A stretch of 64,000 nt of DNA from Pleurocapsa sp. PCC 7319. GTDB taxonomy: Bacteria; Cyanobacteriota; Cyanobacteriia; Cyanobacteriales; Xenococcaceae. Position numbers and translations under genes: made by a program. Shown piece after piece: positions 1 to 64,000 of the stretch (the first letter of the stretch is position 1; each line of letters starts with the position of its first letter). Where the stretch lies: the NCBI RefSeq assembly GCF_000332195.1, contig NZ_KB235922.1:3197322-3261321 (forward strand), in the 5' to 3' direction. Below the pieces are notes generated by a model, which saw only the letters and a program-made list of their open reading frames with translations, did no database searches and was not told the DNA's origin.

Positions 1-3000
1 AATAGAGATTGCTCTAAATACTTTTCTAAAATTTCAGCACAGCGATCTATTGCTTGTTTAAATACAGGTTGGGTTTGATAGAGTTGCCTTCCCATACCTT
101 GGTATTGCGAACCCTGCCCAGTAAATAGCCAAGCTATCTTATTTTGCTCAGTTTGATTTATTTGTCTGAAGTTATGGTCTGAAATTTGAGCATCTAACTG
201 TTGTTGTAACTGCTGCCTATCTATACAAACAATTGCCAGTCGATGTTCAAAGTGAACACGCCCTGTATTGGCAGTGAAACAAATATCGTTTAGCTGAATT
301 TCGGTATGTTTAGTTAAATACTCTTGATACCTTGTAATTAAAACTTTTAGGGCAGCCTCAGTTTTAGCAGATAAGGTTAACAATTGCGCTGAAAAAGAAG
401 ATTTTAACTCCTGTTGTCTAACTTCTGCCTGCTGCCTTCTACCTTCTAGAATCACATGAGCATTGGTACCACCAATACCTAAGGAGTTTACTCCTGCCCG
501 AAGAGGTAATTTATCTGATTGCCAAGATTGAAGTTTAGTATTGACGTAAAAAGGAGTTTGCTGGAAGTTAATCTGAGGATTAGCTTGTCGATAATGCAAA
601 CTGGCAGGTATTTTTTGATGATAAACCGATAGGGCAGTTTTAATTAGACCTACAATACCCGATGCTATTTGTAAATGTCCCACATTAGTTTTAACTGAAC
701 CGAGCGCGCAATTGTCCTGTTTATCTGTCAGGTTGAACGCTTGGGTTAAAGCTGCAATTTCAATCGGGTCGCCCAGTTTAGTTCCCGTACCATGAGCTTC
801 TACGTAACTAATCGTTTCTGGATTTACATCAGCTACTGCTAGAGCTTCAGCGATCGCCCTGGCTTGACCATCTACATTGGGAGCCAGGTAGCCCACTTTG
901 CTGCCACCATCGTTATTAACTGCTGAACCTTTAATGACCGCATATATGCGATCGCCATCGTCTACTGCCCGTTCTAAATCTTTGAGTACTACTATCCCTG
1001 CTCCACTACCAAAAATTGTTCCTGTAGCATCTGCATCAAAAGCCCGACAATGACCATCCGCAGCTAAAATCATTCCTTCCTGATACAAATAACCCATCTT
1101 TTGCGGTGTATGAACCGAGACTCCGCCCGCCAAAGCCAAATCGCATTCGCCATTGAGTATGCTTTGACAAGCTAAATGCACTGCTACTAGGGAGGTGGAA
1201 CAAGCTGTTTGTACATTTACGCTAGATCCAGTGAGGTTTAATTTATAGGAAACCCTAGTAGTCAAATAGTCTTTATCGTTAGCTACCGTAGCTTGAAAGC
1301 CTCCCATTGAGCTGAGGTTGACTACCTGTAAGGAGTCTTGCTCATCTAGTAAATAACGATTGGGATAAACATGATTGAGAAGATAAGTATTAATTGCTGC
1401 ACCACCATAGAGGGAGATTTGCCCCTGGTAATTTAAAGGGTTATACCCCGCATCTTCTAAACTTTCCCAAGCACATTCTAAAAATAAACGTTGTTGCGGA
1501 TCGAGTAATCGAGCTTCTTTAGGACTATAACCCCAAAATTCGGCATCAAAATCTTTTATTCGGTCTAAAATCGGGCTGGCATTAACGTAGTTGGGATGAT
1601 CAATTAAGCTTGGTTCAACTCCCGCAGCAGATAATTCTTGTTTATTAAAGAAAGAAATTGACTCAACGCCATTACTAAGATTTGACCAAAACTGCTCTAA
1701 ATTTTCTGCACCAGGAAAGCGACAAGACATTCCCACTATTGCCACTGCGCGATCGCCAATTTGCTTTCGTCGTAACTCTCCTCGCTCTCTACCCTGTTGT
1801 ACTGCCAAGGATTGTTGATTGCTATTAAGATAAGTAGCCAGTGCTTTAATCGTCGGATATTGAAATAAATCTGTAACTGATACCTGAGTTGCTAACTTGG
1901 TAGCAATTTCGTTCAGTATCTGCATTAAGAGCAGGGAATTGCCACCCAGTTCAAATAAATTATCTTCAATACTTACTATTTCTATATTCAGTGTCTGCTG
2001 CCAAATTTGAACTAGTTTTTGTTCAATCTCGTCACGGGGTAAATCCTGATTATCTAATTTGCGATCTTTAAATAATTGAGAAATGCGATCGCAGATAATG
2101 TCGAACTCCCCTGTCTGAAATCTCTGACTTAATTGCTGTCTTTGAATTTTACCGATCGCTGTTTTGGGAATTGTTGCTTGGCTGACAGGTAAAATGTATT
2201 TTGGATTAACTCCAAGTTGAGTAAATACAGTCTTACGTATCTTACTAATTAGCTGAAGTAATTTGACTGAATCTGCTTCAACTGTATGTATAAATACTGC
2301 TATTTGCTCTTGATTGCGACTATCTTTGACACTACAAGCAGCTGTATAAGATACAGTTACCCCTGGAATGGTTTCTACTGCTGCCTCAATTTCATGATTA
2401 TAGTAATTAACCCCATTAATAATAATCACATCTTTTTGACGACCAGTAATAGTTAAGTGACCATCTTTGAGAAAACCTAAATCTCCTGTATTAAACCAAC
2501 CATCATCAGTAAAAATTTCCTGATTCAATTCTGGTTTGCCATAATATCCAGAAAATATCGTCAAACCTTGTACCTGTAGTAATCCTGTTTCTCCTTCCAA
2601 AATCACTTGATTTGTCTCATCTACAATTCGCAGATTAACTCCAGGGATAGGTGCACCAACCTCGACAAAATCTTGATTACTACCCTTGCCGAAGTTATGG
2701 GAATGAGCAATACCAGAACAAGTTTCTGACATACCGTAACCAGGACTAACAGCATTAGCAGATAAACCGTAGGGTGCAAGTAACTCTAAAAAGCCTTTAG
2801 TAGTTTTGCCCACAACTGCTTCTGCTCCATTTCCCATCCAGCGCACAGCAGATAAATCCCAGTTATATTGATTTCCTTTTTCTAACTGTTCATTGACTAA
2901 ACCATAGCCAAAGTTGGGACTCCAAGTAGCTGTGACGCGATATTGACTGATTAAATCAAGCCACTTTAAAGGATCTTGCAGAACTAACTGATTAGAAACC

Positions 3001-3743
3001 TGAATTTGCTGGCAACCGAGATAAACTTCTGTCAGGTGAAACATGACCAAGCTGGCAACATGTTCCAAAGGCATCCAATTTAAAGTGACATCATTTTGGG
3101 ATAAACCGTTAACCCTTGCCATGCCGTAGATGCTGGCTAACAAATTTCTGGTAGATAACATTACTCCTTTTGGCGTTCCCGTACTGCCAGAAGTAAATAA
3201 TAATAGTGCCAAATCGTCTAACTGATTGGAATGATAATGATGATCTGGAGATAAATTGGCAAAACTTTCTAAAGCAACTACTGGCGTTGAAAGTTCGTAA
3301 TTACTGATAGCCTGCCTTAAATCCTGTTCAGTCACAATTAATTTAGGCTGACATAAGTTGCATACTTGCAATAGCTTACTATTGGTAGAATTCTGATTAT
3401 AAACTGAGGCAGTATCCAAAGGCACTGGTACAAAACCCCCTAACCAACAAGCCCAGAGACAGGTTAAAAAATACTTTTGATTAGATAACTGTAATACAAC
3501 CCGCTCTTGAGGTTCTAAACCATGTTGGCGTAAACCGGTGAGAACTTTGGCTGCTGTTACTAATAACTGGGCATAAGACTGTTGAACATTAGTATTGTCT
3601 TGAAGATGGTAAATGATACTTTTTGTTTGACTCGCTGCTTGTTGGAGAAGTTTAGGTAGAGTAGTTTTAAATACAGCGTCAGGCAAGGTATCACCACAGC
3701 TAATTGCCATTCCTGCCAATGACTGCTGCTGAATTTTTTCCAT
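1..3743 (-). CDS. Type I polyketide synthase with adenylating loading domain (partial, C-terminus off the left edge)
   Basis: This is the N-terminal 1247 residues of a modular megasynthase. An adenylation domain comes first (SGSTGTPKG near residue 185, GYGMSETC near 338). An acyl carrier domain follows (GGNS, phosphopantetheine Ser near 602). A ketosynthase is next, with active-site TACSTS (Cys near 846) and the histidines of EAHGTGT and NVGHLQ. The acyltransferase begins at GQGSQYQGMG near 1210. The adenylation domain resembles the loading domains of McyG/AerA-type and fatty-acyl-AMP-ligase-type PKSs, so the enzyme probably activates a carboxylic acid starter and extends it with malonyl units. 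The KS triad is intact. The product is unknown because the rest lies outside the window. The start at 3743 is the first ATG that gives the complete adenylation N-terminus. Confidence 0.93.
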   Translation of the reverse strand, partial: MEKIQQQSLAGMAISCGDTLPDAVFKTTLPKLLQQAASQTKSIIYHLQDNTNVQQSYAQLLVTAAKVLTGLRQHGLEPQERVVLQLSNQKYFLTCLWACWLGGFVPVPLDTASVYNQNSTNSKLLQVCNLCQPKLIVTEQDLRQAISNYELSTPVVALESFANLSPDHHYHSNQLDDLALLLFTSGSTGTPKGVMLSTRNLLASIYGMARVNGLSQNDVTLNWMPLEHVASLVMFHLTEVYLGCQQIQVSNQLVLQDPLKWLDLISQYRVTATWSPNFGYGLVNEQLEKGNQYNWDLSAVRWMGNGAEAVVGKTTKGFLELLAPYGLSANAVSPGYGMSETCSGIAHSHNFGKGSNQDFVEVGAPIPGVNLRIVDETNQVILEGETGLLQVQGLTIFSGYYGKPELNQEIFTDDGWFNTGDLGFLKDGHLTITGRQKDVIIINGVNYYNHEIEAAVETIPGVTVSYTAACSVKDSRNQEQIAVFIHTVEADSVKLLQLISKIRKTVFTQLGVNPKYILPVSQATIPKTAIGKIQRQQLSQRFQTGEFDIICDRISQLFKDRKLDNQDLPRDEIEQKLVQIWQQTLNIEIVSIEDNLFELGGNSLLLMQILNEIATKLATQVSVTDLFQYPTIKALATYLNSNQQSLAVQQGRERGELRRKQIGDRAVAIVGMSCRFPGAENLEQFWSNLSNGVESISFFNKQELSAAGVEPSLIDHPNYVNASPILDRIKDFDAEFWGYSPKEARLLDPQQRLFLECAWESLEDAGYNPLNYQGQISLYGGAAINTYLLNHVYPNRYLLDEQDSLQVVNLSSMGGFQATVANDKDYLTTRVSYKLNLTGSSVNVQTACSTSLVAVHLACQSILNGECDLALAGGVSVHTPQKMGYLYQEGMILAADGHCRAFDADATGTIFGSGAGIVVLKDLERAVDDGDRIYAVIKGSAVNNDGGSKVGYLAPNVDGQARAIAEALAVADVNPETISYVEAHGTGTKLGDPIEIAALTQAFNLTDKQDNCALGSVKTNVGHLQIASGIVGLIKTALSVYHQKIPASLHYRQANPQINFQQTPFYVNTKLQSWQSDKLPLRAGVNSLGIGGTNAHVILEGRRQQAEVRQQELKSSFSAQLLTLSAKTEAALKVLITRYQEYLTKHTEIQLNDICFTANTGRVHFEHRLAIVCIDRQQLQQQLDAQISDHNFRQINQTEQNKIAWLFTGQGSQYQGMGRQLYQTQPVFKQAIDRCAEILEKYLEQSL

Positions 3744-4065
3744 TGTCTACTCACCTCACACCTTTATCAGAATATTGCTTCTTGTAATTTTATTTGATTG
3801 TTATTTTATTTACAGCCAAAATAAATCTTAACTGTGTGTATGACCGGGTGCAATCCACGTTTGAAGCTAACTCATACCTAGAAGTAATTGGGCTCCGCCC
3901 ACCGCCGGAGGCGATTGGACTCCGTCCAGGCTCCGCGATCGCCTGGAGATATTTGTAACTATAGATACTATTAGTTAGGAAAAGACGCGACCATTTGGTT
4001 CTTGCTTAGAGACCATAACTGATAGCTAGTTGAAAATTAAAATAAATTAGTTTAGAACAATAATA
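3744..4065. other. Intergenic region with a palindromic dispersed repeat
   Basis: This gap holds the promoters of the divergent PKS and DUF6262-like genes. At about 3888-3945 there is a GC-richer block with overlapping inverted repeats (GCTCCGCC/GGCGGAGC-like arms) ending in GCGATCGCCTGG. It looks like one of the small dispersed repeats scattered through this window. No further gene is seen. Confidence 0.4.
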
Positions 4066-4653
4066 ATGATGTCAGATAAGAGAATAGAAGCTTTAAAATC
4101 AGCAGCCGAACAGAAAAAGAATGATGCTTTAAAGAAAACAGAAAAGGCTATTCAAACACTTGTTCAGAAAAATCACAAAATTACTATTCGTTCTGTAGCA
4201 AGAGAAGCTGGAGTTTCTACTAGCTACATTTACAAGTATCCAGAGCTTGCATATCGAATTCAAACTCTTAGAGAACAGCAGAAGTATAACCTTGTTAAAC
4301 CTCAAACACCTACTACTAAGTCACATCAGATAATTGCTACTCAGCTACGTAACCGAAACAAAATAATTGAACAAGAAAAAGCAGAGCTAAAAAAAGAGAT
4401 AAAGGTCCTAGCTACAAATGTTTATAAAATGTCACAAAGCGAAAATTCAGTTGAACACCTCAAAGCTCAAAATATTGAACTGTTAAATGAAAACAAGAAG
4501 CTAAAGAAACAACTAAAACATTTTGAAAACGAGATTTGTGACTTACGAGAATTTATCCTTAGACAAGGATATAAGAGTAAATTTGACAATCAAAATGAAA
4601 ATAATAATCTTAAAGTTATAAAGTTAATTTCAGACGATAAAAAGCTTTGTTAG
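4066..4653 (+). CDS. DUF6262-like (TnpC-type) helix-turn-helix and coiled-coil protein
   Basis: The protein has 195 residues. The N-terminal half (about residues 5-75) has a basic helix and a helix-turn-helix-like segment (ITIRSVAREAGVSTSYIYKYPEL). Residues 90-160 form a long Lys/Glu-rich coiled coil. This layout matches DUF6262/TnpC accessory proteins, which usually accompany paired tyrosine recombinases of Tn554-like elements. No recombinase gene is adjacent, so it may be an orphan of a lost element. Either the first or second Met could be the start. Its function is not demonstrated here. Confidence 0.6.
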   Translation: MMSDKRIEALKSAAEQKKNDALKKTEKAIQTLVQKNHKITIRSVAREAGVSTSYIYKYPELAYRIQTLREQQKYNLVKPQTPTTKSHQIIATQLRNRNKIIEQEKAELKKEIKVLATNVYKMSQSENSVEHLKAQNIELLNENKKLKKQLKHFENEICDLREFILRQGYKSKFDNQNENNNLKVIKLISDDKKLC

Positions 4654-4677
4654 ATATTTAAAAACTGATAGCTAATA

Positions 4678-4749
4678 GCTGATGAGGCGATCGCACAAGA
4701 GTTTGATGTGAGTACAACTACAGTTAAATATCATCTTGATAAGAAATGA
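4678..4749 (+). pseudogene. Helix-turn-helix fragment
   Basis: A short open stretch ends at TGA 4747-4749 and reads as a winged-helix-like end (AIAQEFDVSTTTVKYHLDKK). It has no start codon and no upstream domain, so it looks like the tail of a lost regulator. It could also be chance. Confidence 0.3.
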
Positions 4750-4800
4750 GTAAGCTCTTGGCAATTCAAGGAAAAATGAAGATGCTAGATTCTTTTTGCG

Positions 4801-5128
4801 GATACGCCTAAATTTGCATTCAGGACATTAGATCAAAATCCAATTGTGATTGATTATTTAGTTAGCGATCGCATTATCCGAAAATCATACCTTTATCAGT
4901 GTGAGCGAGAAAACCGCATCTTCAGCGCAGCAAGGTGCGGATGAAAGCCCTAAAGGATTAGCTTTGCGTCACGAAGCTTCACCCTTTAGGGTGCAAACCT
5001 GCTGTCTAACGGTGATTCGCCGAACCAAGAATCCCCAACTTTATCCGAAGGTGTATCCTTTAGGACAAGCGACGTTAGGAGCTAAGTTGTGGGAGTGTCA
5101 ATTATCAACGTATCAATTTCTAGGTTGA
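4801..5128 (+). pseudogene. Decayed gene carrying a palindromic repeat insertion
   Basis: A protein-like reading (DTPKFAFRTLDQNP..., then IRKSYLYQCERENR) runs to about 4920. It is followed by a hairpin repeat and then, in another frame, by a second protein-like stretch (VIRRTKNPQLYPKVYPLGQA) ending at 5128. The two parts read as one older gene interrupted by the repeat at 4948-4991. I do not recognise the family. The 75-codon open frame starting at 4901 includes the repeat and is probably not a real protein. Confidence 0.4.
4948..4991. repeat. Palindromic small dispersed repeat (CCCTAAAGG family)
   Basis: The arms CCCTAAAGG and CCTTTAGGG enclose a core containing TTAGCTTTGCG and CGAAGCTT. 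Related copies lie at 13031-13061 (inside the IS630 transposase) and about 40473-40497. Confidence 0.6.
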
Positions 5129-5142
5129 CGATCGCTTTTTTC

Positions 5143-5469
5143 TCAAAGCTTTAAGTTCTTGTAATTGTCGTTTGTTTTATTGGAATCAATATTCCGCACC
5201 AGATTTCTATGACTAGCACAGTCACAACCGTAAAGCTCAATTGCCATATCTCCTTCTCGGTCGATTTTAGCGGCGGTTTCAGCATCATAAGCACTACAAC
5301 CACAGCCCACAAAAGGATAGTCTGTCTCACTTTCAGGAATTTCAGCCATTTGACTATCTAATTCAGGAGCAGTAAAAACATACTCTTTAGCACTAACAGA
5401 ATTAGTCCCTAATAGAGAGAATACTATTGAACCAGAACAACCTAAAGTAGTCAGTAATTTCTTATTCAT
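5143..5469 (-). CDS. Small secreted cysteine-motif protein (GCDC family, copy A)
   Basis: The protein has 108 residues. The first 27 are a signal peptide-like segment ending NSVSA. The mature part carries GCGCSAYDAETAAKID and, about 20 residues later, AIELYGCDCASHRNLVRN. The second motif recurs in the protein at 9829-10218 (AVEIFGCDCIASINCLRRL), so the two are distant paralogs. Closely spaced Cys, Asp and His suggest a periplasmic or lumenal metal-binding protein, but no known family is recognised. No Zur-like box is visible upstream, unlike the other copy. Confidence 0.65.
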   Translation of the reverse strand: MNKKLLTTLGCSGSIVFSLLGTNSVSAKEYVFTAPELDSQMAEIPESETDYPFVGCGCSAYDAETAAKIDREGDMAIELYGCDCASHRNLVRNIDSNKTNDNYKNLKL

Positions 5470-5637
5470 TAATTTCCTCTGGAAAAATTAAAAGTCAATT
5501 ATATCTTGCTAAAAATTAATTTTTAAATAACTAACTGGCGATCGCACGTTAAGATAAAAATGAAAGATGATGATAACTACGGTATCTAGAAAAAGAGATG
5601 AGTTCAGACCCATCTCTGATAGTGACACGCAAATCAA

Positions 5638-6339
5638 TTAACGCAACGCAGGGTTGTGGCGAATTAAACTCATGAACTCCTGACGGGTTTTTGCATCATT
5701 AGCAAATACACCTCTAACCGCACTAGTGGAAGTCCAAGAACCAGGTTTTTGTACTCCCCGCATTACCATACACATATGGCTTGCTTCGACTACTACTGCA
5801 ACCCCTTTTGGTTGTAATAATCCTTGGAGTGCATCGGCGATTTGGGCGGTTAATCTTTCCTGCACCTGCAAACGTCGTCCGTACATTTCACAAATACGAG
5901 CAATCTTTGACAGTCCGATTACTTTACCATCGGGAATATAAGCTACATGAGCGCGACCTAAAATGGGCAAAATATGGTGTTCGCAGGAGCTAAACAGATC
6001 GATATCTCTAACCAAGACCATTTCATCAGTATTTTCGTGAAATACTGCCCCATTGAGCAATTCGTCTAAAGATTGATGATAGCCAGAAGTCAGAAATTTT
6101 AAGGCTTTGACCACTCTTTTGGGGGTATCTTTCAAGCCTTCGCGGTCTGGATCTTCTCCCAATCCTAAGAGTAAAGTCCGTACTGCTTGGCGCATCTCCT
6201 CTTCTGATACAGGAGGAGGACACGTCATTTGAGGTTCCCTCAAATGCGTGAGATGTCCGTGCTGTTGCGTAGTATTTAGTTTGGGTAATTTAGTATCGAT
6301 TTTGTCCAATTGATTTGGTTCGGACTTAGCTAAGGTCAT
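5638..6339 (-). CDS. folE: GTP cyclohydrolase I (type IA, zinc-dependent)
   Basis: FolE converts GTP to 7,8-dihydroneopterin triphosphate, the first step of tetrahydrofolate and pterin synthesis. The zinc ligands of the canonical enzyme are present: Cys and His of FSSCEHH, and Cys of SHMCMVMRG. The catalytic-core sequences [11 protein letters not shown] and QERLTAQIA are also there. An upstream in-frame ATG at 6390 would overlap the preceding gene and add a hydrophobic stretch foreign to the family, so ATG 6339 is preferred (233 aa). It lies 19 nt downstream of a COG0523 GTPase gene. In Bacillus the COG0523 protein ZagA supports FolE during zinc limitation, and the gene pairing here fits that role. 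Confidence 0.95.
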
Positions 6340-6358
6340 AAATTTGAATAAGATGAAA

Positions 6359-7330
6359 TTAAACAGTAACGGAAGTAGCCAAGCAGTCATTTAACTGTTG
6401 GCGGAGTTTATCGGTATCTAAATGACGACCGATAAAGACTAACTGGTTAACAGGAGGAGTAGACCAAGGTTCGGACTTAATATCGTTGCGCTGTCCGCAG
6501 AGTTGGAAGATGTGACGTAATTGACTTCCTGCAAACCAAACAATTCCTTTAGCACGAAATACTTCGAGGGGAAGTCCTTCGTTTAAAAACTTTTGAAATT
6601 TATAGACATCAAAGGGTTGATCGCTCTTGAAGGACAGGGACACAAAACCATCGGCTTCTAGATGATGGGAATGATAGTGATGATGTTCGCGATGTTTTGC
6701 TTCAGGCAAACTATCTGTCTGAGTTAATCCTACATCTAAGATTAAAGGTAGGGGGACTTGAGCGTATTGGGTATGAATAATTCTGGGATTATTTTTAACC
6801 GAAGCAATATAGGTTTCTAATGCGGTTAATTGTTCTCTATCTACTAAATCGGTTTTATTCAACAAAAGAATATCCCCATAGGCAATCTGCTTATACGCCA
6901 CCTCACTCTCAAAATGTTCTGGGGTAAAGGTTTCTGCATCAACTAAGGTGATAACCGAGTCTAAGCGCGTAAAATCCCGAAAATCCGAACCAACAAAAGT
7001 CAAAATAATCGGCAAAGGGTCGGCTACACCAGTAGTTTCAATAATCAAACGCTCTACTTTTGATTCCCTAGCCAAGATTCGCGTTACTGCTTCTACCAAG
7101 CCTTCATTAATGGTGCAGCAAATACAACCGTTGCTCAATTCCACCATGTCATCGTCATAAGCTACCAAAAGTTGAGAGTCGATATTGATATCGCCAAACT
7201 CGTTAACTAATACTGCAACCTTTTGATTCAGTTCGTTTTGCAGGATTTGATTGAGTAAAGTGGTTTTCCCGCTACCGAGAAAGCCCGTAATTATAGTGAC
7301 TGGTAATCCTTGCTGGGAGATCTCTGACAT
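6359..7330 (-). CDS. COG0523 (CobW/ZNG1-type) GTPase, putative zinc metallochaperone
   Basis: The protein has 323 residues. It shows Walker [16 protein letters not shown], the metal-binding switch motif CICC ([12 protein letters not shown]), ETTGVADP, the NKTD guanine motif, and a C-terminal CobW_C domain ending in VFIGRHLD. A His-rich loop (EHHHYHSHH) precedes the C-terminal domain and is typical of the zinc-handling members. It is the first gene of an operon with folE and probably supplies zinc to FolE in the cytosol. An ATG at 7345 is also possible; 7330 was chosen because it gives the usual short leader before the P-loop. A Zur-box-like site lies 41 nt upstream. Confidence 0.93.
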
Positions 7331-7370
7331 AGTGAAGAGAAGCAATTTGGTTTACAAATATTCATTATAA

Positions 7371-7385
7371 CGATAATCGTTCTCA
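7371..7385. promoter_or_regulatory. Zur-box-like palindrome upstream of the COG0523-folE operon
   Basis: CGATAATCGTTCTCA matches the 7-1-7 pattern TGATAAT-N-ATTATCA at 11 of the 14 specified positions. It is the weaker of two boxes in the 155-nt divergent region between the COG0523-folE operon and the broken COG0523 gene. Confidence 0.55.
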
Positions 7386-7446
7386 AAAGTCTATTAGGGG
7401 AATATTTTATTCTCCATCTGGTCAGCTCAAAAAGTCGAAGCTGTTA

Positions 7447-7461
7447 TGATAATCGTTATCA
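7447..7461. promoter_or_regulatory. Zur box upstream of the broken COG0523 gene
   Basis: TGATAATCGTTATCA matches the 7-1-7 consensus at 13 of 14 specified positions. It lies 24 nt before the ATG at 7486, overlapping the expected core promoter. It may also serve the divergent operon. Confidence 0.75.
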
Positions 7462-7485
7462 CATATACTCATCATCGATTAGTTA

Positions 7486-7931
7486 ATGGATACATCGATA
7501 CAAGGCATCCCCGTTAGCATCATTACAGGATTCTTGGGTAGCGGAAAAACTACTCTACTCAACCATATTTTGACTCAACAGCAAGGATTGAAAACGGCGG
7601 TTCTAGTCAATGAGTTTGGCGAAATTGGTATTGACAACGAATTGATTATAAAGAGCGATGATGACATCGTAGAGCTAAATAATGGCTGTATTTGCTGCAC
7701 CATCAATGATGACTTAGTTAAAACCGTCCATAAAATTTTAGAGCGCAAAGAAAAACTAGATTATTTGATTGTAGAGACTACAGGAGTAGCCGATCCCGTA
7801 CCAGTAGTGGAAAGCGTTTTGGTATTGAAGATGATGAATGGAAAGCTACGCCCAAAAATCAATTAGTTTTTATCGGACAGAATTTAGAACCAGAGGAATT
7901 AAAAGAATTACTAGAAGGTTGTGTTGCTTAA
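7486..7931 (+). pseudogene. COG0523 GTPase with a large internal deletion and frame change
   Basis: The open frame from 7486 gives an intact N-terminus: [37 protein letters not shown]. Just after ADP the sequence jumps, in a different frame (from about 7809), to a C-terminal tail (EDDEWKATPKNQLVFIGQNL, then EELKELLEGC) ending at TAA 7929-7931. About 180 residues, including the NKxD motif and most of the CobW_C domain, are missing. The 126-residue frame 0 product ends at 7866 with 19 foreign residues. It keeps a Zur box, so transcription may continue although a working GTPase cannot be made. Confidence 0.85.
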
Positions 7932-8006
7932 AACAATACTGCTTTCATTATTAAGGCGATCGCTTTTGAGTAATTCCCACATATAGAAAAAAATTGACAT
8001 TTTGTT

Positions 8007-9572
8007 TTAATCGGTTGATTTCTGGGAACGCACTAATGATTCGGCTTCTTCTGGGGTCATGTGAGGAATTTCGTGACTAATAATCTTGTTACATATATCT
8101 ACACATTCATTACATATGTAAAGACCAGTATCTCCAATTGGTGGACCTGCAATCAAAAGCTCTACCTGCTTATTATTTTTTCTACAAAAAGAACAGCAGA
8201 CTTCTATGTCTAACAGGGGTTGGCTATCAGTTTTATTAGTCATTGTTTTATCCTGGGGTAATGTAGATTGAGTTTTCTTTTGTAGAGGTAGTAACTGGCT
8301 TCTCAACTGACGGCGAGATTTATATAAGCGTCCTTTCACCGCTGCTACGGAAATATTTAAACGAGTTGCCACCTCCTGCAAACTAAGTTGTTCTTGATAA
8401 AACAGCAAAGTTGCTTGGCGGTTTTTGTGAGATAGGGTATCGAGAGCTTGTAGCAACTCGGCGTAAGCTTCCTGCTGTTCGGCGACTTGCTGTGGATTGG
8501 GAGAACTTCCATTGGCTGGCGACGGTTCACTACCAAAATCTTTCATGGTTTCGAGAGAAAATGAAATTAGCTTACGACGACGTAAATAATTACGACAAAC
8601 ATTAAGAACGATACCGTATAGCCAACTTCTAAAACTATTTGGATTGCGGAGTTTTGGTAGAGACAAATAAGCTTGTAACATAGCATCTTGCACTAACTCA
8701 AGAGCTAATTCATTGTTGGCGATTATTCGATTGGCAAGATGTTTAGCCATTGGTTGATAACGCCATACAAGTTGACTAAATGCAGCTTTATCTCCCTTTT
8801 GTGCTAACAAAACCAATTCTTGATCGCTTTGAAAAGAAACGAAATTAAAACCATCATCGGCTAAATGATTATTGAAAGCAGATTTGTCCCGTCGAAACTC
8901 AGAAATTTCAGCTTGATAGTTATCTGTTTGGGTTAAACCAATATCTAAAATTAGAGGTAACGGTACTTTACCATATTCGCTGGGTAAGATTCTGTATCCT
9001 GGTTTAAGGTCTTCAATAAATGCTTTTAATTCAGTAATTTTATCTTCAGTTGCTAAATCAATCTTATTTAAAATCACCATGTCGCCATATCTGATTTGGC
9101 TTAAGGCAGCCTCGCTATCAAAATGTTTGGCATCAAAAGCTGCTGCATCCACAACCGTAATTACCGCATCAATATGAGTTAGAAACTTTAATTCTGTGGA
9201 GAGAAAAGTCAGAATAATTGGCAACGGATCGGCTAATCCTGTGGTTTCAATTACTAAATAATCTACTTTTTCTTCTCTTTCTAAAACCCGATAAACTGCA
9301 TCTACTAAACTGTCATTGATGGTACAACAGATACAACCATTATCCAGTTCTACCATATCTGATTCCACTGAAATAAGTAGTTGCTCGTCAATATTAATAT
9401 CGCCAAATTCATTGACCAATACCGCTATTTTCAGATTATCTTTATTTTGTAAAATTTGATTGAGTAGGGTGGTTTTGCCACTACCTAAGAAACCAGTAAT
9501 TATCGTTACTGGCATTCCGCTTTTGGGTAGGGATGGCAAGGCATCGGACAGGCTGAAGTTTAGACGAGTCAT
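8007..9572 (-). CDS. COG0523 GTPase domain fused to ECF sigma factor and ClpX-type zinc finger
   Basis: A single 521-residue frame joins three modules. Residues 20-250 are a COG0523 G domain: GFLGSGKTT at 27-35, CICC at 80-83, ETTGLADP at 109-116, NKID at 169-172. At FVSFQSDQ (residues 244-251), where relatives enter the CobW_C domain, the sequence switches to [20 protein letters not shown], the start of a sigma-70 region 2. Region 4 ends near 430 ([20 protein letters not shown]). A linker leads to a ClpX-like C4 zinc finger (CSFC 460-463, CNEC 487-490). The CobW_C domain is absent. ATG 8243 (residue 444) has AGGA 7 nt upstream, so the zinc finger could also be made alone. A perfect Zur box lies 30 nt upstream. 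The junction could be a genuine fusion, a recent deletion or an assembly error. Confidence 0.85.
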
Positions 9573-9601
9573 ATTTTTAAGTTAGTTTGTCTCCTGTATA
9601 T

Positions 9602-9616
9602 TGATAATGATTATCA
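9602..9616. promoter_or_regulatory. Perfect Zur box upstream of the GTPase-sigma fusion gene
   Basis: TGATAATGATTATCA is a perfect 7-1-7 palindrome 30 nt upstream of the fusion gene start at 9572. It is one of the two best sites in the window, with the box before znuA. Confidence 0.85.
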
Positions 9617-9782
9617 TTTTAACTCGTTCGGAAAATCTGAGGACACGGATTTAAGATTTCCTCAACAGCGCGGTTGGATATGCTCATCACACCGAAAGCA
9701 TCCCCCGCGCTCAAAATCTCTATCTGTCCGCGCTTAATCGTTCGGGTGTTATAAACAGGTTTCTAGCAGATTGACAATTTCA
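9617..9782. other. Divergent intergenic segment between two Zur boxes, with an unrecognised open stretch
   Basis: On the minus strand, 9762-9619 reads as 47 open codons without a start (contains GQIEILSAGDAFGVMSISNR) ending at TAA 9619-9621. It looks protein-like but I do not recognise it. It may be a gene remnant that the Zur promoter region has replaced. Confidence 0.25.
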
Positions 9783-9797
9783 TGATAACGATTATCA
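9783..9797. promoter_or_regulatory. Zur box upstream of GCDC protein B
   Basis: TGATAACGATTATCA differs from the perfect palindrome at one position. It lies 31 nt before the ATG at 9829. Confidence 0.8.
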
Positions 9798-9828
9798 TTA
9801 TTGTTAAGAGAAAACATTAAGAATACCT

Positions 9829-10218
9829 ATGAAAGTACCTTCCTTCTTGGCGAGTAACCGTAGAGCTATTGTTTCAATAATCTCTTTACTAGCAATTTCT
9901 AAATCTAGTAATGCTGTCGAAGCCACTAAGATACAAGCACTCCTAACCAAAGGATCTTTTAGCCCTAACCAAACAACATCAAAAGAATCCCTCAAAGCCT
10001 GTGTCCGTCATCCCAAAGTGGCTCGATACTTTTGCGCTGAAGCTCAACAATTGCAGGATGTTCGGAAAAATATCCCAGAAATCGATCCAGTAGCTCGCCC
10101 TGAAGATGCTTTACTAAATGTTACTGATGAAGAAAGTGATACTGCTGTAGAAATATTTGGTTGTGATTGTATTGCATCAATTAATTGTTTGCGTCGTCTT
10201 CGCAATCAATTGCCTTAA
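9829..10218 (+). CDS. Small secreted cysteine-motif protein (GCDC family, copy B), Zur-box controlled
   Basis: The protein has 129 residues. A signal peptide-like N-terminus ends at SKSSNA near residue 29. The mature protein has CVRHPKVARYFC and, near the end, AVEIFGCDCIASINCLRRLR, matching the GCDC region of the protein at 5143-5469. Six Cys plus Asp and His are available for metal binding or disulfides. A Zur-type box directly upstream implies induction when zinc is scarce. A periplasmic zinc scavenger, or a chaperone for an exported enzyme, would fit. This is inference, because no characterised family is recognised. Confidence 0.7.
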   Translation: MKVPSFLASNRRAIVSIISLLAISKSSNAVEATKIQALLTKGSFSPNQTTSKESLKACVRHPKVARYFCAEAQQLQDVRKNIPEIDPVARPEDALLNVTDEESDTAVEIFGCDCIASINCLRRLRNQLP

Positions 10219-10242
10219 TTAAGGGGATTAGACTTGCGCCTA

Positions 10243-10275
10243 GCCAAGCGATGCCTACGGCTAACTTCGTAATCG
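10243..10275. repeat. Small dispersed repeat between HIP1-like half sites
   Basis: An inverted-repeat block runs from AGCGATGCC (with CTACGGCTAACTTCG inside) to TAATCGCA. It resembles the repeats at 45617, 48001 and 52550, which also start with GCGAT and end with ATCGC. It lies in the 261-nt gap after GCDC protein B; the rest of the gap shows no gene. Confidence 0.45.
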
Positions 10276-10479
10276 CATTTCCTCAAATCTCTGAAAATAT
10301 TATTTGATAAAATCAATACAGCTAAATACACAAACAGTATTTTTATGAATTCAAGTGAAAGAGTTTTTAGTATGAGACATCTTGGCAAATCTATAATTCT
10401 GTTATGGCAATTGTAAATTTATCCTCATTTTTTTTGTTTCTATAATTCAAACAGCGATCGCAATTATTTTCAATTATCT

Positions 10480-11562
10480 CTATATTGGGCGATCGCCAAA
10501 TTGCCAAAGAACTGGCTGCCATTCATATCGATCTTTCCGCGAGCGTACGTAACCTAATGCGGGGAAAGGCATATGATATGCAACAACCATAGTTCTTTCT
10601 CTGACAATTTCGTCTAGAAGTTTACGCCGTGTTATTTGCGCTTGTAGGGGATCAAAATCAAATCCAGTCTGCCAATCAGGATGTTCCAGGTCAAATGCTG
10701 GATTGAAAAAAACATCAGCAGCTACAATCAGTTGCTCGTTATCAGAAACAATTCTGAGTACCGATTGTCCTGGTGTGTGTCCTGCTGCATCAATAGTATA
10801 AATACCAGGAACTATTTCTTGCTTTGGCTGAAAAAGATTAACGCGATCGGTGATCGCTTCTAAGTGTTTGTGTGCAGCAGCTTTAATACTTTCCTTGAAT
10901 TGAACGGGAATTTTAAGGGATGACAGGTCAATATTTTTAGCCGTCCAGAATTGCCACTCCGCTTTTGAAATATGGTATCTAGCATTGGGAAACGTTAGTT
11001 GACCGTTGTTTTTTACAATACCTCCAATATGGTCGGGATGAGCATGAGTGATAATAACGGCGTCAATGTCTTGTGGCTCAATGCCAATACTATGCAAATT
11101 GGGAATAAGTCGCGCAAGTCCAGTTCCTAGCTCACTTCCCGCACCTGTATCTATTAAAATCTTGTGTTTTCCAGTATCGACATAAACAGTGTTAAAGTAA
11201 AGGTTCAATTCATTAGGCGACCAGAATCGCTCCAGCATGGCACGTTCGACCTCTTGCGGATTTGCGGTAGGTGCATAGGTTGGTAAGGGTGGTAACTTTA
11301 ACAAACCGTCAGAAATTACCGCAACTTGAAAACTTCCTATCTTGAAATGATAGACCTCTGAATTTGTATTGTTGTTCATCTCTGTTGCTTCGACCCGATT
11401 GAAACTAACAATTACAACGAACAACACACCTACAGCGATCGCCCAAAGCTGAAATTTGATAATTTTAGTAGAGAACGACAAACCGACGCTACCAAATCCA
11501 ACCAAATTTTGGAGTCGCCGTAAACTAACGTGTTGAATCCTAGAATGTACAGACCATTTCAT
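10480..11562 (-). CDS. MBL-fold metallo-hydrolase with N-terminal membrane anchor
   Basis: The protein has 360 residues. A hydrophobic segment at about 35-57 (LWAIAVGVLFVVIVSF) is a signal anchor. The rest is a metallo-beta-lactamase fold with THAHPDHIGG as the metal-binding HxHxDH motif, plus the later metal ligands DAAGHTPGQS and VAADVFF. It resembles quorum-quenching lactonase and hydroxyacylglutathione-hydrolase-like members, so a periplasmic hydrolase of an ester or lactone is likely. The substrate is unknown. It needs two bound metals, usually zinc. No Zur box is seen upstream. Confidence 0.8.
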   Translation of the reverse strand: MKWSVHSRIQHVSLRRLQNLVGFGSVGLSFSTKIIKFQLWAIAVGVLFVVIVSFNRVEATEMNNNTNSEVYHFKIGSFQVAVISDGLLKLPPLPTYAPTANPQEVERAMLERFWSPNELNLYFNTVYVDTGKHKILIDTGAGSELGTGLARLIPNLHSIGIEPQDIDAVIITHAHPDHIGGIVKNNGQLTFPNARYHISKAEWQFWTAKNIDLSSLKIPVQFKESIKAAAHKHLEAITDRVNLFQPKQEIVPGIYTIDAAGHTPGQSVLRIVSDNEQLIVAADVFFNPAFDLEHPDWQTGFDFDPLQAQITRRKLLDEIVRERTMVVAYHMPFPALGYVRSRKDRYEWQPVLWQFGDRPI

Positions 11563-11683
11563 AAATGTTTGATGTTTGAACTTTTGTCGTCATCGTAAAA
11601 GGAACACTATTTCTTAACAAGAAGCTAATTTATGCTGGTATACAAACCAATACGATAAATAGAGCAATCTAAACTAAAACTTT

Positions 11684-11992
11684 ATGATGGACAAGCGAAA
11701 ACGTCGCCAAGAACTAAGTTTGTTTTTAAAACAACGTCGAGGTCGCATTTCTCCAGAAACTGTTGGATTGCCCAAAGGTTCTCGAAGAAGAACTCCAGGA
11801 CTTCGACGCGAAGAAGTTGCTCAACTAGCTGGAGTTGGTTTAACTTGGTATACATGGCTAGAGCAAGGAAGAGAAATTAATGTTTCTGCTCAAACCCTCG
11901 ATAGTATAGCCCGAACACTTCGCCTAAGCGAACCAGAGCGCAATTATCTATTTGAATTAGCTACCCCAGAACTACATTTAACTCAAATCTGA
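11684..11992 (+). CDS. Truncated MmyB-like XRE-family regulator (DNA-binding domain only)
   Basis: The protein has 102 residues: a helix-turn-helix (RREEVAQLAGVGLTWYTWLE) followed by the conserved ARTLRLSEPERNYLFELA. Full-length relatives have about 270 residues with a C-terminal ligand-binding domain. Here the frame ends exactly where the 23-bp terminal repeat of the downstream mobile element begins (11986), so the element cut off the sensor domain. The remaining protein could still bind DNA but not ligand. Confidence 0.75.
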   Translation: MMDKRKRRQELSLFLKQRRGRISPETVGLPKGSRRRTPGLRREEVAQLAGVGLTWYTWLEQGREINVSAQTLDSIARTLRLSEPERNYLFELATPELHLTQI

Positions 11993-12247
11993 CTTTTCAC
12001 GGTATCTTGGGTCGAAAAAAAACTAGGTAATAATGTTCGCTAACTTTTGTTCAATCTTGAGGTTTCCTCAACCAAATCTGACAAACCCATTGAAAGTGTA
12101 CTCATCCCTCGCTCCAAAGCTTCAATTCGACCACGACGTGATAGAGCTTCAACCGCTTTCAAATAAGCTTGACTTCCAGCTTTATAGTCATTCTAAATAG
12201 GAAACATATGAAATAATATAAGCTAGATGAGAAATCAATCAGGTTAG

Positions 12248-13145
12248 ATGACTTATAGTGTAGATTTGCGAAAGCGGGTAGTGGACTTTGTAGCGGCTGG
12301 AGGCTCCAAAGCCGAAGCATCAAGAAGATATGAGGTAAGTCTATGGTGTGTGAATGATTGGTGTCGAAGAAAGAATTTGACTCCAGCACCACAACTTGGA
12401 AGAAAGCGAAAACTAGACTCTCTAGCAATTGCCCAACATATTCAAGAAAATCCAGATGCTTTGTTAAGAGAAAGGGCGCAATATTTTGGAGTGCATACGA
12501 GTGCTATTGGGTATGCCCAGAAGCAAATGAAGTTAACTCGTAAAAAAAACGCTGAAATACACTGAACGTAAGCATAGTGAGCGAATCAGCTTTCTGAGAA
12601 ATTTACGTAAAATTGTCATTCTTGACGGATCAAGCAATTTAGTTTACTTGGATGAATCAGGCTTTGAAGAATATGTCTATCGTCCTTATGGCTGGTCAAA
12701 ACGAGGACAAAAAACTTACGGCGATTGCCCGAAGGGCAGTGGCTTCGCCAATCGCAATGGTAAAAGAGGAACAAGAACAAGTCTGATAGCTGGCAAAAGA
12801 GGCAAAGAGTTGTTAGCACCAGTTCTTTTTAAAGGAAGTAAATGGTGCTTTATGGTTTAATCAATGGCTCGAAGAGCATCTAATTCCCGAATTGAAACCA
12901 AACTCCACTCTAATTCTTGATAATGCGGCATTTCATCGCAAGGATGATGTGTTTCGCATTGCCGAACAAGCGGGTCACAAAGTTTTGTTTTTACCACCCT
13001 ATTCACCTGATTTTAATCGTATCGAACAAGACTTTGCGACGCGAAGCTAATCCTTTAGGGCATCCTCAAAAAAAGACGTATTTATTCCGCTCCTGGTACT
13101 TCCTTGGATGACATCGTTAAATCATACGGAAATTATTTAGAATGA
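12248..13145 (+). pseudogene. IS630 transposase, broken in three places
   Basis: The N-terminal HTH part is 12248-12565 (SVDLRKRVVDFVAAGGSKAE...). At the A8 run near 12540 a +1 shift is needed to reach the DDE catalytic part (VYLDESGFEEYVYRPYGWSK). Another shift is needed near 12838 to continue into LILDNAAFHRK and LPPYSPDFNRIEQDFA. At about 13031-13061 a hairpin repeat breaks the last exon-like part, which resumes as KKRRIYSAPGTSLDDIVKSY. A further repeat at 12720-12755 inserts CPKGSGFA in frame. The A-run may be a programmed frameshift; the others are inactivating. Confidence 0.85.
12720..12755. repeat. Small dispersed repeat inserted in a HIP1 site
   Basis: The repeat runs between GGCGAT and ATCGC and contains CCCGAAGGGCAGTGGCTTCG. 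Removing it would leave GGCGATCGC, a HIP1 octamer, and would restore the usual short loop of the transposase (YGDRNGKRGTRTS). Confidence 0.65.
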
Positions 13146-13424
13146 CTATACCTAAATATTGATGACGAGAAGGATTGCCATTTTTGGTGACAAAAATCGG
13201 CTCATGGGACATCCATTTGTAATACCAATAACGACCACCCTTTTTTCCTTTAGCTTGGTAGCGCACAATCCAACAACCAGACGGAGCAATTTCACCTTCG
13301 TCCCTTATGTCTTGAATATCTTGTTGGAGTTGTTTAATAAGATGTTTAAGTTCATCTAGACGAGTGGCTAGATCCTTCTGTTGACGGGCATTAGCCATAG
13401 TTCAGCTCAGAAATAATCGGATAT

Positions 13425-14987
13425 AGTTGTGTAACAAAGTTCGCCAACTATATTCTCATTCTAGTCCTCTCCAAAGTTACAATCAACTCGCTTCTAAACT
13501 TCAACCAGGGGAGCGTAATTGCCATCCTTCACATAAAGATTGCAGCTCTAAAAAGCCACGCCATAACACCGTGATGCCAATATTACTCTTTCGGCGATGA
13601 CTCAAGTAACCGCCCAAACGAGCTACAGCTTGTATCGCCCAAGCTACCGTTAAATCTACTGCGGTGACTGATTTTCCAAATTTGGCAGCTAAAACCTCAA
13701 TTTGTACCTGATTTAAAATTGAAGATGCAGGTGCATCTGGTTTGGTTCGATGAACATAGGTCATTTTTAACAATTGTGCAGCGATATTCGTTAAAAATCC
13801 CAGTAAAACTTGCATACTATCTCCAGATAGACGATAGCTTTCCGCTTTACACCCTGACTTGAGAATTTTATGATATTCTTCAATTCGCCAACGGTAAGTA
13901 TACCATCGTAAAATGGTTTGTGCTTGTTCCCCATTGGTAACGGGTTCGGAGGTCAAGATCATCCATTCTACGGGTTCACAGCCTTCTGGGGGGTCAATTT
14001 CTACGGCATAAACCCCATAAACTTCAAAATATTCTGGTTCTTTCATTCTGGCAGGACTGCGAAGTTTGATGGGTGCATATCTAATTGCCAGAGTAGCGGT
14101 TCGCTCTTTTCGATTTGGGGTTTTGGCTAATTCTACTGCTACTTCCATCTTGATAGATTGAGATGGGAGCCATGACCATAAATAACTGTTTGACTCTGAT
14201 AATGCCCTATTATGTGCTGCTCTTACCACTAACCCTGTATTTGCGGTTTGACTGACTTGTTCAAAGACTTCCGCGATATCTCCTTCTCGGTCAAATACAT
14301 GAATTACTTTGGTGCTAATACTCTCTGGTTCGGATTTTTCTAAGAGTTTCTGGACGGATTGGAGAGCTTCTATCCATTTATAAGATTCTTTTTGTTCAAT
14401 CGGACGTCTTCTTGCTTCCGCTTGCTTTTTCTGCTTCTGTTTCTGAGTTAAACTCTTACTTTCTTCATGATTTCGATGCCACAGTTTTTCTGTTAATAAT
14501 CCTATGGGTTGTCCATTCTCCCCATTTACAGCTAAGGTGCTATGTAAAATTAGTCCATTCCCACCATTGCCAATGGGTCCATATTCGGCTCTTTTTTCGC
14601 GGATTTTCTTGTAATCGAGATAGGTTGTATCTCCTACTGCTAATACGATTGAGAGTTCTTTAATCTGCTCTGCTGTTTGAAGATGATAGGGTTGGCACAC
14701 ACTGTTTAGGCTAGTTTTCGGATTGGCAAAGAATTCATAAGCTCTTTTCAGGTCACTTGCTCTCTCAAAAATCGCGGAGAGTGGTTTGCCATATTTTAAC
14801 GATAATCTCGATTCGATGAACATAGCCCTTTTGGTTAAACGCTGATCTCCAAAGTCACATTTTTCGGTTATTAAATTTTTGGTCTGATTCATTCACCACT
14901 CAAAATCTGCTCAATTATTTTGCTCTATCGAGAGGGCAGATTTCTCGAAATGGATAAAATTGTTAGCGAATATTGTTACACAACTTA
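13425..14987 (-). mobile_element. IS4-family insertion sequence (minimal unit)
   Basis: Imperfect inverted ends flank the transposase gene: AGTTGTGTAACAAAGTTCGC at 13425-13444, and the complement of AGTTGTGTAACAATATTCGC at 14968-14987. A clean target duplication is not visible. See the composite element entry for the alternative outer boundaries. Confidence 0.6.
13501..14892 (-). CDS. IS4-family (IS4Sa/Tn5-like) DDE transposase
   Basis: The protein has 463 residues, full length and intact. The N-terminus has the Tn5-type FGDQRLTKRAMFIESRL and ERASDLKRAYEFFANPKTSL. Catalytic segments include VGDTTYLDY (first Asp), VFDREGDIAEVF (second Asp) and the YREK-like WRIEEYHKILKSGCKAE (Glu). It is cytosolic and catalyses cut-and-paste transposition of the surrounding element. 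There is no sign of decay, so the element may still be mobile, unlike the IS630 nested beside it. Confidence 0.9.
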   Translation of the reverse strand: MNQTKNLITEKCDFGDQRLTKRAMFIESRLSLKYGKPLSAIFERASDLKRAYEFFANPKTSLNSVCQPYHLQTAEQIKELSIVLAVGDTTYLDYKKIREKRAEYGPIGNGGNGLILHSTLAVNGENGQPIGLLTEKLWHRNHEESKSLTQKQKQKKQAEARRRPIEQKESYKWIEALQSVQKLLEKSEPESISTKVIHVFDREGDIAEVFEQVSQTANTGLVVRAAHNRALSESNSYLWSWLPSQSIKMEVAVELAKTPNRKERTATLAIRYAPIKLRSPARMKEPEYFEVYGVYAVEIDPPEGCEPVEWMILTSEPVTNGEQAQTILRWYTYRWRIEEYHKILKSGCKAESYRLSGDSMQVLLGFLTNIAAQLLKMTYVHRTKPDAPASSILNQVQIEVLAAKFGKSVTAVDLTVAWAIQAVARLGGYLSHRRKSNIGITVLWRGFLELQSLCEGWQLRSPG

Positions 14988-15022
14988 TATACCCTTCAAA
15001 AGATGCCGTGAAAAGTCAGATT

Positions 15023-15197
15023 GAACGATCCCCCCAGCACAAAGCTGGTTTTATTTATTCCAGATCCAGATTCTGCGACAAAACAGAAGCTCGAAAAAAT
15101 CAATCTGTAGGATCTATCTATCTGAGTATCTCAGCGTAATTAATTAAACACTCTCATGCTCTTTTTGTTTCTATTCCAGATTTGATTTGCGCTATAA
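15023..15197. other. thrS leader and promoter region
   Basis: No gene is seen. A short GC-rich hairpin (CCAGCACAAAGCTGG) lies near 15035-15049. The region was probably the original upstream sequence of thrS before the composite element arrived. Confidence 0.4.
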
Positions 15198-15212
15198 TGA
15201 TAACGATTATCA
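15198..15212. promoter_or_regulatory. Zur box upstream of thrS
   Basis: TGATAACGATTATCA lies 16 nt before the ATG at 15229. An in-frame ATG at 15187 lies upstream of this box and would be translated through it, which argues for the 15229 start. Confidence 0.85.
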
Positions 15213-15228
15213 TTATAATAATTCAACA

Positions 15229-17127
15229 ATGGTCAGTCAGTTAACTCAGTCTCCCTTACAAATTGCCAATCCAGAACAACTAGAGCGCATTCGTCACACT
15301 TGCGCTCACGTTATGGCAATGGCAGTACAAATCCTATTCCCAGAGACAAAAGTTACGATTGGACCAACTACAGATGCGGGTTTTTATTACGACTTCGTTC
15401 GCGTAGCGTCTCGGAACGAGAATCGCCCGCAACCTTTTACTCCTGAAGATTTGAAAAAAATTACCAAGCAAATGCGCTTCATTATTAAAGCTAATTTGCC
15501 CATTATTCGGGAAGAGGTAACTAGAGAAGAAATTAAAGCAGAAATTGAACAACTAGAAGAGTCCTACAAACTAGAAATTTTAGATAGCATTTCTGAAGGA
15601 GAAACCATCACTCGTTACTATATCGGCAGTCCTGACGGCGGTAGATTGCCCAATGTAGGAGAAAAGCTAAAGAGTGCTTTACCAGAACCTTCTTTGATTA
15701 AACCCGTCAAAATTCCCGCTACTGTATCTTGGTGGGATTTGTGCGCGGGACCTCATCTCAACTATACAGGAGAGATTAACCCCAAGGCTTTTGTCTTAGA
15801 AAGCGTAGCTGGGGCATACTGGCGGGGAGATGAAACCAAAGCTCAATTACAACGCATCTATGGTACTGTTTGGGAAACTCCCGAACAGTTATCAGCTTAT
15901 TTACAACAACAAGAAGAAGCCAAGCGTAGAGATCATCGCAAACTAGGCAAAGATTTAAAACTGTTTAGCATTCAAGAAGGTGCAGGTGGTGGTTTGGTAT
16001 TTTGGCATCCTCGCGGTGCAACTATGCGCTACATCATTGAAGATTATTGGCGTAAAGCTCATTTAGATGCAGGTTACGAACTCCTCTATACTCCCCACGT
16101 CGCTAACTTAGAATTATGGAAAACATCGGGACATTTTGACTTTTATCGCGAAAATATGTTCGATTCGATGGATATCGAGGAACAGGCTTACCAAATCAAG
16201 CCCATGAACTGCCCTTTTCACGTTTTAACCTATAAAAATGACCTCCATTCCTATCGAGAATTGCCTTTGCGCTGGGCAGAATTAGGTACGGTGTATCGTT
16301 ACGAGCGTTCTGGTGTCCTACATGGTTTGATGCGGGTGCGGGGTTTTACTCAAGATGATGCCCATATTTTTTGTTTGCCTACCCAAATTGCAGGGGAAAT
16401 TCTGGGCGTGCTGAATTTAACGGAAAAAATTCTTTCAGATTTTGGTTTTAAAGACTATGAAGTCAATCTTTCCACTCGCCCAGATAAGTCTGTCGGTACA
16501 GATGAAGGTTGGGAATTGGCGACTCAGGCTTTAGTAGAAGCTTTGAATAATAAAGGTTGGGACTACCTGGAAGATAAAGGTGGTGGTGCTTTCTATGGTC
16601 CTAAGATCGATATCAAAATCAAAGATGCCATTGGACGTACTTGGCAATGTTCCACTATCCAGGTAGATTTTAATTTACCAGAACGCTTTGGCATGGAATA
16701 TGTAGCAGCCGATGGTTCTCGTCAACGTCCGATTATGATTCATCGGGCAATTTTTGGGTCTTTAGAGCGTTTTTACGGGATTTTAATTGAAAACTACGCA
16801 GGAGATTTTCCTTTATGGCTAGCACCGATACAGGTACGCTTGCTACCAGTGAGTGAAGCACAAAGAGAATATGCTGAAGCTGTCGCTGCTAATCTCAAAC
16901 AGGCTGGTTATCGAGTAGAAATAGACTGTTCAGGGGAACGTTTGGGCAAACAAATACGTAATGCCGAACTAGAAAAAATCCCTGTAGTGGCAGTAGTTGG
17001 CAAGCGGGAAGTCGAAACCCAAACTTTAAGCATTCGCACTCGCCAGCAAGGAGATATTGGAACGATGACTTTGGCTGAGTTAAGGGCAAATTTGGCGCAA
17101 GTTTTAGTTAATAAAAATAAGATTTAG
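15229..17127 (+). CDS. thrS: Threonyl-tRNA synthetase, zinc-starvation paralog
   Basis: It charges tRNA-Thr. The protein has 632 residues and begins almost directly with the editing-domain region (LERIRHTCAHVMAMAVQILF), so it lacks the TGS domain of long ThrRS. Class II motifs are present. The zinc ligands of the catalytic domain are kept: Cys of IKPMNCPFH, His of DDAHIF and His of IMIHRAI. The anticodon-binding domain is at the C-terminus. In Anabaena a second ThrRS (T2) is Zur-regulated and replaces T1 when zinc is scarce; the box here suggests the same role. A dispersed repeat has added about 8-9 residues (VRVASRNEN) after GFYYDF. The start at 15229 avoids reading through the Zur box. Confidence 0.95.
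   Translation: MVSQLTQSPLQIANPEQLERIRHTCAHVMAMAVQILFPETKVTIGPTTDAGFYYDFVRVASRNENRPQPFTPEDLKKITKQMRFIIKANLPIIREEVTREEIKAEIEQLEESYKLEILDSISEGETITRYYIGSPDGGRLPNVGEKLKSALPEPSLIKPVKIPATVSWWDLCAGPHLNYTGEINPKAFVLESVAGAYWRGDETKAQLQRIYGTVWETPEQLSAYLQQQEEAKRRDHRKLGKDLKLFSIQEGAGGGLVFWHPRGATMRYIIEDYWRKAHLDAGYELLYTPHVANLELWKTSGHFDFYRENMFDSMDIEEQAYQIKPMNCPFHVLTYKNDLHSYRELPLRWAELGTVYRYERSGVLHGLMRVRGFTQDDAHIFCLPTQIAGEILGVLNLTEKILSDFGFKDYEVNLSTRPDKSVGTDEGWELATQALVEALNNKGWDYLEDKGGGAFYGPKIDIKIKDAIGRTWQCSTIQVDFNLPERFGMEYVAADGSRQRPIMIHRAIFGSLERFYGILIENYAGDFPLWLAPIQVRLLPVSEAQREYAEAVAANLKQAGYRVEIDCSGERLGKQIRNAELEKIPVVAVVGKREVETQTLSIRTRQQGDIGTMTLAELRANLAQVLVNKNKI
15397..15423. repeat. In-frame dispersed repeat inside thrS
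   Basis: The core GCGTAGCGTCTCGGAACGAG lies between GACTTC and CGCCCGC. Related ThrRS proteins read FYYDFDRPQPF here, so the ancestral DNA was probably GACTTCGATCGCCCGC, a HIP1-like site split by the repeat. Confidence 0.65.
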
Positions 17128-17196
17128 AGGGTATCCAAAGCGAAATTTTTTATCGCCTTCATCGGGAATTTATTTAGATTATTATTTCTCAGCTAG

Positions 17197-17219
17197 CAAG
17201 AATGATAATCATTCTTGCT
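17197..17219. promoter_or_regulatory. Perfect 23-bp palindrome upstream of the iota-CA gene
   Basis: Half-site GCAAGAATGAT, a central A, then the exact complement. The core AATGATAATCATT overlaps both the Fur-type (GATAAT hexamer) and Zur-type patterns. It lies 43 nt before the ATG at 17263. It could be a Zur or Fur operator. Confidence 0.65.
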
Positions 17220-17262
17220 AAAATCTGATATTGTTGTTTTTGGTTAGATTTAGGTAAAAAAT

Positions 17263-17883
17263 ATGTCCTTATTAAAAGATTCAGTTATTTTAGGCAGCTT
17301 GAATTTTTTTAATTCAATTTGGAACAAAAAGAAATTAATCTCTTTTGTTTCTGTGACAGCCTTGTTAGTTGCTATTACTCCTCTATCTGGTTTTGCTCAA
17401 ACAATGATTCAGATAATGAAAAAAGCCGAAAAAGAGGTAGCACAAAGTACTGATATCTGGCTAGATACAGTCACTTCTGGTTCTGAAGAAGTAGTAGATG
17501 AAGTGGTAGCACTATATGCCGAAGATGGAGTTTTGTGGGGTACTGTCTCCGAGCAAGTAAGGTCTACCCCCGTAGAAATCAGCGATTACTTTGAGTATTT
17601 TGCTAAGCTTCCCGAATTGAGCGTTAGTTCATATAAAGGTTGCGTAAGAGTGTACGATGAAAATGTTGCTATTAACACTGGCTACTATACTTTCACCTAT
17701 AGTAAAGACGGTCAAACCAAAGTAGTACCTGCACGCTATAGTTTTGTCTATCATAAAGGCAGCAACAATCAATGGGAGATTATAGAACATCACTCCTCTG
17801 CTTTGCCTGAAGCCCCTGAAACACTGGAGACAGTTAGTACAGAGCAAGACACTTGTGAAAACGGGTTACTGGTAGAAAGATAA
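17263..17883 (+). CDS. Iota-class carbonic anhydrase-like protein, exported
   Basis: The protein has 206 residues. A basic and hydrophobic N-terminus ends near LSGFAQ (residue about 46), a signal peptide. The mature domain is a CaMKII-association/SnoaL-like cone (COG4337) with the conserved series VALYAEDGVLWGTVS, TPVEISDYFEYF, LPELSV, VAINTGYYTF, VPARYSFVY and a terminal HHSSALPE. The last is the hallmark of iota carbonic anhydrases. The Anabaena and Bigelowiella members hydrate CO2 without a metal cofactor. It lies directly after Zur-controlled thrS, with its own palindromic operator. A plausible role is to replace zinc carbonic anhydrases outside the cytoplasm when zinc runs out. Activity is inferred, not shown. 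Confidence 0.75.
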   Translation: MSLLKDSVILGSLNFFNSIWNKKKLISFVSVTALLVAITPLSGFAQTMIQIMKKAEKEVAQSTDIWLDTVTSGSEEVVDEVVALYAEDGVLWGTVSEQVRSTPVEISDYFEYFAKLPELSVSSYKGCVRVYDENVAINTGYYTFTYSKDGQTKVVPARYSFVYHKGSNNQWEIIEHHSSALPEAPETLETVSTEQDTCENGLLVER

Positions 17884-17964
17884 TTACTGTCTAAGATGAA
17901 TGAAAGTAGATTAACTTATAGATAGTAAAGCGATCGCTAACAAGAATAACATTTAGCTTCCGTA

Positions 17965-19164
17965 TTACAATCGATCTCGATGAAATAAGAACTTCATCGT
18001 TAGATTGTTTATTGTTTCCCAGTTTTCCTCTCTGCTTTTTAGCTGCGATTGCTCCTCTTGTCGTTTTTTCTTAAGTTCCTGCTGTTTCTGCTGGCGGTAA
18101 CTCATAAGTTCGGATAATCCTCGACCAGTCGGTGCATTCTCGATATCTGATGGAACTTGGATTGCAGCCTCTTGCATAACTGCTTCGTTAACATAGATCG
18201 GACTGTTCATGAGTAATGCTAAGGCGATCGCATCACTCGGTCGCGCATCTACTTCTTTAATTTGACCTTCACAATCTAGAGAAACTATGGCGTAATAAAT
18301 ATCTTCATGCAGAGATTCCACTCTAACCGACTTTAAGTTCACATTGGCAGCCTGTAATATATTGGACATAAACTGGAAAGTCATCGGTCTGGTTAGGGAA
18401 GTTTCTGTAAGAATTTGAGCGATCGCTTCTCCTGAAGGAATTCCCACAAAAATAGGTAAAAATCGACGATTCACTTCATCCCACAAAATTGCTACACAAC
18501 TGTTTGAATTGAGAACACTGTTTGGAAGCTCGACAATTGGTAAATAAATCAAATCTGCAACGGTAACTTGTATCATAGGTTCGATTCTTTTATCTTCTAG
18601 GTAAAGTGGTATAAATCTTTCTTTTAGCTGTTTTCTGGATTTATGCAGACGACCTTTGACTGCTGTCACAGAACTATTTAAAAGTGCAGAAATTTCGTAT
18701 ATGGTTAATTGCTCAAAATAAAACAGTAATACTGTAGTTCTATTTTTGGGAGATAAAGAATTAACTGCTTCTAGCACTAGATTGTATAGTTCTTGTTCCT
18801 GAGCAACTTTCATCGGGCTGGGAGAAGTTGCGCCAAAAATGTCTGCGTCTACTTTCATTCCGCCCATAATCTCTTCAAAGGAGAGGAAATTAATTTTTTG
18901 ATGGCGAATATGACTACGGCAAACATTTAAAACAATTCCACAAAACCAAGATTGAAAGCGGTCGTCATCTCGCAGTCGATCTATCGAAAGATAAGCTTGC
19001 AAAAGAGCTTCTTGAACCAGATCCTGAGCAATATCTACTCTGCCAACCATTTTTCGAGCAATGCCGAATGCGAGCGAGCGATGGCGTTTGATTAAATGGC
19101 TGAATGCAACTTTGTCACCGCAGCGGGCTAAAGCTACGAGTTCGGGATCTGTTTTTTGACTCAC
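17965..19164 (-). CDS. ECF-like sigma factor fused to a bifunctional nuclease (DUF151) domain
   Basis: The protein has 399 residues. Residues 1-175 are sigma-70 regions 2 and 4 ([58 protein letters not shown]). From Met197 a BFN/DUF151 domain follows (RRFLPIFVGIPSGEAIAQIL, VDARPSDAIALAL). A Gln/Lys-rich tail ends the protein. The sigma part is clearly related to that of the fusion at 8007-9572 (same ELV-LA-GDK-AFS start), so the two are paralogs with different C-terminal modules. Presumably the BFN domain senses or modifies a partner. No anti-sigma gene is adjacent and no Zur box is seen upstream. Confidence 0.88.
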   Translation of the reverse strand: MSQKTDPELVALARCGDKVAFSHLIKRHRSLAFGIARKMVGRVDIAQDLVQEALLQAYLSIDRLRDDDRFQSWFCGIVLNVCRSHIRHQKINFLSFEEIMGGMKVDADIFGATSPSPMKVAQEQELYNLVLEAVNSLSPKNRTTVLLFYFEQLTIYEISALLNSSVTAVKGRLHKSRKQLKERFIPLYLEDKRIEPMIQVTVADLIYLPIVELPNSVLNSNSCVAILWDEVNRRFLPIFVGIPSGEAIAQILTETSLTRPMTFQFMSNILQAANVNLKSVRVESLHEDIYYAIVSLDCEGQIKEVDARPSDAIALALLMNSPIYVNEAVMQEAAIQVPSDIENAPTGRGLSELMSYRQQKQQELKKKRQEEQSQLKSREENWETINNLTMKFLFHRDRL

Positions 19165-19319
19165 AACTTCTACTAATTTGAAAACACGTATATTTATTAG
19201 TGGTAAAAATACAAGAAAAGGTTACTTTTTTGAGCATAATTTTTTCAATAGCCTCCAAAAAGCTATAGTTCAGCTATATTGACGATCAAGATCGCTTGCG
19301 ATCGCAAGCTTATTAATTA

Positions 19320-20375
19320 CTACCCATTAATTGCAGATGAATTACTCAACCAATTTTGCTGCTTAAGACGTTCCCAGGCTTTTTGTAGATGACTGGGTTT
19401 GAATAGTTTGCGTTTTCTGTCATTCCATTGTTGCACTAGCGCGATCGCTTTTTCACAATCTTCTGCTGCTTGAAGATCTTCTTTCGTAACTACCCAGTGA
19501 ATGGTTGCTAGCATTTCCATTCCATAAGGAGTTTCAAAACCATTAATTAAATTACTAACTTTTTCTAAACGTTCATTAGCTTCAGGATGCTGTTCTAGAT
19601 AATTATATGCTGCTTTTTTTCCTTCTGGTAAGACATACATTTGAGATTGTTGAGAGCGATCTCCATAACCCCGAATAAAATGACCGTCTAATCTTTGCAA
19701 TACATGATTCAAATTATCTGCATAAGGTCCAAATTGATGTTTTACGTAGTTAAGTTTTAAGGATTCCCCTGCTTCTTGAAGAAAATATGCCAGTTTTTGA
19801 ATTTCTATTTTAGTTAAGCGATAACCTGGAATTTCATATATTTCTAACAACCGAATAAATAAAGCACGAGCAAGAGTCATATTTGGCTTTTTGGTGGCGA
19901 CTTTGATTTTATCGGCTACTGGTGCGCCCCCAGGTTCAAAAATTACTACTTTAATATCTGGTAATTCTGCAAAAGCATTGCTAATCATCGGCTTGACTTG
20001 CTTCCAGTTTAATCCACCGTTACCGCATCCCAGAGGAGGAATAGCTAGGGATTTAATGTCAAGTCTTTGTACTTCTTCAACTAAAGCTTTTAATCCAGAT
20101 TCAATATCTTCTATTTTTGATTTTCCTCTCCAGTGACGTTTGGTAGGAAAGTTAATAATGTATTTAGGAAATAGTTTACCTGTAGAGGTGATAAACATTT
20201 GTCCTGGTTGGACTTGTTTAGCATCACAAGCTTTTTTGTATTGCTTGAAGTTTTCGGGAAATGCTTGTTTGAATTGCAAAGCAATACCTTTCCCCATCAC
20301 ACCAACACAGTTGACTGTATTGACGAGGGCTTCAGTATGTTCTTCTAAGAGGTTGCCTTGCTTGTATTCAATCAT
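19320..20375 (-). CDS. darG: DarG-type DNA ADP-ribosyl glycohydrolase antitoxin, without darT
   Basis: The protein has 351 residues. The N-terminal macrodomain (residues 1-155: GNLLEEHTEALVNTVNCVGV, PPLGCGNGGLNW) removes ADP-ribose from thymidine in DNA. The C-terminal domain (from about 165: KIEIQKLAYFLQEAG, KHQFGPYADNL) is typical of DarG. In DarTG systems the toxin DarT is encoded immediately upstream, but here 20376-20569 is empty and the neighbour on that side is moaB on the other strand. It may be an orphan that protects against foreign DarT-like toxins, or the toxin gene was lost. Confidence 0.88.
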   Translation of the reverse strand: MIEYKQGNLLEEHTEALVNTVNCVGVMGKGIALQFKQAFPENFKQYKKACDAKQVQPGQMFITSTGKLFPKYIINFPTKRHWRGKSKIEDIESGLKALVEEVQRLDIKSLAIPPLGCGNGGLNWKQVKPMISNAFAELPDIKVVIFEPGGAPVADKIKVATKKPNMTLARALFIRLLEIYEIPGYRLTKIEIQKLAYFLQEAGESLKLNYVKHQFGPYADNLNHVLQRLDGHFIRGYGDRSQQSQMYVLPEGKKAAYNYLEQHPEANERLEKVSNLINGFETPYGMEMLATIHWVVTKEDLQAAEDCEKAIALVQQWNDRKRKLFKPSHLQKAWERLKQQNWLSNSSAING

Positions 20376-20569
20376 TTTCCTTGATTAGCTTATTTAGCAA
20401 TATTCATATTTTATTAGTATTCATGTACTGATAAAAGTTTATCATGGATAGTACCATTGAGAATATATTTTCACAGAAGGCTGATGTTTTTGTTAACGAA
20501 ATAGTCGCTTTATCTATTCAAGATATAACTAAGCGATCGCAATGTTAAATCTTTGTTTGTATAACCAAT

Positions 20570-21088
20570 ATGAATCAAAATGAATCTTTAATACCTTTAA
20601 AAATTGCCGTGCTAACAGTTTCCGATACGCGAACCGAAGTAGATGATAAATCGGGCAAAATATTAGTGGATAACTTAACCACAGCAGGGCATTCTTTAGC
20701 AGAAAAAACCATTGTGACCGATAACATTTACCAAATTCGTGCCGTAATATCCAGATGGGTGGCAGATGAATTTGTCCAAGTAATCTTAACTACTGGTGGT
20801 ACGGGAGTTACAGGACGAGATGGGACTCCAGAAGCCGTTAAACCATTACTAGATAAGGAAATCGAAGGTTTTGGCGAAATATTTCGGATGATTTCCTATC
20901 AAGAAATTAAAACCTCTACCATTCAGTCTCGGACTTTGGCTGGCGTGGCTAACGGTACTTATATCTTTTGTCTACCTGGTTCTAGCGGTGCTTGTCAAAC
21001 AGGATGGAGTATTATCAAAGACCAACTCGATTCTCGCAATCGTCCTTGTAATTTGGCGCAATTGATTCCCAGATTGACAGAGATTTAA
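20570..21088 (+). CDS. moaB: Molybdenum cofactor biosynthesis protein MoaB/MogA family
   Basis: The protein has 172 residues. It has the molybdopterin-binding fold with AVLTVSDTRT near the start, the ligand-binding loop TTGGTGVTGRDGTPEA and GVANGTYIFCLPGSSGACQT. The family adenylates molybdopterin or acts in an equivalent step of Moco synthesis in the cytosol. The AraC-type gene starts 14 nt downstream, so the two may be cotranscribed. Nothing odd is seen. Confidence 0.9.
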   Translation: MNQNESLIPLKIAVLTVSDTRTEVDDKSGKILVDNLTTAGHSLAEKTIVTDNIYQIRAVISRWVADEFVQVILTTGGTGVTGRDGTPEAVKPLLDKEIEGFGEIFRMISYQEIKTSTIQSRTLAGVANGTYIFCLPGSSGACQTGWSIIKDQLDSRNRPCNLAQLIPRLTEI

Positions 21089-21102
21089 AGAAGAATAAAT
21101 AT

Positions 21103-21993
21103 ATGAGCGATCGCACTATTAACCTCAATCAAACAGAAGCTTTTGCTCAGATTTTGCCGACTGCGCCTAACCTATCTAGTTATCAAACTGGCTGGGACGA
21201 TTTTTTCTTGGCATATTATCAAAAGTATCCTGGTTGTGAATCTCCAAAATCTACTTTTCGGCAGCACGCATTAGAAATTATCGATCCTGGTTTTGCATCT
21301 TCACACGAACGTTATTTAGAAGAACAACATCTTTCCTATAATCTCCAGGGAGGGGAAGCCTGCTTCTGTCCAGCTAATACAATTCATTGGACAAAGTGGG
21401 ATGAACCATTAAGCTTTACAGTGATAACTTTCGAGTTAAATTTATTCGCTCGTATATCGCGACAGATGTATAATTGCGATCGCATCGAATTAAGACCTCA
21501 ATGGCAAGTATTCGATCCGACCATACAGGGAATTGTCCGAGCCTTAAAAGCAGATTTGGCAGCTAATTGTCCAGCAGGTAGGCTTTATGGAGAATCATTC
21601 GGTGCATCTCTTGCGGTTCACCTAGTCAAACATTTTTCTGTTGTTTCTTTAACAAGTAATTATTGTTCAGAAGCTTTCTCTACTAAGAAACAGAAAGAAG
21701 TTTTAGATTTTATTGAGGCTTATCTAGACACGGATATTTGCTTGGAAGATTTAGCCAAAATTGTAGGAATCAGTAAATATTATTTCTGTCGTTTATTCAA
21801 GCAAGCGATGGGAGTTCCACCCCATCAATATCTTGTCAGACGGAGAATTGAACGAGCTAAGGAATTACTCAAATATTCCGATCTAACAACCGTTGAGATT
21901 GCTTTGGAATGTGGATTTGCCCATCAAAGTCATCTTAGTCGTCATTTCAAGCGTATTGTCGGTGTTTCTCCTTACCAGTTTCGCCATAGTTAA
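21103..21993 (+). CDS. AraC-family transcriptional regulator
   Basis: The protein has 296 residues. The C-terminal 95 hold two helix-turn-helix motifs (LEDLAKIVGISKYYFCRLFK and TTVEIALECGFAHQSHLSRH) ending in FKRIVGVSPYQFR. The N-terminal half is a cupin-like effector domain (GGEACFCPANTIHWTKWDEP). The effector and targets are unknown. It follows moaB closely and precedes an acetyltransferase gene by 66 nt. Confidence 0.9.
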   Translation: MSDRTINLNQTEAFAQILPTAPNLSSYQTGWDDFFLAYYQKYPGCESPKSTFRQHALEIIDPGFASSHERYLEEQHLSYNLQGGEACFCPANTIHWTKWDEPLSFTVITFELNLFARISRQMYNCDRIELRPQWQVFDPTIQGIVRALKADLAANCPAGRLYGESFGASLAVHLVKHFSVVSLTSNYCSEAFSTKKQKEVLDFIEAYLDTDICLEDLAKIVGISKYYFCRLFKQAMGVPPHQYLVRRRIERAKELLKYSDLTTVEIALECGFAHQSHLSRHFKRIVGVSPYQFRHS

Positions 21994-22059
21994 GTGGCGT
22001 GGCAAAATTAATTTAATTTTAGTTGAGTAAAAGAACAAAATTTTTTTGTACATTTTTTT

Positions 22060-22542
22060 ATGCTGGATAAAAACATTGTTATTAAAAAACTCGATGATAA
22101 AAATATCCCGCAGTTTCTTTCTTGGCGAGGTACAGATCGCTATATTTGGCAAATTTTAGAACAAGAGATTGTTTACCACAATAAAGGAACGAATGTTATT
22201 TTTATAGCTAAACTAAACGAAACTATAATTGGCACTGCACAGTTTGTTTCCTCTCACTGCGATCGTGAGTTAGCTGATGGCAAAGTAACTGCTTATTTGC
22301 AAGCATTGGATGTCAAGCTACAATATCGGCGACAGGGAATTGGGAGTCGTCTTGTTACGTCAGTAAAACGAGAAGCATTGTTTAGAGGTTTTGAACGTCT
22401 CAGTGTCATAGTTGAACCTAATAATAATCCAGCACTTAATCTTTATCAAAAGCTTGATTTTAGAGAATTCAAGCGATCTACGGACTGTTGGCAAGGAAAA
22501 GAATATCCTGTTATCTGCCTAATAAAAAACATAGTCTGCTAG
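22060..22542 (+). CDS. GNAT-family N-acetyltransferase
   Basis: The protein has 160 residues. The acetyl-CoA binding motif A is seen in LQALDVKLQYRRQGIGSRLV (R/QxxGxG/A), and the C-terminal part has NNPALNLYQKLDFREF, typical of GNAT enzymes. The substrate is unknown. It is probably cytosolic. Confidence 0.88.
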   Translation: MLDKNIVIKKLDDKNIPQFLSWRGTDRYIWQILEQEIVYHNKGTNVIFIAKLNETIIGTAQFVSSHCDRELADGKVTAYLQALDVKLQYRRQGIGSRLVTSVKREALFRGFERLSVIVEPNNNPALNLYQKLDFREFKRSTDCWQGKEYPVICLIKNIVC

Positions 22543-22696
22543 TTGTGAATAGTTTTTATGCTTCTCGAAAATATGCTTTGGAGAGCAATTACAAGTTAGC
22601 AAGAATGTGTTCATCCATTGCAAGCATAGGCAAGAATTGGCTTTTGCTCATCAGTTAATTTCTTTAACAGACAATCGACTCAATGAGAAAAAAGCA

Positions 22697-23548
22697 ATGT
22701 TAGATAACCTAAATAGCAGCAAGATTGAATTAAACGGAATTCAATATCATGTTCGAGATTCCCAGCAAGGTCAAGAAACTATACTGTTACTTCACGGTTG
22801 GCCAGATGATGGTACAGTTTGGCGCGAGCAAATACCTGCCTTAATGGAAGCTGGATACAGAGTTGTTTGTCCCGATTTACCTGGTTATGGTTTGAGCGAA
22901 GTACCTTTAGAAATACAAAGGTGTCAAATAATTAATTTAGTTGAGGATTTAGTAACCTTACTAAAGCAACTTAATCTTAATAAAGTTCATTGCATAGCCC
23001 ATGATTATGGTGCTGTTTTAGGTTGGGAATTAGCTTCACAAACAAACTTATTAAAAACCTATACTGCGATGTCCGTAGGACATTTAGCGGAATTTTTGAC
23101 CATATCTTTTGAAACTTTACAAGTTCAATGGCTTTACTTTCTCAATATTCAAGACATTGCACCCCAACTGTATCGTGCTAATAATGGTTACTTATTCCGT
23201 GAAGTTTTACGCTCTCACCCTGATCGCGATCGCCTGGTCGAAAATGCTTTAAAACCAGGTATCTTGGAGAATATGGAAAAATTAGAAAGAGCGAATCCCG
23301 TTCCCGAATATCTCTTAGCTGCTTTAAATAAACAATTACCCGAACCAAGTCCTATTAATGTTCCAACTTTGGGTATTTGGAGTGAAAAAGACGATTTTCT
23401 TTGGGAGTCACAAATGAGCAATTCGGGTAAATATATTTTGTCAGACTGGGAGTATATTCGTATCGAACAAGCAGGACACTGGTTTATGCTCGAACAACCA
23501 GACAAGACCAATCAATTGCTTTTGAGTTGGCTACAGAAATACTCCTAA
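22697..23548 (+). CDS. Alpha/beta hydrolase (epoxide hydrolase-like)
   Basis: It has 283 residues from ATG 22697. An ATG at 22607 adds 30 residues not expected for the family. The oxyanion region is LLHGWPDDGTVWREQ. The nucleophile elbow HDYGAVLGWE has Asp, as in epoxide hydrolases and haloalkane dehalogenases. The catalytic His is in AGHWFMLEQP. The substrate is unknown. The 23592 gene follows 43 nt downstream and may be in the same operon. Confidence 0.88.
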   Translation: MLDNLNSSKIELNGIQYHVRDSQQGQETILLLHGWPDDGTVWREQIPALMEAGYRVVCPDLPGYGLSEVPLEIQRCQIINLVEDLVTLLKQLNLNKVHCIAHDYGAVLGWELASQTNLLKTYTAMSVGHLAEFLTISFETLQVQWLYFLNIQDIAPQLYRANNGYLFREVLRSHPDRDRLVENALKPGILENMEKLERANPVPEYLLAALNKQLPEPSPINVPTLGIWSEKDDFLWESQMSNSGKYILSDWEYIRIEQAGHWFMLEQPDKTNQLLLSWLQKYS

Positions 23549-23591
23549 CTTTTAATTGAATTACAACCAGGACTTTGTAAAATATTTAACA

Positions 23592-23912
23592 ATGATTGCC
23601 TCAACCACTAAATACACTCTCAAAGAGTTTCCTGCTTTTTTGATGTTTGCGATTTTATCCTTAAAATCAATAAATCAAGCTTACAATTCTCAAGGTTTGG
23701 TTGCTATTAAAATTCGGGTGAGGGATCTGAGAACTTTATCCGTGTGGGAAACTATGGAAGATATGAAAGCTTTTCGTAATTCCAAAGCCCATCTTAAAGC
23801 TATGCAAGATTCCGATAAGCTAGGTTCTAATCAATCCTTTACCTGGGAGACAGAACATATTCCCAGTTGGTCAGAAGCAATAGCACGAATTAATGAAAAA
23901 CTGACTGTTTGA
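23592..23912 (+). CDS. DUF3291-like/ABM-fold small protein
   Basis: It has 106 residues from ATG 23592, which is preferred over 23556. The pattern LRTLSVWETMEDMKAFRNSK followed by AHLKAMQ and WETEHIPSWSEA is that of small dimeric alpha-beta barrel proteins annotated as DUF3291 or monooxygenase-like. The catalytic function is not established. Confidence 0.65.
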   Translation: MIASTTKYTLKEFPAFLMFAILSLKSINQAYNSQGLVAIKIRVRDLRTLSVWETMEDMKAFRNSKAHLKAMQDSDKLGSNQSFTWETEHIPSWSEAIARINEKLTV

Positions 23913-24087
23913 ACAAAAATTGCGATCGCTTCACTATAGTAGAGATTCTTTTGCTTTTTTTTTAATTACCAAAACCCTTTTTACTGCCATAGTAGACTGT
24001 CTTAAACTCCAGGCGATCGCTATAGGGGCTATAAAGGGTATAAGTAGCCTTTCCTGGTTCTCTGCCGACATTTCCCACCCCGACAAC

Positions 24088-25749
24088 GTAACCGTTCATT
24101 CCCCCTCCAAAAAAGCAAGGGAAATTTAGGACACTGGAGATTCCTACCACTGTCCATTAATTAATTGCCAACAGGAAATGGTGGTGGACCAATTCCTTGT
24201 CTAGCCAAAGCCAAAACCTCCGCGATTGTTATCCAAGGATTAATATCTCTCAGACGACAGGTTTCAATCACGCTCAACAAAGAACTGTAAGCCAAACTTC
24301 CCTCGCGGGTGCGAGTGCCAAATCCAATCTGTCGGGCAATCACAGCATGACGTAATGCCCTTTCAGCCTCATTATTGGTGGGTGGTAATTCAGGATGATG
24401 AACCAAAGCGATTACGGCATCCCAATCATTGAAAATCTCTTTGGCTAAGGCTTGTAACTTAGTATGGTCAGCCTTTTTTCCTAGATGACAAACTCTTCTG
24501 AGGCCAGCGATTCGTTTACGAATCAGACGATTATCTTCACTTCCTTGCGCAATCAATTCAATCAATTCTTTGAGGTCATCTAAAATCCATTGTCCGATTT
24601 GAGCAGCTTTTTGATTAATTGCTCCTGTTATGGCAATGGCTTTACGAATCAAGTGAGCTAAACACCTTTGTCTTTTTGGATAAGAACGATAGGCAGCATA
24701 ACCATCACTGATGAGCCACCCGATAAAAGCTTCTGTGACTAGATAGGATAATTCTTCTTTCCGACGAGAGCCGATATGAAATACGGCGGTTTTGGTGGTC
24801 ACAGCAACCCATAACCAATGCAGTTTTCCACTCTCATACCAATGAGTTTCGTCTAAATGTAGAATATCTGCTTGTTGCAGTTGTTCAACTAACTCCTCGA
24901 CTACTGGCACACAAGCAATTCCAGTCTCTCGGATACATCGATCTATTGTTCCGATACTCAATTTAGTATTGGTCCAATCATTTAAAAACTCTTGAATTTT
25001 CGTACGACTCATTCGGTAGCGAACGCTCAAGGAAGCGATGAAAGTTGCGAGGAATGCTCCTACTAAAACATACTCTGTCAGTTGTAAATCTTTGCTTCTT
25101 CCTTCTACTACAGAAACCAACCCTGTTCCTGGTTGGGCATGGGTGCAATGACCACAACTGCAAGTTGTCCGATAGTAGTGATGTAATTGAGTGACGATCC
25201 TCAACCCAAATAATTCTGGTTCTAGTTCCAGGACATAATATCCCATATACCTAAAGGACTCAGATTCGCTTAAATCATGATTACAAGCGGTACATTTATG
25301 GGGATAGTGTGGAATGATTACTTCCGCCTTCAGAGGTTGCTGACGACCAAAACCTTTTCCTCCTGGTTGTTTTCCTGGCTTCCTCTTTGATTTTTGCTTC
25401 TTTTCTGGTTCTGAAGATTCATCTCTTTTATCCAACTCAGTTTGTCCCAACTCGGTTTCAGATTCTGAACCTGGGTTTGATTCTTCTGTGGTTACTTTTA
25501 AACCGTAAGGATTATCTTTTGATGGTGGCTGAGAACTATTTTCTGAACTCTGCTGTTGCTTTTCCCATAAATCTGTGGCTAATTGATGTAGATTTTTGGC
25601 TACTTCTACCAATCTCTCTTTTTCGAGAGACTTGAAGTAGTCTTCGTTCATCTGTACCAAGTCATTTTTATCTAATTGAGCCATGTTTTTAACATACACC
25701 ACAAAGGTGGAGTTGGCTTATTTTTGACTGGGGGGAAATGAACGGTTAC
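24088..25749 (-). mobile_element. IS66-family element (transposase-only)
   Basis: It is 1662 bp with inverted ends GTAACCGTTCATT (24088-24100) and AATGAACGGTTAC (25737-25749). The second IR segments are CCCCC-rich (CCCCCTCCAAAA and its imperfect complement TTTTGACTGGGGGG). No 8-bp target duplication is visible, consistent with a deletion at the insertion site. Accessory genes of larger IS66 elements are absent. Confidence 0.8.
24161..25684 (-). CDS. IS66-family transposase
   Basis: It has 507 residues from ATG 25684; a 25702 start adds six residues. A coiled-coil N-terminus precedes a low-complexity Glu/Lys stretch (PGSESETELGQTELDKRDES) and a Cys-rich zinc-binding part (CTACNHDLSE, CSCGHCTHAQPG). 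The DDE core shows LHLDETHWYESGKLHWLWVA and LPPTNNEAERALRHAVIARQ. The frame is intact. Confidence 0.9.
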   Translation of the reverse strand: MAQLDKNDLVQMNEDYFKSLEKERLVEVAKNLHQLATDLWEKQQQSSENSSQPPSKDNPYGLKVTTEESNPGSESETELGQTELDKRDESSEPEKKQKSKRKPGKQPGGKGFGRQQPLKAEVIIPHYPHKCTACNHDLSESESFRYMGYYVLELEPELFGLRIVTQLHHYYRTTCSCGHCTHAQPGTGLVSVVEGRSKDLQLTEYVLVGAFLATFIASLSVRYRMSRTKIQEFLNDWTNTKLSIGTIDRCIRETGIACVPVVEELVEQLQQADILHLDETHWYESGKLHWLWVAVTTKTAVFHIGSRRKEELSYLVTEAFIGWLISDGYAAYRSYPKRQRCLAHLIRKAIAITGAINQKAAQIGQWILDDLKELIELIAQGSEDNRLIRKRIAGLRRVCHLGKKADHTKLQALAKEIFNDWDAVIALVHHPELPPTNNEAERALRHAVIARQIGFGTRTREGSLAYSSLLSVIETCRLRDINPWITIAEVLALARQGIGPPPFPVGN

Positions 25750-25800
25750 TGCTTCGTAAGCTGCGATATTTCCTTCAATTCCGCTTATAATTGCCCACAT

Positions 25801-25871
25801 CTATCTGCGTGTTTTTAAGAATGATAATTATTTTTATATTGCCACAAACACTTTTTATGTTTTATAGCTTA
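25801..25871. other. Promoter gap with a weak second Zur-like site
   Basis: TGATAATTATTTTTA at 25824-25838 matches only one half of the Zur palindrome well. It faces the lost phosphoesterase start at 25800. Confidence 0.35.
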
Positions 25872-25886
25872 TGATAATGATTATCA
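25872..25886. promoter_or_regulatory. Perfect Zur box upstream of znuACB
   Basis: TGATAATGATTATCA, identical to the box before the GTPase-sigma fusion gene. It ends 13 nt before ATG 25900. Confidence 0.9.
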
Positions 25887-25899
25887 TTATTTCACACAG

Positions 25900-26943
25900 A
25901 TGTTCATTGATAGTCATAAGATGTCTTTTCATTTATTCAAAACTTCACGACAGGCGTGGAAGAAGCTCCTTAGACAGGAGCATTTCCGCCTGTCTAAAAT
26001 CAAGTTCTTAAAACGCTCTCTAATTTCCAGCATCGCTTGTTTAGGTGCGATTGGGCTATGCCCACGCTTCGCGATCGCTTTAAGTACAACAACCACAGCC
26101 CAAAACAATTCCAGTCCCAAGATTGTCTCAACTTTCTTACCCATTCATCTGTTTACTCAAGCTGTAGTAGGAGATACAGGGGAAGTAGAGATTTTAATTT
26201 CTCCTGGTATGGAAGTTCACGACTACCAAGCCACCCCAGACGATGCCAAACTACTGGCTACAGCAGATGTATTAGTAGAAAACGGGTTGGGTATCGAAGA
26301 GTTTTTATCGGCTTTAGTAACCAATGCAGGTAATTCCCAACTTCAGCAAATTGATTCCAGTAAGGGAATAGAGGTCATAGAAGAGGAACATGAGGAACAC
26401 GAACACGAAGAGGAGGAACACGGACACCACCACGAAGAAGGAAATCCTCACGTTTGGTTAGATCCTGTTATGGCACAACAACAGGTAGCTAATATTAGAG
26501 ATGGTTTAATCGCGATCGATCCGAGTAACGCAGATAGCTATCGTACCAATGCAGATGCTTATATTCAGCAACTACAACAACTAGACAATGAATTTCAACA
26601 AAGATTAGCACCAGTCGCAGGTTGCAATTTTATAACTTTTCACGATGCTTTCCCCTATTTAGCCCAACGTTACGGACTGCAACAAGAAGCAATAGTAGAG
26701 ATTCCCGAAGATAGTATTACTCCTAAAGATATTCAACGAGTCCAACAAGCAGCCGAACAATATCAGGTTAAAGCTTTACTCACCGAACCTGGAATTGAAG
26801 ATAAACGTATCCAGCAAATATCTAGTGACTTAAATCTACCCCTAGAAGCGATCGACCCACTAGAGTCGGGAGAAACCGATCCGCAATATTATTTTCAAGC
26901 TATGCGGGGGAATTTAGAGGCATTAGAAAGAGCGTGCCAATAA
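25900..26943 (+). CDS. znuA: High-affinity zinc ABC transporter, substrate-binding protein
   Basis: ZnuA binds zinc in the periplasm and hands it to ZnuBC. The protein has 347 residues. After an unusual N-terminus comes a signal peptide (KRSLISSIACLGAIGLC). The A-1 cluster fold has HLFTQAVVGD, MEVHDYQATP (His ligand), GNPHVWLDPV (His) and ITFHDAFPYL (His). A His/Glu-rich loop (EEHEHEEEEHGHHHEEG) typical of ZnuA lies at about 163-187. Two dispersed repeats lie in the N-terminal coding region (25949-25994 and 26047-26078), which explains the overlong, odd leader. ATG 25921 is an alternative start, since 25900 is very close to the Zur box. Confidence 0.95.
   Translation: MFIDSHKMSFHLFKTSRQAWKKLLRQEHFRLSKIKFLKRSLISSIACLGAIGLCPRFAIALSTTTTAQNNSSPKIVSTFLPIHLFTQAVVGDTGEVEILISPGMEVHDYQATPDDAKLLATADVLVENGLGIEEFLSALVTNAGNSQLQQIDSSKGIEVIEEEHEEHEHEEEEHGHHHEEGNPHVWLDPVMAQQQVANIRDGLIAIDPSNADSYRTNADAYIQQLQQLDNEFQQRLAPVAGCNFITFHDAFPYLAQRYGLQQEAIVEIPEDSITPKDIQRVQQAAEQYQVKALLTEPGIEDKRIQQISSDLNLPLEAIDPLESGETDPQYYFQAMRGNLEALERACQ
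25949..25994. repeat. Hairpin repeat in the znuA 5' coding region
   Basis: Nested inverted arms GACAGGCG/CGCCTGTC and GCTCCT/AGGAGC form a long stem-loop. It is translated in frame. It resembles a REP-like element inserted in the signal-peptide leader. Confidence 0.6.
26047..26078. repeat. Small dispersed repeat in the znuA signal peptide, ending in HIP1
   Basis: GCGATTGGGCTATGCCCACG followed by CTTCGCGATCGC. It starts with GCGAT and ends in a HIP1 octamer, like the other repeats of this group. It encodes AIGLCPRFAIA. Confidence 0.55.
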
Positions 26944-27025
26944 TCAGTTATCAGTCAACAGTTATCAGTTATCAGTTTTTTGTTCTTGGCTATTTTTCTC
27001 TACTTGAATCAATTTAGTAAATTTG
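26944..27025. repeat. Heptamer tandem repeat between znuA and znuC
   Basis: TATCAGT units recur several times (CAGTTATCAGTCAACAGTTA...) at about 26944-26977. Such heptamer repeats are common between cyanobacterial genes. The znuC start follows after 50 nt. Confidence 0.5.
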
Positions 27026-27814
27026 ATGTACCAAAATTTATCTGTTATCCAACCCATAGTTACAGTTAAAGATTTATCGGTGGTGCGTGGGGAATATTTA
27101 GCGGTAGATAATGTTTCTTTTGAATTATTGCCAGGTACTCATACGGCGATTATCGGTCCAAACGGTGCGGGGAAGAGTACCTTGATTAAATCTATTTTAG
27201 GCTTGGTTGAGGCGCGATCGGGTGAAATTAGGTTATTTAATTCTACTGGTAAACAATCAAAGCGATTTAAACAGAAAATTGGCTACATTCCGCAAAAGTT
27301 TTCCTTTGATCGCACTTTTCCGTTAACGGTATCGGAATTAGTGGGTTTGGGCTTAAATAGAAAACAGTGGTGGTACTCTAGTAAAGGTCAACGAGAGAGG
27401 ATTTACCAAGCTCTAGAACAGGTTCATTTAACCAAACAAGCCCAACAAAAAATCGGTACTCTTAGCGGAGGAGAATTAAAACGAGTCTTACTGGCTTATT
27501 GTTTAGTCGTTCCCCGTCGTCTTTTAGTTCTCGATGAAGCCTTAGCAGGGGTAGATGCTACGGGAGAAATGGAATTTGCAGCTTTACTCAATCATCTCAA
27601 ACAAGAACACAACTGGACGATTTTGGAAGTTTCCCACGATTTAGATTTAGTTAGTAAGTATTGTGACTCGGTAATCTGTTTGAACCGTCGGTTACTGTAT
27701 CAAGGTTCGCCCTCAACCACTCTTACACCCGAAAATCTCTTACAAATATACGGTTCTTTAGTTAGTCCTACCTGTCATCATCATGAACCTAGCAGACGTA
27801 CTGAGTCTTTTTAG
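27026..27814 (+). CDS. znuC: Zinc ABC transporter, ATPase
   Basis: The protein has 262 residues. Walker A GPNGAGKSTL, Q-loop YIPQKFSFDRTFPLTV, signature LSGGELKRVLLA, Walker B LLVLDEALAGVD and H-loop VSHDLDLV are present. The C-terminal end is His-rich (CHHHEPS). It powers ZnuB. The permease gene overlaps its 3' end by 32 nt. ATG 27023 one codon earlier is equally possible. Confidence 0.95.
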   Translation: MYQNLSVIQPIVTVKDLSVVRGEYLAVDNVSFELLPGTHTAIIGPNGAGKSTLIKSILGLVEARSGEIRLFNSTGKQSKRFKQKIGYIPQKFSFDRTFPLTVSELVGLGLNRKQWWYSSKGQRERIYQALEQVHLTKQAQQKIGTLSGGELKRVLLAYCLVVPRRLLVLDEALAGVDATGEMEFAALLNHLKQEHNWTILEVSHDLDLVSKYCDSVICLNRRLLYQGSPSTTLTPENLLQIYGSLVSPTCHHHEPSRRTESF

Positions 27815-28598
27815 TTTACCCTTTATGCAACGGGCGGTGCTAGGTGGTGTACTGCTTGGTATTTTAGGTGGAATTTTGGGCAGCTTTTTAATTTTGCGTC
27901 GTCTCTCGTTGTTTGGGGATACGGTGGGACATTCGGCAATGCTAGGAGTAGTTTTAGCTGCGTTGTTAGAACTTCCTGCTACTTGGACGTTAATTGGTTT
28001 TACTGTCGCTTTTGGTTTGGGGGTAATTTATTTAATTGACAGAACCGATTTGGGTAGCGATACGGTTTTATGCATTTCCCTATCGGGTTCGATCGCTTTA
28101 GGTACAATTGGCTTTAGTTATTTAAAAGGATATCGGGGTAATTTATTATCGATTTTATTTGGGGATATTTTAGCTATTAGTAATACCGATTTGATTTTAT
28201 TATTATTACTCTTAGCCGTAACTTTAGCTTGGATAATTATTAGTTTACCAGAACAAATATTACTTACCCTAAACAGCGATTTAGCCCTAGTTAAAGGTGT
28301 ACCCGTTCGCAGTCATCGCTATTTTTTTATTGTTCTTTTGGCAATTACTATCGCCCTCACTATTCGGGCAGTCGGTATCTTGTTAGTTAATGGTTTTCTA
28401 GTCATTCCTGCTGCTTCTGCCAGATTAATTTGTCAGCAGTTTGTCCCGTTTTTAACCACTGCTGCGGGGATAGGTGCGACCAGTGGAGTAATGGGCATGG
28501 TCATTTCTGGGGCGATCGATTTGCCTAGTGGTCCGAGTATTGTTTTGGTTCAGTTATTTGGGTTTTTAGCAGTGGCTTTATGGTGTCGGCAGGGTTGA
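27783..28598 (+). CDS. znuB: Zinc ABC transporter, permease
   Basis: The protein has 271 residues of the ABC-3 family with about eight membrane segments. It contains FLILRRLSLFGDTVGHSAML near the start and AVGILLVNGFLVIPAASARL in the conserved coupling region. It overlaps znuC, giving a tight znuA-znuC-znuB operon under one Zur box. Confidence 0.95.
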   Translation: MNLADVLSLFSLPFMQRAVLGGVLLGILGGILGSFLILRRLSLFGDTVGHSAMLGVVLAALLELPATWTLIGFTVAFGLGVIYLIDRTDLGSDTVLCISLSGSIALGTIGFSYLKGYRGNLLSILFGDILAISNTDLILLLLLLAVTLAWIIISLPEQILLTLNSDLALVKGVPVRSHRYFFIVLLAITIALTIRAVGILLVNGFLVIPAASARLICQQFVPFLTTAAGIGATSGVMGMVISGAIDLPSGPSIVLVQLFGFLAVALWCRQG

Positions 28599-28838
28599 AA
28601 AATCTTCAATTTCTCTTCCGCCCATTTCTTTGGGATGCTGTTTATTATGAAATATTGTGTAGCGTTTAATCCAGTTAACGTAGCTTTCGTCAGTTATGTA
28701 AGAATAATGCTTCAGACGAATAACATCACTAACTTGTTCGAGGAGTTTCTTCAGGGGTTTTTCCACGGAATGATAGCCAGAAAAATTCTTGATATTATGA
28801 TTACTTAGTATGATAGTTAAAAAATTTCTCGATATCAC
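28578..28838 (-). pseudogene. N-terminal remnant of an integron-type tyrosine integrase
   Basis: The 86-residue frame contains VSDVIRLKHYSYITDESYVN and WIKRYTIFHNKQHPKEMGGR, the SAM-like N-terminal DNA-binding part of IntI-like integrases (normally about 320 aa). The catalytic domain is missing; the frame runs into the znuB 3' end. It is a 5' fragment of a lost integrase. Confidence 0.75.
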
Positions 28839-28839
28839 C

Positions 28840-28945
28840 GACGAATATATCGAAAGTTTTTTGATATCATGCTATGTAGGGTAAATATACAAAAAGTTTC
28901 TCAAATTTATCCTCTACAGGGTGGATATCCAGAAAGTTTCTGTAT
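28840..28945. repeat. Degenerate direct repeats upstream of the integrase remnant
   Basis: Units of about 40 bp end in AAAGTTTCT, for example GTAGGGTAAATATACAAAAA near 28874 and CAGGGTGGATATCCAGAAAG near 28916, with two weaker AT-richer copies before. They lie where the recombination site of an integron integrase gene would be. They could be binding sites or simply repeats. Confidence 0.4.
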
Positions 28946-28952
28946 AATAAAT

Positions 28953-29165
28953 AGGGCTTGCTGAATAAGTCAAAACTATTTATTTATATATGTTTCAAGA
29001 CTTTTTCTTCAATTAAAGTGCAAGGTTGTTTGATAAAGGAAGGTTCTTTTTCTGGCACTTAGCGCAATAAAATGCTCTATTTCCTTAAAAGCTAAGAGCT
29101 AAAAGCTAAGAGCTAAGAGCTTTTAAACAGATATCTTATCAAATCCAAGTTTTTCAGCAAGCCCT
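28953..29165. mobile_element. MITE-like element of 213 bp
   Basis: Perfect terminal inverted repeats AGGGCTTGCTGAA and TTCAGCAAGCCCT enclose noncoding DNA, including an AGCTAAG/AGCTAAA heptamer array at about 29086-29121. Ends of this type belong to cyanobacterial IS elements, which can move such miniature copies in trans. No protein is encoded. Confidence 0.7.
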
Positions 29166-29288
29166 AAATAGTTATGCCGCTTCGTAGCAATGGGCAGAAG
29201 TGCAGTCAAAGTGAGTGGCGGAACGTTCCATGCTTGGCAAGAATAGCCTCGAAGAGCAACACAGGAAATTATGGTTAACATTCTATAG
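29166..29288. other. Short intergenic gap
   Basis: No gene or regulatory motif is recognised. Confidence 0.3.
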
Positions 29289-30110
29289 ATGGCGTTTGGA
29301 ATGGGAACAATGCTAACTGGTGTCGATCATCTTGTAATTCGATGCTCTAACCCGATCGATTTAATCGATACGGTTAGGACAGAACTTGATGTTCCAATTC
29401 TGATTCCCGCTCGTGAGTATGACGATTTTTGCAGCGGAATTGTACGACTGGGCAATCTTGATATTGAGTTTCTACGGCTTGGAACAGAAAATATTCCTAT
29501 ACCTTACTTCTATGGCATTTCTTTTGCTTCAGCCGAAGGGATTTGGAACACGGCTAGTTGGTTAAAAACGTTGCAGATTCCGCATACGCTGCCGATCCAT
29601 ACCTCGATCGTGCGCGACGGTAGACAATGGGGTTGGAGCACGATTCTCCTGGATGGTTTTCTTGATAACCCAATTCCTGCGCCTTACTCTGTAGGTGTGC
29701 TCTCAGGTGATGGGCTAATTGCAAGAGGAGCTTCAGCTTTCTCCACAACGCTCATGAAAGTTCCGGTAATGCGACGGTTGATGTCAAGCAAAGGGGGCGA
29801 CTCAATGTGTCTTATTTGCCATTATGACCAGGATCTATCTTGCCTTCGTTCAAGGGCGACCCAAACATTAGCTGCAAGTGGAGGCGGAAAGAACCAAATT
29901 TCTAAGGTTGCTTCCATTGTGATTGAAGCGAGTCATACACTAACTGCATGGGAGCAAATACTACCAACAAGACAGAGTGATAGTCCCAGGCTAGATATCC
30001 AACCCGGTGTTGCAAATCGAATTCGAGAGGTTGTGATTAAAACTAAGTCCTCAGTTCCAATTTCTTCAATGTATTTCGGAGATGCTGCGTTTTCGTTTCA
30101 AGTGCAATAG
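29289..30110 (+). CDS. VOC/glyoxalase-like domain protein
   Basis: The protein has 273 residues. It starts with GVDHLVIRCSNPIDLIDTVR followed by an IEFLRLG strand, the typical first betaalpha-betabetabeta unit of glyoxalase_3-like proteins. The second half is less conserved (MCLICHYDQDLSCLRSRATQ). The substrate is unknown. ATG 29301 is an alternative start. Confidence 0.65.
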   Translation: MAFGMGTMLTGVDHLVIRCSNPIDLIDTVRTELDVPILIPAREYDDFCSGIVRLGNLDIEFLRLGTENIPIPYFYGISFASAEGIWNTASWLKTLQIPHTLPIHTSIVRDGRQWGWSTILLDGFLDNPIPAPYSVGVLSGDGLIARGASAFSTTLMKVPVMRRLMSSKGGDSMCLICHYDQDLSCLRSRATQTLAASGGGKNQISKVASIVIEASHTLTAWEQILPTRQSDSPRLDIQPGVANRIREVVIKTKSSVPISSMYFGDAAFSFQVQ

Positions 30111-30361
30111 TGGCATCACAATTCGCTTGAAGCGGACGTGCAAAGTCTCTTCGTCTACCGTTTCAGTTTTTTCGTCGCCGCTCAAGCAAACCGTTAAGGA
30201 AAAAAGTGCAATCTTATTAAGTTAAGGAATTTATAAAAAACTCGTTTTGGGCGATCGCCTGAGATTTTCAAGCAGTTACATAGTGCGATCGCCATTGCCT
30301 TAACCATAAAACCTGCTGATAAACTGAATACAATACCAATTATCATAAACAAACAACTTTT

Positions 30362-30649
30362 ATGTCTGCTACAGCCTTGTCTCGTTATGTAGCTCGAAAT
30401 CCTGAGATTTTAAGTGGAGAACCAATTATTAAAGGTACTAGGACATCTGTACGTGCTATTGTTGGCTTGTGGCGTTTAGGCATAATGCCAGAAGAAATTT
30501 TGCATCATCTACCCCATCTCACTTTGGCACAAGTGTTCGATGCTTTAAGTTTTTATTTGGATAATCAGACAGAAATAAATGAATATATCGAGCGCAATCG
30601 AGTTCCTGATGATTTAGTTCATCCTGCGGTGAAAGCTTCCTTCAGTTAA
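30362..30649 (+). CDS. DUF433 antitoxin of a type II TA pair
   Basis: The protein has 95 residues. It contains EPIIKGTRTSVRAIVGLWRL and LPHLTLAQVFDALSFYLDN, the DUF433 pattern. DUF433 proteins bind DNA and neutralise DUF5615 partners. The toxin gene starts 8 nt downstream. Confidence 0.85.
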   Translation: MSATALSRYVARNPEILSGEPIIKGTRTSVRAIVGLWRLGIMPEEILHHLPHLTLAQVFDALSFYLDNQTEINEYIERNRVPDDLVHPAVKASFS

Positions 30650-30657
30650 TTTAAGCT

Positions 30658-30996
30658 ATGCCAGCAGCACTTTACACAGATGAGGATATGTCCGCTTTGG
30701 TTGCTACCCTTCTAGAATCTCGTGGTTTAGATGTTACCACTGTTCCCGAACAAGCAACTTTGGGTAAGAGCGATCGCGAACAACTGAAAATTGCTAGTTC
30801 TTTGAGTCGATGTCTCGTAACTCATAACCGTGTTGACTTCGAGAGATTGCATCTTCAATATATCGATGAGAATAAACAACATTTTGGAATTATTATTGTT
30901 TTCCAGAAAAATGCCTACGAAGTCGCGAAGCGTATTGGTATTTTAGTAAGCGCGTTGACAGTTGAGGAAATTAATAATCAATTATTGTATGCCTAA
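30658..30996 (+). CDS. DUF5615 PIN-like toxin
   Basis: The protein has 112 residues. YTDEDMSALVATLLESRGLD carries the first acidic residues and CLVTHNRVDFERLH the conserved H/N/D cluster of DUF5615, a PIN-like nuclease fold. It is paired with the DUF433 gene immediately upstream. Confidence 0.85.
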   Translation: MPAALYTDEDMSALVATLLESRGLDVTTVPEQATLGKSDREQLKIASSLSRCLVTHNRVDFERLHLQYIDENKQHFGIIIVFQKNAYEVAKRIGILVSALTVEEINNQLLYA

Positions 30997-31074
30997 TTGT
31001 TTTGTTGTAAGGCGATCGCCCAAAATTTTAAAGCAGATACATAATGCGATCGCATTAATTATTAAAACAAACAA

Positions 31075-31503
31075 TTAATCTACCCAATTATCTAACTGTA
31101 AATTTGGAACTTGGGAAAAATCCTTATAATTTCGCGTTACTACTGTGGCATTTTGCATCAGCGCAATAGAAGCAATACGCAAATCTTTTTCTAATCTCTT
31201 TTTAGCTAAGTTACGATTATTTTGTCGTAAATTGTTATAGCAAGCTTCAGCATCGCGATCGAAGTTTAAAATAGTTATTATTTTAAAAAATTCTGTAGTT
31301 TGCCACAGTTTAGTATAAAGATTATTCAAGTTATTTGCTTGTCGAGGGTTGTTTAATTTTCCATTCCAACCATTAAATAATTCTTGGACAGTGATTATTG
31401 TAATTGCTGTATTGTCAGAATGTTCGGCAACTTGAGCTATTACAGATTTATTGCCAGCTAAGAACAGTGAAATATGGTCAGTATCGAGAATCCATAAAGT
31501 CAT
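31075..31503 (-). CDS. vapC: VapC-type PIN-domain ribonuclease toxin
   Basis: The protein has 142 residues. WILDTDHISLFLAGN gives the first Asp, the following TVQELFNGW the Glu, and LRIASIALMQNATVVTRNYKDF the C-terminal acidic and Asn/Asp residues. VapC toxins cleave tRNA or rRNA. It starts 2 nt after the antitoxin gene stop. Confidence 0.9.
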   Translation of the reverse strand: MTLWILDTDHISLFLAGNKSVIAQVAEHSDNTAITIITVQELFNGWNGKLNNPRQANNLNNLYTKLWQTTEFFKIITILNFDRDAEACYNNLRQNNRNLAKKRLEKDLRIASIALMQNATVVTRNYKDFSQVPNLQLDNWVD

Positions 31504-31505
31504 AT

Positions 31506-31793
31506 TTAACTGTTATTTTCTCGTTCTGCTCTTATTTCTGACATAATTTCTTGAAAATCAGAGTCATTTTCAAAAATACCAGCAAATTTCATTAGAGAAT
31601 TTCCATTAGTTTTTTTGGGTACTGAAATCTGAATGATCTCAGCTTTTGCTAAACGTTTATGTAGTAGCTCTCGAACTTTTTCAATTGCGCCTTGTTTGGT
31701 TTTATCTGTAGTTTGAAGATTGGGAACTTCTAGAACAGTAGCTACAGTAAGACCATCATCTCGACTTTCTAGTAAAATATTCCAATTATCCAC
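31506..31793 (-). CDS. Antitoxin partner of VapC (HicB-like fold)
   Basis: The protein has 95 residues. The N-terminal part (SRDDGLTVATVLEVPNLQTT) is the short HicB-like domain seen in type II antitoxins of PIN toxins. The C-terminal part (IFENDSDFQEIMSEIRAERE) is an amphipathic helix likely to wrap the toxin. Confidence 0.75.
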   Translation of the reverse strand: MDNWNILLESRDDGLTVATVLEVPNLQTTDKTKQGAIEKVRELLHKRLAKAEIIQISVPKKTNGNSLMKFAGIFENDSDFQEIMSEIRAERENNS

Positions 31794-31893
31794 AATTTTT
31801 ATTTACTTTAGCTATATTGCGTTTAATTCTATTGTATCTAGTCTGCTTAAAAACTAAGAGCCAAAATAATTAATCGCACATCCCCAAGTTAAA

Positions 31894-32982
31894 TCAACCA
31901 AAACCCTTCCCTCTTTTGGACTCAGACCAAATAATTAGCTCCCCATCCTGACCCCCAGCAGCCAACTGTTTGCCATCCTGACTCCAAGCTAAACAGGAAA
32001 AACCACCCTTAGCACCTTCTAATATTTGCCCTACTTGTTTGGCTTTTGTCCACAAGCACAACCAACCATCATCCGCAGCAGAAGCCAGTAATAAATTATG
32101 GGGATGGAACAGTAGGGCTTGGACTTTTCGCTCGTGCAAATCTAAAACACGGGCATTCCAACCATCTTTATCATCAACTTCTTTTTTCCAGACGGCAATG
32201 CCTTCTATACTCGATGCTGCTAACAAAGGTGCATTGCTCGATCCTCTTTGCGACCAAGTTAGATTGGAAATCTTACCAGGAAAACCCCGCATCATCCAAG
32301 GATGAGGACTGCCGTATTCTAAAACGGTAATGGTATTGTCAAAATTACCAGAGGCAATATATTTACTGTCCCCAGACCAAGCCGTAACAATACTAGCTGA
32401 GGGCATATCAATCAGATAGGGGTCATCATCCCAATCTATAGTAGACCATACTTTGACTCCTCCATTCCCTGCGATCGCAATACTTTCCCCATTCGGTCGC
32501 CAAGCTAAATCTAGAACAGAAGAGTTAGCAAAGGGCAGAGTAGTTATAACTGTTTGAGCATCGGCATCCCAGATTTGCACGTAACGCCCTAAACTAAAGG
32601 CTAAGTGGTTACAAGCAGGACTCCAAGCTAGTTTATCGACCCATGAGGGCGCATTATCTAGAGTAGCGATTAAATCTGGAGATCCCCCTCTTATCCCCCG
32701 AATTTCGGGGGAAGCCATAGACCAAACTCTAACCTTGCCATCCTGTCCACCAGCAGCTAAAAACTTGCCATCCGAGGAAAAAGCCAAACAGTCAACCGAT
32801 ACTAAACCCGCAGATAATAAACTAACTAGGTTGCCATCTTGCCATACAACCACTTCCCCCGCAGCCGAACTAGCAGCTAATAGACCATTGGACGACCAGG
32901 CTACTGCGGTAACGTATTCTGAGAGACTACCCTGCCAGTGCGGTTGAAATAAGACTTTTTTCTTCGCACCTACACCATACAT
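31894..32982 (-). CDS. WD40-repeat protein, last gene of the Zur-box operon
   Basis: The protein has 362 residues with about seven WD40 repeats (for example LAFSSDGKFLAAGGQDGKVR, LAWSPACNHLAFSLGRYVQI, LAWSQDGKQLAAGGQDGELI). There is no signal peptide, so it is cytosolic. Its start overlaps the stop of the truncated COG0523 gene by 13 nt. It probably served as a protein-interaction partner of that GTPase. The function is unknown. Confidence 0.88.
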   Translation of the reverse strand: MYGVGAKKKVLFQPHWQGSLSEYVTAVAWSSNGLLAASSAAGEVVVWQDGNLVSLLSAGLVSVDCLAFSSDGKFLAAGGQDGKVRVWSMASPEIRGIRGGSPDLIATLDNAPSWVDKLAWSPACNHLAFSLGRYVQIWDADAQTVITTLPFANSSVLDLAWRPNGESIAIAGNGGVKVWSTIDWDDDPYLIDMPSASIVTAWSGDSKYIASGNFDNTITVLEYGSPHPWMMRGFPGKISNLTWSQRGSSNAPLLAASSIEGIAVWKKEVDDKDGWNARVLDLHERKVQALLFHPHNLLLASAADDGWLCLWTKAKQVGQILEGAKGGFSCLAWSQDGKQLAAGGQDGELIIWSESKRGKGFG

Positions 32983-33470
32983 TGTTTAAAGTCCTCTCTC
33001 AGTTGTGCCTCATCCAGATTGCGACCGATAAACACCAATTCATTCTTACGGGTTTCTCCTTCTTTCCAAGGGCGGTCTGGTCTACCATCCAGTAGCATAT
33101 GTACTCCCTGAAAGACAAAGCGATCGCTTTCTCCTGCAACATTTAAAATGCCTTTCATGCGGAAGATATCTACCCCTTTAGTTTGTAGTAGGTTACTCAA
33201 CCAGTTATTTAGTTTTTGTCCGTCTAGTTCTCCAGATTCTACTATGGCAAAGGATTTTACCGTCTCGTCGTGTTCATGGGCATCTTCGTTTAAAAATTCG
33301 GGGTCGATTTCTAAAGCACGGTCTAAATCGAATGCCTGTACTCCTAATAAAGCATCCATTCCTAGTTCAGAATTTTGGGTACGATAAATTTTTGCCATCC
33401 CGTTCATGGCTTTGATTTTACTTTCTAATTCTTCTAACTCTTCGGGAGTCACGAGATCGGTTTTATTGAA
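32970..33470 (-). pseudogene. 5'-truncated COG0523 GTPase (C-terminal part only)
   Basis: Coding sense begins in mid-protein at FNKTDLVTPEELEELESKI, the guanine-specificity motif, and continues through KGILNVAGESDRFVFQGVHM to VFIGRNLDEAQL of the CobW_C domain. The P-loop, CICC and ADP motifs are absent. A stop lies just upstream. GTG 33452 could still start a 160-residue CobW_C-like protein. It sits in frame with its operon neighbours, so the truncation may be recent. Confidence 0.8.
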
Positions 33471-33535
33471 CGGTTTTTAATCTAAAAATTAGCCTGGGAA
33501 ATTATTAGATCTAGAGAATCGACCTTGATAGTAAT

Positions 33536-34351
33536 TTACCTCTCGCAAACATGAGTCGGATCGTCCGCTTTTTCGGCAAATTCTAAACCCCTAGCCAAAC
33601 GCCAAGCAAAAATCGGCGGTAAACCAGCATCTAAAATAGCAGCGCAGGTTGTTTGATAGTCATACTCCACTTCCCGCAAGTTTACTGCTTCTGTCTCCGT
33701 ATCATAAATGACATAGGTAGCATTGGGACGACCATGACGGGGTTCGCCTACCGAACCGACATTGATAATTCGTTTCAGGGGAGTGTTAAAACTAACAACA
33801 GGTTGTTCTTTTTTATTAGGTTGACGAACTTTAACCTGTAATTGTCCAGAATCTAGGGTGCGAACATAGGGAACGTGGGTATGTCCGCAAAATAAGATAT
33901 CTGCATCGCTGGAGAGGACTCTTTCTAAAGCAGTAAAAGCATCCATTTCGGGTAACAAATATTCGTGGTTGCTACTAGGGCTACCATGTACGAAACAGAG
34001 ATTATCTTCTTTATAGGTATGGGGTAATTGAGCTAGATATTCCCTAACTTCGGGTTTTACTTGTTTATTTGTCCATTCATGGGCGATTTTGCCTCTTTTT
34101 TCTGCTAACAGGGAAGGATAACTACAGTCACAGGCATTTAATCCTTCGACAACATCTTCATCCCAACATCCTTGTACGGTGGGAATATCTAAAGAACGAA
34201 TTTGTTCTACTACCTCATTGGGATCAGGACCATAACCCACTAAATCCCCCAGACAATAAATCTTTTCGGCTTTTTGGTGATCGATATCCAGTAAAACTGC
34301 ATCTAAAGCTGCATAATTACCATGAATACAGGACATTACTGCTATTTTCAT
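33536..34351 (-). CDS. Calcineurin-like metallophosphoesterase
   Basis: The protein has 271 residues. The metal-binding motifs are present: SCIHGNYAALDAV (D replaced by C, H kept), GDLVGYGPDPNEVVE, GCWDEDVV, FVHGSPSS, FCGHTHVPYV. The DxH pair reads CIH, an unusual change. It overlaps the upstream P-loop gene by 4 nt, so translation is coupled. Zur control through that gene implies a job in zinc starvation. The substrate is unknown. Confidence 0.88.
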   Translation of the reverse strand: MKIAVMSCIHGNYAALDAVLLDIDHQKAEKIYCLGDLVGYGPDPNEVVEQIRSLDIPTVQGCWDEDVVEGLNACDCSYPSLLAEKRGKIAHEWTNKQVKPEVREYLAQLPHTYKEDNLCFVHGSPSSNHEYLLPEMDAFTALERVLSSDADILFCGHTHVPYVRTLDSGQLQVKVRQPNKKEQPVVSFNTPLKRIINVGSVGEPRHGRPNATYVIYDTETEAVNLREVEYDYQTTCAAILDAGLPPIFAWRLARGLEFAEKADDPTHVCER

Positions 34352-35142
34352 ACTACTTCTAATTCAGTTGCTAAAGACTCTTTTACTTGTTGTTGGTAAT
34401 AATTAATTGCCGATTCGGGAACACAGCAATCTCGGACAGTTTGGGCAATTTCAGCCTTATCTAAATTACTACCCACGATTTCAAAACCACTCTTGCGATT
34501 TGGTTTACCATTTAACCAACGGGGTAAATTTAAAGGTTTAAACTCAAGTTCGGATTTTCCTAACTTAAAGTCACCATGATAAATTAGTCCGTCTTCTAAA
34601 TCGAAGATTCCCTTTGCCCGAACCACCTCACCATAAGCACCTTGGGTAAGTTCTAGCCAAAACGTAGCCAGACTGTCAAAATCTAAAATTTCCCCTGTCA
34701 AACGAGCGCATTCCCTTGCGTCTTGCGCCGACGCGGGGTCGCTCGTCAAAACTCCCCGATGAATCTGTAAGGCAGTAGTTGGCTTGGTGATGCGATCTCC
34801 TGGAATAATTTCATCCGCCCAAGTCTTTAATTCTGCACTATCTGTATCGTCAGGGATTATGGCTACTCGATGAGAATTAAAAGTTTGCAGTAAAGGTTCA
34901 ATTCCTGCTAAATCCAAATACCACGGAATTTCAACATAAGTAGTGGTTTTGTCTAATTCCGCTTCTTCTCCTGTCTGATAAAGCTTTAGTTGGGGATATT
35001 CACTTTGGAGGTATGTGGCATCAATAGGTATGGAATCGGTTTGCGGACTGAAATAACCTACAGGTTTATCGATTTGGGCTATTTGTTGATGAATCCAGTG
35101 GGTTTTACCCGCACCTGGGGGACTGGCGATCGCGATAATCAT
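34348..35142 (-). CDS. Divergent COG0523-like P-loop protein
   Basis: The protein has 264 residues. The P-loop ASPPGAGKTHWIHQQI is intact, but there is no CICC and no NKxD. The C-terminal part has GAYGEVVRAKGIFDLEDG and FEIVGSNLDKAEI, which match the CobW_C domain of COG0523 proteins. It appears to be a reduced or degenerate relative. About 10-15 residues in the middle (DPASAQDARECAR) derive from a hairpin repeat inserted in frame at 34702-34746. It is the first gene of the operon and lies 12 nt after a Zur box. Confidence 0.75.
   Translation of the reverse strand: MIIAIASPPGAGKTHWIHQQIAQIDKPVGYFSPQTDSIPIDATYLQSEYPQLKLYQTGEEAELDKTTTYVEIPWYLDLAGIEPLLQTFNSHRVAIIPDDTDSAELKTWADEIIPGDRITKPTTALQIHRGVLTSDPASAQDARECARLTGEILDFDSLATFWLELTQGAYGEVVRAKGIFDLEDGLIYHGDFKLGKSELEFKPLNLPRWLNGKPNRKSGFEIVGSNLDKAEIAQTVRDCCVPESAINYYQQQVKESLATELEVV
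34702..34746. repeat. Hairpin repeat inside the P-loop gene
   Basis: The arms ACGAGCG/CGCTCGT flank GCGTCTTGCGCCGACGCGGG. A second copy with the same two blocks lies at 40321-40390, where it carries an extra internal hairpin. Confidence 0.65.
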
Positions 35143-35154
35143 GGAATGACATTT

Positions 35155-35169
35155 TGATAACGATTATCA
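35155..35169. promoter_or_regulatory. Zur box upstream of the P-loop/phosphoesterase/WD40 operon
   Basis: TGATAACGATTATCA, identical to the boxes before thrS and GCDC protein B. It lies 12 nt before the ATG at 35142. Confidence 0.85.
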
Positions 35170-35329
35170 TTATATCCAAAACTCGAAATTGTATTGTTAG
35201 AGAATTTGAACTAAAGCGATCGCTTTTCTACTGTTTAGTAGTTGCATTATGGAAAATAGCGATAAATTTATTGGCGATCGAGGAAACGAATAAAAACTAT
35301 AAATTTTGTTTTTATTATTCTTTTTTTGT
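35170..35329. other. Intergenic gap with HIP1 sites
   Basis: GCGATCGC occurs at about 35216-35223 and a related site near 35274. No gene is seen. Confidence 0.3.
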
Positions 35330-36499
35330 TTAATGCAGAGCATAAAGATATCCATTTTTACATCCGACGTATATTGCACCTGCATAAATTATTGGAGTTA
35401 AGAATTTTTCGGTACTAAATGTAGCTCCTGTTAGTTTAGACAAAATTCCCTCTCCCAGTTTACCAATCAAAAACTGTGGCTCTAAAATTAGGTTTTCAGG
35501 CAAAGGAGTTGTAAATTGCCAAAGTTCTTTTCTTGTATTTGCATCTAATGCTTGCAAAAATCCTTGACCTCCGATATAAATCGTGTCTCTTGCCATAATT
35601 GGACTAGAAAGATATTTCACATCACCTGTTTGAAATGTCCATTGTATTTTTCCTGTTTCAATATCTAAGGCATAAAAGGAAGTATTAGAACCACAAACAT
35701 ATATAGCTTTTTCGGTAATTACAGGTGCATATAGGCATCTACTTTTATCTTTGAACGTCCAAAGTAGTTCTCCTGTTTGAAGATTTAGAGAATGGAGAGT
35801 ATTATCACTACTGATAATGTAGACTGACTGATTAGCAATCGCTGGAAAAGAAGGGTAAAAAGGTTTTAAACCACCAATTTCATATTGCCATTTTTGTTGT
35901 CCTGTTGATAGTTCTATGGCATACAAATAACCATCACCACTTGCAACATAAATAATGTCATCTTTCAGCGCGGGTGGAGTAAGTGGCATATTTTTAGTAG
36001 TTTTAAAACTCGATACCAATTCTGCCGAAGAAATATTAATACCATAAAGATAACCATCTGTACCTCCAACATAAACTACTCCTTTTGATACCACAGGAGA
36101 TGAAGTTACAGAACCATACATTAAAGATGTTGGTTGAAATTCTAATTTAAATTGCCATAATTTTTGCCCAGTTTTTAAATCTATAGCTCTAAAATATTGA
36201 TCTGTTTTAGCTTCATTGAAATTAAGGCTACTGATATAAACAATTCCATCATAGATTACTGGGTTAGAGAAAAACTTTTCTCCTAATTGATGTTGCCACA
36301 ATTCTATTCCAGTTTCAGAATCTAATCCATACAAATTGCGCTCGGAATTTCCAACACAAACTACGCTCTCCGAAACACATAAGCAGAAATACCAAGTTAA
36401 AGAATCAGGAGATTTTCGAGACTGCCACTTTAATCCATTTAGTTGGCGAACTTCAGGCGTATCATAAACTCCCGTTCTTTGAAAATTAGCTCGAAACAT
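35330..36499 (-). CDS. PQQ-binding-like beta-propeller protein
   Basis: The protein has 389 residues with repeated units of the type YLYGINISSAELVSSFKT and LYAIELSTGQQKWQYEIGG. These are the tryptophan-docking repeats of the PQQ-like (BamB-like) propeller. No signal peptide and no enzymatic PQQ site are evident, so it is probably a structural propeller in the cytosol. It starts with MFRANFQRTGVYD, typical of this group. The role is unknown. Confidence 0.85.
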   Translation of the reverse strand: MFRANFQRTGVYDTPEVRQLNGLKWQSRKSPDSLTWYFCLCVSESVVCVGNSERNLYGLDSETGIELWQHQLGEKFFSNPVIYDGIVYISSLNFNEAKTDQYFRAIDLKTGQKLWQFKLEFQPTSLMYGSVTSSPVVSKGVVYVGGTDGYLYGINISSAELVSSFKTTKNMPLTPPALKDDIIYVASGDGYLYAIELSTGQQKWQYEIGGLKPFYPSFPAIANQSVYIISSDNTLHSLNLQTGELLWTFKDKSRCLYAPVITEKAIYVCGSNTSFYALDIETGKIQWTFQTGDVKYLSSPIMARDTIYIGGQGFLQALDANTRKELWQFTTPLPENLILEPQFLIGKLGEGILSKLTGATFSTEKFLTPIIYAGAIYVGCKNGYLYALH

Positions 36500-36664
36500 A
36501 ATTTTGGGTTAAGTCTAACGAATTTGAAATGACCGATGGCATGGATGTTGGCATACTCTGAAATGCCGTGACCAGGTATGAATTCCTAAAATTGTTTGCT
36601 TCTTATCAAACCAACATAAACTAAAGAAGTAAAATAATACTTACTCTCAATAGTATGACCCTCC
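36500..36664. other. Short intergenic gap
   Basis: No gene recognised. It separates the propeller gene from a TA cluster. Confidence 0.3.
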
Positions 36665-36751
36665 ATGACCAGTATAAACCTTGACAATTTAAGTAAAGAT
36701 AATCGCGATCGCTTAAAGCAAAGAGCAGCAATTCATGGGCGATCGCTATAA
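36665..36751 (+). pseudogene. Truncated ribbon-helix-helix antitoxin
   Basis: It encodes 28 residues (TSINLDNLSKDNRDRLKQRA...) then stops within a HIP1 octamer. The first 27 codons are nearly identical to the intact antitoxin gene at 38190-38423, which indicates duplication followed by loss of the 3' part and the toxin. Confidence 0.7.
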
Positions 36752-36787
36752 TGTGTTGAAGTTAAATAAATTTAGGAAATCAGCAAT

Positions 36788-36997
36788 TTGCCTAAGAAAA
36801 TTCGTGAGTTAAAAGCAATATTGTTGAAGGCAGGATTTGAGCTAATGCCAAAACGAGGTAAAGGCAGCCATGCCATATATCAATATCCAGGGACTACAAT
36901 AAGAGTAAACTTACCTGGAAAAGATGGATCGGATGCCAAAGCATATTCAGAAAAGCAGGTAAAACAAGCTATTGAAAGAGCCAATAATGAATCATAA
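36788..36997 (+). CDS. hicA: HicA-type mRNA interferase toxin
   Basis: The protein has 69 residues with a TTG start. KIRELKAILLKAGFELMPKR followed by GKGSHAIYQYPG carries the catalytic His of HicA. It overlaps the hicB gene by 11 nt. Confidence 0.85.
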   Translation: MPKKIRELKAILLKAGFELMPKRGKGSHAIYQYPGTTIRVNLPGKDGSDAKAYSEKQVKQAIERANNES

Positions 36998-37205
36998 GTA
37001 TCAAATTACAATCGCTTGGAGTCAAGAAAATGAATGTTATTTAGCTTATCTTCCTGATTTCGCTGATGAAATTATGCAGCCTGTGACTCATGGAGATACT
37101 TATCAATCGGCTTTGCAAAATGGTTTGGATGTAATGGAAGAATTAATTTTACAGTTTCAAGCAGAAAATAAATCATTACCAGTAGTTAAGTTAGTTTCAG
37201 CTTGA
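36987..37205 (+). CDS. hicB: HicB-type antitoxin
   Basis: The protein has 72 residues from ATG 36987. ITIAWSQENECYLAYLPDFA followed by THGDTYQSALQNGLDVMEEL is the HicB fold. It overlaps hicA, giving a toxin-first pair as usual for HicAB. Confidence 0.88.
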   Translation: MNHKYQITIAWSQENECYLAYLPDFADEIMQPVTHGDTYQSALQNGLDVMEELILQFQAENKSLPVVKLVSA

Positions 37206-37296
37206 TTTTCTTGAATAGTGATCGCTCTACCCTTCCAATTTTACAAATAAGATCGCACTGCTTTCCAACTTCTATGTAAATTACAAACGGAGTCGG

Positions 37297-38106
37297 CTAA
37301 ACATTTAAAGATGCCAAGATACTAAAGAGCATGGGAATTTTGTTCATGTTTTTTGGAAGCAAATACCTCTCTTCTTGCTTTGTCAAAAAAGGATATCTTT
37401 CATAATGGATATAAGGATACTCTTGAAAATGTTCTATTTTCAATCCCGAAGTAATTAAACTTCTGACTATTTCTCCTATGTCATGTGACCATTGATAAGT
37501 TGTCGGATTTGCTAATCGACCACAACCTATATAGCTAGTAGTGCAAATACATTCTTCAGGAATCGGATCGTGAAAATATTGCCCAGCAAGCTTGAGTTTG
37601 TTGTCTTCATAAGATAACAAATCGAGAAAAGGATGATGATCTATCAATAAAAGTTGTCCTTTATTTTTAAGATACTTAGCAGCATTAGTAAAAACTTGGC
37701 GTAAGTCATTCAGCCAACAAAGAACACCATATGTCATGAATACAATATCAAACTTATTGTCTAGGCTATCTAAATGACTATTGATATCGCCTAAAATAAA
37801 TTCAATGTTTGTTATGTTTAACATTGCTGCATATTCATGAGCATAGTTTAGAGATTCTTTGCTGAAATCTACTGCTGTGACATTAGCCCCTTTTAAAGCT
37901 AGAGAAATTGAATCCAAGCCATTATGACACATTAGATGAAGAACTTTTTTGCCTTTAATATCTCCTAAAAGATTTATCTCTATTTCTTTAAGAGTACTTT
38001 GTCCATTTCTTAGTTTTGCTAGTAAATTTCCAACCTCAGAAGAATCATGATGGCATTTTGCTCTATCGTTCCAATTAGCATTATTTGCATCCGTGTATAT
38101 TTGCAT
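37297..38106 (-). CDS. Class I SAM-dependent methyltransferase
   Basis: The protein has 269 residues. Motif I is KVLHLMCHNGLDSISLALKG (the glycine-rich loop has HNGLD rather than GxGxG), followed by VTAVDFSKESLNYA and DIVFMTYGVLCWL. The C-terminal part has YQWSHDIGEIVRSLITSGLK. The substrate is unknown. It stands alone between TA modules. Confidence 0.85.
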   Translation of the reverse strand: MQIYTDANNANWNDRAKCHHDSSEVGNLLAKLRNGQSTLKEIEINLLGDIKGKKVLHLMCHNGLDSISLALKGANVTAVDFSKESLNYAHEYAAMLNITNIEFILGDINSHLDSLDNKFDIVFMTYGVLCWLNDLRQVFTNAAKYLKNKGQLLLIDHHPFLDLLSYEDNKLKLAGQYFHDPIPEECICTTSYIGCGRLANPTTYQWSHDIGEIVRSLITSGLKIEHFQEYPYIHYERYPFLTKQEERYLLPKNMNKIPMLFSILASLNV

Positions 38107-38189
38107 ATGTTTGTAATAGATTACAAGTATAATTTGATTTATAAAATGGAAATTACTAAATAAATTAAATTAATATTGTATTGCCAATT

Positions 38190-38419
38190 ATGACTAGTAT
38201 AAATCTTAATAATTTGAGTAAAGATAATCGCGATCGCTTAAAGCAAAGAGCAGCAATTTATGGGCGATCGCTTGAATCGGAGCTAGATTCAATTCTAACG
38301 AGTGCTTTTGACAAAAAAATCCCAGAAAATTCTCTTAAAGAATTACTACTTGCGATGCCTGATGTGGGCGAGGATGAGGATTTTAATCGTATTAGAGATA
38401 ATGCTAGAGAAGTTTCGCT

Positions 38420-38423
<4 letters not shown>
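38190..38423 (+). CDS. FitA/VapB-like ribbon-helix-helix antitoxin
   Basis: It has 77 residues from ATG 38190. TSINLNNLSKDNRDRLKQRA followed by YGRSLESELDSIL is a ribbon-helix-helix DNA-binding motif. Its stop overlaps the GTG start of a truncated PIN toxin. Confidence 0.75.
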
Positions 38424-39483
<1,060 letters not shown>

Positions 39484-39500
39484 TTAAGTTAATTTTATAA

Positions 39501-39515
39501 TGATAATCGTTATCA
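39501..39515. promoter_or_regulatory. Zur box between hemB and sodB
   Basis: TGATAATCGTTATCA lies 54 nt upstream of hemB and 156 nt upstream of sodB. It is closer to hemB. Its effect on sodB is uncertain. Confidence 0.8.
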
Positions 39516-39670
39516 AAAAAATAGATTTTGGGAATGACTATACTAATCCCAAATAAATTCCCAACCATAGTGCGATCGCACTTTTGCAAGAAAGTTGGAT
39601 TGTTAACAGACAGCTATTTAACCAATATCTTGTCACAATAATTTTTAGAGCAAGAGGAGAACTTAATACA

Positions 39671-40270
39671 ATGGCTTACGAATTACCATCCCTACCTTAC
39701 GATTACACCGCTTTAGAACCAGCAATTTCTAAAAGCACCCTAGAATTTCATCATGATAAACATCACGCTGCCTATGTCAATAAGTACAACGATGGAGTGC
39801 AAGGAACGGAATTAGATAGTAAACCGATTGAAGAAGTGATTAAAGCGATCACTGGAGATGATAGTAAAACAGGATTATTTAATAATGCTGCTCAGGCTTG
39901 GAATCACAGTTTTTATTGGCAGTGCATGAAACCTAGCGGTGGTGGCACTCCTACGGGAGAACTAGCTAAAAAAATCGATGCGGATTTTGGTAGCTTTGAT
40001 AAATTTGTCGAAGCTTTTAAAAATGCAGGGGCAACTCAGTTTGGTAGTGGTTGGGCTTGGCTAGTACTTGATGGCGACACCCTCAAGGTGACAAAAACAT
40101 TGAATGCGGATAATCCCATAGCTAGCGGACAAGTACCCCTGTTAACTATGGATGTTTGGGAACACGCTTACTATCTTGATTATCAAAACAAACGTCCTGC
40201 TTATATTGATGATTTCTTGGGTAAATTGGTTAACTGGGATTTTGTTGCTCAAAATCTAGCTGCTGCCTGA
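39671..40270 (+). CDS. sodB: Fe/Mn superoxide dismutase (Fe-type)
   Basis: The protein has 199 residues. An AGAGGAGAA ribosome site precedes ATG 39671, so this start is preferred over 39584. Metal ligands lie in LEFHHDKHHAAYV (His), NHSFYW (His) and DVWEHAYYLDYQNKRP (Asp, His). AQAWNHSFYW is characteristic of Fe-type SodB. It detoxifies superoxide in the cytosol and needs no zinc, unlike Cu/Zn SOD. Confidence 0.93.
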   Translation: MAYELPSLPYDYTALEPAISKSTLEFHHDKHHAAYVNKYNDGVQGTELDSKPIEEVIKAITGDDSKTGLFNNAAQAWNHSFYWQCMKPSGGGTPTGELAKKIDADFGSFDKFVEAFKNAGATQFGSGWAWLVLDGDTLKVTKTLNADNPIASGQVPLLTMDVWEHAYYLDYQNKRPAYIDDFLGKLVNWDFVAQNLAAA

Positions 40271-40320
40271 AAATCGTAGTAGATCTATTTGTGACGAGCT
40301 AATTTATTTGCTCGTAAGTA

Positions 40321-40390
40321 AATTCGAGACCCCGCGTCGGCGTAAGACGTTTACCCAGGAGCGTTATCTGGGCAAGGGAACGCTCGAATT
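40321..40390. repeat. Hairpin repeat between sodB and the next gene
   Basis: AATTCGAG and CTCGAATT form the outer arms. The interior has CCCCGCGTCGGCG and AAGGGAACGCTCG in the same order as the repeat at 34702-34746 (reverse complement), separated by an added CCCAGGAGCGTTATCTGGG hairpin. Confidence 0.65.
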
Positions 40391-40391
40391 A

Positions 40392-40472
40392 AAGTAACAA
40401 GTAGCAAGTAGCAAGTAACAAGTAGCAAGTAGCAAGTAGCAAGTAGCAAGTAGCAAGTAGCAAGTAGCAAGT
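40392..40472. repeat. Heptamer tandem repeat (AAGTAGC)
   Basis: About 11 copies of AAGTAGC or AAGTAAC. They are followed by a partial CCTAAAGGAT-type repeat up to 40497. Short tandem heptamers are known in cyanobacterial intergenic DNA. The number of copies is prone to change. Confidence 0.75.
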
Positions 40473-40497
40473 CCTAAAGGATACCGCTTCGCATATA

Positions 40498-40929
40498 GCA
40501 AGTGTCCTAAGATAACTGCTTATTGCTACAAATTACCGACGGATATCAAAATATCCGTTGTTACTAATTAAACATTGAATCTAGAAAACCGTGACTAAAC
40601 TACAACCTTCTCGACGGCATAATATTCCCCAATGGCAATCCCATAAAATGAGACAACTAATTATCGATCGCTGGCAAGAGATTTGGACAGTAGTAGAGGC
40701 GAGAAATAAAACTAACAAAACCTCTTCGCTGTCATAAAAGCGGTATTGGTGAATCAAGGTATGAAAGTTAGATTCGTTTGCTCGATCCACATTTCTTAAA
40801 AGCTAATGGCTAATGGCTAATAGCTAATAGCTACGAACCAAAACACTTTATAGGTCATACATTAAATCACCAACGTCATAAAAGCGATCGCCTTATTTAA
40901 CACTGCAAAATATTTTTTGAGTACTAACC
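40498..40929. repeat. Intergenic region with a second heptamer array
   Basis: A GCTAATG/GCTAATA array lies at about 40799-40833. HIP1-type sequences lie near 40663 and 40884. No gene is seen. Confidence 0.5.
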
Positions 40930-41142
40930 ATGCACCCCAATTATCCTCAGATTATTCTCTCGTTTGTTTATCGTGGTTGCAAAGTGCAAATAGATCGCGA
41001 TGAAGTAGATAGATTTTGTAGTTATGCCGCTTGGGTCAACCACGATGGAGGTTGTGCGGTGGCTGTCCCCAGTGCAATTACTACGATAGATGCAATTCGG
41101 CGAGCTAAATGCTGGATCGATCGCAAGTATCAATCTATTTAA
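40930..41142 (+). CDS. Small conserved cyanobacterial protein of unknown function
   Basis: The protein has 70 residues (VYRGCKVQIDRDEVDRFCSY ... AIRRAKCWIDRKYQSI). Three Cys are spread over the length. No domain is recognised and there is no signal peptide. It precedes the OCP cluster by 163 nt. Confidence 0.55.
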   Translation: MHPNYPQIILSFVYRGCKVQIDRDEVDRFCSYAAWVNHDGGCAVAVPSAITTIDAIRRAKCWIDRKYQSI

Positions 41143-41305
41143 GCGAAATCAAATAATCTAAAATTGCTTTTGTAATACCATTGATTAAACTCGATGTAAA
41201 GCAGTATACGGTTTTTGTTTAATAATGTAACCTTAATAAAAATATGTTTACAATAGACTTAACGTTTTCAATCTAATTGCACGATAAATTATTGGAAGAT
41301 CGTCT

Positions 41306-42265
41306 ATGCCATTTACTATTGACTCAGCACGTAACATATTTCCCAATACCTTATCTGCTGATGCGGTACCAGCTTTAACCGCTCGCTTCAATCAACTAAG
41401 TGCCGAAGATCAACTAGCTTGGATTTGGTTTGCTTACCTGGAAATAGGCAAAACCATCACTGTTGCTGCTCCTGGAGCTGCAAATATGCAATTTGCCGAG
41501 CCTACTCTCGACCAGATTAAAGAGATGAGTTTTCAAGAGCAGTCTCAGGTAATGTGCGATCTGGCTAACCATGCCGATACGCCAATTTGCCGTACCTACG
41601 CTACTTGGACTCCCAATATAAAACTGGGATTTTGGTATCGATTAGGGGAATGGATGGAACAAGGAATAGTTGCTCCTATTCCCGAAGGATATAAACTTTC
41701 TGCTAATGCTAATGCAGTTTTGCAAACACTTCAAGGATTGGATTCTGGTCAGCAAATTACCGTGTTGCGTAACACTGTAGTAGATATGGGATTCGATCCT
41801 GCTAAGATGGTCAACTTTACCAGGGTTAGCGAGCCTGTTGCTCCTCCTGTAGAAATGTCGAAGCGAACTAAAGTTTCTATTGCAGGAGTGACGAATTCTA
41901 CTGTCTTGAACTACATGAACTTATTAAATGCTAATGATTTTGATGAGTTAATTAAGTTATTCACCGAAGACGGTGCGTTGCAACCTCCTTTCAAAAGACC
42001 AATTGTCGGAAAAGATGCGGTACTAAAATTCTTTAAAGAAGAATGTCCCAACCTTAAACTAGCTCCAGAGCAGGGTATTTCTGAACCCACCGAAGATGGT
42101 TATACCCAGATTAAAGTCACGGGTAAAGTACAAACTCCTTGGTTTGGTGCGGGAGTAGGCATGAATATGTCCTGGCGATTTTTGCTAAATAGCGAAAATA
42201 AAATTTTCTTTGTGGCGATCGATTTGTTGGCATCTCCCAAAGAATTACTTAATTTAGCTCGTTAA
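41306..42265 (+). CDS. ocp: Orange carotenoid protein
   Basis: OCP binds a ketocarotenoid and quenches phycobilisome excitation under strong blue light. The protein has 319 residues. The N-terminal all-helical domain has NIFPNTLSADAVPALTARFN and the carotenoid-contact Trp/Tyr stretch WTPNIKLGFWYRLGEWM. A Pro/Val linker follows (EPVAPPVEMSKRTKV). The C-terminal NTF2-like domain (NYMNLLNANDFDELIKLF, GKDAVLKFFKE, GMNMSWRFLLN) holds the Tyr and Trp that hydrogen-bond the carotenoid ketone. FRP lies downstream. Confidence 0.96.
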   Translation: MPFTIDSARNIFPNTLSADAVPALTARFNQLSAEDQLAWIWFAYLEIGKTITVAAPGAANMQFAEPTLDQIKEMSFQEQSQVMCDLANHADTPICRTYATWTPNIKLGFWYRLGEWMEQGIVAPIPEGYKLSANANAVLQTLQGLDSGQQITVLRNTVVDMGFDPAKMVNFTRVSEPVAPPVEMSKRTKVSIAGVTNSTVLNYMNLLNANDFDELIKLFTEDGALQPPFKRPIVGKDAVLKFFKEECPNLKLAPEQGISEPTEDGYTQIKVTGKVQTPWFGAGVGMNMSWRFLLNSENKIFFVAIDLLASPKELLNLAR

Positions 42266-42362
42266 TTGAAACAGCAAAAATTTTGTCAATTTATTGCAAT
42301 AAAAATTTACATTGACTATAATTTAGACAGGAATTATTAGCAATAATACATCTGAGGTCATC

Positions 42363-42506
42363 ATGGATAATCAAGAAAACAAATTAGGCTTTACTCGATT
42401 TGCAGAAGTATGGAACGGTCGTTTAGCAATGCTAGGTTTTGTAATTGCAGCGGCCACTGAATACTTCACAGGTCAAGGCATTCTTAGTCAGATCGGTTTA
42501 ATGTAA
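42363..42506 (+). CDS. High-light-inducible one-helix protein (Hlip)
   Basis: It has 47 residues. [20 protein letters not shown] followed by [13 protein letters not shown] is the chlorophyll-binding ExxNxR helix of LHC-like proteins. It is a thylakoid membrane protein that binds chlorophyll and carotenoid. It sits between OCP and FRP genes, so all three probably belong to the photoprotective response. A ribosome site (GAGGTCATC) precedes the ATG. Confidence 0.88.
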
Positions 42507-42569
42507 ACTCCACTTAGAAAGATGTTTATCGAACCAAACTGATTAAATAGAAAAATAATTTTCACATAG

Positions 42570-42608
42570 CAGTCTATCTTGTAAAAACTAGAGATAGGCT
42601 GTTTATTT
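42570..42608 (+). terminator. Rho-independent terminator after the Hlip gene
   Basis: The stem CAGTCTATCT/AGATAGGCTG has a short loop and is followed by TTTATTTTTG. It separates ocp-hlip from frp. Confidence 0.65.
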
Positions 42609-42673
42609 TTGTTTATTTTGATGATAGGATTTTAATCTATAAAATAAACAAATGTACTAAATCAGAATTATTA

Positions 42674-43003
42674 ATGTTAGAAGTCAACCAAAACCAATTA
42701 TCAGTAACGGAGGAAAAAATAGCCCAACAAGTTTTGCAAAAAGCCTATGAAAGAGAAATTTCTGCTCTGATGATGAATGTTCGCGCTCGCGCTAATTCTT
42801 TGAACGAAATAGAAGATTTATGGGATTTACACGATTTATTAAGTATGAAAAGATATGAAATAGATGGTAAATATGCCTATAACTCTTCTAGTATCGTATT
42901 CGATCTTGCTAACTTGGTTAAAGAGAAATGGTTGACGCTTGAAGATCTTCAAGATTTGCCATCAGAAATGTTATCTAAAATACTTGCTCTAGCACGAATG
43001 TAA
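42674..43003 (+). CDS. frp: Fluorescence recovery protein
   Basis: FRP speeds the return of active OCP to the resting form and detaches it from phycobilisomes. The protein has 109 residues. EIEDLWDLHDLLSMKRYEID followed by GKYAYNSS contains the Trp and Arg of the OCP-contact region known from Synechocystis FRP. The C-terminal end SEMLSKILALARM fits the family. Its presence with OCP indicates that this OCP is of the FRP-controlled kind. Confidence 0.88.
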   Translation: MLEVNQNQLSVTEEKIAQQVLQKAYEREISALMMNVRARANSLNEIEDLWDLHDLLSMKRYEIDGKYAYNSSSIVFDLANLVKEKWLTLEDLQDLPSEMLSKILALARM

Positions 43004-43044
43004 ATAATCAAAATCAAAATAATAATTTATATTATAATTAGTTG

Positions 43045-43087
43045 AAAATGAGTTGTACCTTGCTGACAGGTTTAACTCATTTTTTTA
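43045..43087 (+). terminator. Rho-independent terminator after frp
   Basis: The stem AAAATGAGTT/AACTCATTTT surrounds a 19-nt loop and is followed by Ts. Confidence 0.6.
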
Positions 43088-43174
43088 TGAAAAAAATTTA
43101 ACAAACTAAATAAAGAAACTCAAAATTTCTTTATGTTTAGTTCAAGCAAATCAGGGTATTATAAAAAGAAATTG

Positions 43175-43320
43175 AATAGTCGGTTTTCATGGGGAACAGC
43201 CATGAAAAGTAAAGGGGAAAGTTTGGTGCAAATCCAACGCTGTCCCGCAACTGTGATGAGATTTTAATTCAAAATCTTTCAGTCAGGATGCCCGCCGACA
43301 GGAGTTGGTTAGATACTTTT
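43175..43320 (+). ncRNA. Cobalamin riboswitch
   Basis: Conserved blocks occur in the usual order: GGGGAAAGTTTGGTGCAAAT, then CCAACGCTGTCCCGCAACTG, then CAGTCAGGATGCCCGCCGAC. These are the core of the B12 element (box GCTGTCCCGCAACTGT). The cbiX gene follows, so adenosylcobalamin probably represses it. Only the aptamer is clear; the expression platform is not resolved. Confidence 0.93.
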
Positions 43321-43514
43321 AAAACTCCAAAATAAACTACTAAAATAGTCTGCGAGGTACAGATGATTAATATTTTTTTGTCAATACTTATTATTGATTT
43401 ATTGTTATGTAAAGTTGATAAATCAAGGCGATACTCAAACACTTATTTGACAGGCTTTAAGTGAAAAATTTGGGAGTAATTTAACGTCTATTCTAAATTG
43501 CTCTAATTCTTGTC
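43321..43514 (+). other. Leader between riboswitch and cbiX
   Basis: The sequence is A/T-rich. No additional gene is seen. It presumably includes the expression platform. Confidence 0.4.
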
Positions 43515-44540
43515 TTGTTTTATTCACCGCATATAAGGACTAAATCTTTGATAGCTATTAAAAATACTTCTCAAAAACAGGGGACTGATTCATTACGATT
43601 AACTCCTCTACCCCATTCCAGACCTTTATTAGCGATCGGTCACGGAACGAGAAACGATCGCGGAAGGCAAACTTTTCTGGAATTTGTGGCAACGTATCAA
43701 CAATTAGATACCTCTCGTCCAGTGATTCCTTGTTTTTTAGAATTGACCGAACCCAACATTCAACGAGGAATCGAAGCCTGTGTGCGACAAGGCTTTACAG
43801 AAATTACAGCATTACCTATTCTATTATTTGCTGCCCGACACAATAAATTTGATGTCACCAATGAATTAGACCGAGCCAGTCAACCCTATCCTCAATTAGA
43901 GATTAGTTATGGTCGTCACTTGGGTATTACTCCAAAAATAATCAAACTGTGGCGCGATCGCTTGGCAGAATTAGACCAGCCAGAACATAATCGTCGTAAT
44001 ATTTCCCGTGAAGATACGGTACTGTTATTCGTTGGTAGGGGTTCGAGCGATCCCGATGCTAATGGAGATGTTTATAAACTAGCCCGCATTATCTGGGAAG
44101 GAAGTGGCTACAAGACGGTGGAAACCTGTTTTATCGGCATCAGTCATCCTCGTTTATCAGAAGGATTTCGTCGGGCTTATCTATATCGACCCAAGCGCGT
44201 CATCGTTTTACCATATTTCTTGTTTACGGGGACTTTAATGGAAAAAATCCACCACATTACTGCCCAGCAACAACAAGAACATAGTGAAATTGAATTTGTT
44301 TCTTTACCTGAGATGGGTATTGCTGACCAATTGTTGCAAGTAATTAGAAGCAGAGAAATTGAAGCGCAACTCGGGCAAGTAGCAATGAACTGCGAAATGT
44401 GTAAGTTTCGTCTCGCTGCCACCAATGGCGGTGAACACGGACACGGACATCATCACCACGGACATCATCACCATCACGAAAACCACGATCCTTATGCCAA
44501 ATTAGAAGATTATCATCAGCGTATTTGGCAGACACCTTAG
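43515..44540 (+). CDS. cbiX: Sirohydrochlorin cobalt/nickel-type chelatase CbiX with His-rich tail
   Basis: CbiX inserts cobalt into sirohydrochlorin in the anaerobic-type B12 pathway. The protein has 341 residues, the long two-domain form. [20 protein letters not shown] has the catalytic His of the N-terminal half. The second half has [20 protein letters not shown]. The C-terminal tail [20 protein letters not shown] binds metals. No ATG is found near the start; TTG 43515 was taken, and TTG 43549 is an alternative. A cobalamin riboswitch precedes it. Confidence 0.9.
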
Positions 44541-44752
44541 TAGAATTCTTGCACGAATCATTATGAACTACTCAAGTGGAGGGAAAAGGGAAAAGGTTAA
44601 AGGGAAAAGCGCACCGCCCGTGGCGAGGTTTCCTCGCCATTAAGGACGGAGCAAGAAATGATTAATCTTCTATTCATGTAAGAGATCTAGTAATTTTGGC
44701 GATCGCCAGATTAAAACAACACATTAATATTATTTGAAAAATCCGAAAAACT
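44541..44752. other. Intergenic gap
   Basis: A purine-rich stretch (GGGAAAAGG repeated) is followed by the hairpin GGCGAGGTTTCCTCGCC near 44622-44638. No gene is seen. Confidence 0.4.
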
Positions 44753-45607
44753 ATGAATCGTAACTTATTCAAACTCAGCACCATTGCCCTAATATCTTTA
44801 ACCCTTGGAAGTCGTGTTAACAGTGAGACGGCAGAAAGTAATAACAGTAATCCTGCTGTTGCCAATGCCCAAGGTCAAGCTACTTTAAACTTAGTGGCTA
44901 ACGGAGAGGATTTTGTCCGCCAGGGTTTCGTTACTAAAGATGGTTGGACAATGAGTTTCGAGCGCCTGGATGTAAATCTAGCCGAAGTCACGGCATATCA
45001 AATAGATGGTGCTTTTGAACCCACAGAAACAGACACTCTCGACGGTTTAGAGTATCAGGAAAAAGTCTCTTTAGTAGATACACCTCAAGTTATAGATTTA
45101 GCCGAAGGAGAAGCAGATGCAGCACCTATTTTAGTCGCAGATGCGGAAGTAACACCTGGTTTATATAATGCAATGGCTTGGCAAATCGATACTGCGGGCG
45201 CAGACTCTCCCCTAGCAGGGAAAACCATGGTCATGCAGGGAACAGCTACCAAAGACGATCAAACAATTAACTTTGATATTAGTCTTGATCGTCCCATTCA
45301 GTATCTCTGCGGTGAATATGTGGGGGACGAACGCAAGGGAATTGTGGAGGCAGATTCACCAGGGGAAATAGAAACCACCTTTCACTTCGATCATGTATTT
45401 GGCGATGCCGAGACTAGTGCCGATGAAGCTATCAATGTGGATGCTTTAGGTTTTGAACCTTTGGCACAATTAGCGTCTAATGACAGTTTAACCATTGATG
45501 ATGCCACCCTGACTCAACAGTTATCTGCCGAAGACCAAGAAAAACTCACTAAAGCAATTATTGGTTTGGGTCATGTTGGAGAAGGACATTGTGCGGTTAT
45601 TGAATAA
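44753..45607 (+). CDS. Secreted protein of unknown function, acidic
   Basis: The protein has 284 residues. A signal peptide (LFKLSTIALISLTLGSRVNS) is followed by a beta-rich acidic domain (FVRQGFVTKDGWTMSFERLD; TPGLYNAMAWQIDTAGADSP; PGEIETTFHFDHVFGD). Only two Cys are present (YLCGEY and GHCAVIE). No family is recognised. It lies between cbiX and a membrane protein gene and might be a periplasmic metal-binding partner. This is inference from location only. Confidence 0.55.
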   Translation: MNRNLFKLSTIALISLTLGSRVNSETAESNNSNPAVANAQGQATLNLVANGEDFVRQGFVTKDGWTMSFERLDVNLAEVTAYQIDGAFEPTETDTLDGLEYQEKVSLVDTPQVIDLAEGEADAAPILVADAEVTPGLYNAMAWQIDTAGADSPLAGKTMVMQGTATKDDQTINFDISLDRPIQYLCGEYVGDERKGIVEADSPGEIETTFHFDHVFGDAETSADEAINVDALGFEPLAQLASNDSLTIDDATLTQQLSAEDQEKLTKAIIGLGHVGEGHCAVIE

Positions 45608-45616
45608 TTATTAAAA

Positions 45617-45651
45617 GCGATTGGCTTTGCCAGTACGCGGAGCGTAATCGC
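45617..45651. repeat. Small dispersed repeat between GCGAT and ATCGC
   Basis: GCGATTGGCTTTGCCAGTAC followed by GCGGAGCGTAATCGC. It is the same group as 48001-48031. It lies between the secreted protein and the membrane protein gene. Confidence 0.6.
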
Positions 45652-45692
45652 TTCAATCATCTTGAATGTCAACACGAGCGGGGAGGAACAAA

Positions 45693-46370
45693 ATGCAGTT
45701 ATTCTCTCAAGAAATGATCGAGCAACTAGAGTTACTTTTAACTCGCTCTGACAATGATTGGAAATCATCTCGGCTACATCCTCCATCGATTACTGCAACG
45801 GTTACTTGGAACACACTCCAGCTATGGCAAGGTGTTTTACGAGCAATTGCTCTTAGTCCCTGGTGGCAGTTTTGTTTAATAGTCGTGGGGAGTACTAGTA
45901 GTATTGTTTATCCCCATCCACCGCTAGTTGGCATTGCTGCTGTTGCTGGTAACACCTTGACTCGCCCCAGAGCACTGACAAGCATCACGAGTATTTGGCT
46001 TGCTAACCAAGTTTATGGTTTTACCATTAGTCGCTACCCCCTGAGTTTAGAATCACTAACTTGGGGATTAGTAATGGGCAGCAGTATTTTTTTAGTTACT
46101 TGGCTCTTAACTTTACAGCCGAAATTTAGCCGAAATAACTTTCAGGGCTATCTCATTTGGTTGGCAATAGGTGTTTTGGGTGGGTATACCCTATATCAAG
46201 GAAGTATCGTTCTGATTGCCCAATTAATATGGGGACACGGACTTAGTTTGACAATTTTATGGAGTATTTTTTGGAAAGATATTGTTTGGGCTATTTCTCT
46301 CTCTCTTCTTCATGGCTGTGTACTAGGTGTGATGGCAGTTAAGCTCCTTAAACAAGCGATGAAAAGGTAA
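45693..46370 (+). CDS. Integral membrane protein of unknown function
   Basis: It has 225 residues from ATG 45693; ATG 45666 is also possible. About five hydrophobic segments are seen (WWQFCLIVVGSTSSIVYPHP, ALTSITSIWLANQVYGF, WGLVMGSSIFLVTWLL, YLIWLAIGVLGGYTLY, DIVWAISLSLLHGCVLGVMA). It is small and lacks transport signatures. Together with cbiX and the secreted protein it could handle cobalt or another metal, but the family is not recognised. Confidence 0.55.
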   Translation: MQLFSQEMIEQLELLLTRSDNDWKSSRLHPPSITATVTWNTLQLWQGVLRAIALSPWWQFCLIVVGSTSSIVYPHPPLVGIAAVAGNTLTRPRALTSITSIWLANQVYGFTISRYPLSLESLTWGLVMGSSIFLVTWLLTLQPKFSRNNFQGYLIWLAIGVLGGYTLYQGSIVLIAQLIWGHGLSLTILWSIFWKDIVWAISLSLLHGCVLGVMAVKLLKQAMKR

Positions 46371-46383
46371 ATGACAATTAAAA

Positions 46384-46398
46384 TGATAATCATTATTA
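46384..46398. promoter_or_regulatory. Zur- or Fur-type box 1 before the flavoprotein gene
   Basis: TGATAATCATTATTA matches the Zur consensus except at the last half-site position. The AATGATAATCATT core also fits the Fur pattern. Confidence 0.65.
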
Positions 46399-46409
46399 TA
46401 TAGTGATAG

Positions 46410-46424
46410 AGATAATCATTATTT
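46410..46424. promoter_or_regulatory. Zur- or Fur-type box 2 before the flavoprotein gene
   Basis: AGATAATCATTATTT, 26 nt after box 1 (start to start). It is weaker. It ends 7 nt before the GTG start. Confidence 0.5.
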
Positions 46425-46431
46425 TCCGCGA

Positions 46432-47643
46432 GTGAAATTACCCGAATATATAGACCTAGCGATTGTTGGCGCAGGAGTTCAGGCTCTAACTTTAACCACC
46501 CACCTATTACAAAAAAGTGGGAAGCATTATCATAAATTCTTAGTTTTCGATCCGAGTCAAACTTGGCTGAGTCAGTGGCAGCAACAATTTGCAGCACAAC
46601 AAATTCCTTATTTGCGATCGCCTGCCGTCCATCATCCCGATCCCAACCCCCATCTATTAAGAACCTTTGCCGAACATAGGCATAATGAGTTATTCCCACC
46701 TTACGATAGACCAGGAACAAAGCTATTTAATGATTTTTGTGATGAAGTAATTCGACGCTGGAAGTTAACAGATAAGGTTTATCCCGCCAAAGTAATCCAG
46801 ATTTTACCGATTGAACGTGCTTCTCGTTCTCGATTTCAATTGGTTTTAAATACGGGAGAAACTATTGTTACCCGTAGAGTGGTACTAGCTACGGGAAGTG
46901 GTAAAGTACAGCTTCCCAATTGGGTAGAAAAAATTACCTCAGATTACCCATCCGATAGATTATGCCATTCTCAACAAGTAAATTTAAAGCATCTTAAGTT
47001 AACAGGAGAACAGGTTTTAATCGTCGGTGGTGGTTTAACTAGCGGACATTTAGCCAAAGGTGCGATAAACCTGGGTGCAACTGTTACTCTAATGACTAGA
47101 AAACAGTTACAATCAAAAATCTTTGATGCCGATCCTGGTTGGTTAGGACCAAAATATCTCAAAGACTTTCACGCCGAAACCGATTGGTATGACCGTTACC
47201 AGCAAATACAGCAAGCCCGTAATGGCGGTTCGATGACTCCCGAAATGATTCTGCAATTAAGCCAAGCAGCCAACGAAGGGAAGATGAGGATAGATGAATG
47301 CTGTCAAGTTAGCGACGCACATTGGCAAGATAATCTCTGGCAGATTCATTGTCACGATGGCAGCAAACATCAGTTTAACCGTATCTGGTTAGCTACTGGT
47401 ACGAAATTCAACATTACCGAGCATCCCTTATTACAAGACGTACTTGAGACTTATCCCACAGAAACAGTTAACGGCTTACCCGTACTAGACGAATATTTAC
47501 GTCTGCCCAAGTCTAACTTTTTTATTATGGGTGGTTTGGCTGCGTTACGAATTGGTCCTGTTGCCAGAAACATCGGTGGTGGGAAAATGGCTGCAAGGCT
47601 TATTGTGCCAGCAATTGTTAAGCCCAGTTTGGCGATTGGTTGA
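46432..47643 (+). CDS. FAD/NAD(P)-binding oxidoreductase, flavin monooxygenase-like
   Basis: The protein has 403 residues with a GTG start. An FAD-binding Rossmann motif (LAIVGAGVQALTLTTHLL) and a second NAD(P)-binding GxGxxG-like motif (VLIVGGGLTSGHLAKGAI) are present, as is FFIMGGLAALRIGPVARNIG at the C-terminus. The overall pattern, with LPNWVEK and HSQQVNL between the motifs, is that of SidA/IucD- or flavin-containing monooxygenase-like proteins. Two tandem Zur/Fur-like boxes lie upstream, so it is likely induced under metal starvation. It may act in metallophore chemistry, but no biosynthetic neighbours are seen. Confidence 0.8.
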   Translation: MKLPEYIDLAIVGAGVQALTLTTHLLQKSGKHYHKFLVFDPSQTWLSQWQQQFAAQQIPYLRSPAVHHPDPNPHLLRTFAEHRHNELFPPYDRPGTKLFNDFCDEVIRRWKLTDKVYPAKVIQILPIERASRSRFQLVLNTGETIVTRRVVLATGSGKVQLPNWVEKITSDYPSDRLCHSQQVNLKHLKLTGEQVLIVGGGLTSGHLAKGAINLGATVTLMTRKQLQSKIFDADPGWLGPKYLKDFHAETDWYDRYQQIQQARNGGSMTPEMILQLSQAANEGKMRIDECCQVSDAHWQDNLWQIHCHDGSKHQFNRIWLATGTKFNITEHPLLQDVLETYPTETVNGLPVLDEYLRLPKSNFFIMGGLAALRIGPVARNIGGGKMAARLIVPAIVKPSLAIG

Positions 47644-47647
47644 TTTT

Positions 47648-47899
47648 TTATTGTTGAAGATTATCGTTATTGTGTCCGTAATGTGCCATCAAGTTGAAGT
47701 CAAGGCGATCGCTTTTTATCCCAAAAGCTTTACCACCATTTTGTCTAATTTTTTCGGTGACATGAGTAACTTTATCCTCTTTAAGACCATGTATTACAAC
47801 GGCCACACCTTCTTCAGCTAAAGTTTTGGCGATCGCTTGACCAATCCCAACATTACTACCTGTTATTAAGGCTCTTTTTTCTTGTAAATTTAGTTTCAT
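47648..47899 (-). pseudogene. Truncated short-chain dehydrogenase
   Basis: The first 83 residues of an SDR: LQEKRALITGSNVGIGQAIA with the cofactor motif TGxxxGIG, then AEEGVAVVIHG. It ends with a foreign tail (FNLMAHYGHNNDNLQQ). The catalytic Ser-Tyr-Lys part is missing. It is a 3' truncated remnant. Confidence 0.75.
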
Positions 47900-48000
47900 T
47901 TATTTAATTTGAAATTCTTGAATAAATTGCGATCGCACCATAAATACAAATACATTCAATCACCTTTTTGATAGTGATAGCGAGCTTGCAGAAAATAAAC

Positions 48001-48031
48001 GCGATCCGAAGGCTACGCGGAGTGTAATCGC
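48001..48031. repeat. Small dispersed repeat between GCGAT and ATCGC
   Basis: GCGATCCGAAGGCTACGCGG followed by AGTGTAATCGC, the same group as 45617-45651. Confidence 0.6.
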
Positions 48032-48082
48032 TTTTTACTTCATAAACTAAATAATATCTTTTGTAATAATTACCCTGGAAAT

Positions 48083-48295
48083 TCAATTGGCAATAGCCTC
48101 GCTCTCATAAATATTTGGTTGCGGGAGATTATTATTATCTTCTATTAATAACTCCAAAACCTCTTGAGCATTTTTTACTGCTTCTTCATAAGTATCGCCA
48201 TGAGTTCGAGCATACTTGCCAAATTCTGGTAAAGAAACAATGTAACATTCATCTTCATTACTCCATTGAATTACAATGCTGTAGCGTGATTTCAT
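48083..48295 (-). CDS. hicB: HicB-type antitoxin
   Basis: The protein has 70 residues. YSIVIQWSNEDECYIVSLPE followed by RTHGDTYEEAVKNAQEVLEL is the HicB fold. It overlaps the hicA gene by 4 nt. It is a paralog of the module at 36788-37205. Confidence 0.88.
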   Translation of the reverse strand: MKSRYSIVIQWSNEDECYIVSLPEFGKYARTHGDTYEEAVKNAQEVLELLIEDNNNLPQPNIYESEAIAN

Positions 48296-48498
48296 TTTTG
48301 AGCCTCCTTGATATCTTTAAGAAAATCTTTTACATCTTTCTCTTGATAGCGTTTAGCATCGTTTCCATCTTTACCAGATATAGTTATCTTGTAACTTAAC
48401 AAAGGATGACTCCATTTAGTGTGGCTTCCTTTCCCCTGTTCGCAAATACAATCTGCTTTTAATAGCATAGCTTTTAGTTCTCTAATTTTCTTGGGCAA
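48292..48498 (-). CDS. hicA: HicA-type toxin
   Basis: The protein has 68 residues. KIRELKAMLLKADCICEQGK followed by GSHTKWSHPLLSYKITISGK contains the catalytic His. The ELKADCICEQ segment is odd compared with the usual aliphatic helix (AGFxxxxxxG), so activity is uncertain. Confidence 0.8.
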   Translation of the reverse strand: MPKKIRELKAMLLKADCICEQGKGSHTKWSHPLLSYKITISGKDGNDAKRYQEKDVKDFLKDIKEAQK

Positions 48499-48630
48499 AT
48501 ACTTTTTCCTACATCCGCTCTATGTTTTAAGTTAAGCGTACCTCGCGATATAAGACTGTACCAACAACTTAAGTAATTCATATCTTGTACCATTGAACTA
48601 AATAGATTTAACCGTTACCCTTAAATATCC

Positions 48631-48993
48631 GTGAGTAAAACCAAAGCAGACGATCTTTGTCAGGTAAGATGTTTTAACACCGAGTTAGTTGCTCAAATTA
48701 GAGAAACTTTTCCTTCAGAAGATACTTTAGAAGAAATGACGGTTATCTTTAATGCTTTAGCAGACCGCTCGCGGGTTAAGATACTTTATGCCCTCAGAAA
48801 CGGCGATGAACTTTGTGTCTGCGATATTGCAGCCATGTTAAATGTCAAAATCGCTACCGCTTCCCATCATCTGCGGAAAATGCGCGATCTGAAATTACTT
48901 AAATACCGTAATGACGGTAAATTAGCTTATTATTCGCTAAAAGATCGGCGCGTTACTGATATTCTTAGCTATGCTTTACGGGAGTTAGTTTAG
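48631..48993 (+). CDS. ArsR/SmtB-family metal-sensing repressor
   Basis: The protein has 120 residues with a GTG start. The winged helix is complete (IFNALADRSRVKILYALRNG, AAMLNVKIATASHHLRKMRD). ELCVCDIA at helix 3 gives the CxC metal site of CadC/BxmR-type sensors, and the N-terminus adds CQVRCFN, so a Cys4 alpha3N site is likely. The C-terminal His motif of zinc-sensing SmtB is not evident. It probably represses the downstream CDF-like gene and is released by excess zinc, cadmium or lead. Confidence 0.9.
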   Translation: MSKTKADDLCQVRCFNTELVAQIRETFPSEDTLEEMTVIFNALADRSRVKILYALRNGDELCVCDIAAMLNVKIATASHHLRKMRDLKLLKYRNDGKLAYYSLKDRRVTDILSYALRELV

Positions 48994-49054
48994 CTTTTAG
49001 TTAGTATGTCTTAGTCTTTCTCTATTTTTATCACTTTAATTTGGTTTACATTCT

Positions 49055-49112
49055 AATGTTCTTTTGAACGTTTGAGAGATATCATAAATATGATTCAAAC
49101 ACTCACTTGAAC
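49055..49112. promoter_or_regulatory. Candidate ArsR/SmtB operator before the CDF-like gene
   Basis: Two imperfect inverted repeats with TTGAACGTT or TTCAA halves occur (TTTTGAACGTTTGAG near 49060 and TTCAAACACTCACTTGAACG near 49093). They resemble SmtB-type 12-2-12 operators with TGAA/TTCA halves. They lie immediately before ATG 49129. Confidence 0.55.
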
Positions 49113-49128
49113 GTTATAACAAAAAACA

Positions 49129-49740
49129 ATGGCAGAACATTGTTGTCAACACAAAGCCAAGGAATTAGAAAAGCTACAACAACGCCAGAGCAAAGTATTA
49201 TGGATTATTTTGGTAATCAATGCAGTAATGTTTGTGGTGGAGTTTAGCGGAGGAATCAAGGCAGCCTCTCTATCTCTGACTGGTGACTCCTTAGATATGC
49301 TAGGGGATGCTTTAGTTTATGGCTGTAGCCTTTATGTTATTCAAAAAGGTAAAAAAGCCCAGGCGCGATCGGCAATACTCAAAGGCAGTATTATGTTTAT
49401 TACGGCGATCGCTGTATTTGCCAGAGCTACTTATCAATTATTCGCTCAAACCGTTCCTACAGTTGGTTTAATGAGCGAGATTGGTATTTTAGCTCTAGCA
49501 GCTAACCTAATCTGCTTTTTACTGTTGATTCGTCACCGTAATGACAATATCAATATGTCTTCAGTTTGGCTGTGTTCCCGTAACGACATTATTGCCAATA
49601 CTTCAGTGTTGCTAACTGCTGGATTGGTATTTCTAACTGGTTCGTTTTTGCCAGATTTCATTTTAGGGCTATTACTCACCGTCGTTTTTGCCCAATCTGC
49701 GGGAAAAGTTCTAACTCAGGCAAGAGCCGAATTAAATTGA
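49129..49740 (+). CDS. Cation diffusion facilitator-like metal exporter (short form)
   Basis: The protein has 203 residues with five to six hydrophobic helices. AVMFVVEFSGGIKAASLSLT followed by GDSLDMLGDALVYG aligns with the first DxxxD-type CDF metal motif, and SRNDIIANTSVLLTAGLVFL with the second. The C-terminal cytosolic domain of full CDF proteins is missing. The N-terminus starts with AEHCCQHKA, a likely metal-capture site. With the preceding metal sensor it forms a metal-efflux pair, opposite in purpose to the zinc-uptake genes. Confidence 0.8.
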   Translation: MAEHCCQHKAKELEKLQQRQSKVLWIILVINAVMFVVEFSGGIKAASLSLTGDSLDMLGDALVYGCSLYVIQKGKKAQARSAILKGSIMFITAIAVFARATYQLFAQTVPTVGLMSEIGILALAANLICFLLLIRHRNDNINMSSVWLCSRNDIIANTSVLLTAGLVFLTGSFLPDFILGLLLTVVFAQSAGKVLTQARAELN

Positions 49741-49992
49741 AACTCAATTAGATTACAAATATGGTGGGTTATACAATGGGTATAATCTTTCCTTTAGCAT
49801 TTTCCCATGTTGCGATCGCCTCAGATAAATTATTGCTTTATTAAACGTTTCTTATTAGATTTAGTTATGTATAAATGCTTTAAGACAACTGCAAAGCTAA
49901 TCAACTATCTGCATTGCTGGGTAAATGTTTTTATTATTGTAGTAGTAAAGCAGAAAACGCAACAACACATAGTATTTTAATTAAAAGACATC
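49741..49992. other. Intergenic gap
   Basis: No gene is recognised. A HIP1-like GCGATCGCC lies near 49813. Confidence 0.3.
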
Positions 49993-50571
49993 ATGAAAGT
50001 TGGCATAGTTATCTTTAATGAGGTTGAAGTACTAGATTTCGCAGGACCTTACGAAGTGTTCTCGAAAGCCTCGAAAGGAAATGAAAAACTATTTGAGGTA
50101 AAGACTATTGGTGAAACTGGCGAAATAATCTCAGCCAGAAATGGATTAAAAGTATTACCAGATCTTAGTTATCAAAACGAGCCTATTTCTGATATTCTCA
50201 TCGTCCCTGGAGGCTATGGAGCAGAAGAAATTGAGATTAAAAATCCCGTTATGATTGAATGGCTTCAATCACAGGAGAACAAGGTAGAAATTTTGGCTTC
50301 AGTTTGCACGGGCGCACTTCTTTTAGCTGAGGCAGGAATTTTAGACAATAAAAAAGCAACTACGCATTGGATGGACTACGATCGCTTAGAAAAAGAATAT
50401 CCAAAAGTAGAAGTAGTTAGAGGAGTTAAATTTGTAGATGAAGGTCATATTCTAACATCTGGTGGGATTTCGGCTGGAATTAATATGTCCTTCTATATAA
50501 TCAAGAGATTATTTGGGGCTAAAGTTGTCAAAGACTTAGCAAAAAGAATGGAATATGACATAGAAATTTAG
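49993..50571 (+). CDS. DJ-1/PfpI family protein (ThiJ-like)
   Basis: The protein has 192 residues of class I glutamine amidotransferase-like fold. The nucleophile elbow is ILASVCTGALLLAEAGIL with Cys as in DJ-1/PfpI and isonitrile hydratase-like proteins; VLDFAGPYEVFSKASKG and TSGGISAGINMSFYI are conserved blocks. The role is unknown (chaperone, glyoxalase or hydratase). Confidence 0.88.
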   Translation: MKVGIVIFNEVEVLDFAGPYEVFSKASKGNEKLFEVKTIGETGEIISARNGLKVLPDLSYQNEPISDILIVPGGYGAEEIEIKNPVMIEWLQSQENKVEILASVCTGALLLAEAGILDNKKATTHWMDYDRLEKEYPKVEVVRGVKFVDEGHILTSGGISAGINMSFYIIKRLFGAKVVKDLAKRMEYDIEI

Positions 50572-50630
50572 GCATTGTTGAGTAAATGATATTTTGGAAC
50601 GAAACCCGAACTCTAAATTCACTATTTGCT

Positions 50631-50743
50631 ATGACTACAGCATCCGATCGAACTCAACTCAACTCTAGTATTGGCGGAATAAAAAATTTTTACAACTGGA
50701 ATTTTTTAGACAAGCAATATCAAATAGTCTATGAAACCGTCGA
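50631..50743 (+). pseudogene. Duplicate of the 5' end of the alpha/beta hydrolase gene
   Basis: The 113 nt reproduce the beginning of the gene at 51420-52319 with a few substitutions (TQLNSSIGG ... WNFLDKQYQIVYET). It then runs into the TA module. It points to a tandem duplication whose first copy was cut. Confidence 0.8.
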
Positions 50744-50796
50744 AGATCGCGCTTATTGCTCAAGATATACTTGATAAACAACTACCAGTGATTACT

Positions 50797-51015
50797 ATGA
50801 CAGAATTACTCAATCAAGCGGTTGCACGTATTAAAAATTTGCCTGACAACGAACAAGATGCGATCGCTACAATCATTTTAGAAGAACTTGAAGACGAGAT
50901 TAAATGGGAACAAGCTTTTAGCAATTCTCAAGATTTACTAGCCGAGCTTGCTGCTGAAGCGATGACAGAATATAGAGCTGGAAAAACCCAAGAATTAGAC
51001 CCAGAAAAATTGTGA
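50797..51015 (+). CDS. Antitoxin of a type II module
   Basis: It has 72 residues from ATG 50797. LNQAVARIKNLPDNEQDAIA followed by TIILEELEDEIKWEQAF is the pattern seen in antitoxins of RelE/ParE-like toxins in cyanobacteria. Its stop overlaps the toxin GTG by 4 nt. Confidence 0.75.
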   Translation: MTELLNQAVARIKNLPDNEQDAIATIILEELEDEIKWEQAFSNSQDLLAELAAEAMTEYRAGKTQELDPEKL

Positions 51016-51281
51016 AGTCGCGAACAACATTAAAGTTTCGTCAAGTCTTTGCTAAATTACCAAAACAAATTCAAGCACAAGCACGTAGTGCATATCGTCA
51101 GTTTAAAAAAAATCCAACTCATCCAAGCTTACGTTTTAAAAAAGTGCATCAAAGACTGCCTATTTATTCCGCCCGAATCAGTAAAAACTATCGAGCAGTT
51201 GGTCAATTGGATGGAGATACTGTCATTTGGTTTTGGATCGGTTCTCATCAAGATTATGAAAAATTACTATCTGGTTTGTAG
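51012..51281 (+). CDS. RelE/ParE-superfamily toxin
   Basis: The protein has 89 residues with a GTG start. FAKLPKQIQAQARSAYRQFK and NPTHPSLRFKKVHQRLPIYS, then RISKNYRAVGQLDGDTVIWF carry the small mRNA interferase-like fold (Lys/Arg rich). It is linked by overlap to the antitoxin gene. Confidence 0.82.
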   Translation: MKSRTTLKFRQVFAKLPKQIQAQARSAYRQFKKNPTHPSLRFKKVHQRLPIYSARISKNYRAVGQLDGDTVIWFWIGSHQDYEKLLSGL

Positions 51282-51419
51282 CCAGAGATCTTGATATCCA
51301 TGTTTTGACTAGATTATGAGCGATTGTCTCGATCGTATCAATGGGTTAAGTAGGTTGTATGACTACCTAAATATCTGACTAAAATTCTATTGTAGATAGA
51401 TTTCCCTTCATTAATAGCT

Positions 51420-52319
51420 ATGACTACAGCAACCGATCGAACTCAACTCAACTCCAGTATTGGCGGGACAAAGAATGTTTATCACTGGAATTTTTTAGAC
51501 AAACAATATCAAATAGTCTATGAAACCATCGGCGCGGGAAATCCCGTACTGTTACTTCCCGCTTTTAGTACGGTTTCCAGTCGCACGGAGATGAAAGGTA
51601 TTGCCAGTCTACTAGCTACACAATATCAAGTGACGGTTTTAGATTGGTTGGGATTTGGCGAGTCTCAATGTCCCCCTGTGGATTATAATCCCGCATTATT
51701 TCAGCAATTGTTGAGAGATTTTATTAAATCTGTTTTTAATATCCCAATTATCATAATCGCTGCGGGTCATGCTTCGGGATATGCTTTGAAATTTGCTCAG
51801 GATAACCCAGATATAATATCTCAACTAATTTTAATTGCTCCTACTTGGCAAGGACCTTTGAGAGTTATGGGTTTACCCGATGGTGTCAGGAATGGGGTGA
51901 AAAACTTAGTGCGATCGCCTATTATCGGACAAGGGTTATACTATCTCAACACTACCCCTTCCTTTCTGCGCTTGATGTATAAACGTCATGTATATGTAGA
52001 TGAAACCAAGCTAACCCCCGAATTCATCGCCCAAAAACACCAAATTACCTCAAAAGATGGCGCGAGATATGCCCCAGCAGCTTTTGTTACTGGCGCGATC
52101 GATCCTGTCACTAATAGAGAGGAGTTTTTGCAGCTTCTAGAATCTGTATCGATACCCGTATCAATCGTTCTGGCGGAAAATGCACCCCCGAAATCAAAAA
52201 CAGAAATGGAGGCGATGGCAGAGTTGGAAGAAGTACAAACAGTCAGACTAAGAGGGACGTTGGGGATTTATGAAGAGTCTCCCGAAGCGGTGACAAAAGC
52301 GATTCAGGATTTTCTTTAG
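51420..52319 (+). CDS. Alpha/beta hydrolase
   Basis: The protein has 299 residues. The oxyanion region reads VLLLPAFSTVSSRTEMKGIA. The nucleophile position is AAGHASGYALKFAQDNP, which reads H-A-S-G, so Ser is in place. DWLGFGESQCP is characteristic. The C-terminal region is LRGTLGIYEESPEAV, in which the usual catalytic His is not evident. The substrate is unknown. Its 5' end is duplicated upstream at 50631-50743. Confidence 0.85.
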   Translation: MTTATDRTQLNSSIGGTKNVYHWNFLDKQYQIVYETIGAGNPVLLLPAFSTVSSRTEMKGIASLLATQYQVTVLDWLGFGESQCPPVDYNPALFQQLLRDFIKSVFNIPIIIIAAGHASGYALKFAQDNPDIISQLILIAPTWQGPLRVMGLPDGVRNGVKNLVRSPIIGQGLYYLNTTPSFLRLMYKRHVYVDETKLTPEFIAQKHQITSKDGARYAPAAFVTGAIDPVTNREEFLQLLESVSIPVSIVLAENAPPKSKTEMEAMAELEEVQTVRLRGTLGIYEESPEAVTKAIQDFL

Positions 52320-52347
52320 AGCGATCATTATTATTGAGCCAGATATT

Positions 52348-52640
52348 ATGAAACTTTCTGAAATTGATGTCGATAAGTTATCACAAAGCCAAATAACTCA
52401 AATATTATTTGGCAATGCTAAAGACGATCTAAAACAAGGAGATTGTATTTTTACATTTGGCGGAAGAGGCATTGAAAGAGTACATAAAGCTTAACGTTCC
52501 AGAAGACAAAATTTTAGTTGAAGATCGTTCAAATCATTCCAAAGATGGTGCGATTGGCGAAGCCTAGCCGAAGGCATCGCATCTTTATTTACCTTAGAAG
52601 ATAAATTTGGTATTCATCGAGTTAAAAATCTTTTAGCATT
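52348..52640 (+). pseudogene. Decayed YdcF-like (DUF218) gene
   Basis: ATG 52348 begins KLSEIDVDKLSQSQITQILF and continues with KQGDCIFTF. Another frame then carries LAEEALKEYIKLNVPEDKIL and VEDRSNHSKDG, the DUF218 signature region. A repeat (52550-52580) follows, and a third part reads SLFTLEDKFGIHRVKNLL up to the TnpB element. Deletion, repeat insertion and IS insertion have all damaged it. Confidence 0.6.
52550..52580. repeat. Small dispersed repeat in the YdcF pseudogene
   Basis: GCGATTGGCGAAGCCTAGCC followed by GAAGGCATCGC. It is the same GCGAT...ATCGC group. Confidence 0.55.
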
Positions 52641-53452
52641 GTCGGTGGGAAGCCCCACGTCTAGTAACTATTCAATGCGATGTCAAAGTACCCGACCCGT
52701 TGCCTTTTGGGCGTGGGATTGGGATTGACATTGGACTGGAATCTTTTTTGGTAACTAGCGATAACTTCCGAGTTGAACCGGCACTTTTTTTTCGAGAACT
52801 CCAAAGTAGGCTTAAAGTGCTGCAACGGAAGGTATCTCGTAAGAAAAAACGGTCTAAAAACTGGGAAAAAGCACAGCTTAAAGTAGCTAGAGTTCACCAT
52901 CAAATATCTAATACTCGTAAAAACTTTCACTTTCAAACTAGCCATCTTCTGTGTGACATGGCAGACATGATTTTTGTGGAGGACATCAACTTTAAAATGA
53001 CTGCTAGAGGATTTTTAGGCAAGCAAATGCTTGATGGTGGCTTCGGTCAATTTCGAGATTTGTTGTCCTGGGTATGCTGGAAACGTGGCAAATACTTTCA
53101 GCAAGTAGACCATAAATACACCAGTCAAATTTGTCCTGAGTGTAATGCTCACACAGGGAAAAAACAACTGACTCAACGAGTTCACAATTGTCCTGAATGT
53201 GGCTACTCTACTACAAGAGATCATGCTAGCGGGAGAGTGATTTTACAACGAGGATTGAAATCAGTACCGACGGACTGTCGGGAATGGAAACTGTCTGGTA
53301 GTGGCGTACTGTCGGGGATCTCGTATCTAGATAAGTGCCGATCCAGAAATGCCAACTTGCGAGAGTTGGAAGCCTAGGTCTGTACTGCCAAGCAGTCAGC
53401 GTAGGAGGATGTCACTTATCAGCATTCCCTGAAACTACAGAAGAGCAATGTT
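52640..53452 (+). mobile_element. Remnant IS200/IS605-type element
   Basis: It begins near GTCGGTGGGAAGCCCCACG and extends past the tnpB 3' end, where CCTAGGTCTGTACTGCCAAG forms part of the right-end hairpin region. There is no tnpA. The region over the tnpB 3' end would encode the guide (omega) RNA if still functional. Confidence 0.55.
52700..53377 (+). pseudogene. tnpB: 5'-truncated TnpB RNA-guided nuclease
   Basis: 225 residues remain of about 400. The RuvC segments are present: GIGIDIGLESFLVTSD (first Asp), MIFVEDINFKMTARGF (Glu) and the zinc ribbon QICPECNAHTG ... HNCPECGYSTTRDH (third Asp in RDHA). The N-terminal WED/REC parts are lost; only VTIQCDVKVPDPLPFG precedes. It cannot act as a full nuclease. 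Confidence 0.8.
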
Positions 53453-53636
53453 GACTTTCAAGACGTATTATCCTCAATGGATAAACTATACATGGTGTCC
53501 AGCCGACTATAAACAACATCAACCCGATAATTGCTGGCAAAATCCTGAAGCTCACGGCTATGTAATGAAAGAGATAACTAATCTAGTAAAATTTGTTCGT
53601 GAGGGACAGTTAATAGACGTTGAAGTTGAAGTTTAA
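53448..53636 (+). CDS. Small protein of unknown function
   Basis: The protein has 62 residues (TYYPQWINYTWCPADYKQHQ ... VKFVREGQLIDVEVEV). No family is recognised and no ribosome site is obvious (TAGGAGGAT lies 45 nt upstream). It may be real or a remnant interrupted by the TnpB element. Confidence 0.4.
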   Translation: MLTFKTYYPQWINYTWCPADYKQHQPDNCWQNPEAHGYVMKEITNLVKFVREGQLIDVEVEV

Positions 53637-53955
53637 TCATTGCAAGAAATTTATTTAAATACAGCGATCGCTTTTTCTCTCTCTACTGTTTTGAATATGG
53701 TTACAGTTATCGATCTTTAGGAACACAAGTGATCGCATTTTTCAAATAACGATCGCTTGATTCCCAGCTATTGATACAAAATCAAGTCTGAGGAATGAGG
53801 ATTTAATTATCTACCAAAGTTAAGTAGATTGTGGCTGAACTTTATAATTCCATTGAGGAAGATATTCGTCAAAGATGATTTTTTGGGTCTATAATCCTAA
53901 ATACCACTCGAAGTTGAATATTGAAGAATCGCTGAAACCCAGACTCTGTATGATA
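53637..53955. other. Chromosomal gap before the tRNA fragment
   Basis: Contains the last GCGATCGC of the window (near 53665) and a GATCGCTTGA near 53751. No gene recognised. Confidence 0.4.
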
Positions 53956-54003
53956 CGGGACTGACGGAACTCGAACCCGCGACCTCCTGCGTGACAGGCA
54001 GTG
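53956..54003 (-). repeat. 3' fragment of tRNA-Asp, probable attachment site
   Basis: Read on the minus strand it gives GCACTGCCTGTCACGCAGGA followed by GGTCGCGGGTTCGAGTTCCG and TCAGTCCCG. This is the anticodon arm (GTC anticodon), variable loop, T arm and 3' acceptor strand of tRNA-Asp. The 5' half (acceptor, D arm) is missing, so it is not a working tRNA. It sits directly before a tyrosine integrase gene, as expected for attL of an element that integrated at the 3' end of a tRNA-Asp gene. Confidence 0.85.
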
Positions 54004-54102
54004 CAAGAAGCTGAAAAGCTGATTATTACGTTGCATTTAGCCTGATATTTCCAGTATTTGACCCAAAATTGGTTCTTATTTGGTTCTATAAAAATAGGAC
54101 TA

Positions 54103-55269
54103 ATGTACTTAGAAGGTAAAGAAAGAGCCAAAATAGGCAAAGTAACTGTAGACATTACTGCCGATAGATACCGTCTCAGATTCACCTATCCCAAAGGTAA
54201 AAGACATCAATTGAAAATAGCCCAAGTCTCAGATGAAGGTTGGGCAGTAGCGTTAAAAGCAGCGCAACTTGTTAACAGAGATATCGACTTGGGAGACTTT
54301 GATGAAACTTACGCCAGATATTCTCCTACTCATGCTAAAACGCTAGAACTAGCTCAAGAGAAGAAAACCAAAACTTATACTCTGGTAGAAGTCTGGGAGC
54401 GATATAAAGACCTAAACAAAGACAGAATTGCTCAGACCACTCAAAACCATTTATGGAAAGATTGCGACCGTTACTTGTCTCGGACGGACAAACGGCTATT
54501 AGAGTTAAACAAAGCTCAGGAATTTGTTTCTTACCTACAGAGTAAATACGCTGTCTCGACCATTGCTACGCTGTTTAGGTCTTGTATTAATCCTGCGGTC
54601 AATGCTGCTGTTAATGCGGGACTTATTACGGTTAATCCATATCAGAGTATCAATATTCCTAAGCCACAGAAAAAACCGATAGAATGCTTTGAGCCTAATG
54701 AAGTTAAGGCAATCATCGCTGCTTTCTATTCTGATGAATATAAACATAAGTTCTCTAGCTACGAACATTCATTCTATGCTCAGTATGTGGAGATGTTAGC
54801 CCTTACTGGAGCAAGACCAGAAGAAATTGTAGCTCTAACCTTTGACGATATTAAGCGTAAGGGTGGAAAGACTTATATCAAGTTCTCCAAAGCTTACAGT
54901 AAAGGGATACTACTACCACATACCAAAACAAAAGAGATTAGACTTTTTCCCTGTAACAAACAATTAGTATCAGTACTTGATTCTGTACCTAGAACAAATA
55001 AACTAATGTTTCCTGGTGTAGAAGGTGGCTATCTTAATCATGGCAATTTCAGAAAAAGAGATTGGCGTGTTGTTTTGAAAGGTTTAGTCGAGGAGAAGAG
55101 GGTAGAGAAGTATCTCAAGCCTTATGCTCTAAGGCATTCTTTTATTACTAGATTGGTGAGGGATGGAGTAGATATCAAAACTGTGGCTACATTATCAGGT
55201 AATTCTGTAGCTACTATCATCAAGCATTATTTAGCAGCCAAGCAAGACTTTAATCTACCAGAACTGTAA
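54103..55269 (+). CDS. int: Tyrosine recombinase (phage/ICE-type integrase)
   Basis: It has 388 residues from ATG 54103; TTG 54058 is an alternative. An AP2-like N-terminal part (GKVTVDITADRYRLRFTYPK) precedes a SAM-like domain and the catalytic domain. Arg I is in LTGARPEEIVALTFDDI. Box II reads KPYALRHSFITRLVRDGVDI, with Tyr where many integrases have His. The later GH reads GN (SGNSVATIIKHYLA), and the nucleophile Tyr is in IIKHYLA. It lies 99 nt after the tRNA-Asp fragment and would insert and excise the element. Confidence 0.92.
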   Translation: MYLEGKERAKIGKVTVDITADRYRLRFTYPKGKRHQLKIAQVSDEGWAVALKAAQLVNRDIDLGDFDETYARYSPTHAKTLELAQEKKTKTYTLVEVWERYKDLNKDRIAQTTQNHLWKDCDRYLSRTDKRLLELNKAQEFVSYLQSKYAVSTIATLFRSCINPAVNAAVNAGLITVNPYQSINIPKPQKKPIECFEPNEVKAIIAAFYSDEYKHKFSSYEHSFYAQYVEMLALTGARPEEIVALTFDDIKRKGGKTYIKFSKAYSKGILLPHTKTKEIRLFPCNKQLVSVLDSVPRTNKLMFPGVEGGYLNHGNFRKRDWRVVLKGLVEEKRVEKYLKPYALRHSFITRLVRDGVDIKTVATLSGNSVATIIKHYLAAKQDFNLPEL

Positions 55270-55278
55270 CTAACAAAC

Positions 55279-55305
55279 AGAGGGGTAAAATTCCCCTCTA
55301 CAGTT
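55279..55305. terminator. Bidirectional terminator between convergent genes
   Basis: The stem AGAGGGG/CCCCTCT has a 7-nt loop and is followed by ACAGTTTTT. It lies between the integrase and the minus-strand gene at 55307. Confidence 0.7.
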
Positions 55306-55306
55306 T

Positions 55307-55681
55307 TTATGACAACTTATCTAACTGTTTATTAACCTCTCGTAATTGCGACTCAACCTGTCTGAGTTGAGATTTTAGAGTAGCCTGTCTGGAATTAAGC
55401 TTATCTCTTAGGTCACATAACCTATTACGAATGGAAGAAACAGATTTTTCTTGTCGATTGTATAGTTCTCGTTGTATCTGTGTCTCTTGATTATCAGAAA
55501 ACTCTACGAAATCTGGAGACAAATAATTAAGATTATGATTGGGAATAGCGGGTAGACTCTCAACAGCAGGTCTAGAATTTTCTAATTCATAAGCGCGTAG
55601 CTGTTGTTCGGCTTCTAAAGTACCCACGTATGGCTGAAGCCCTTCATTTTCCATAGCAGGATGTCGGTAGTTATTATTCAT
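55307..55681 (-). CDS. Coiled-coil protein of the integrated element
   Basis: The protein has 124 residues. Residues 70-124 form a Gln/Leu/Arg-rich coiled coil (SIRNRLCDLRDKLNSRQATL, then QLREVNKQLDKLS). No family is recognised. It overlaps the following minus-strand gene by 8 nt. Confidence 0.55.
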   Translation of the reverse strand: MNNNYRHPAMENEGLQPYVGTLEAEQQLRAYELENSRPAVESLPAIPNHNLNYLSPDFVEFSDNQETQIQRELYNRQEKSVSSIRNRLCDLRDKLNSRQATLKSQLRQVESQLREVNKQLDKLS

Positions 55682-55829
55682 AATTGATTAAATATTGATT
55701 AATAGTATTTTTGTTCTGATAGTACAGTTCTAGAATCCTAGTAAATTCTTGTTTGGTTTCTGAACTGAGAATTTTGTTATTCCTTATCTTCAATAGATTC
55801 TGTTCTAGCGAACGTAGTTTATCTTTCAT
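55674..55829 (-). CDS. Small basic protein of the integrated element
   Basis: It has 51 residues from ATG 55829 (KDKLRSLEQNLLKIRNNKIL); ATG 55868 gives 64. It is helical and not recognised. Its stop overlaps the start of the 124-residue gene, so the two form an operon. Confidence 0.45.
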   Translation of the reverse strand: MKDKLRSLEQNLLKIRNNKILSSETKQEFTRILELYYQNKNTINQYLINYE

Positions 55830-56122
55830 TGTTTTATGCCATAAATATCTATCTCCATAAAACAGCAAAAGTAATGATACTTAGTGTTCAAAAATCGCAC
55901 TAAGAAGGATAAAAATATTTTCTGTATATTTTTGGGTTCGCAAATAACAAGACCCACCCCCACCTCTTCTTATATATAGGTTGGGGACAGTAATTTATTT
56001 AACCGCTTAAAAAGCCAATAAGAGTCAAAACATGAGGTGGTGAAAACTTTGCCTTGTGAGTAACAGACTATAGCCCCCCTATGGGGTCAGGAATTTTACA
56101 ACTAGATATTTATTTTTCACAA
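55830..56122. other. Noncoding region before the large gene
   Basis: A-rich. CCCCCCTATGGGG near 56073-56085 may form a small hairpin. Probably contains divergent promoters and perhaps a short RNA ending at the following terminator. Confidence 0.35.
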
Positions 56123-56151
56123 GGGTTAGTCAAGAGACTGACCCTTTTTTT
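56123..56151 (+). terminator. Terminator-like hairpin just upstream of the large gene
   Basis: The stem GGGTTAGTC/GACTGACCC has an AAGA loop and a seven-T run. It lies 38 nt before the ATG at 56189, so it could attenuate the polymerase-like gene or end a small RNA. Confidence 0.65.
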
Positions 56152-56188
56152 GAGTTTATTCAATTAAATCAAAGGAGACATACATAAA

Positions 56189-59100
56189 ATGAAAACTCAG
56201 ACTTTAACATCCGTATCAACAATTCAACTTCAATTCCCTAGCTTTGGTAATCCCAATGCAGAGCGAGAAATAGCAATCACCTTTAACTTTGAAGCTGGGA
56301 CAGTAGCTTGGCGTAATCGTGTATTCAAAGTAAACGAAAGACTAATCGCTGTCCGTAAAGTCTATTCTGACAAAGGCTTTAAGTCTAATGACTATGAGTA
56401 TCAAACTCAGGTTATCTCTGTAGAGTCAGCTATGAAGCTAATGATGAAGACTGTTAATAGCTTTAAGCAAGCCAACACTGCAATTAATTTTCTCAATGAA
56501 CTTGTAGGCACTGTCCTAGTAAGTAACTGGGAAATCGATGAGCGAGACACCACTAGCTATAACCTCAGTGCCATTCAACCAGAAACAGATAACACCCGCG
56601 ATGCTCAACAAGTCCTCAGAGACTATGATGTGGTGGGCTTTGAGATTAAGTCTAGTGGACTCATGGGCAAAGGTTTATGGGTCGAAGGTTGCTTAGAAAC
56701 AGCAACTAGACAGTGGGGCTTTGCCCTACCAGATAAAACCAATAAGAAACGAGCTAAGGTAGCTGATGCTGTAGTCGTATCAGGACGTTTTGTAGATGGA
56801 ACTAAGTCTATAGTTCATGCTGATAAAGCAGAGAAGCAGCTTAACCGCGAGACTATGCTCAAACATATAGCTGCGGAACTTCCTGTAGTTCATGAAGATG
56901 CTTTAGTGGCAGAACTTTATGATGGTAAGTTTGCCGTATCTTATGGGCTAGCTGATTATAGTCTATTGCTAAATGACCCACTACTATCTTTAGCTGTAGG
57001 TGATGCTGGCATAGTAAACAGAGAGCCTATTAACTATGTAGCTAATAAACTGCTTCGTGGTGGAATTAACTTAGAACTATTGTTCGCTAGCAATCCAGAA
57101 TATCAAGCTGAAGTAGAGAAGAAAATCAAATCACTATCTCTGACCAATAATCGTGCTGCTCAAGTTCAAGTAGTCATTGAAGATGTAAAAGCTGAACTAA
57201 AAGCCCATGAACTCAATGAAACCGTTCTTCAACCTGGAGAGGTAATTGAGTTTAAAGGACAAGCTGTAGTTGCTAACTTCAACACCTTCCCTGTCAGAGT
57301 CCATAAAGTTAAGAGCGTTCGTCGAGGTGCTTTCATTAACACCGAATGCCGTAGCTCAGTAGTAGAAGTCCACACTAAAGCTGAGTTTAAAGATTATAAT
57401 GCCAAGCTTAGGGGACAGTGGATTAAAGGAATGACTACTCGCAATGATGATTATGTTGTCCTTGACTCTAACGACGAACCAGTAGATGCTCGTTTTATTC
57501 TCAATCACAACTCAGTTAAGAATGAAAAGGCAGTTAGTTTAAGAGGTTGGGCAAACAACGAAGGACAGAGAATTGCTTTCTGTCAAAATGGTGAACTTCG
57601 CTATGTAGAAGAAGACAGTAACGGTAAATGGGTTCTAGGCGGACTTGTTGACTTAGAAGCAGTTGAGGCTGAGATTGCAGCAATGACTGAAGACTATAGG
57701 GTAGAGCAGGTTGTCTCTAGACAAGACTTGGAAGCATTCAAAACTTCTAATCCCGATGCCTTTACTGGTGTTGAAGAAACTGAAATAGGCAATAGTCTAG
57801 TTAAATTGAACTATCAAGCTAAAGGCTTTGTTGCTCCTTTAGTGTTCGCTATTGAATTAAGTTCCGTTCCCGAAAACCTCAGCGTCAATCGTCGTCTGGC
57901 TTCTAATGCCACATCCTATCTAACAACATTTCCCTGTGATGGATTAAAGAAAGTAACCGAGCATAACAGCAAGCTCGTTAAATCCCTTAAACTAGCTAGT
58001 AAAAACCATGTTGATGCTCGTTTCAATCTAGACAGAGAATGTCAGGCTCAAGCATTGCGTGATGTTTTAAGCACTATAGCAAAATCCTCTAGCCGTGATT
58101 TATTAAAGCAGCTAGGAGATAAATATCCTCATGGGTTTAAAGTCGAGGGTTCGGTTAATGGTTCGCGTCAGTGGAAGGTAACAATCCCTGCTCGTCTATT
58201 AACTGTGTTGAGCCATTTCAATAAAACTGGCTTCTCCACCGATAACAAAGTAGTGGAAGTCCATGCTTTCCTAAGTTTGGTTGCTGATAAATCTTCCTGT
58301 CCCCATCTGATTGCGGAATATGCTTTCCGCTTAGGCTCTAGTCTAGAAAACTGGAAAGACGACGTAAACAGCCGTGAGAAAGCTTTTGTTAAAGGTTCTC
58401 CCCTGTTCACCACCCACGGTATGAAAGTTATAGCTAATTCCCAAGCTGGCTATGAGTTAGTGAATGGTGAAGAAGTCCCTGTTATCTGGATTAACAGCAA
58501 TAGCCCCCTGGTAACTGGAACTGTAGATAAGAACGGTAAGAAAGTTAAACAAATCAAAGACGGTGATGTAGTTCTGTTCTATCGCAATCCTGTAGTTGAT
58601 TTAACCCCTGGTATTATCCGCTTTAACGATAAAGCCTGTGGTAAGTTTACCTGTGCTGTATCTCCTTCCGTATTAGCTTGGAGTAGCCAAACTGATAATG
58701 ATGGTGACACCTTATGGGTTGTGCCTCTAAAGCAAGTCCGTATCAGTAGTGTAGACACACAAGGCGAACGGGGTGATGAGGTTAGAAACTCTATTGCTTC
58801 AATGATGAATCATCCTCTTGTTGGTAAAGAGATTGCTGTAGAAGCAATGAAAACCTTTGGTGCTGGTGATTTGTTCGCTGGCATTATCAAACCCCGTAAT
58901 AACTTTGGTGCTGGAATAAATAATGTTGTAGTTGACTCAAACCCTGACATCATTGAACTAGCCGAAGCTGTAGCTAATCACTACACAGTGCGTGTAGGAC
59001 AAGGTTATAGCCTAATGTTCAATGCCTTTAACAGTTTCACCACTAAGTTTCATCAGAGCGGTTATAGTGCTTTCTCTCATGCTGAGATAGTCGCTATTAA

Positions 59101-59563
59101 AGCTAGTTCATTTGTCTTCTATGAAGAATTTGGATTAGCTGGCTTCTCTGCTGGTAATGAGTCGGAGTTTGCCAAACTGACTAAATCCGCACTGGAAAGA
59201 CTTGGTAAAAACAAAGTAAGCTCTAGTGGTTTGTTAACCCGTAGAAATAAAGGCGGTAATAAAAATTCCTGGTTCTATGCTTCTCAATTTAGAGCGCAGT
59301 CTATCATTCAATCTCAGACTGAACTCAATCAACATTTCGGTGATGTTGAGCTTCAGTTTGGAAGTTCTGAAAGTCAGCAAATCAAACTACAAGCTCTCAA
59401 CAATGGTTTGTTCAGAACTCTAACCAAAGGTCATCTAAACCAAGAAGGCTGTATCAATGGTATATTCTCTAGCCTTGCTGTAGATATGATTGATGCTGCA
59501 CATCCTTTTGCTAATGCCATGATTACTTGGCAGGAGTTTGTTAATGGTGGTCTTGTAGCCTAG
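56189..59563 (+). CDS. Putative single-chain two-barrel (DPBB) RNA polymerase
   Basis: The protein has 1124 residues, with no known annotation recognised over most of its length. The key segment is residues 790-850: KDGDVVLFYRNPVVDLTPG (RNP at 799-801), then SVLAWSSQTDNDGDTLWVVP. This matches the beta-prime catalytic barrel (R-x-P, then NADFDGDQMAVHVPL) and the QDE-1/YonO pattern (V-x-R-N-P ... DLDGD). The three Asp of D836-N-D838-G-D840 would bind the catalytic Mg. The second barrel with its lysines was not located with confidence (a candidate is around residues 350-430). It stands alone on the element, after a terminator-like hairpin. A chance motif cannot be excluded, and structure prediction would decide. 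Confidence 0.6.
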   Translation: MKTQTLTSVSTIQLQFPSFGNPNAEREIAITFNFEAGTVAWRNRVFKVNERLIAVRKVYSDKGFKSNDYEYQTQVISVESAMKLMMKTVNSFKQANTAINFLNELVGTVLVSNWEIDERDTTSYNLSAIQPETDNTRDAQQVLRDYDVVGFEIKSSGLMGKGLWVEGCLETATRQWGFALPDKTNKKRAKVADAVVVSGRFVDGTKSIVHADKAEKQLNRETMLKHIAAELPVVHEDALVAELYDGKFAVSYGLADYSLLLNDPLLSLAVGDAGIVNREPINYVANKLLRGGINLELLFASNPEYQAEVEKKIKSLSLTNNRAAQVQVVIEDVKAELKAHELNETVLQPGEVIEFKGQAVVANFNTFPVRVHKVKSVRRGAFINTECRSSVVEVHTKAEFKDYNAKLRGQWIKGMTTRNDDYVVLDSNDEPVDARFILNHNSVKNEKAVSLRGWANNEGQRIAFCQNGELRYVEEDSNGKWVLGGLVDLEAVEAEIAAMTEDYRVEQVVSRQDLEAFKTSNPDAFTGVEETEIGNSLVKLNYQAKGFVAPLVFAIELSSVPENLSVNRRLASNATSYLTTFPCDGLKKVTEHNSKLVKSLKLASKNHVDARFNLDRECQAQALRDVLSTIAKSSSRDLLKQLGDKYPHGFKVEGSVNGSRQWKVTIPARLLTVLSHFNKTGFSTDNKVVEVHAFLSLVADKSSCPHLIAEYAFRLGSSLENWKDDVNSREKAFVKGSPLFTTHGMKVIANSQAGYELVNGEEVPVIWINSNSPLVTGTVDKNGKKVKQIKDGDVVLFYRNPVVDLTPGIIRFNDKACGKFTCAVSPSVLAWSSQTDNDGDTLWVVPLKQVRISSVDTQGERGDEVRNSIASMMNHPLVGKEIAVEAMKTFGAGDLFAGIIKPRNNFGAGINNVVVDSNPDIIELAEAVANHYTVRVGQGYSLMFNAFNSFTTKFHQSGYSAFSHAEIVAIKASSFVFYEEFGLAGFSAGNESEFAKLTKSALERLGKNKVSSSGLLTRRNKGGNKNSWFYASQFRAQSIIQSQTELNQHFGDVELQFGSSESQQIKLQALNNGLFRTLTKGHLNQEGCINGIFSSLAVDMIDAAHPFANAMITWQEFVNGGLVA

Positions 59564-59870
59564 TAGGTTTATCGTTGTGTAGTTCTTATCTCTAACTTTT
59601 AACCAAATCTTAGACTTAATTATATTAATCCTTCTTATCGCTAATAGATTCAAGTGATACTTCCTTGTAGATTCATATCTTTGGGAGTTAATAGTATCAG
59701 AAGTTATTGGGACTCTCTGACTAATAGAAGCTTCAGTGCTTTGTTAGTTTTATGTGCTGATAGCGGAACTTGAATTTAAAACGTGATAGCAGCAAGGATG
59801 AATCCCTATGAATATTGCTAGTTATACCCTTTGGGTGTTTGAGATATTTATACCCTTGAAATAATACCCT
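59564..59870. other. Intergenic gap after the polymerase-like gene
   Basis: No gene, terminator or repeat is recognised with confidence. Short inverted segments occur but none is convincing. Confidence 0.3.
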
Positions 59871-60095
59871 ATGAATATTTTATTAATCGAACGATACAAC
59901 CAGTTAATTCAAGATGTTATCAAGCATAACGATGCTATTCTAGGTCAGGTAGTAGCTGATGATGAATTATGCCAGGATATCAAAAATCAATGGTATCCAG
60001 ATAATAATACAGACTGGGAAGCAATACTCAGAACTGAAATAGCGAGTTACAGCTTCGACCCCTCTATTTATCCTGATAATTTCTTTAACGAGTAA
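59871..60095 (+). CDS. Small acidic protein of the integrated element
   Basis: The protein has 74 residues (LLIERYNQLIQDVIKHNDAI ... SFDPSIYPDNFFNE), net acidic. Not recognised. It has no close ribosome site beyond an A-rich leader. Confidence 0.5.
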   Translation: MNILLIERYNQLIQDVIKHNDAILGQVVADDELCQDIKNQWYPDNNTDWEAILRTEIASYSFDPSIYPDNFFNE

Positions 60096-60208
60096 TTTTA
60101 ATCAGCATTACTTGTATGTCCTTTCATTAGGAATACGGAAAATATTGATTATTTTTATGCCATTGGTATTGACTAGATTAGTAGTATATAAATACTAAGA
60201 TACTAACT

Positions 60209-60406
60209 ATGAAAACTGTTAAAGAAGTTCATCAAGAATATAGCGACAAGGTACAGCAAGCTAAGAAAGATAAGTTTTTACTGGGATTGAACAACCTCAG
60301 TCCAGGTGAGAAGTCAGCAATAAGGTTTTTAGCAAGCCTATCTCATACTGTCGGAGGAAAGCAAAACCTAGCTCGTCTGTTTCAGATATTTATGACAATT
60401 GAATAA
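60209..60406 (+). CDS. Small basic helical protein of the integrated element
   Basis: The protein has 65 residues (KTVKEVHQEYSDKVQQAKKD ... KQNLARLFQIFMTIE), a charged N-terminal half and a hydrophobic C-terminal half. Unknown. Confidence 0.5.
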   Translation: MKTVKEVHQEYSDKVQQAKKDKFLLGLNNLSPGEKSAIRFLASLSHTVGGKQNLARLFQIFMTIE

Positions 60407-60467
60407 CCAGCTTCTCTGCTACGCAGTAGAAGAGCAGCAATAATACAAGAATTAAGTAGTAAATAAG

Positions 60468-60498
60468 CCGTCTAACTCAATGCAGTTGGGCGGTTTTT
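60468..60498 (+). terminator. Rho-independent terminator
   Basis: The 10-bp stem CCGTCTAACT/AGTTGGGCGG (with G-U pairs) has a CAATGC loop and is followed by five Ts. It ends the 60209 transcript. Confidence 0.8.
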
Positions 60499-60680
60499 CT
60501 ATAGCAATACTCAGTTTACATCGAGACACTTTTTATTTGCTACTTGCTACTTACGAGTAATTAACTTAGTTGTCTTAACCAGTTTAGTTACAGTGTCTAT
60601 GACCAGAACCTAATGGTCATTAAATATTTTCTCAAGGTACATAAATCAATCAAATCAAATTAAATCAAGGAGTTCAAATT
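60499..60680. other. Leader of the 60681 gene
   Basis: A TTTGCTACTTGCTACTTACG heptamer-like stretch lies near 60536-60555, the reverse complement of the AAGTAGC repeat at 40392. A promoter may lie between it and the gene. The ribosome site AAGGAG precedes ATG 60681. Confidence 0.4.
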
Positions 60681-61430
60681 ATGTCTAATCAAACTCGTCA
60701 ATTCAATATCGTAGTTCTTATCAACAAAGCTAAAGATAATGACAATATCACTTTTAGTATTACTGAGAGCGAACAAGGTGGTTTCCTTCATGCCAATATG
60801 ACAGGCTCAGTAGTTGAGGCAAATGGGTTAGTTCACACTGAAGATAGTGGTGCTGAGTATGACTATAGCGGAGATATCAAAGGACTAGAAGCACTAATCT
60901 TAGTAGATAAACTAATCTTAGCCGAAAAGATTATCAATGAAGCTGAGGCTATTTTTACCAAACGAGCAGAGCGTAATGATTTAAACAATCGCGTATATCT
61001 AAATATAGTAGCGTCGGGTTTCCGTCTTGATATTAAAGATGAGGCTGAAGAAGCAGATGATAACCGCAGCAAGTTATGGATAACCAACATCATCAGCGTG
61101 GATATCACTGGTGGCTTGAGCATTGATGCCTTCAAGAACCGTTTAAATGCTCTTAAGTCTAGAAGTGCTAATCGTAGAGTTAAGACTCGTAGCAACGGAT
61201 TATTTCGCCCCCAACAAGAAGTAGCCAAAACGACTACAGAAAATATTGATGTTCCGTCTAATGATGCTCCCCCTGAACTTCCCAGTAGAGAGGAGATGTT
61301 TAAGCAAATGATGGTTATGCAGGAACAGATGGCTCAAATGCAATCTAAGTTAGCAGCCAAATCTTCTAGTAGTAATGGCGGTAGCAAAGCACCAGTAGTT
61401 AGGGATGTTAAGGCACTGGTTGAGAATTAA
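60681..61430 (+). CDS. Unknown element protein with acidic N-terminal and coiled-coil C-terminal parts
   Basis: The protein has 249 residues. Residues 1-150 are a mixed alpha-beta domain (FNIVVLINKAKDNDNITFSI; SKLWITNIISVDITGGLSID). A basic patch (SRSANRRVKTRSNGLFRPQQ) follows at about 165-185, then a Met/Gln-rich coiled coil (EEMFKQMMVMQEQMAQMQSK). A nucleic-acid-binding role is possible. Not recognised. Confidence 0.6.
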   Translation: MSNQTRQFNIVVLINKAKDNDNITFSITESEQGGFLHANMTGSVVEANGLVHTEDSGAEYDYSGDIKGLEALILVDKLILAEKIINEAEAIFTKRAERNDLNNRVYLNIVASGFRLDIKDEAEEADDNRSKLWITNIISVDITGGLSIDAFKNRLNALKSRSANRRVKTRSNGLFRPQQEVAKTTTENIDVPSNDAPPELPSREEMFKQMMVMQEQMAQMQSKLAAKSSSSNGGSKAPVVRDVKALVEN

Positions 61431-61450
61431 CCACAATCTATATTTCATCA

Positions 61451-61480
61451 AGGGTGTGTCTACAGAGATACGCCCTATTT
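61451..61480 (+). terminator. Rho-independent terminator
   Basis: The 11-bp stem AGGGTGTGTCT/AGATACGCCCT has an ACAG loop and is followed by ATTTTTATTT. Confidence 0.75.
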
Positions 61481-61531
61481 TTATTTATTTTATTCAATTC
61501 AAATTAATCAAATTAGGAGCAATCAATTGAT

Positions 61532-62050
61532 ATGGCTAAAGCTAATCATAACCACGAATCAAATAATCATAATCAGTCTGGCACAAAGGTTAGAAGTATT
61601 GATGAACTACTTGCTGCCAAACGAGCTAACAATCAACTCGGACGCAGTAAAGCAACTGAGACTATTGAAAAAGCATCTAATGTGGTTCGGAGTAACACTG
61701 GGAAAGCCACTAGAGCCGAGCTACAGAATGATTTAGTCAAGAGCGCAGAACTAGCTCAGGCTCACGGTGAAGAAGACGGTATAAAGCAATTTCTCACCGA
61801 AGATATTCCTGCTGTAGTAAAAGCATTACAAGGCGAACTTAAGACTAAGCATCAGGAAACCCTTGCTAGTAATGAATCTAAGTTGCTAGAAAGTAGCGTG
61901 ATAGATGCCGACTGGGAAAGCATTAACACTGATTTTGATATGTCGTTTGAGACTCAAGAGTGGTTATTACTAGAGGGCAATACAGAAGTTAAATCATTGC
62001 CTTCTACTAATGATGATAATCCTTTCAACTCAGACGATTTACCAGAGTAA
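61532..62050 (+). CDS. Unknown acidic helical protein of the integrated element
   Basis: The protein has 172 residues with a His/Asn-rich N-terminus (KANHNHESNNHNQSG), a helical middle and an acidic tail (PSTNDDNPFNSDDLPE). The acidic end resembles tails of single-stranded-DNA-binding or partner-recruiting proteins, but this is only a resemblance. Confidence 0.55.
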   Translation: MAKANHNHESNNHNQSGTKVRSIDELLAAKRANNQLGRSKATETIEKASNVVRSNTGKATRAELQNDLVKSAELAQAHGEEDGIKQFLTEDIPAVVKALQGELKTKHQETLASNESKLLESSVIDADWESINTDFDMSFETQEWLLLEGNTEVKSLPSTNDDNPFNSDDLPE

Positions 62051-62140
62051 ATACAAGATGAAATTTATTTAATAGGGGGTGGTATGAAGTTGCCAGCCTC
62101 TATTTGTTTGTCTATAAAACTTCAAAACTATTTAATCAAT

Positions 62141-62743
62141 ATGGTGAATATTATTATGGAACTCAACCAAGTTCAGAGAGAGTTAATTATTAGGGGCTAC
62201 GATGCCCACTGTAGCGAGATAGAAAGATTAATTGAAACTAGGCTCAATACGGATATGATAGAGCTATATGAGGTCTTACTGTCTGGTAGAAAGGCTGATA
62301 TCAAAAGGTACTGCAATAACAACGAGATTGATTTATTAGATATAGATGAAGCTACCAAGCAGTCTATAGGTCTTAATTTAATTGAGATTGAAATTAAAAC
62401 TCTGCTCAGTGAAAAGGGTAGATATGATGCTGAGTTGAAAGAGTTGGGTATCAGGACAAAGAGAATTACCAATGGCATAGAACAATGTCCTTGGTTCTCT
62501 ATGTTTAATAGTCCTGTTAGCCTCCAATGGTGGACGAAAAACACAGAGAAGATACTAAGTAACTGCGATATTAACCACAAATACTATGACTGGGTTGACA
62601 GCAAGATAGAACATATCAAAGATGTCTGGACTGAGATTGAGCCTCAACAAGCTCTCCCTGACATAACTAAGTACTGGCAGGTTTATAACTTTGAAGTGCC
62701 TGAAAGGGTACAAGAATACTTGGTAAAGGGTTGTGGCAATTAG
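62141..62743 (+). CDS. Unknown protein of the integrated element
   Basis: It has 200 residues from ATG 62141; ATG 62156 and 62084 are alternatives. It is helical with Trp-rich motifs (CPWFSMFNSPVSLQWWTKNT; YDWVDSKIEHIKDVWTEIEP). Not recognised. The next gene starts by TTG within its last codons. Confidence 0.55.
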   Translation: MVNIIMELNQVQRELIIRGYDAHCSEIERLIETRLNTDMIELYEVLLSGRKADIKRYCNNNEIDLLDIDEATKQSIGLNLIEIEIKTLLSEKGRYDAELKELGIRTKRITNGIEQCPWFSMFNSPVSLQWWTKNTEKILSNCDINHKYYDWVDSKIEHIKDVWTEIEPQQALPDITKYWQVYNFEVPERVQEYLVKGCGN

Positions 62744-63117
62744 TAATAGATAGTCCTCATCCTTCTGTTGTAGCACCCCTACAAGGTAACGATGTAGCAA
62801 TGGAAGGAGATATTAATTGTCATATTGAAGAAGAGGATACAGCAGCCCAACCAATTAGTGTGTCTACACAAGTAACATTAGAAATATCACAGGATAAGGA
62901 ATCTGAGTTTAACGAGAAGTTTAATATTATATTTCCTACTATTAAAGGACAGTGTTTGAATACAAAAGATTTTAAGTTAGTAAAAGATAGTTTGATAGCT
63001 GAAATAGAGAATAGTTTAAATCCTAATAAAGTAATTAACAGCTTTTTAGATAGCTACGCTAATATTATGAATAGCTCTCAAAAAAAGCAACTAGCAAAAA
63101 TAATTAATAGTGGCTGA
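62731..63117 (+). CDS. Unknown acidic protein of the integrated element
   Basis: The protein has 128 residues with a TTG start, overlapping the previous gene by 13 nt. It is acidic in the middle (CHIEEEDTAAQPISVSTQVT) with a helical C-terminal part (KDSLIAEIENSLNPNKVINS). A start further inside is possible. Confidence 0.45.
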   Translation: MWQLVIDSPHPSVVAPLQGNDVAMEGDINCHIEEEDTAAQPISVSTQVTLEISQDKESEFNEKFNIIFPTIKGQCLNTKDFKLVKDSLIAEIENSLNPNKVINSFLDSYANIMNSSQKKQLAKIINSG

Positions 63118-63204
63118 TTAATCCATTAGCTTCGGTAATTATTGAATAACATAGGTACTATTATTCTAGATAAAATAGTATTTATATACTTAGAAATATT
63201 AATT

Positions 63205-63363
63205 ATGAAAATTAAAAACAGAATTCACACCAGCCCTAAGCACGTTACCTTACAAAACTTTGTTATAGATTTTGTCGAGCAGCAAGCACAAAAAAATAAT
63301 AAATCATTTTTTAGCCAACTAAATAGCATAGTAAGAATATTCAAGAAACAGTATGACCTCTAA
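63205..63363 (+). CDS. Small basic protein (ribbon-helix-helix-like)
   Basis: It has 52 residues from ATG 63205 (SPKHVTLQNFVIDFVEQQAQ then SFFSQLNSIVRIFKK). The beta-strand/helix/helix pattern resembles small DNA-binding repressors, but this is weak. It overlaps the next gene by 11 nt. Confidence 0.45.
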   Translation: MKIKNRIHTSPKHVTLQNFVIDFVEQQAQKNNKSFFSQLNSIVRIFKKQYDL

Positions 63364-63556
63364 AGAGAAATTATTAATAGAAACACAAAGTAAATTTAGA
63401 AATAATATTAAGGGTTCTGGTCTAATTTATATGGGTCTATATAACTTGATAAACGAAAATAGACCTATGATACCAGAAGAGTTGGCAAAGGCTATATATG
63501 TCCCAATATCATTTGTCTTAGAGTACGAATATATCTGGAATATATATATCAATTAG
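63353..63556 (+). CDS. Small protein of the integrated element
   Basis: The protein has 67 residues (SKEKLLIETQSKFRNNIKGS ... LEYEYIWNIYIN). Unknown. It overlaps the preceding gene, indicating an operon. Confidence 0.45.
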   Translation: MTSKEKLLIETQSKFRNNIKGSGLIYMGLYNLINENRPMIPEELAKAIYVPISFVLEYEYIWNIYIN

Positions 63557-64000
63557 TCACAAGATAAAACCAGAAACTACGAGAAAAGTAGGCATCAAAT
63601 ATTAGTAGTATCTGTATACAGTATCGCTCTGAGCTTAATTGTATCTTTCTATGTGTGGTGGTAGAGAGTGACTGTACATGGCATAAATCTTAGATAAAAA
63701 AATGACCTACTAAAGATTAGTAGGTCTATATGCTTTCAAAAGTATTATTTTAAATTGATAACAAATTAAAACTATGTCCGTGTAAACCCCATGTTAATTT
63801 ATCATCATCTTTAATGATAATAAATAACAGGCGTAGTAAGTAGGATTAAATATTACTAGGTTAGAATATAGATAGGAAACTAGATATTAAAAAACTTTCT
63901 AGTATTTGCTTTAGCTAGAAAGTTTCAGAAGATATTTATGGAAAATACAAATACAAAAAAGTATTACTAAAACAATAGAGTAAAGACTATTGAGCAATTC
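63557..64000. other. Right edge, no gene recognised
   Basis: A/T-rich DNA. ACCTACTAAAGATTAGTAGGT at 63702-63722 forms a perfect hairpin that could be a terminator (stem ACCTACTAA, loop AGA). AACTTTCTAG and CTAGAAAGTT at 63893-63902 and 63914-63923 form another inverted repeat. No open frame is convincing before the window ends. Confidence 0.45.

Follow-up and report, generated by a model that had tools for sequence, protein, structure and literature searches.

A COG0523 GTPase domain joined in frame to an ECF sigma factor with a ClpX-type zinc finger in one Pleurocapsa genome

Two described systems come closest to the gene analysed here. The Zur-regulated GTPases of the COG0523 (G3E) family share with it the G domain, the CICC motif and the Zur box, and the main text describing them (PMC2770081) contains neither the word 'fusion' nor 'fused'. 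The cyanobacterial sigma factors with a zf-C4_ClpX accessory domain (Gevin et al. 2024, PMC11119718) share regions 2 and 4 and the C-terminal finger; CobW is not mentioned in that main text, whose 29 accessory domains are listed in the supplement. Within the accessible open-licence literature, supplements aside, no COG0523–sigma fusion was found. The gene of Pleurocapsa sp. PCC 7319 unites both systems: two gene types that are each known already are fused in it, a join that is present in the assembly and that has to date turned up in a single genome.

The fused frame and its Zur box

The window, that is, the whole 64,000-nt stretch of DNA that we analysed, contains on its minus strand a single uninterrupted frame (P0001), which sits inside a 6.39-Mb contig.

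8007–9572 (−): fused frame P0001, 521 codons (open frame and Pfam)
8988–9512 (−): COG0523/cobW G domain, residues 21–195 (Pfam PF02492, E = 8.7e-57)
8571–8768 (−): sigma region 2 (Sigma70_r2), residues 269–334 (Pfam PF04542, E = 2e-15)
8304–8459 (−): sigma region 4 (Sigma70_r4_2), residues 372–423 (Pfam PF08281, E = 9.7e-10)
8076–8198 (−): ClpX-type C4 zinc finger (zf-C4_ClpX), residues 459–499 (Pfam PF06689, E = 5.6e-12)
9602–9616 (no strand assigned): Zur box TGATAATGATTATCA, 29 nt before the ATG of P0001, no mismatch to the 15-mer

All four domains exceed the curated Pfam cut-offs, in the order cobW, Sigma70_r2, Sigma70_r4_2, zf-C4_ClpX, and the frame as read bears out the initial annotation, which had described a COG0523 domain, an ECF sigma factor and a ClpX-type finger in one chain of 521 codons. 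P0001 has the features of an ECF factor (regions 2 and 4, a short linker and no region 3 match; Sigma70_ECF score of 21.7 bits against a cut-off of 21.1), and its C-terminal finger places it, by Pfam and by alignment, in the cyanobacterial sigma r2–r4_2–zf-C4_ClpX kind (sigma-ZF). The NKID motif, the other nucleotide motifs and the CSFC...CNEC cysteines are readable in the translation, and we ascribe to them their usual roles. CobW_C, which is present in most COG0523 members, was also said to have been replaced, and indeed has no Pfam match in P0001, with a match in the neighbouring paralogue (6359–7345). Elsewhere in the window, two frames (32970–33452 (−) and 34348–35142 (−)) match CobW_C without a cobW G domain and have a one-mismatch Zur box nearby, at 35155.

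The Zur box is perfect, as had been proposed, at a distance of 29 rather than 30 nt. The 15-mer that served as the pattern, which we take to represent the Zur box of the literature, matches the window 11 times with at most two mismatches, against 0.76 matches expected, and the genes of the window that we named by eye (folE, COG0523, threonyl-tRNA synthetase and znuABC-like genes) fit this richness. Among ten intact COG0523 relatives (nine close ones and L070, which is 61% identical), each searched over 150 nt upstream, three have a perfect box 29–31 nt before the gene (L060, L061 and L068) and three a box with one mismatch at 24–60 nt; in the other four the box lies at a greater distance or is missing. 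The frames at 5143–5469 (−) and 9829–10218 (+) encode small proteins that are probably exported, have a GCDC motif in common and match nothing in Pfam; a one-mismatch Zur box at 9783–9797 belongs to the latter.

Stand-alone relatives and the sigma promoter

The first half of P0001 matches COG0523 genes in the 60 relatives searched. Nine of these loci are 85–92% identical to it over about the first 251 residues, and run on to 335–346 amino acids with a tail that is CobW_C-like by eye. A sigma gene beside the COG0523 gene was seen in none of the COG0523 loci that we read, so the intermediate stage of a joining is unseen. One further COG0523 match lies within an open frame of 1,034 amino acids (G028:C11:5299–5928), possibly another COG0523 fusion.

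The second half was sought in overlapping sets of genomes drawn from the phylum (386), the family (27) and the order (388), with at most six candidates scored in the genomes listed for the phylum and order searches. The close relatives (in G043, G019, G017, G623, G639, G485, G463, G633, G474, G660, G467 and G429) have open frames of only 122–301 amino acids in whole genomes, so that none is seen joined to COG0523; wherever the start is visible in the three sets the same holds; the G017 gene lacks its 5′ part, close to the end of a short contig. Scanning 84,980 species genomes with a pattern, a set that may not include the genome of the window, yielded 62 loci. The best 17 of these (L093–L109) are 57–67% identical to the sigma part of P0001, with frames of 249–318 amino acids in 16; L109 is split, and its second piece has a frame of 183. 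Upstream of these loci, the reading remains open for at most 48 codons before the first piece. No Zur box with two or fewer mismatches lies in the 300 nt upstream of these 17 loci, the best having three (L100). Twelve further genomes of the genus, of which two are 81–82% complete, yielded no sigma-ZF gene, and among them only G005 has a match at E = 1e-20 (34% identical, in a frame of 443 amino acids).

The initial annotation had suggested that the protein, if made, could tie zinc shortage to promoter choice, and had proposed a search for the same domain order in other genomes. That search, now run, met the order in no other checkable genome, and with stand-alone relatives for each half and no COG0523-joined gene among the other sigma-ZF genes whose upstream side is visible, an established three-domain zinc sigma factor is not supported. 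In the tree, the sigma part groups weakly with Hyella patelloides and the partial G017 row, both of the same family (80/82 and 83/56). We also considered lateral gain of the sigma part from afar and set it aside, as this placement favours descent within the family, with losses. One stand-alone sigma-ZF gene (L225) lies on a 38-kb plasmid of Tolypothrix sp. PCC 7910 that is typed as mobilizable.

The stand-alone genes have a promoter-like pattern in common. GTAAC-TTT-N13-(C/T)CACTA occurs once in each of the 17 loci L093–L109, and nowhere else in them on either strand; it begins 64–69 nt ahead of the conserved start, a position that corresponds to the join. The full pattern also precedes L117 and the broken copy L121, and is absent from L111, L118, L119 and L120. 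Among the sigma-BFN loci, in which an ECF sigma factor carries a bifunctional-nuclease (BFN) domain, it is full before the gene of the window, L110 and L115, shortened (that is, not full) before L116 and absent before L112–L114; the Chloroflexi loci L112–L116 have BFN-like ends by eye, and the match in G555 is likewise a sigma-BFN gene like that of the window. In 14 chosen genomes, perfect GTAACCTTT-N13-CCACTA sites number exactly one in each of the nine that carry a sigma-ZF or sigma-BFN gene, by position just before that gene, and none in the five non-carriers; allowing one mismatch adds nine sites in the carriers and three in the non-carriers, with 12 for the reversed control over all 14. 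Two of the one-mismatch sites recur with nearly the same spacer in the related G043, G474 and G485, and could be further sigma-ZF targets.

The form of this pattern resembles that of an ECF promoter, which makes self-activation likely: judging by ECF practice, the sigma-ZF factor of the relatives probably drives its own gene from GTAAC-TTT-N13-CCACTA. That sigma-ZF genes have this promoter in common with some of the sigma-BFN genes, over a range that reaches from cyanobacteria to one Dehalococcoidia locus (L115), can be tested by itself. The fusion gene has neither this promoter nor the sigma gene's own start codon, and the perfect site of its genome stands before a sister gene 9.6 kb away.

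17965–19164 (−): ECF sigma factor with BFN domain, sister of the sigma part and predicted target (Pfam; 45% identity; promoter site)
19198–19225 (−): the only perfect GTAACCTTT-N13-CCACTA site found in the genome, before the sigma-BFN gene (genome scan)

Apart from this site, 32 sites in the genome have two mismatches and no site has one (the reversed control gives 13 altogether); copies of two repeated sequences account for 15 of the 32. A scan with spacers of N13–N15 returned two sites, the sigma-BFN one and one spaced by N15 at C7:3851451, and the wrong spacing N14, taken as a control, gave 20 sites with at most two mismatches against 28 for the reversed control, none of them perfect.

The join and its probable origin

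The two halves meet at a short word that recurs in relatives of each.

8822–8831 (−): join word CAAAGCGATC, 10 nt, found at the matching place in five of ten COG0523 loci and in two stand-alone sigma-ZF loci (L072 and L083)
7932–7979 (no strand assigned): 48-nt flank, similar to the stretch that lies about 94–140 nt past the stop codon of G029's intact COG0523 gene (L061; local score 44)

The fusion reads TTTTCAAAGCGATCAAGAATTG at the join, where the COG0523 genes read TTTCCAAAGCGATCGCCC in five of the ten loci printed and the stand-alone sigma genes L072 and L083 read GAG-CAAAGCGATC, with CAA as codon 4 (L073 is one letter off the word). The join falls at this codon 4 of the sigma gene and cuts CobW_C near its first strand. 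We infer from these relatives that CAAAGCGATC was present in both lost parent genes. At the protein level, the COG0523 loci have SDRP in eight of ten cases (SERP in L062, SARP in L070), and the sigma loci have mostly SDL or SDP, with the variants SDT, SDR and NE; the close sigma relative in G019 reads SEPSDT, that is, Pro where the word needs Gln. It had been suggested that Asp-Gln was common to both parts at the join. A common piece does exist, but it is Gln-Ser-Asp (CAAAGCGATC) rather than Asp-Gln; as the genome's own paralogue at 6359–7345 reads SDQP, the lost parent may nevertheless have had Asp-Gln. The last six letters of the word, GCGATC, belong to the HIP1 word GCGATCGC, which is common in cyanobacteria (PMC4390886). 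Downstream of the join, codons 253 and 255 are in-frame TTGs, before which no ribosome site stands out by eye.

The genome was searched for another copy of the COG0523 tail, and none was found (the best match, at 51%, and all others are other COG0523 genes or remnants), nor was a second perfect sigma promoter beyond the sigma-BFN site, which makes a deletion between neighbours the simplest origin. The 48-nt flank, which lies directly beyond the remnant of a second COG0523 gene, scores highest with L061 out of 23 loci tried (44, the next being 35; the best of 300 crude shuffles against L061 reached 33). Given this resemblance to a COG0523 3′ flank, the sigma gene seems to occupy the place of the former tail and some of the flank. 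The remnant itself (7486–7931 (+)) has an internal deletion of about 570 nt relative to G018, its tail in another frame at 7805–7931 and a one-mismatch Zur box at 7447; G018 has three COG0523 genes in the same order, the third of them intact.

We therefore think it probable that a COG0523 gene with a Zur box became linked, in frame, to codon 4 of an ECF sigma-ZF gene that had stood alone. A deletion or a comparable illegitimate event at the shared 10-nt word would have brought this about, in a single lineage to judge from the genomes seen. The initial annotation had offered a deletion of this kind as its fallback, with the sigma gene independent of the COG0523 gene beforehand, and it is now favoured by the stand-alone relatives, by the occurrence of the word in some relatives of each parent and by the missing second copies. 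In this scenario, a sigma gene would first have come to lie beside the COG0523 gene; a deletion at the word would then have removed CobW_C together with the sigma gene's own promoter and start codon, and would have set the sigma factor behind the Zur promoter. With its own promoter and start codon removed, the sigma factor is probably produced solely as the C-terminal part of a zinc-starvation protein.

That the assembly has united two distant genes would account for a fusion not seen elsewhere, but we regard such an artefact as highly improbable, given the position inside a 6.39-Mb contig, the failure to find a second copy of either missing part in the genome and a far flank that resembles that of an intact COG0523 gene.

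Possible fates of the chimera

An origin by joining leaves room for a chimera without function, a by-product that is misfolded, whether expressed or silent, and that is decaying like the neighbouring COG0523 remnant. We give this a little less than an even chance, which overlaps with that of the joining itself. The sigma-ZF part of P0001 is the furthest of 17 rows from the consensus (0.683; many of the rows in that consensus are Calothrix-like) and, at the 90 columns that are fixed in the other rows, has seven changes of its own, as many as L105 (the others have 0–3), so that it may have lost its function. The confinement to a single genome, the cut through CobW_C, the large deletion in the next COG0523 gene and the broken look of several stand-alone sigma-ZF genes (L108, L109, L117, L118, L120, L121 and G463) point the same way, yet 521 codons are free of stops, the zinc-finger cysteines and both sigma regions are retained and the Zur box is perfect. 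The branch of the G domain that leads to this genome has 12 synonymous and 3 non-synonymous codon changes (10:4, 15:5 and 9:4 for intact relatives), counted only at codons where the other three rows and the outgroup agree; this also speaks against decay, although the count may mostly predate the join.

The G domain may have kept its binding of metal and nucleotide, but its chaperone work is likely impaired without CobW_C. Provided that the chimera folds and engages RNA polymerase, a shortage of zinc would turn the sigma factor on, and its one perfect target site in the genome would be the promoter of the sister sigma-BFN gene. A selected new regulator, in which one chain combines a GTPase that binds metal with a sigma factor and ties zinc shortage (and perhaps metal or GTP loading) to promoter choice, would agree with modules that all pass the Pfam cut-offs, with the Zur box and with a single cognate promoter inside the same Zur-box-rich region. 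However, we consider this unlikely, as no relative is seen with this domain order and the sigma-BFN promoter lacks a Zur box within two mismatches. More doubtful still is a newborn but working zinc-starvation sigma factor, released by Zur, tuned by the metal or GTP of its G domain and firing the sigma-BFN promoter; if true, one deletion would have turned a self-activating switch into a zinc-responsive cascade. Whatever its fate, the joining that we favour would be an apparent natural promoter swap, in which a sigma factor was cut from a self-placed promoter that occurs once per genome and put behind a zinc-starvation one, and the fusion makes such a one-step change of regulatory wiring directly testable.

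Set against the known systems, P0001 differs from the Zur-regulated COG0523 GTPases in the truncated CobW_C and the appended sigma factor, and from the cyanobacterial sigma–zf-C4_ClpX factors (PMC11119718) in the added N-terminal COG0523 domain and the loss of promoter and start codon. ECF36 factors likewise carry an extra domain on an ECF factor, some members having N-terminal extensions; however, the ECF36 extension consists of membrane helices and DUF2275, whereas that of P0001 is a GTPase domain, seen once. The ECF sigma-BFN factors of cyanobacteria and Chloroflexi (the gene at 17965–19164, and L110 and L112–L116 by eye from their ends) have a related sigma part, with a nuclease domain where P0001 has its zinc finger.
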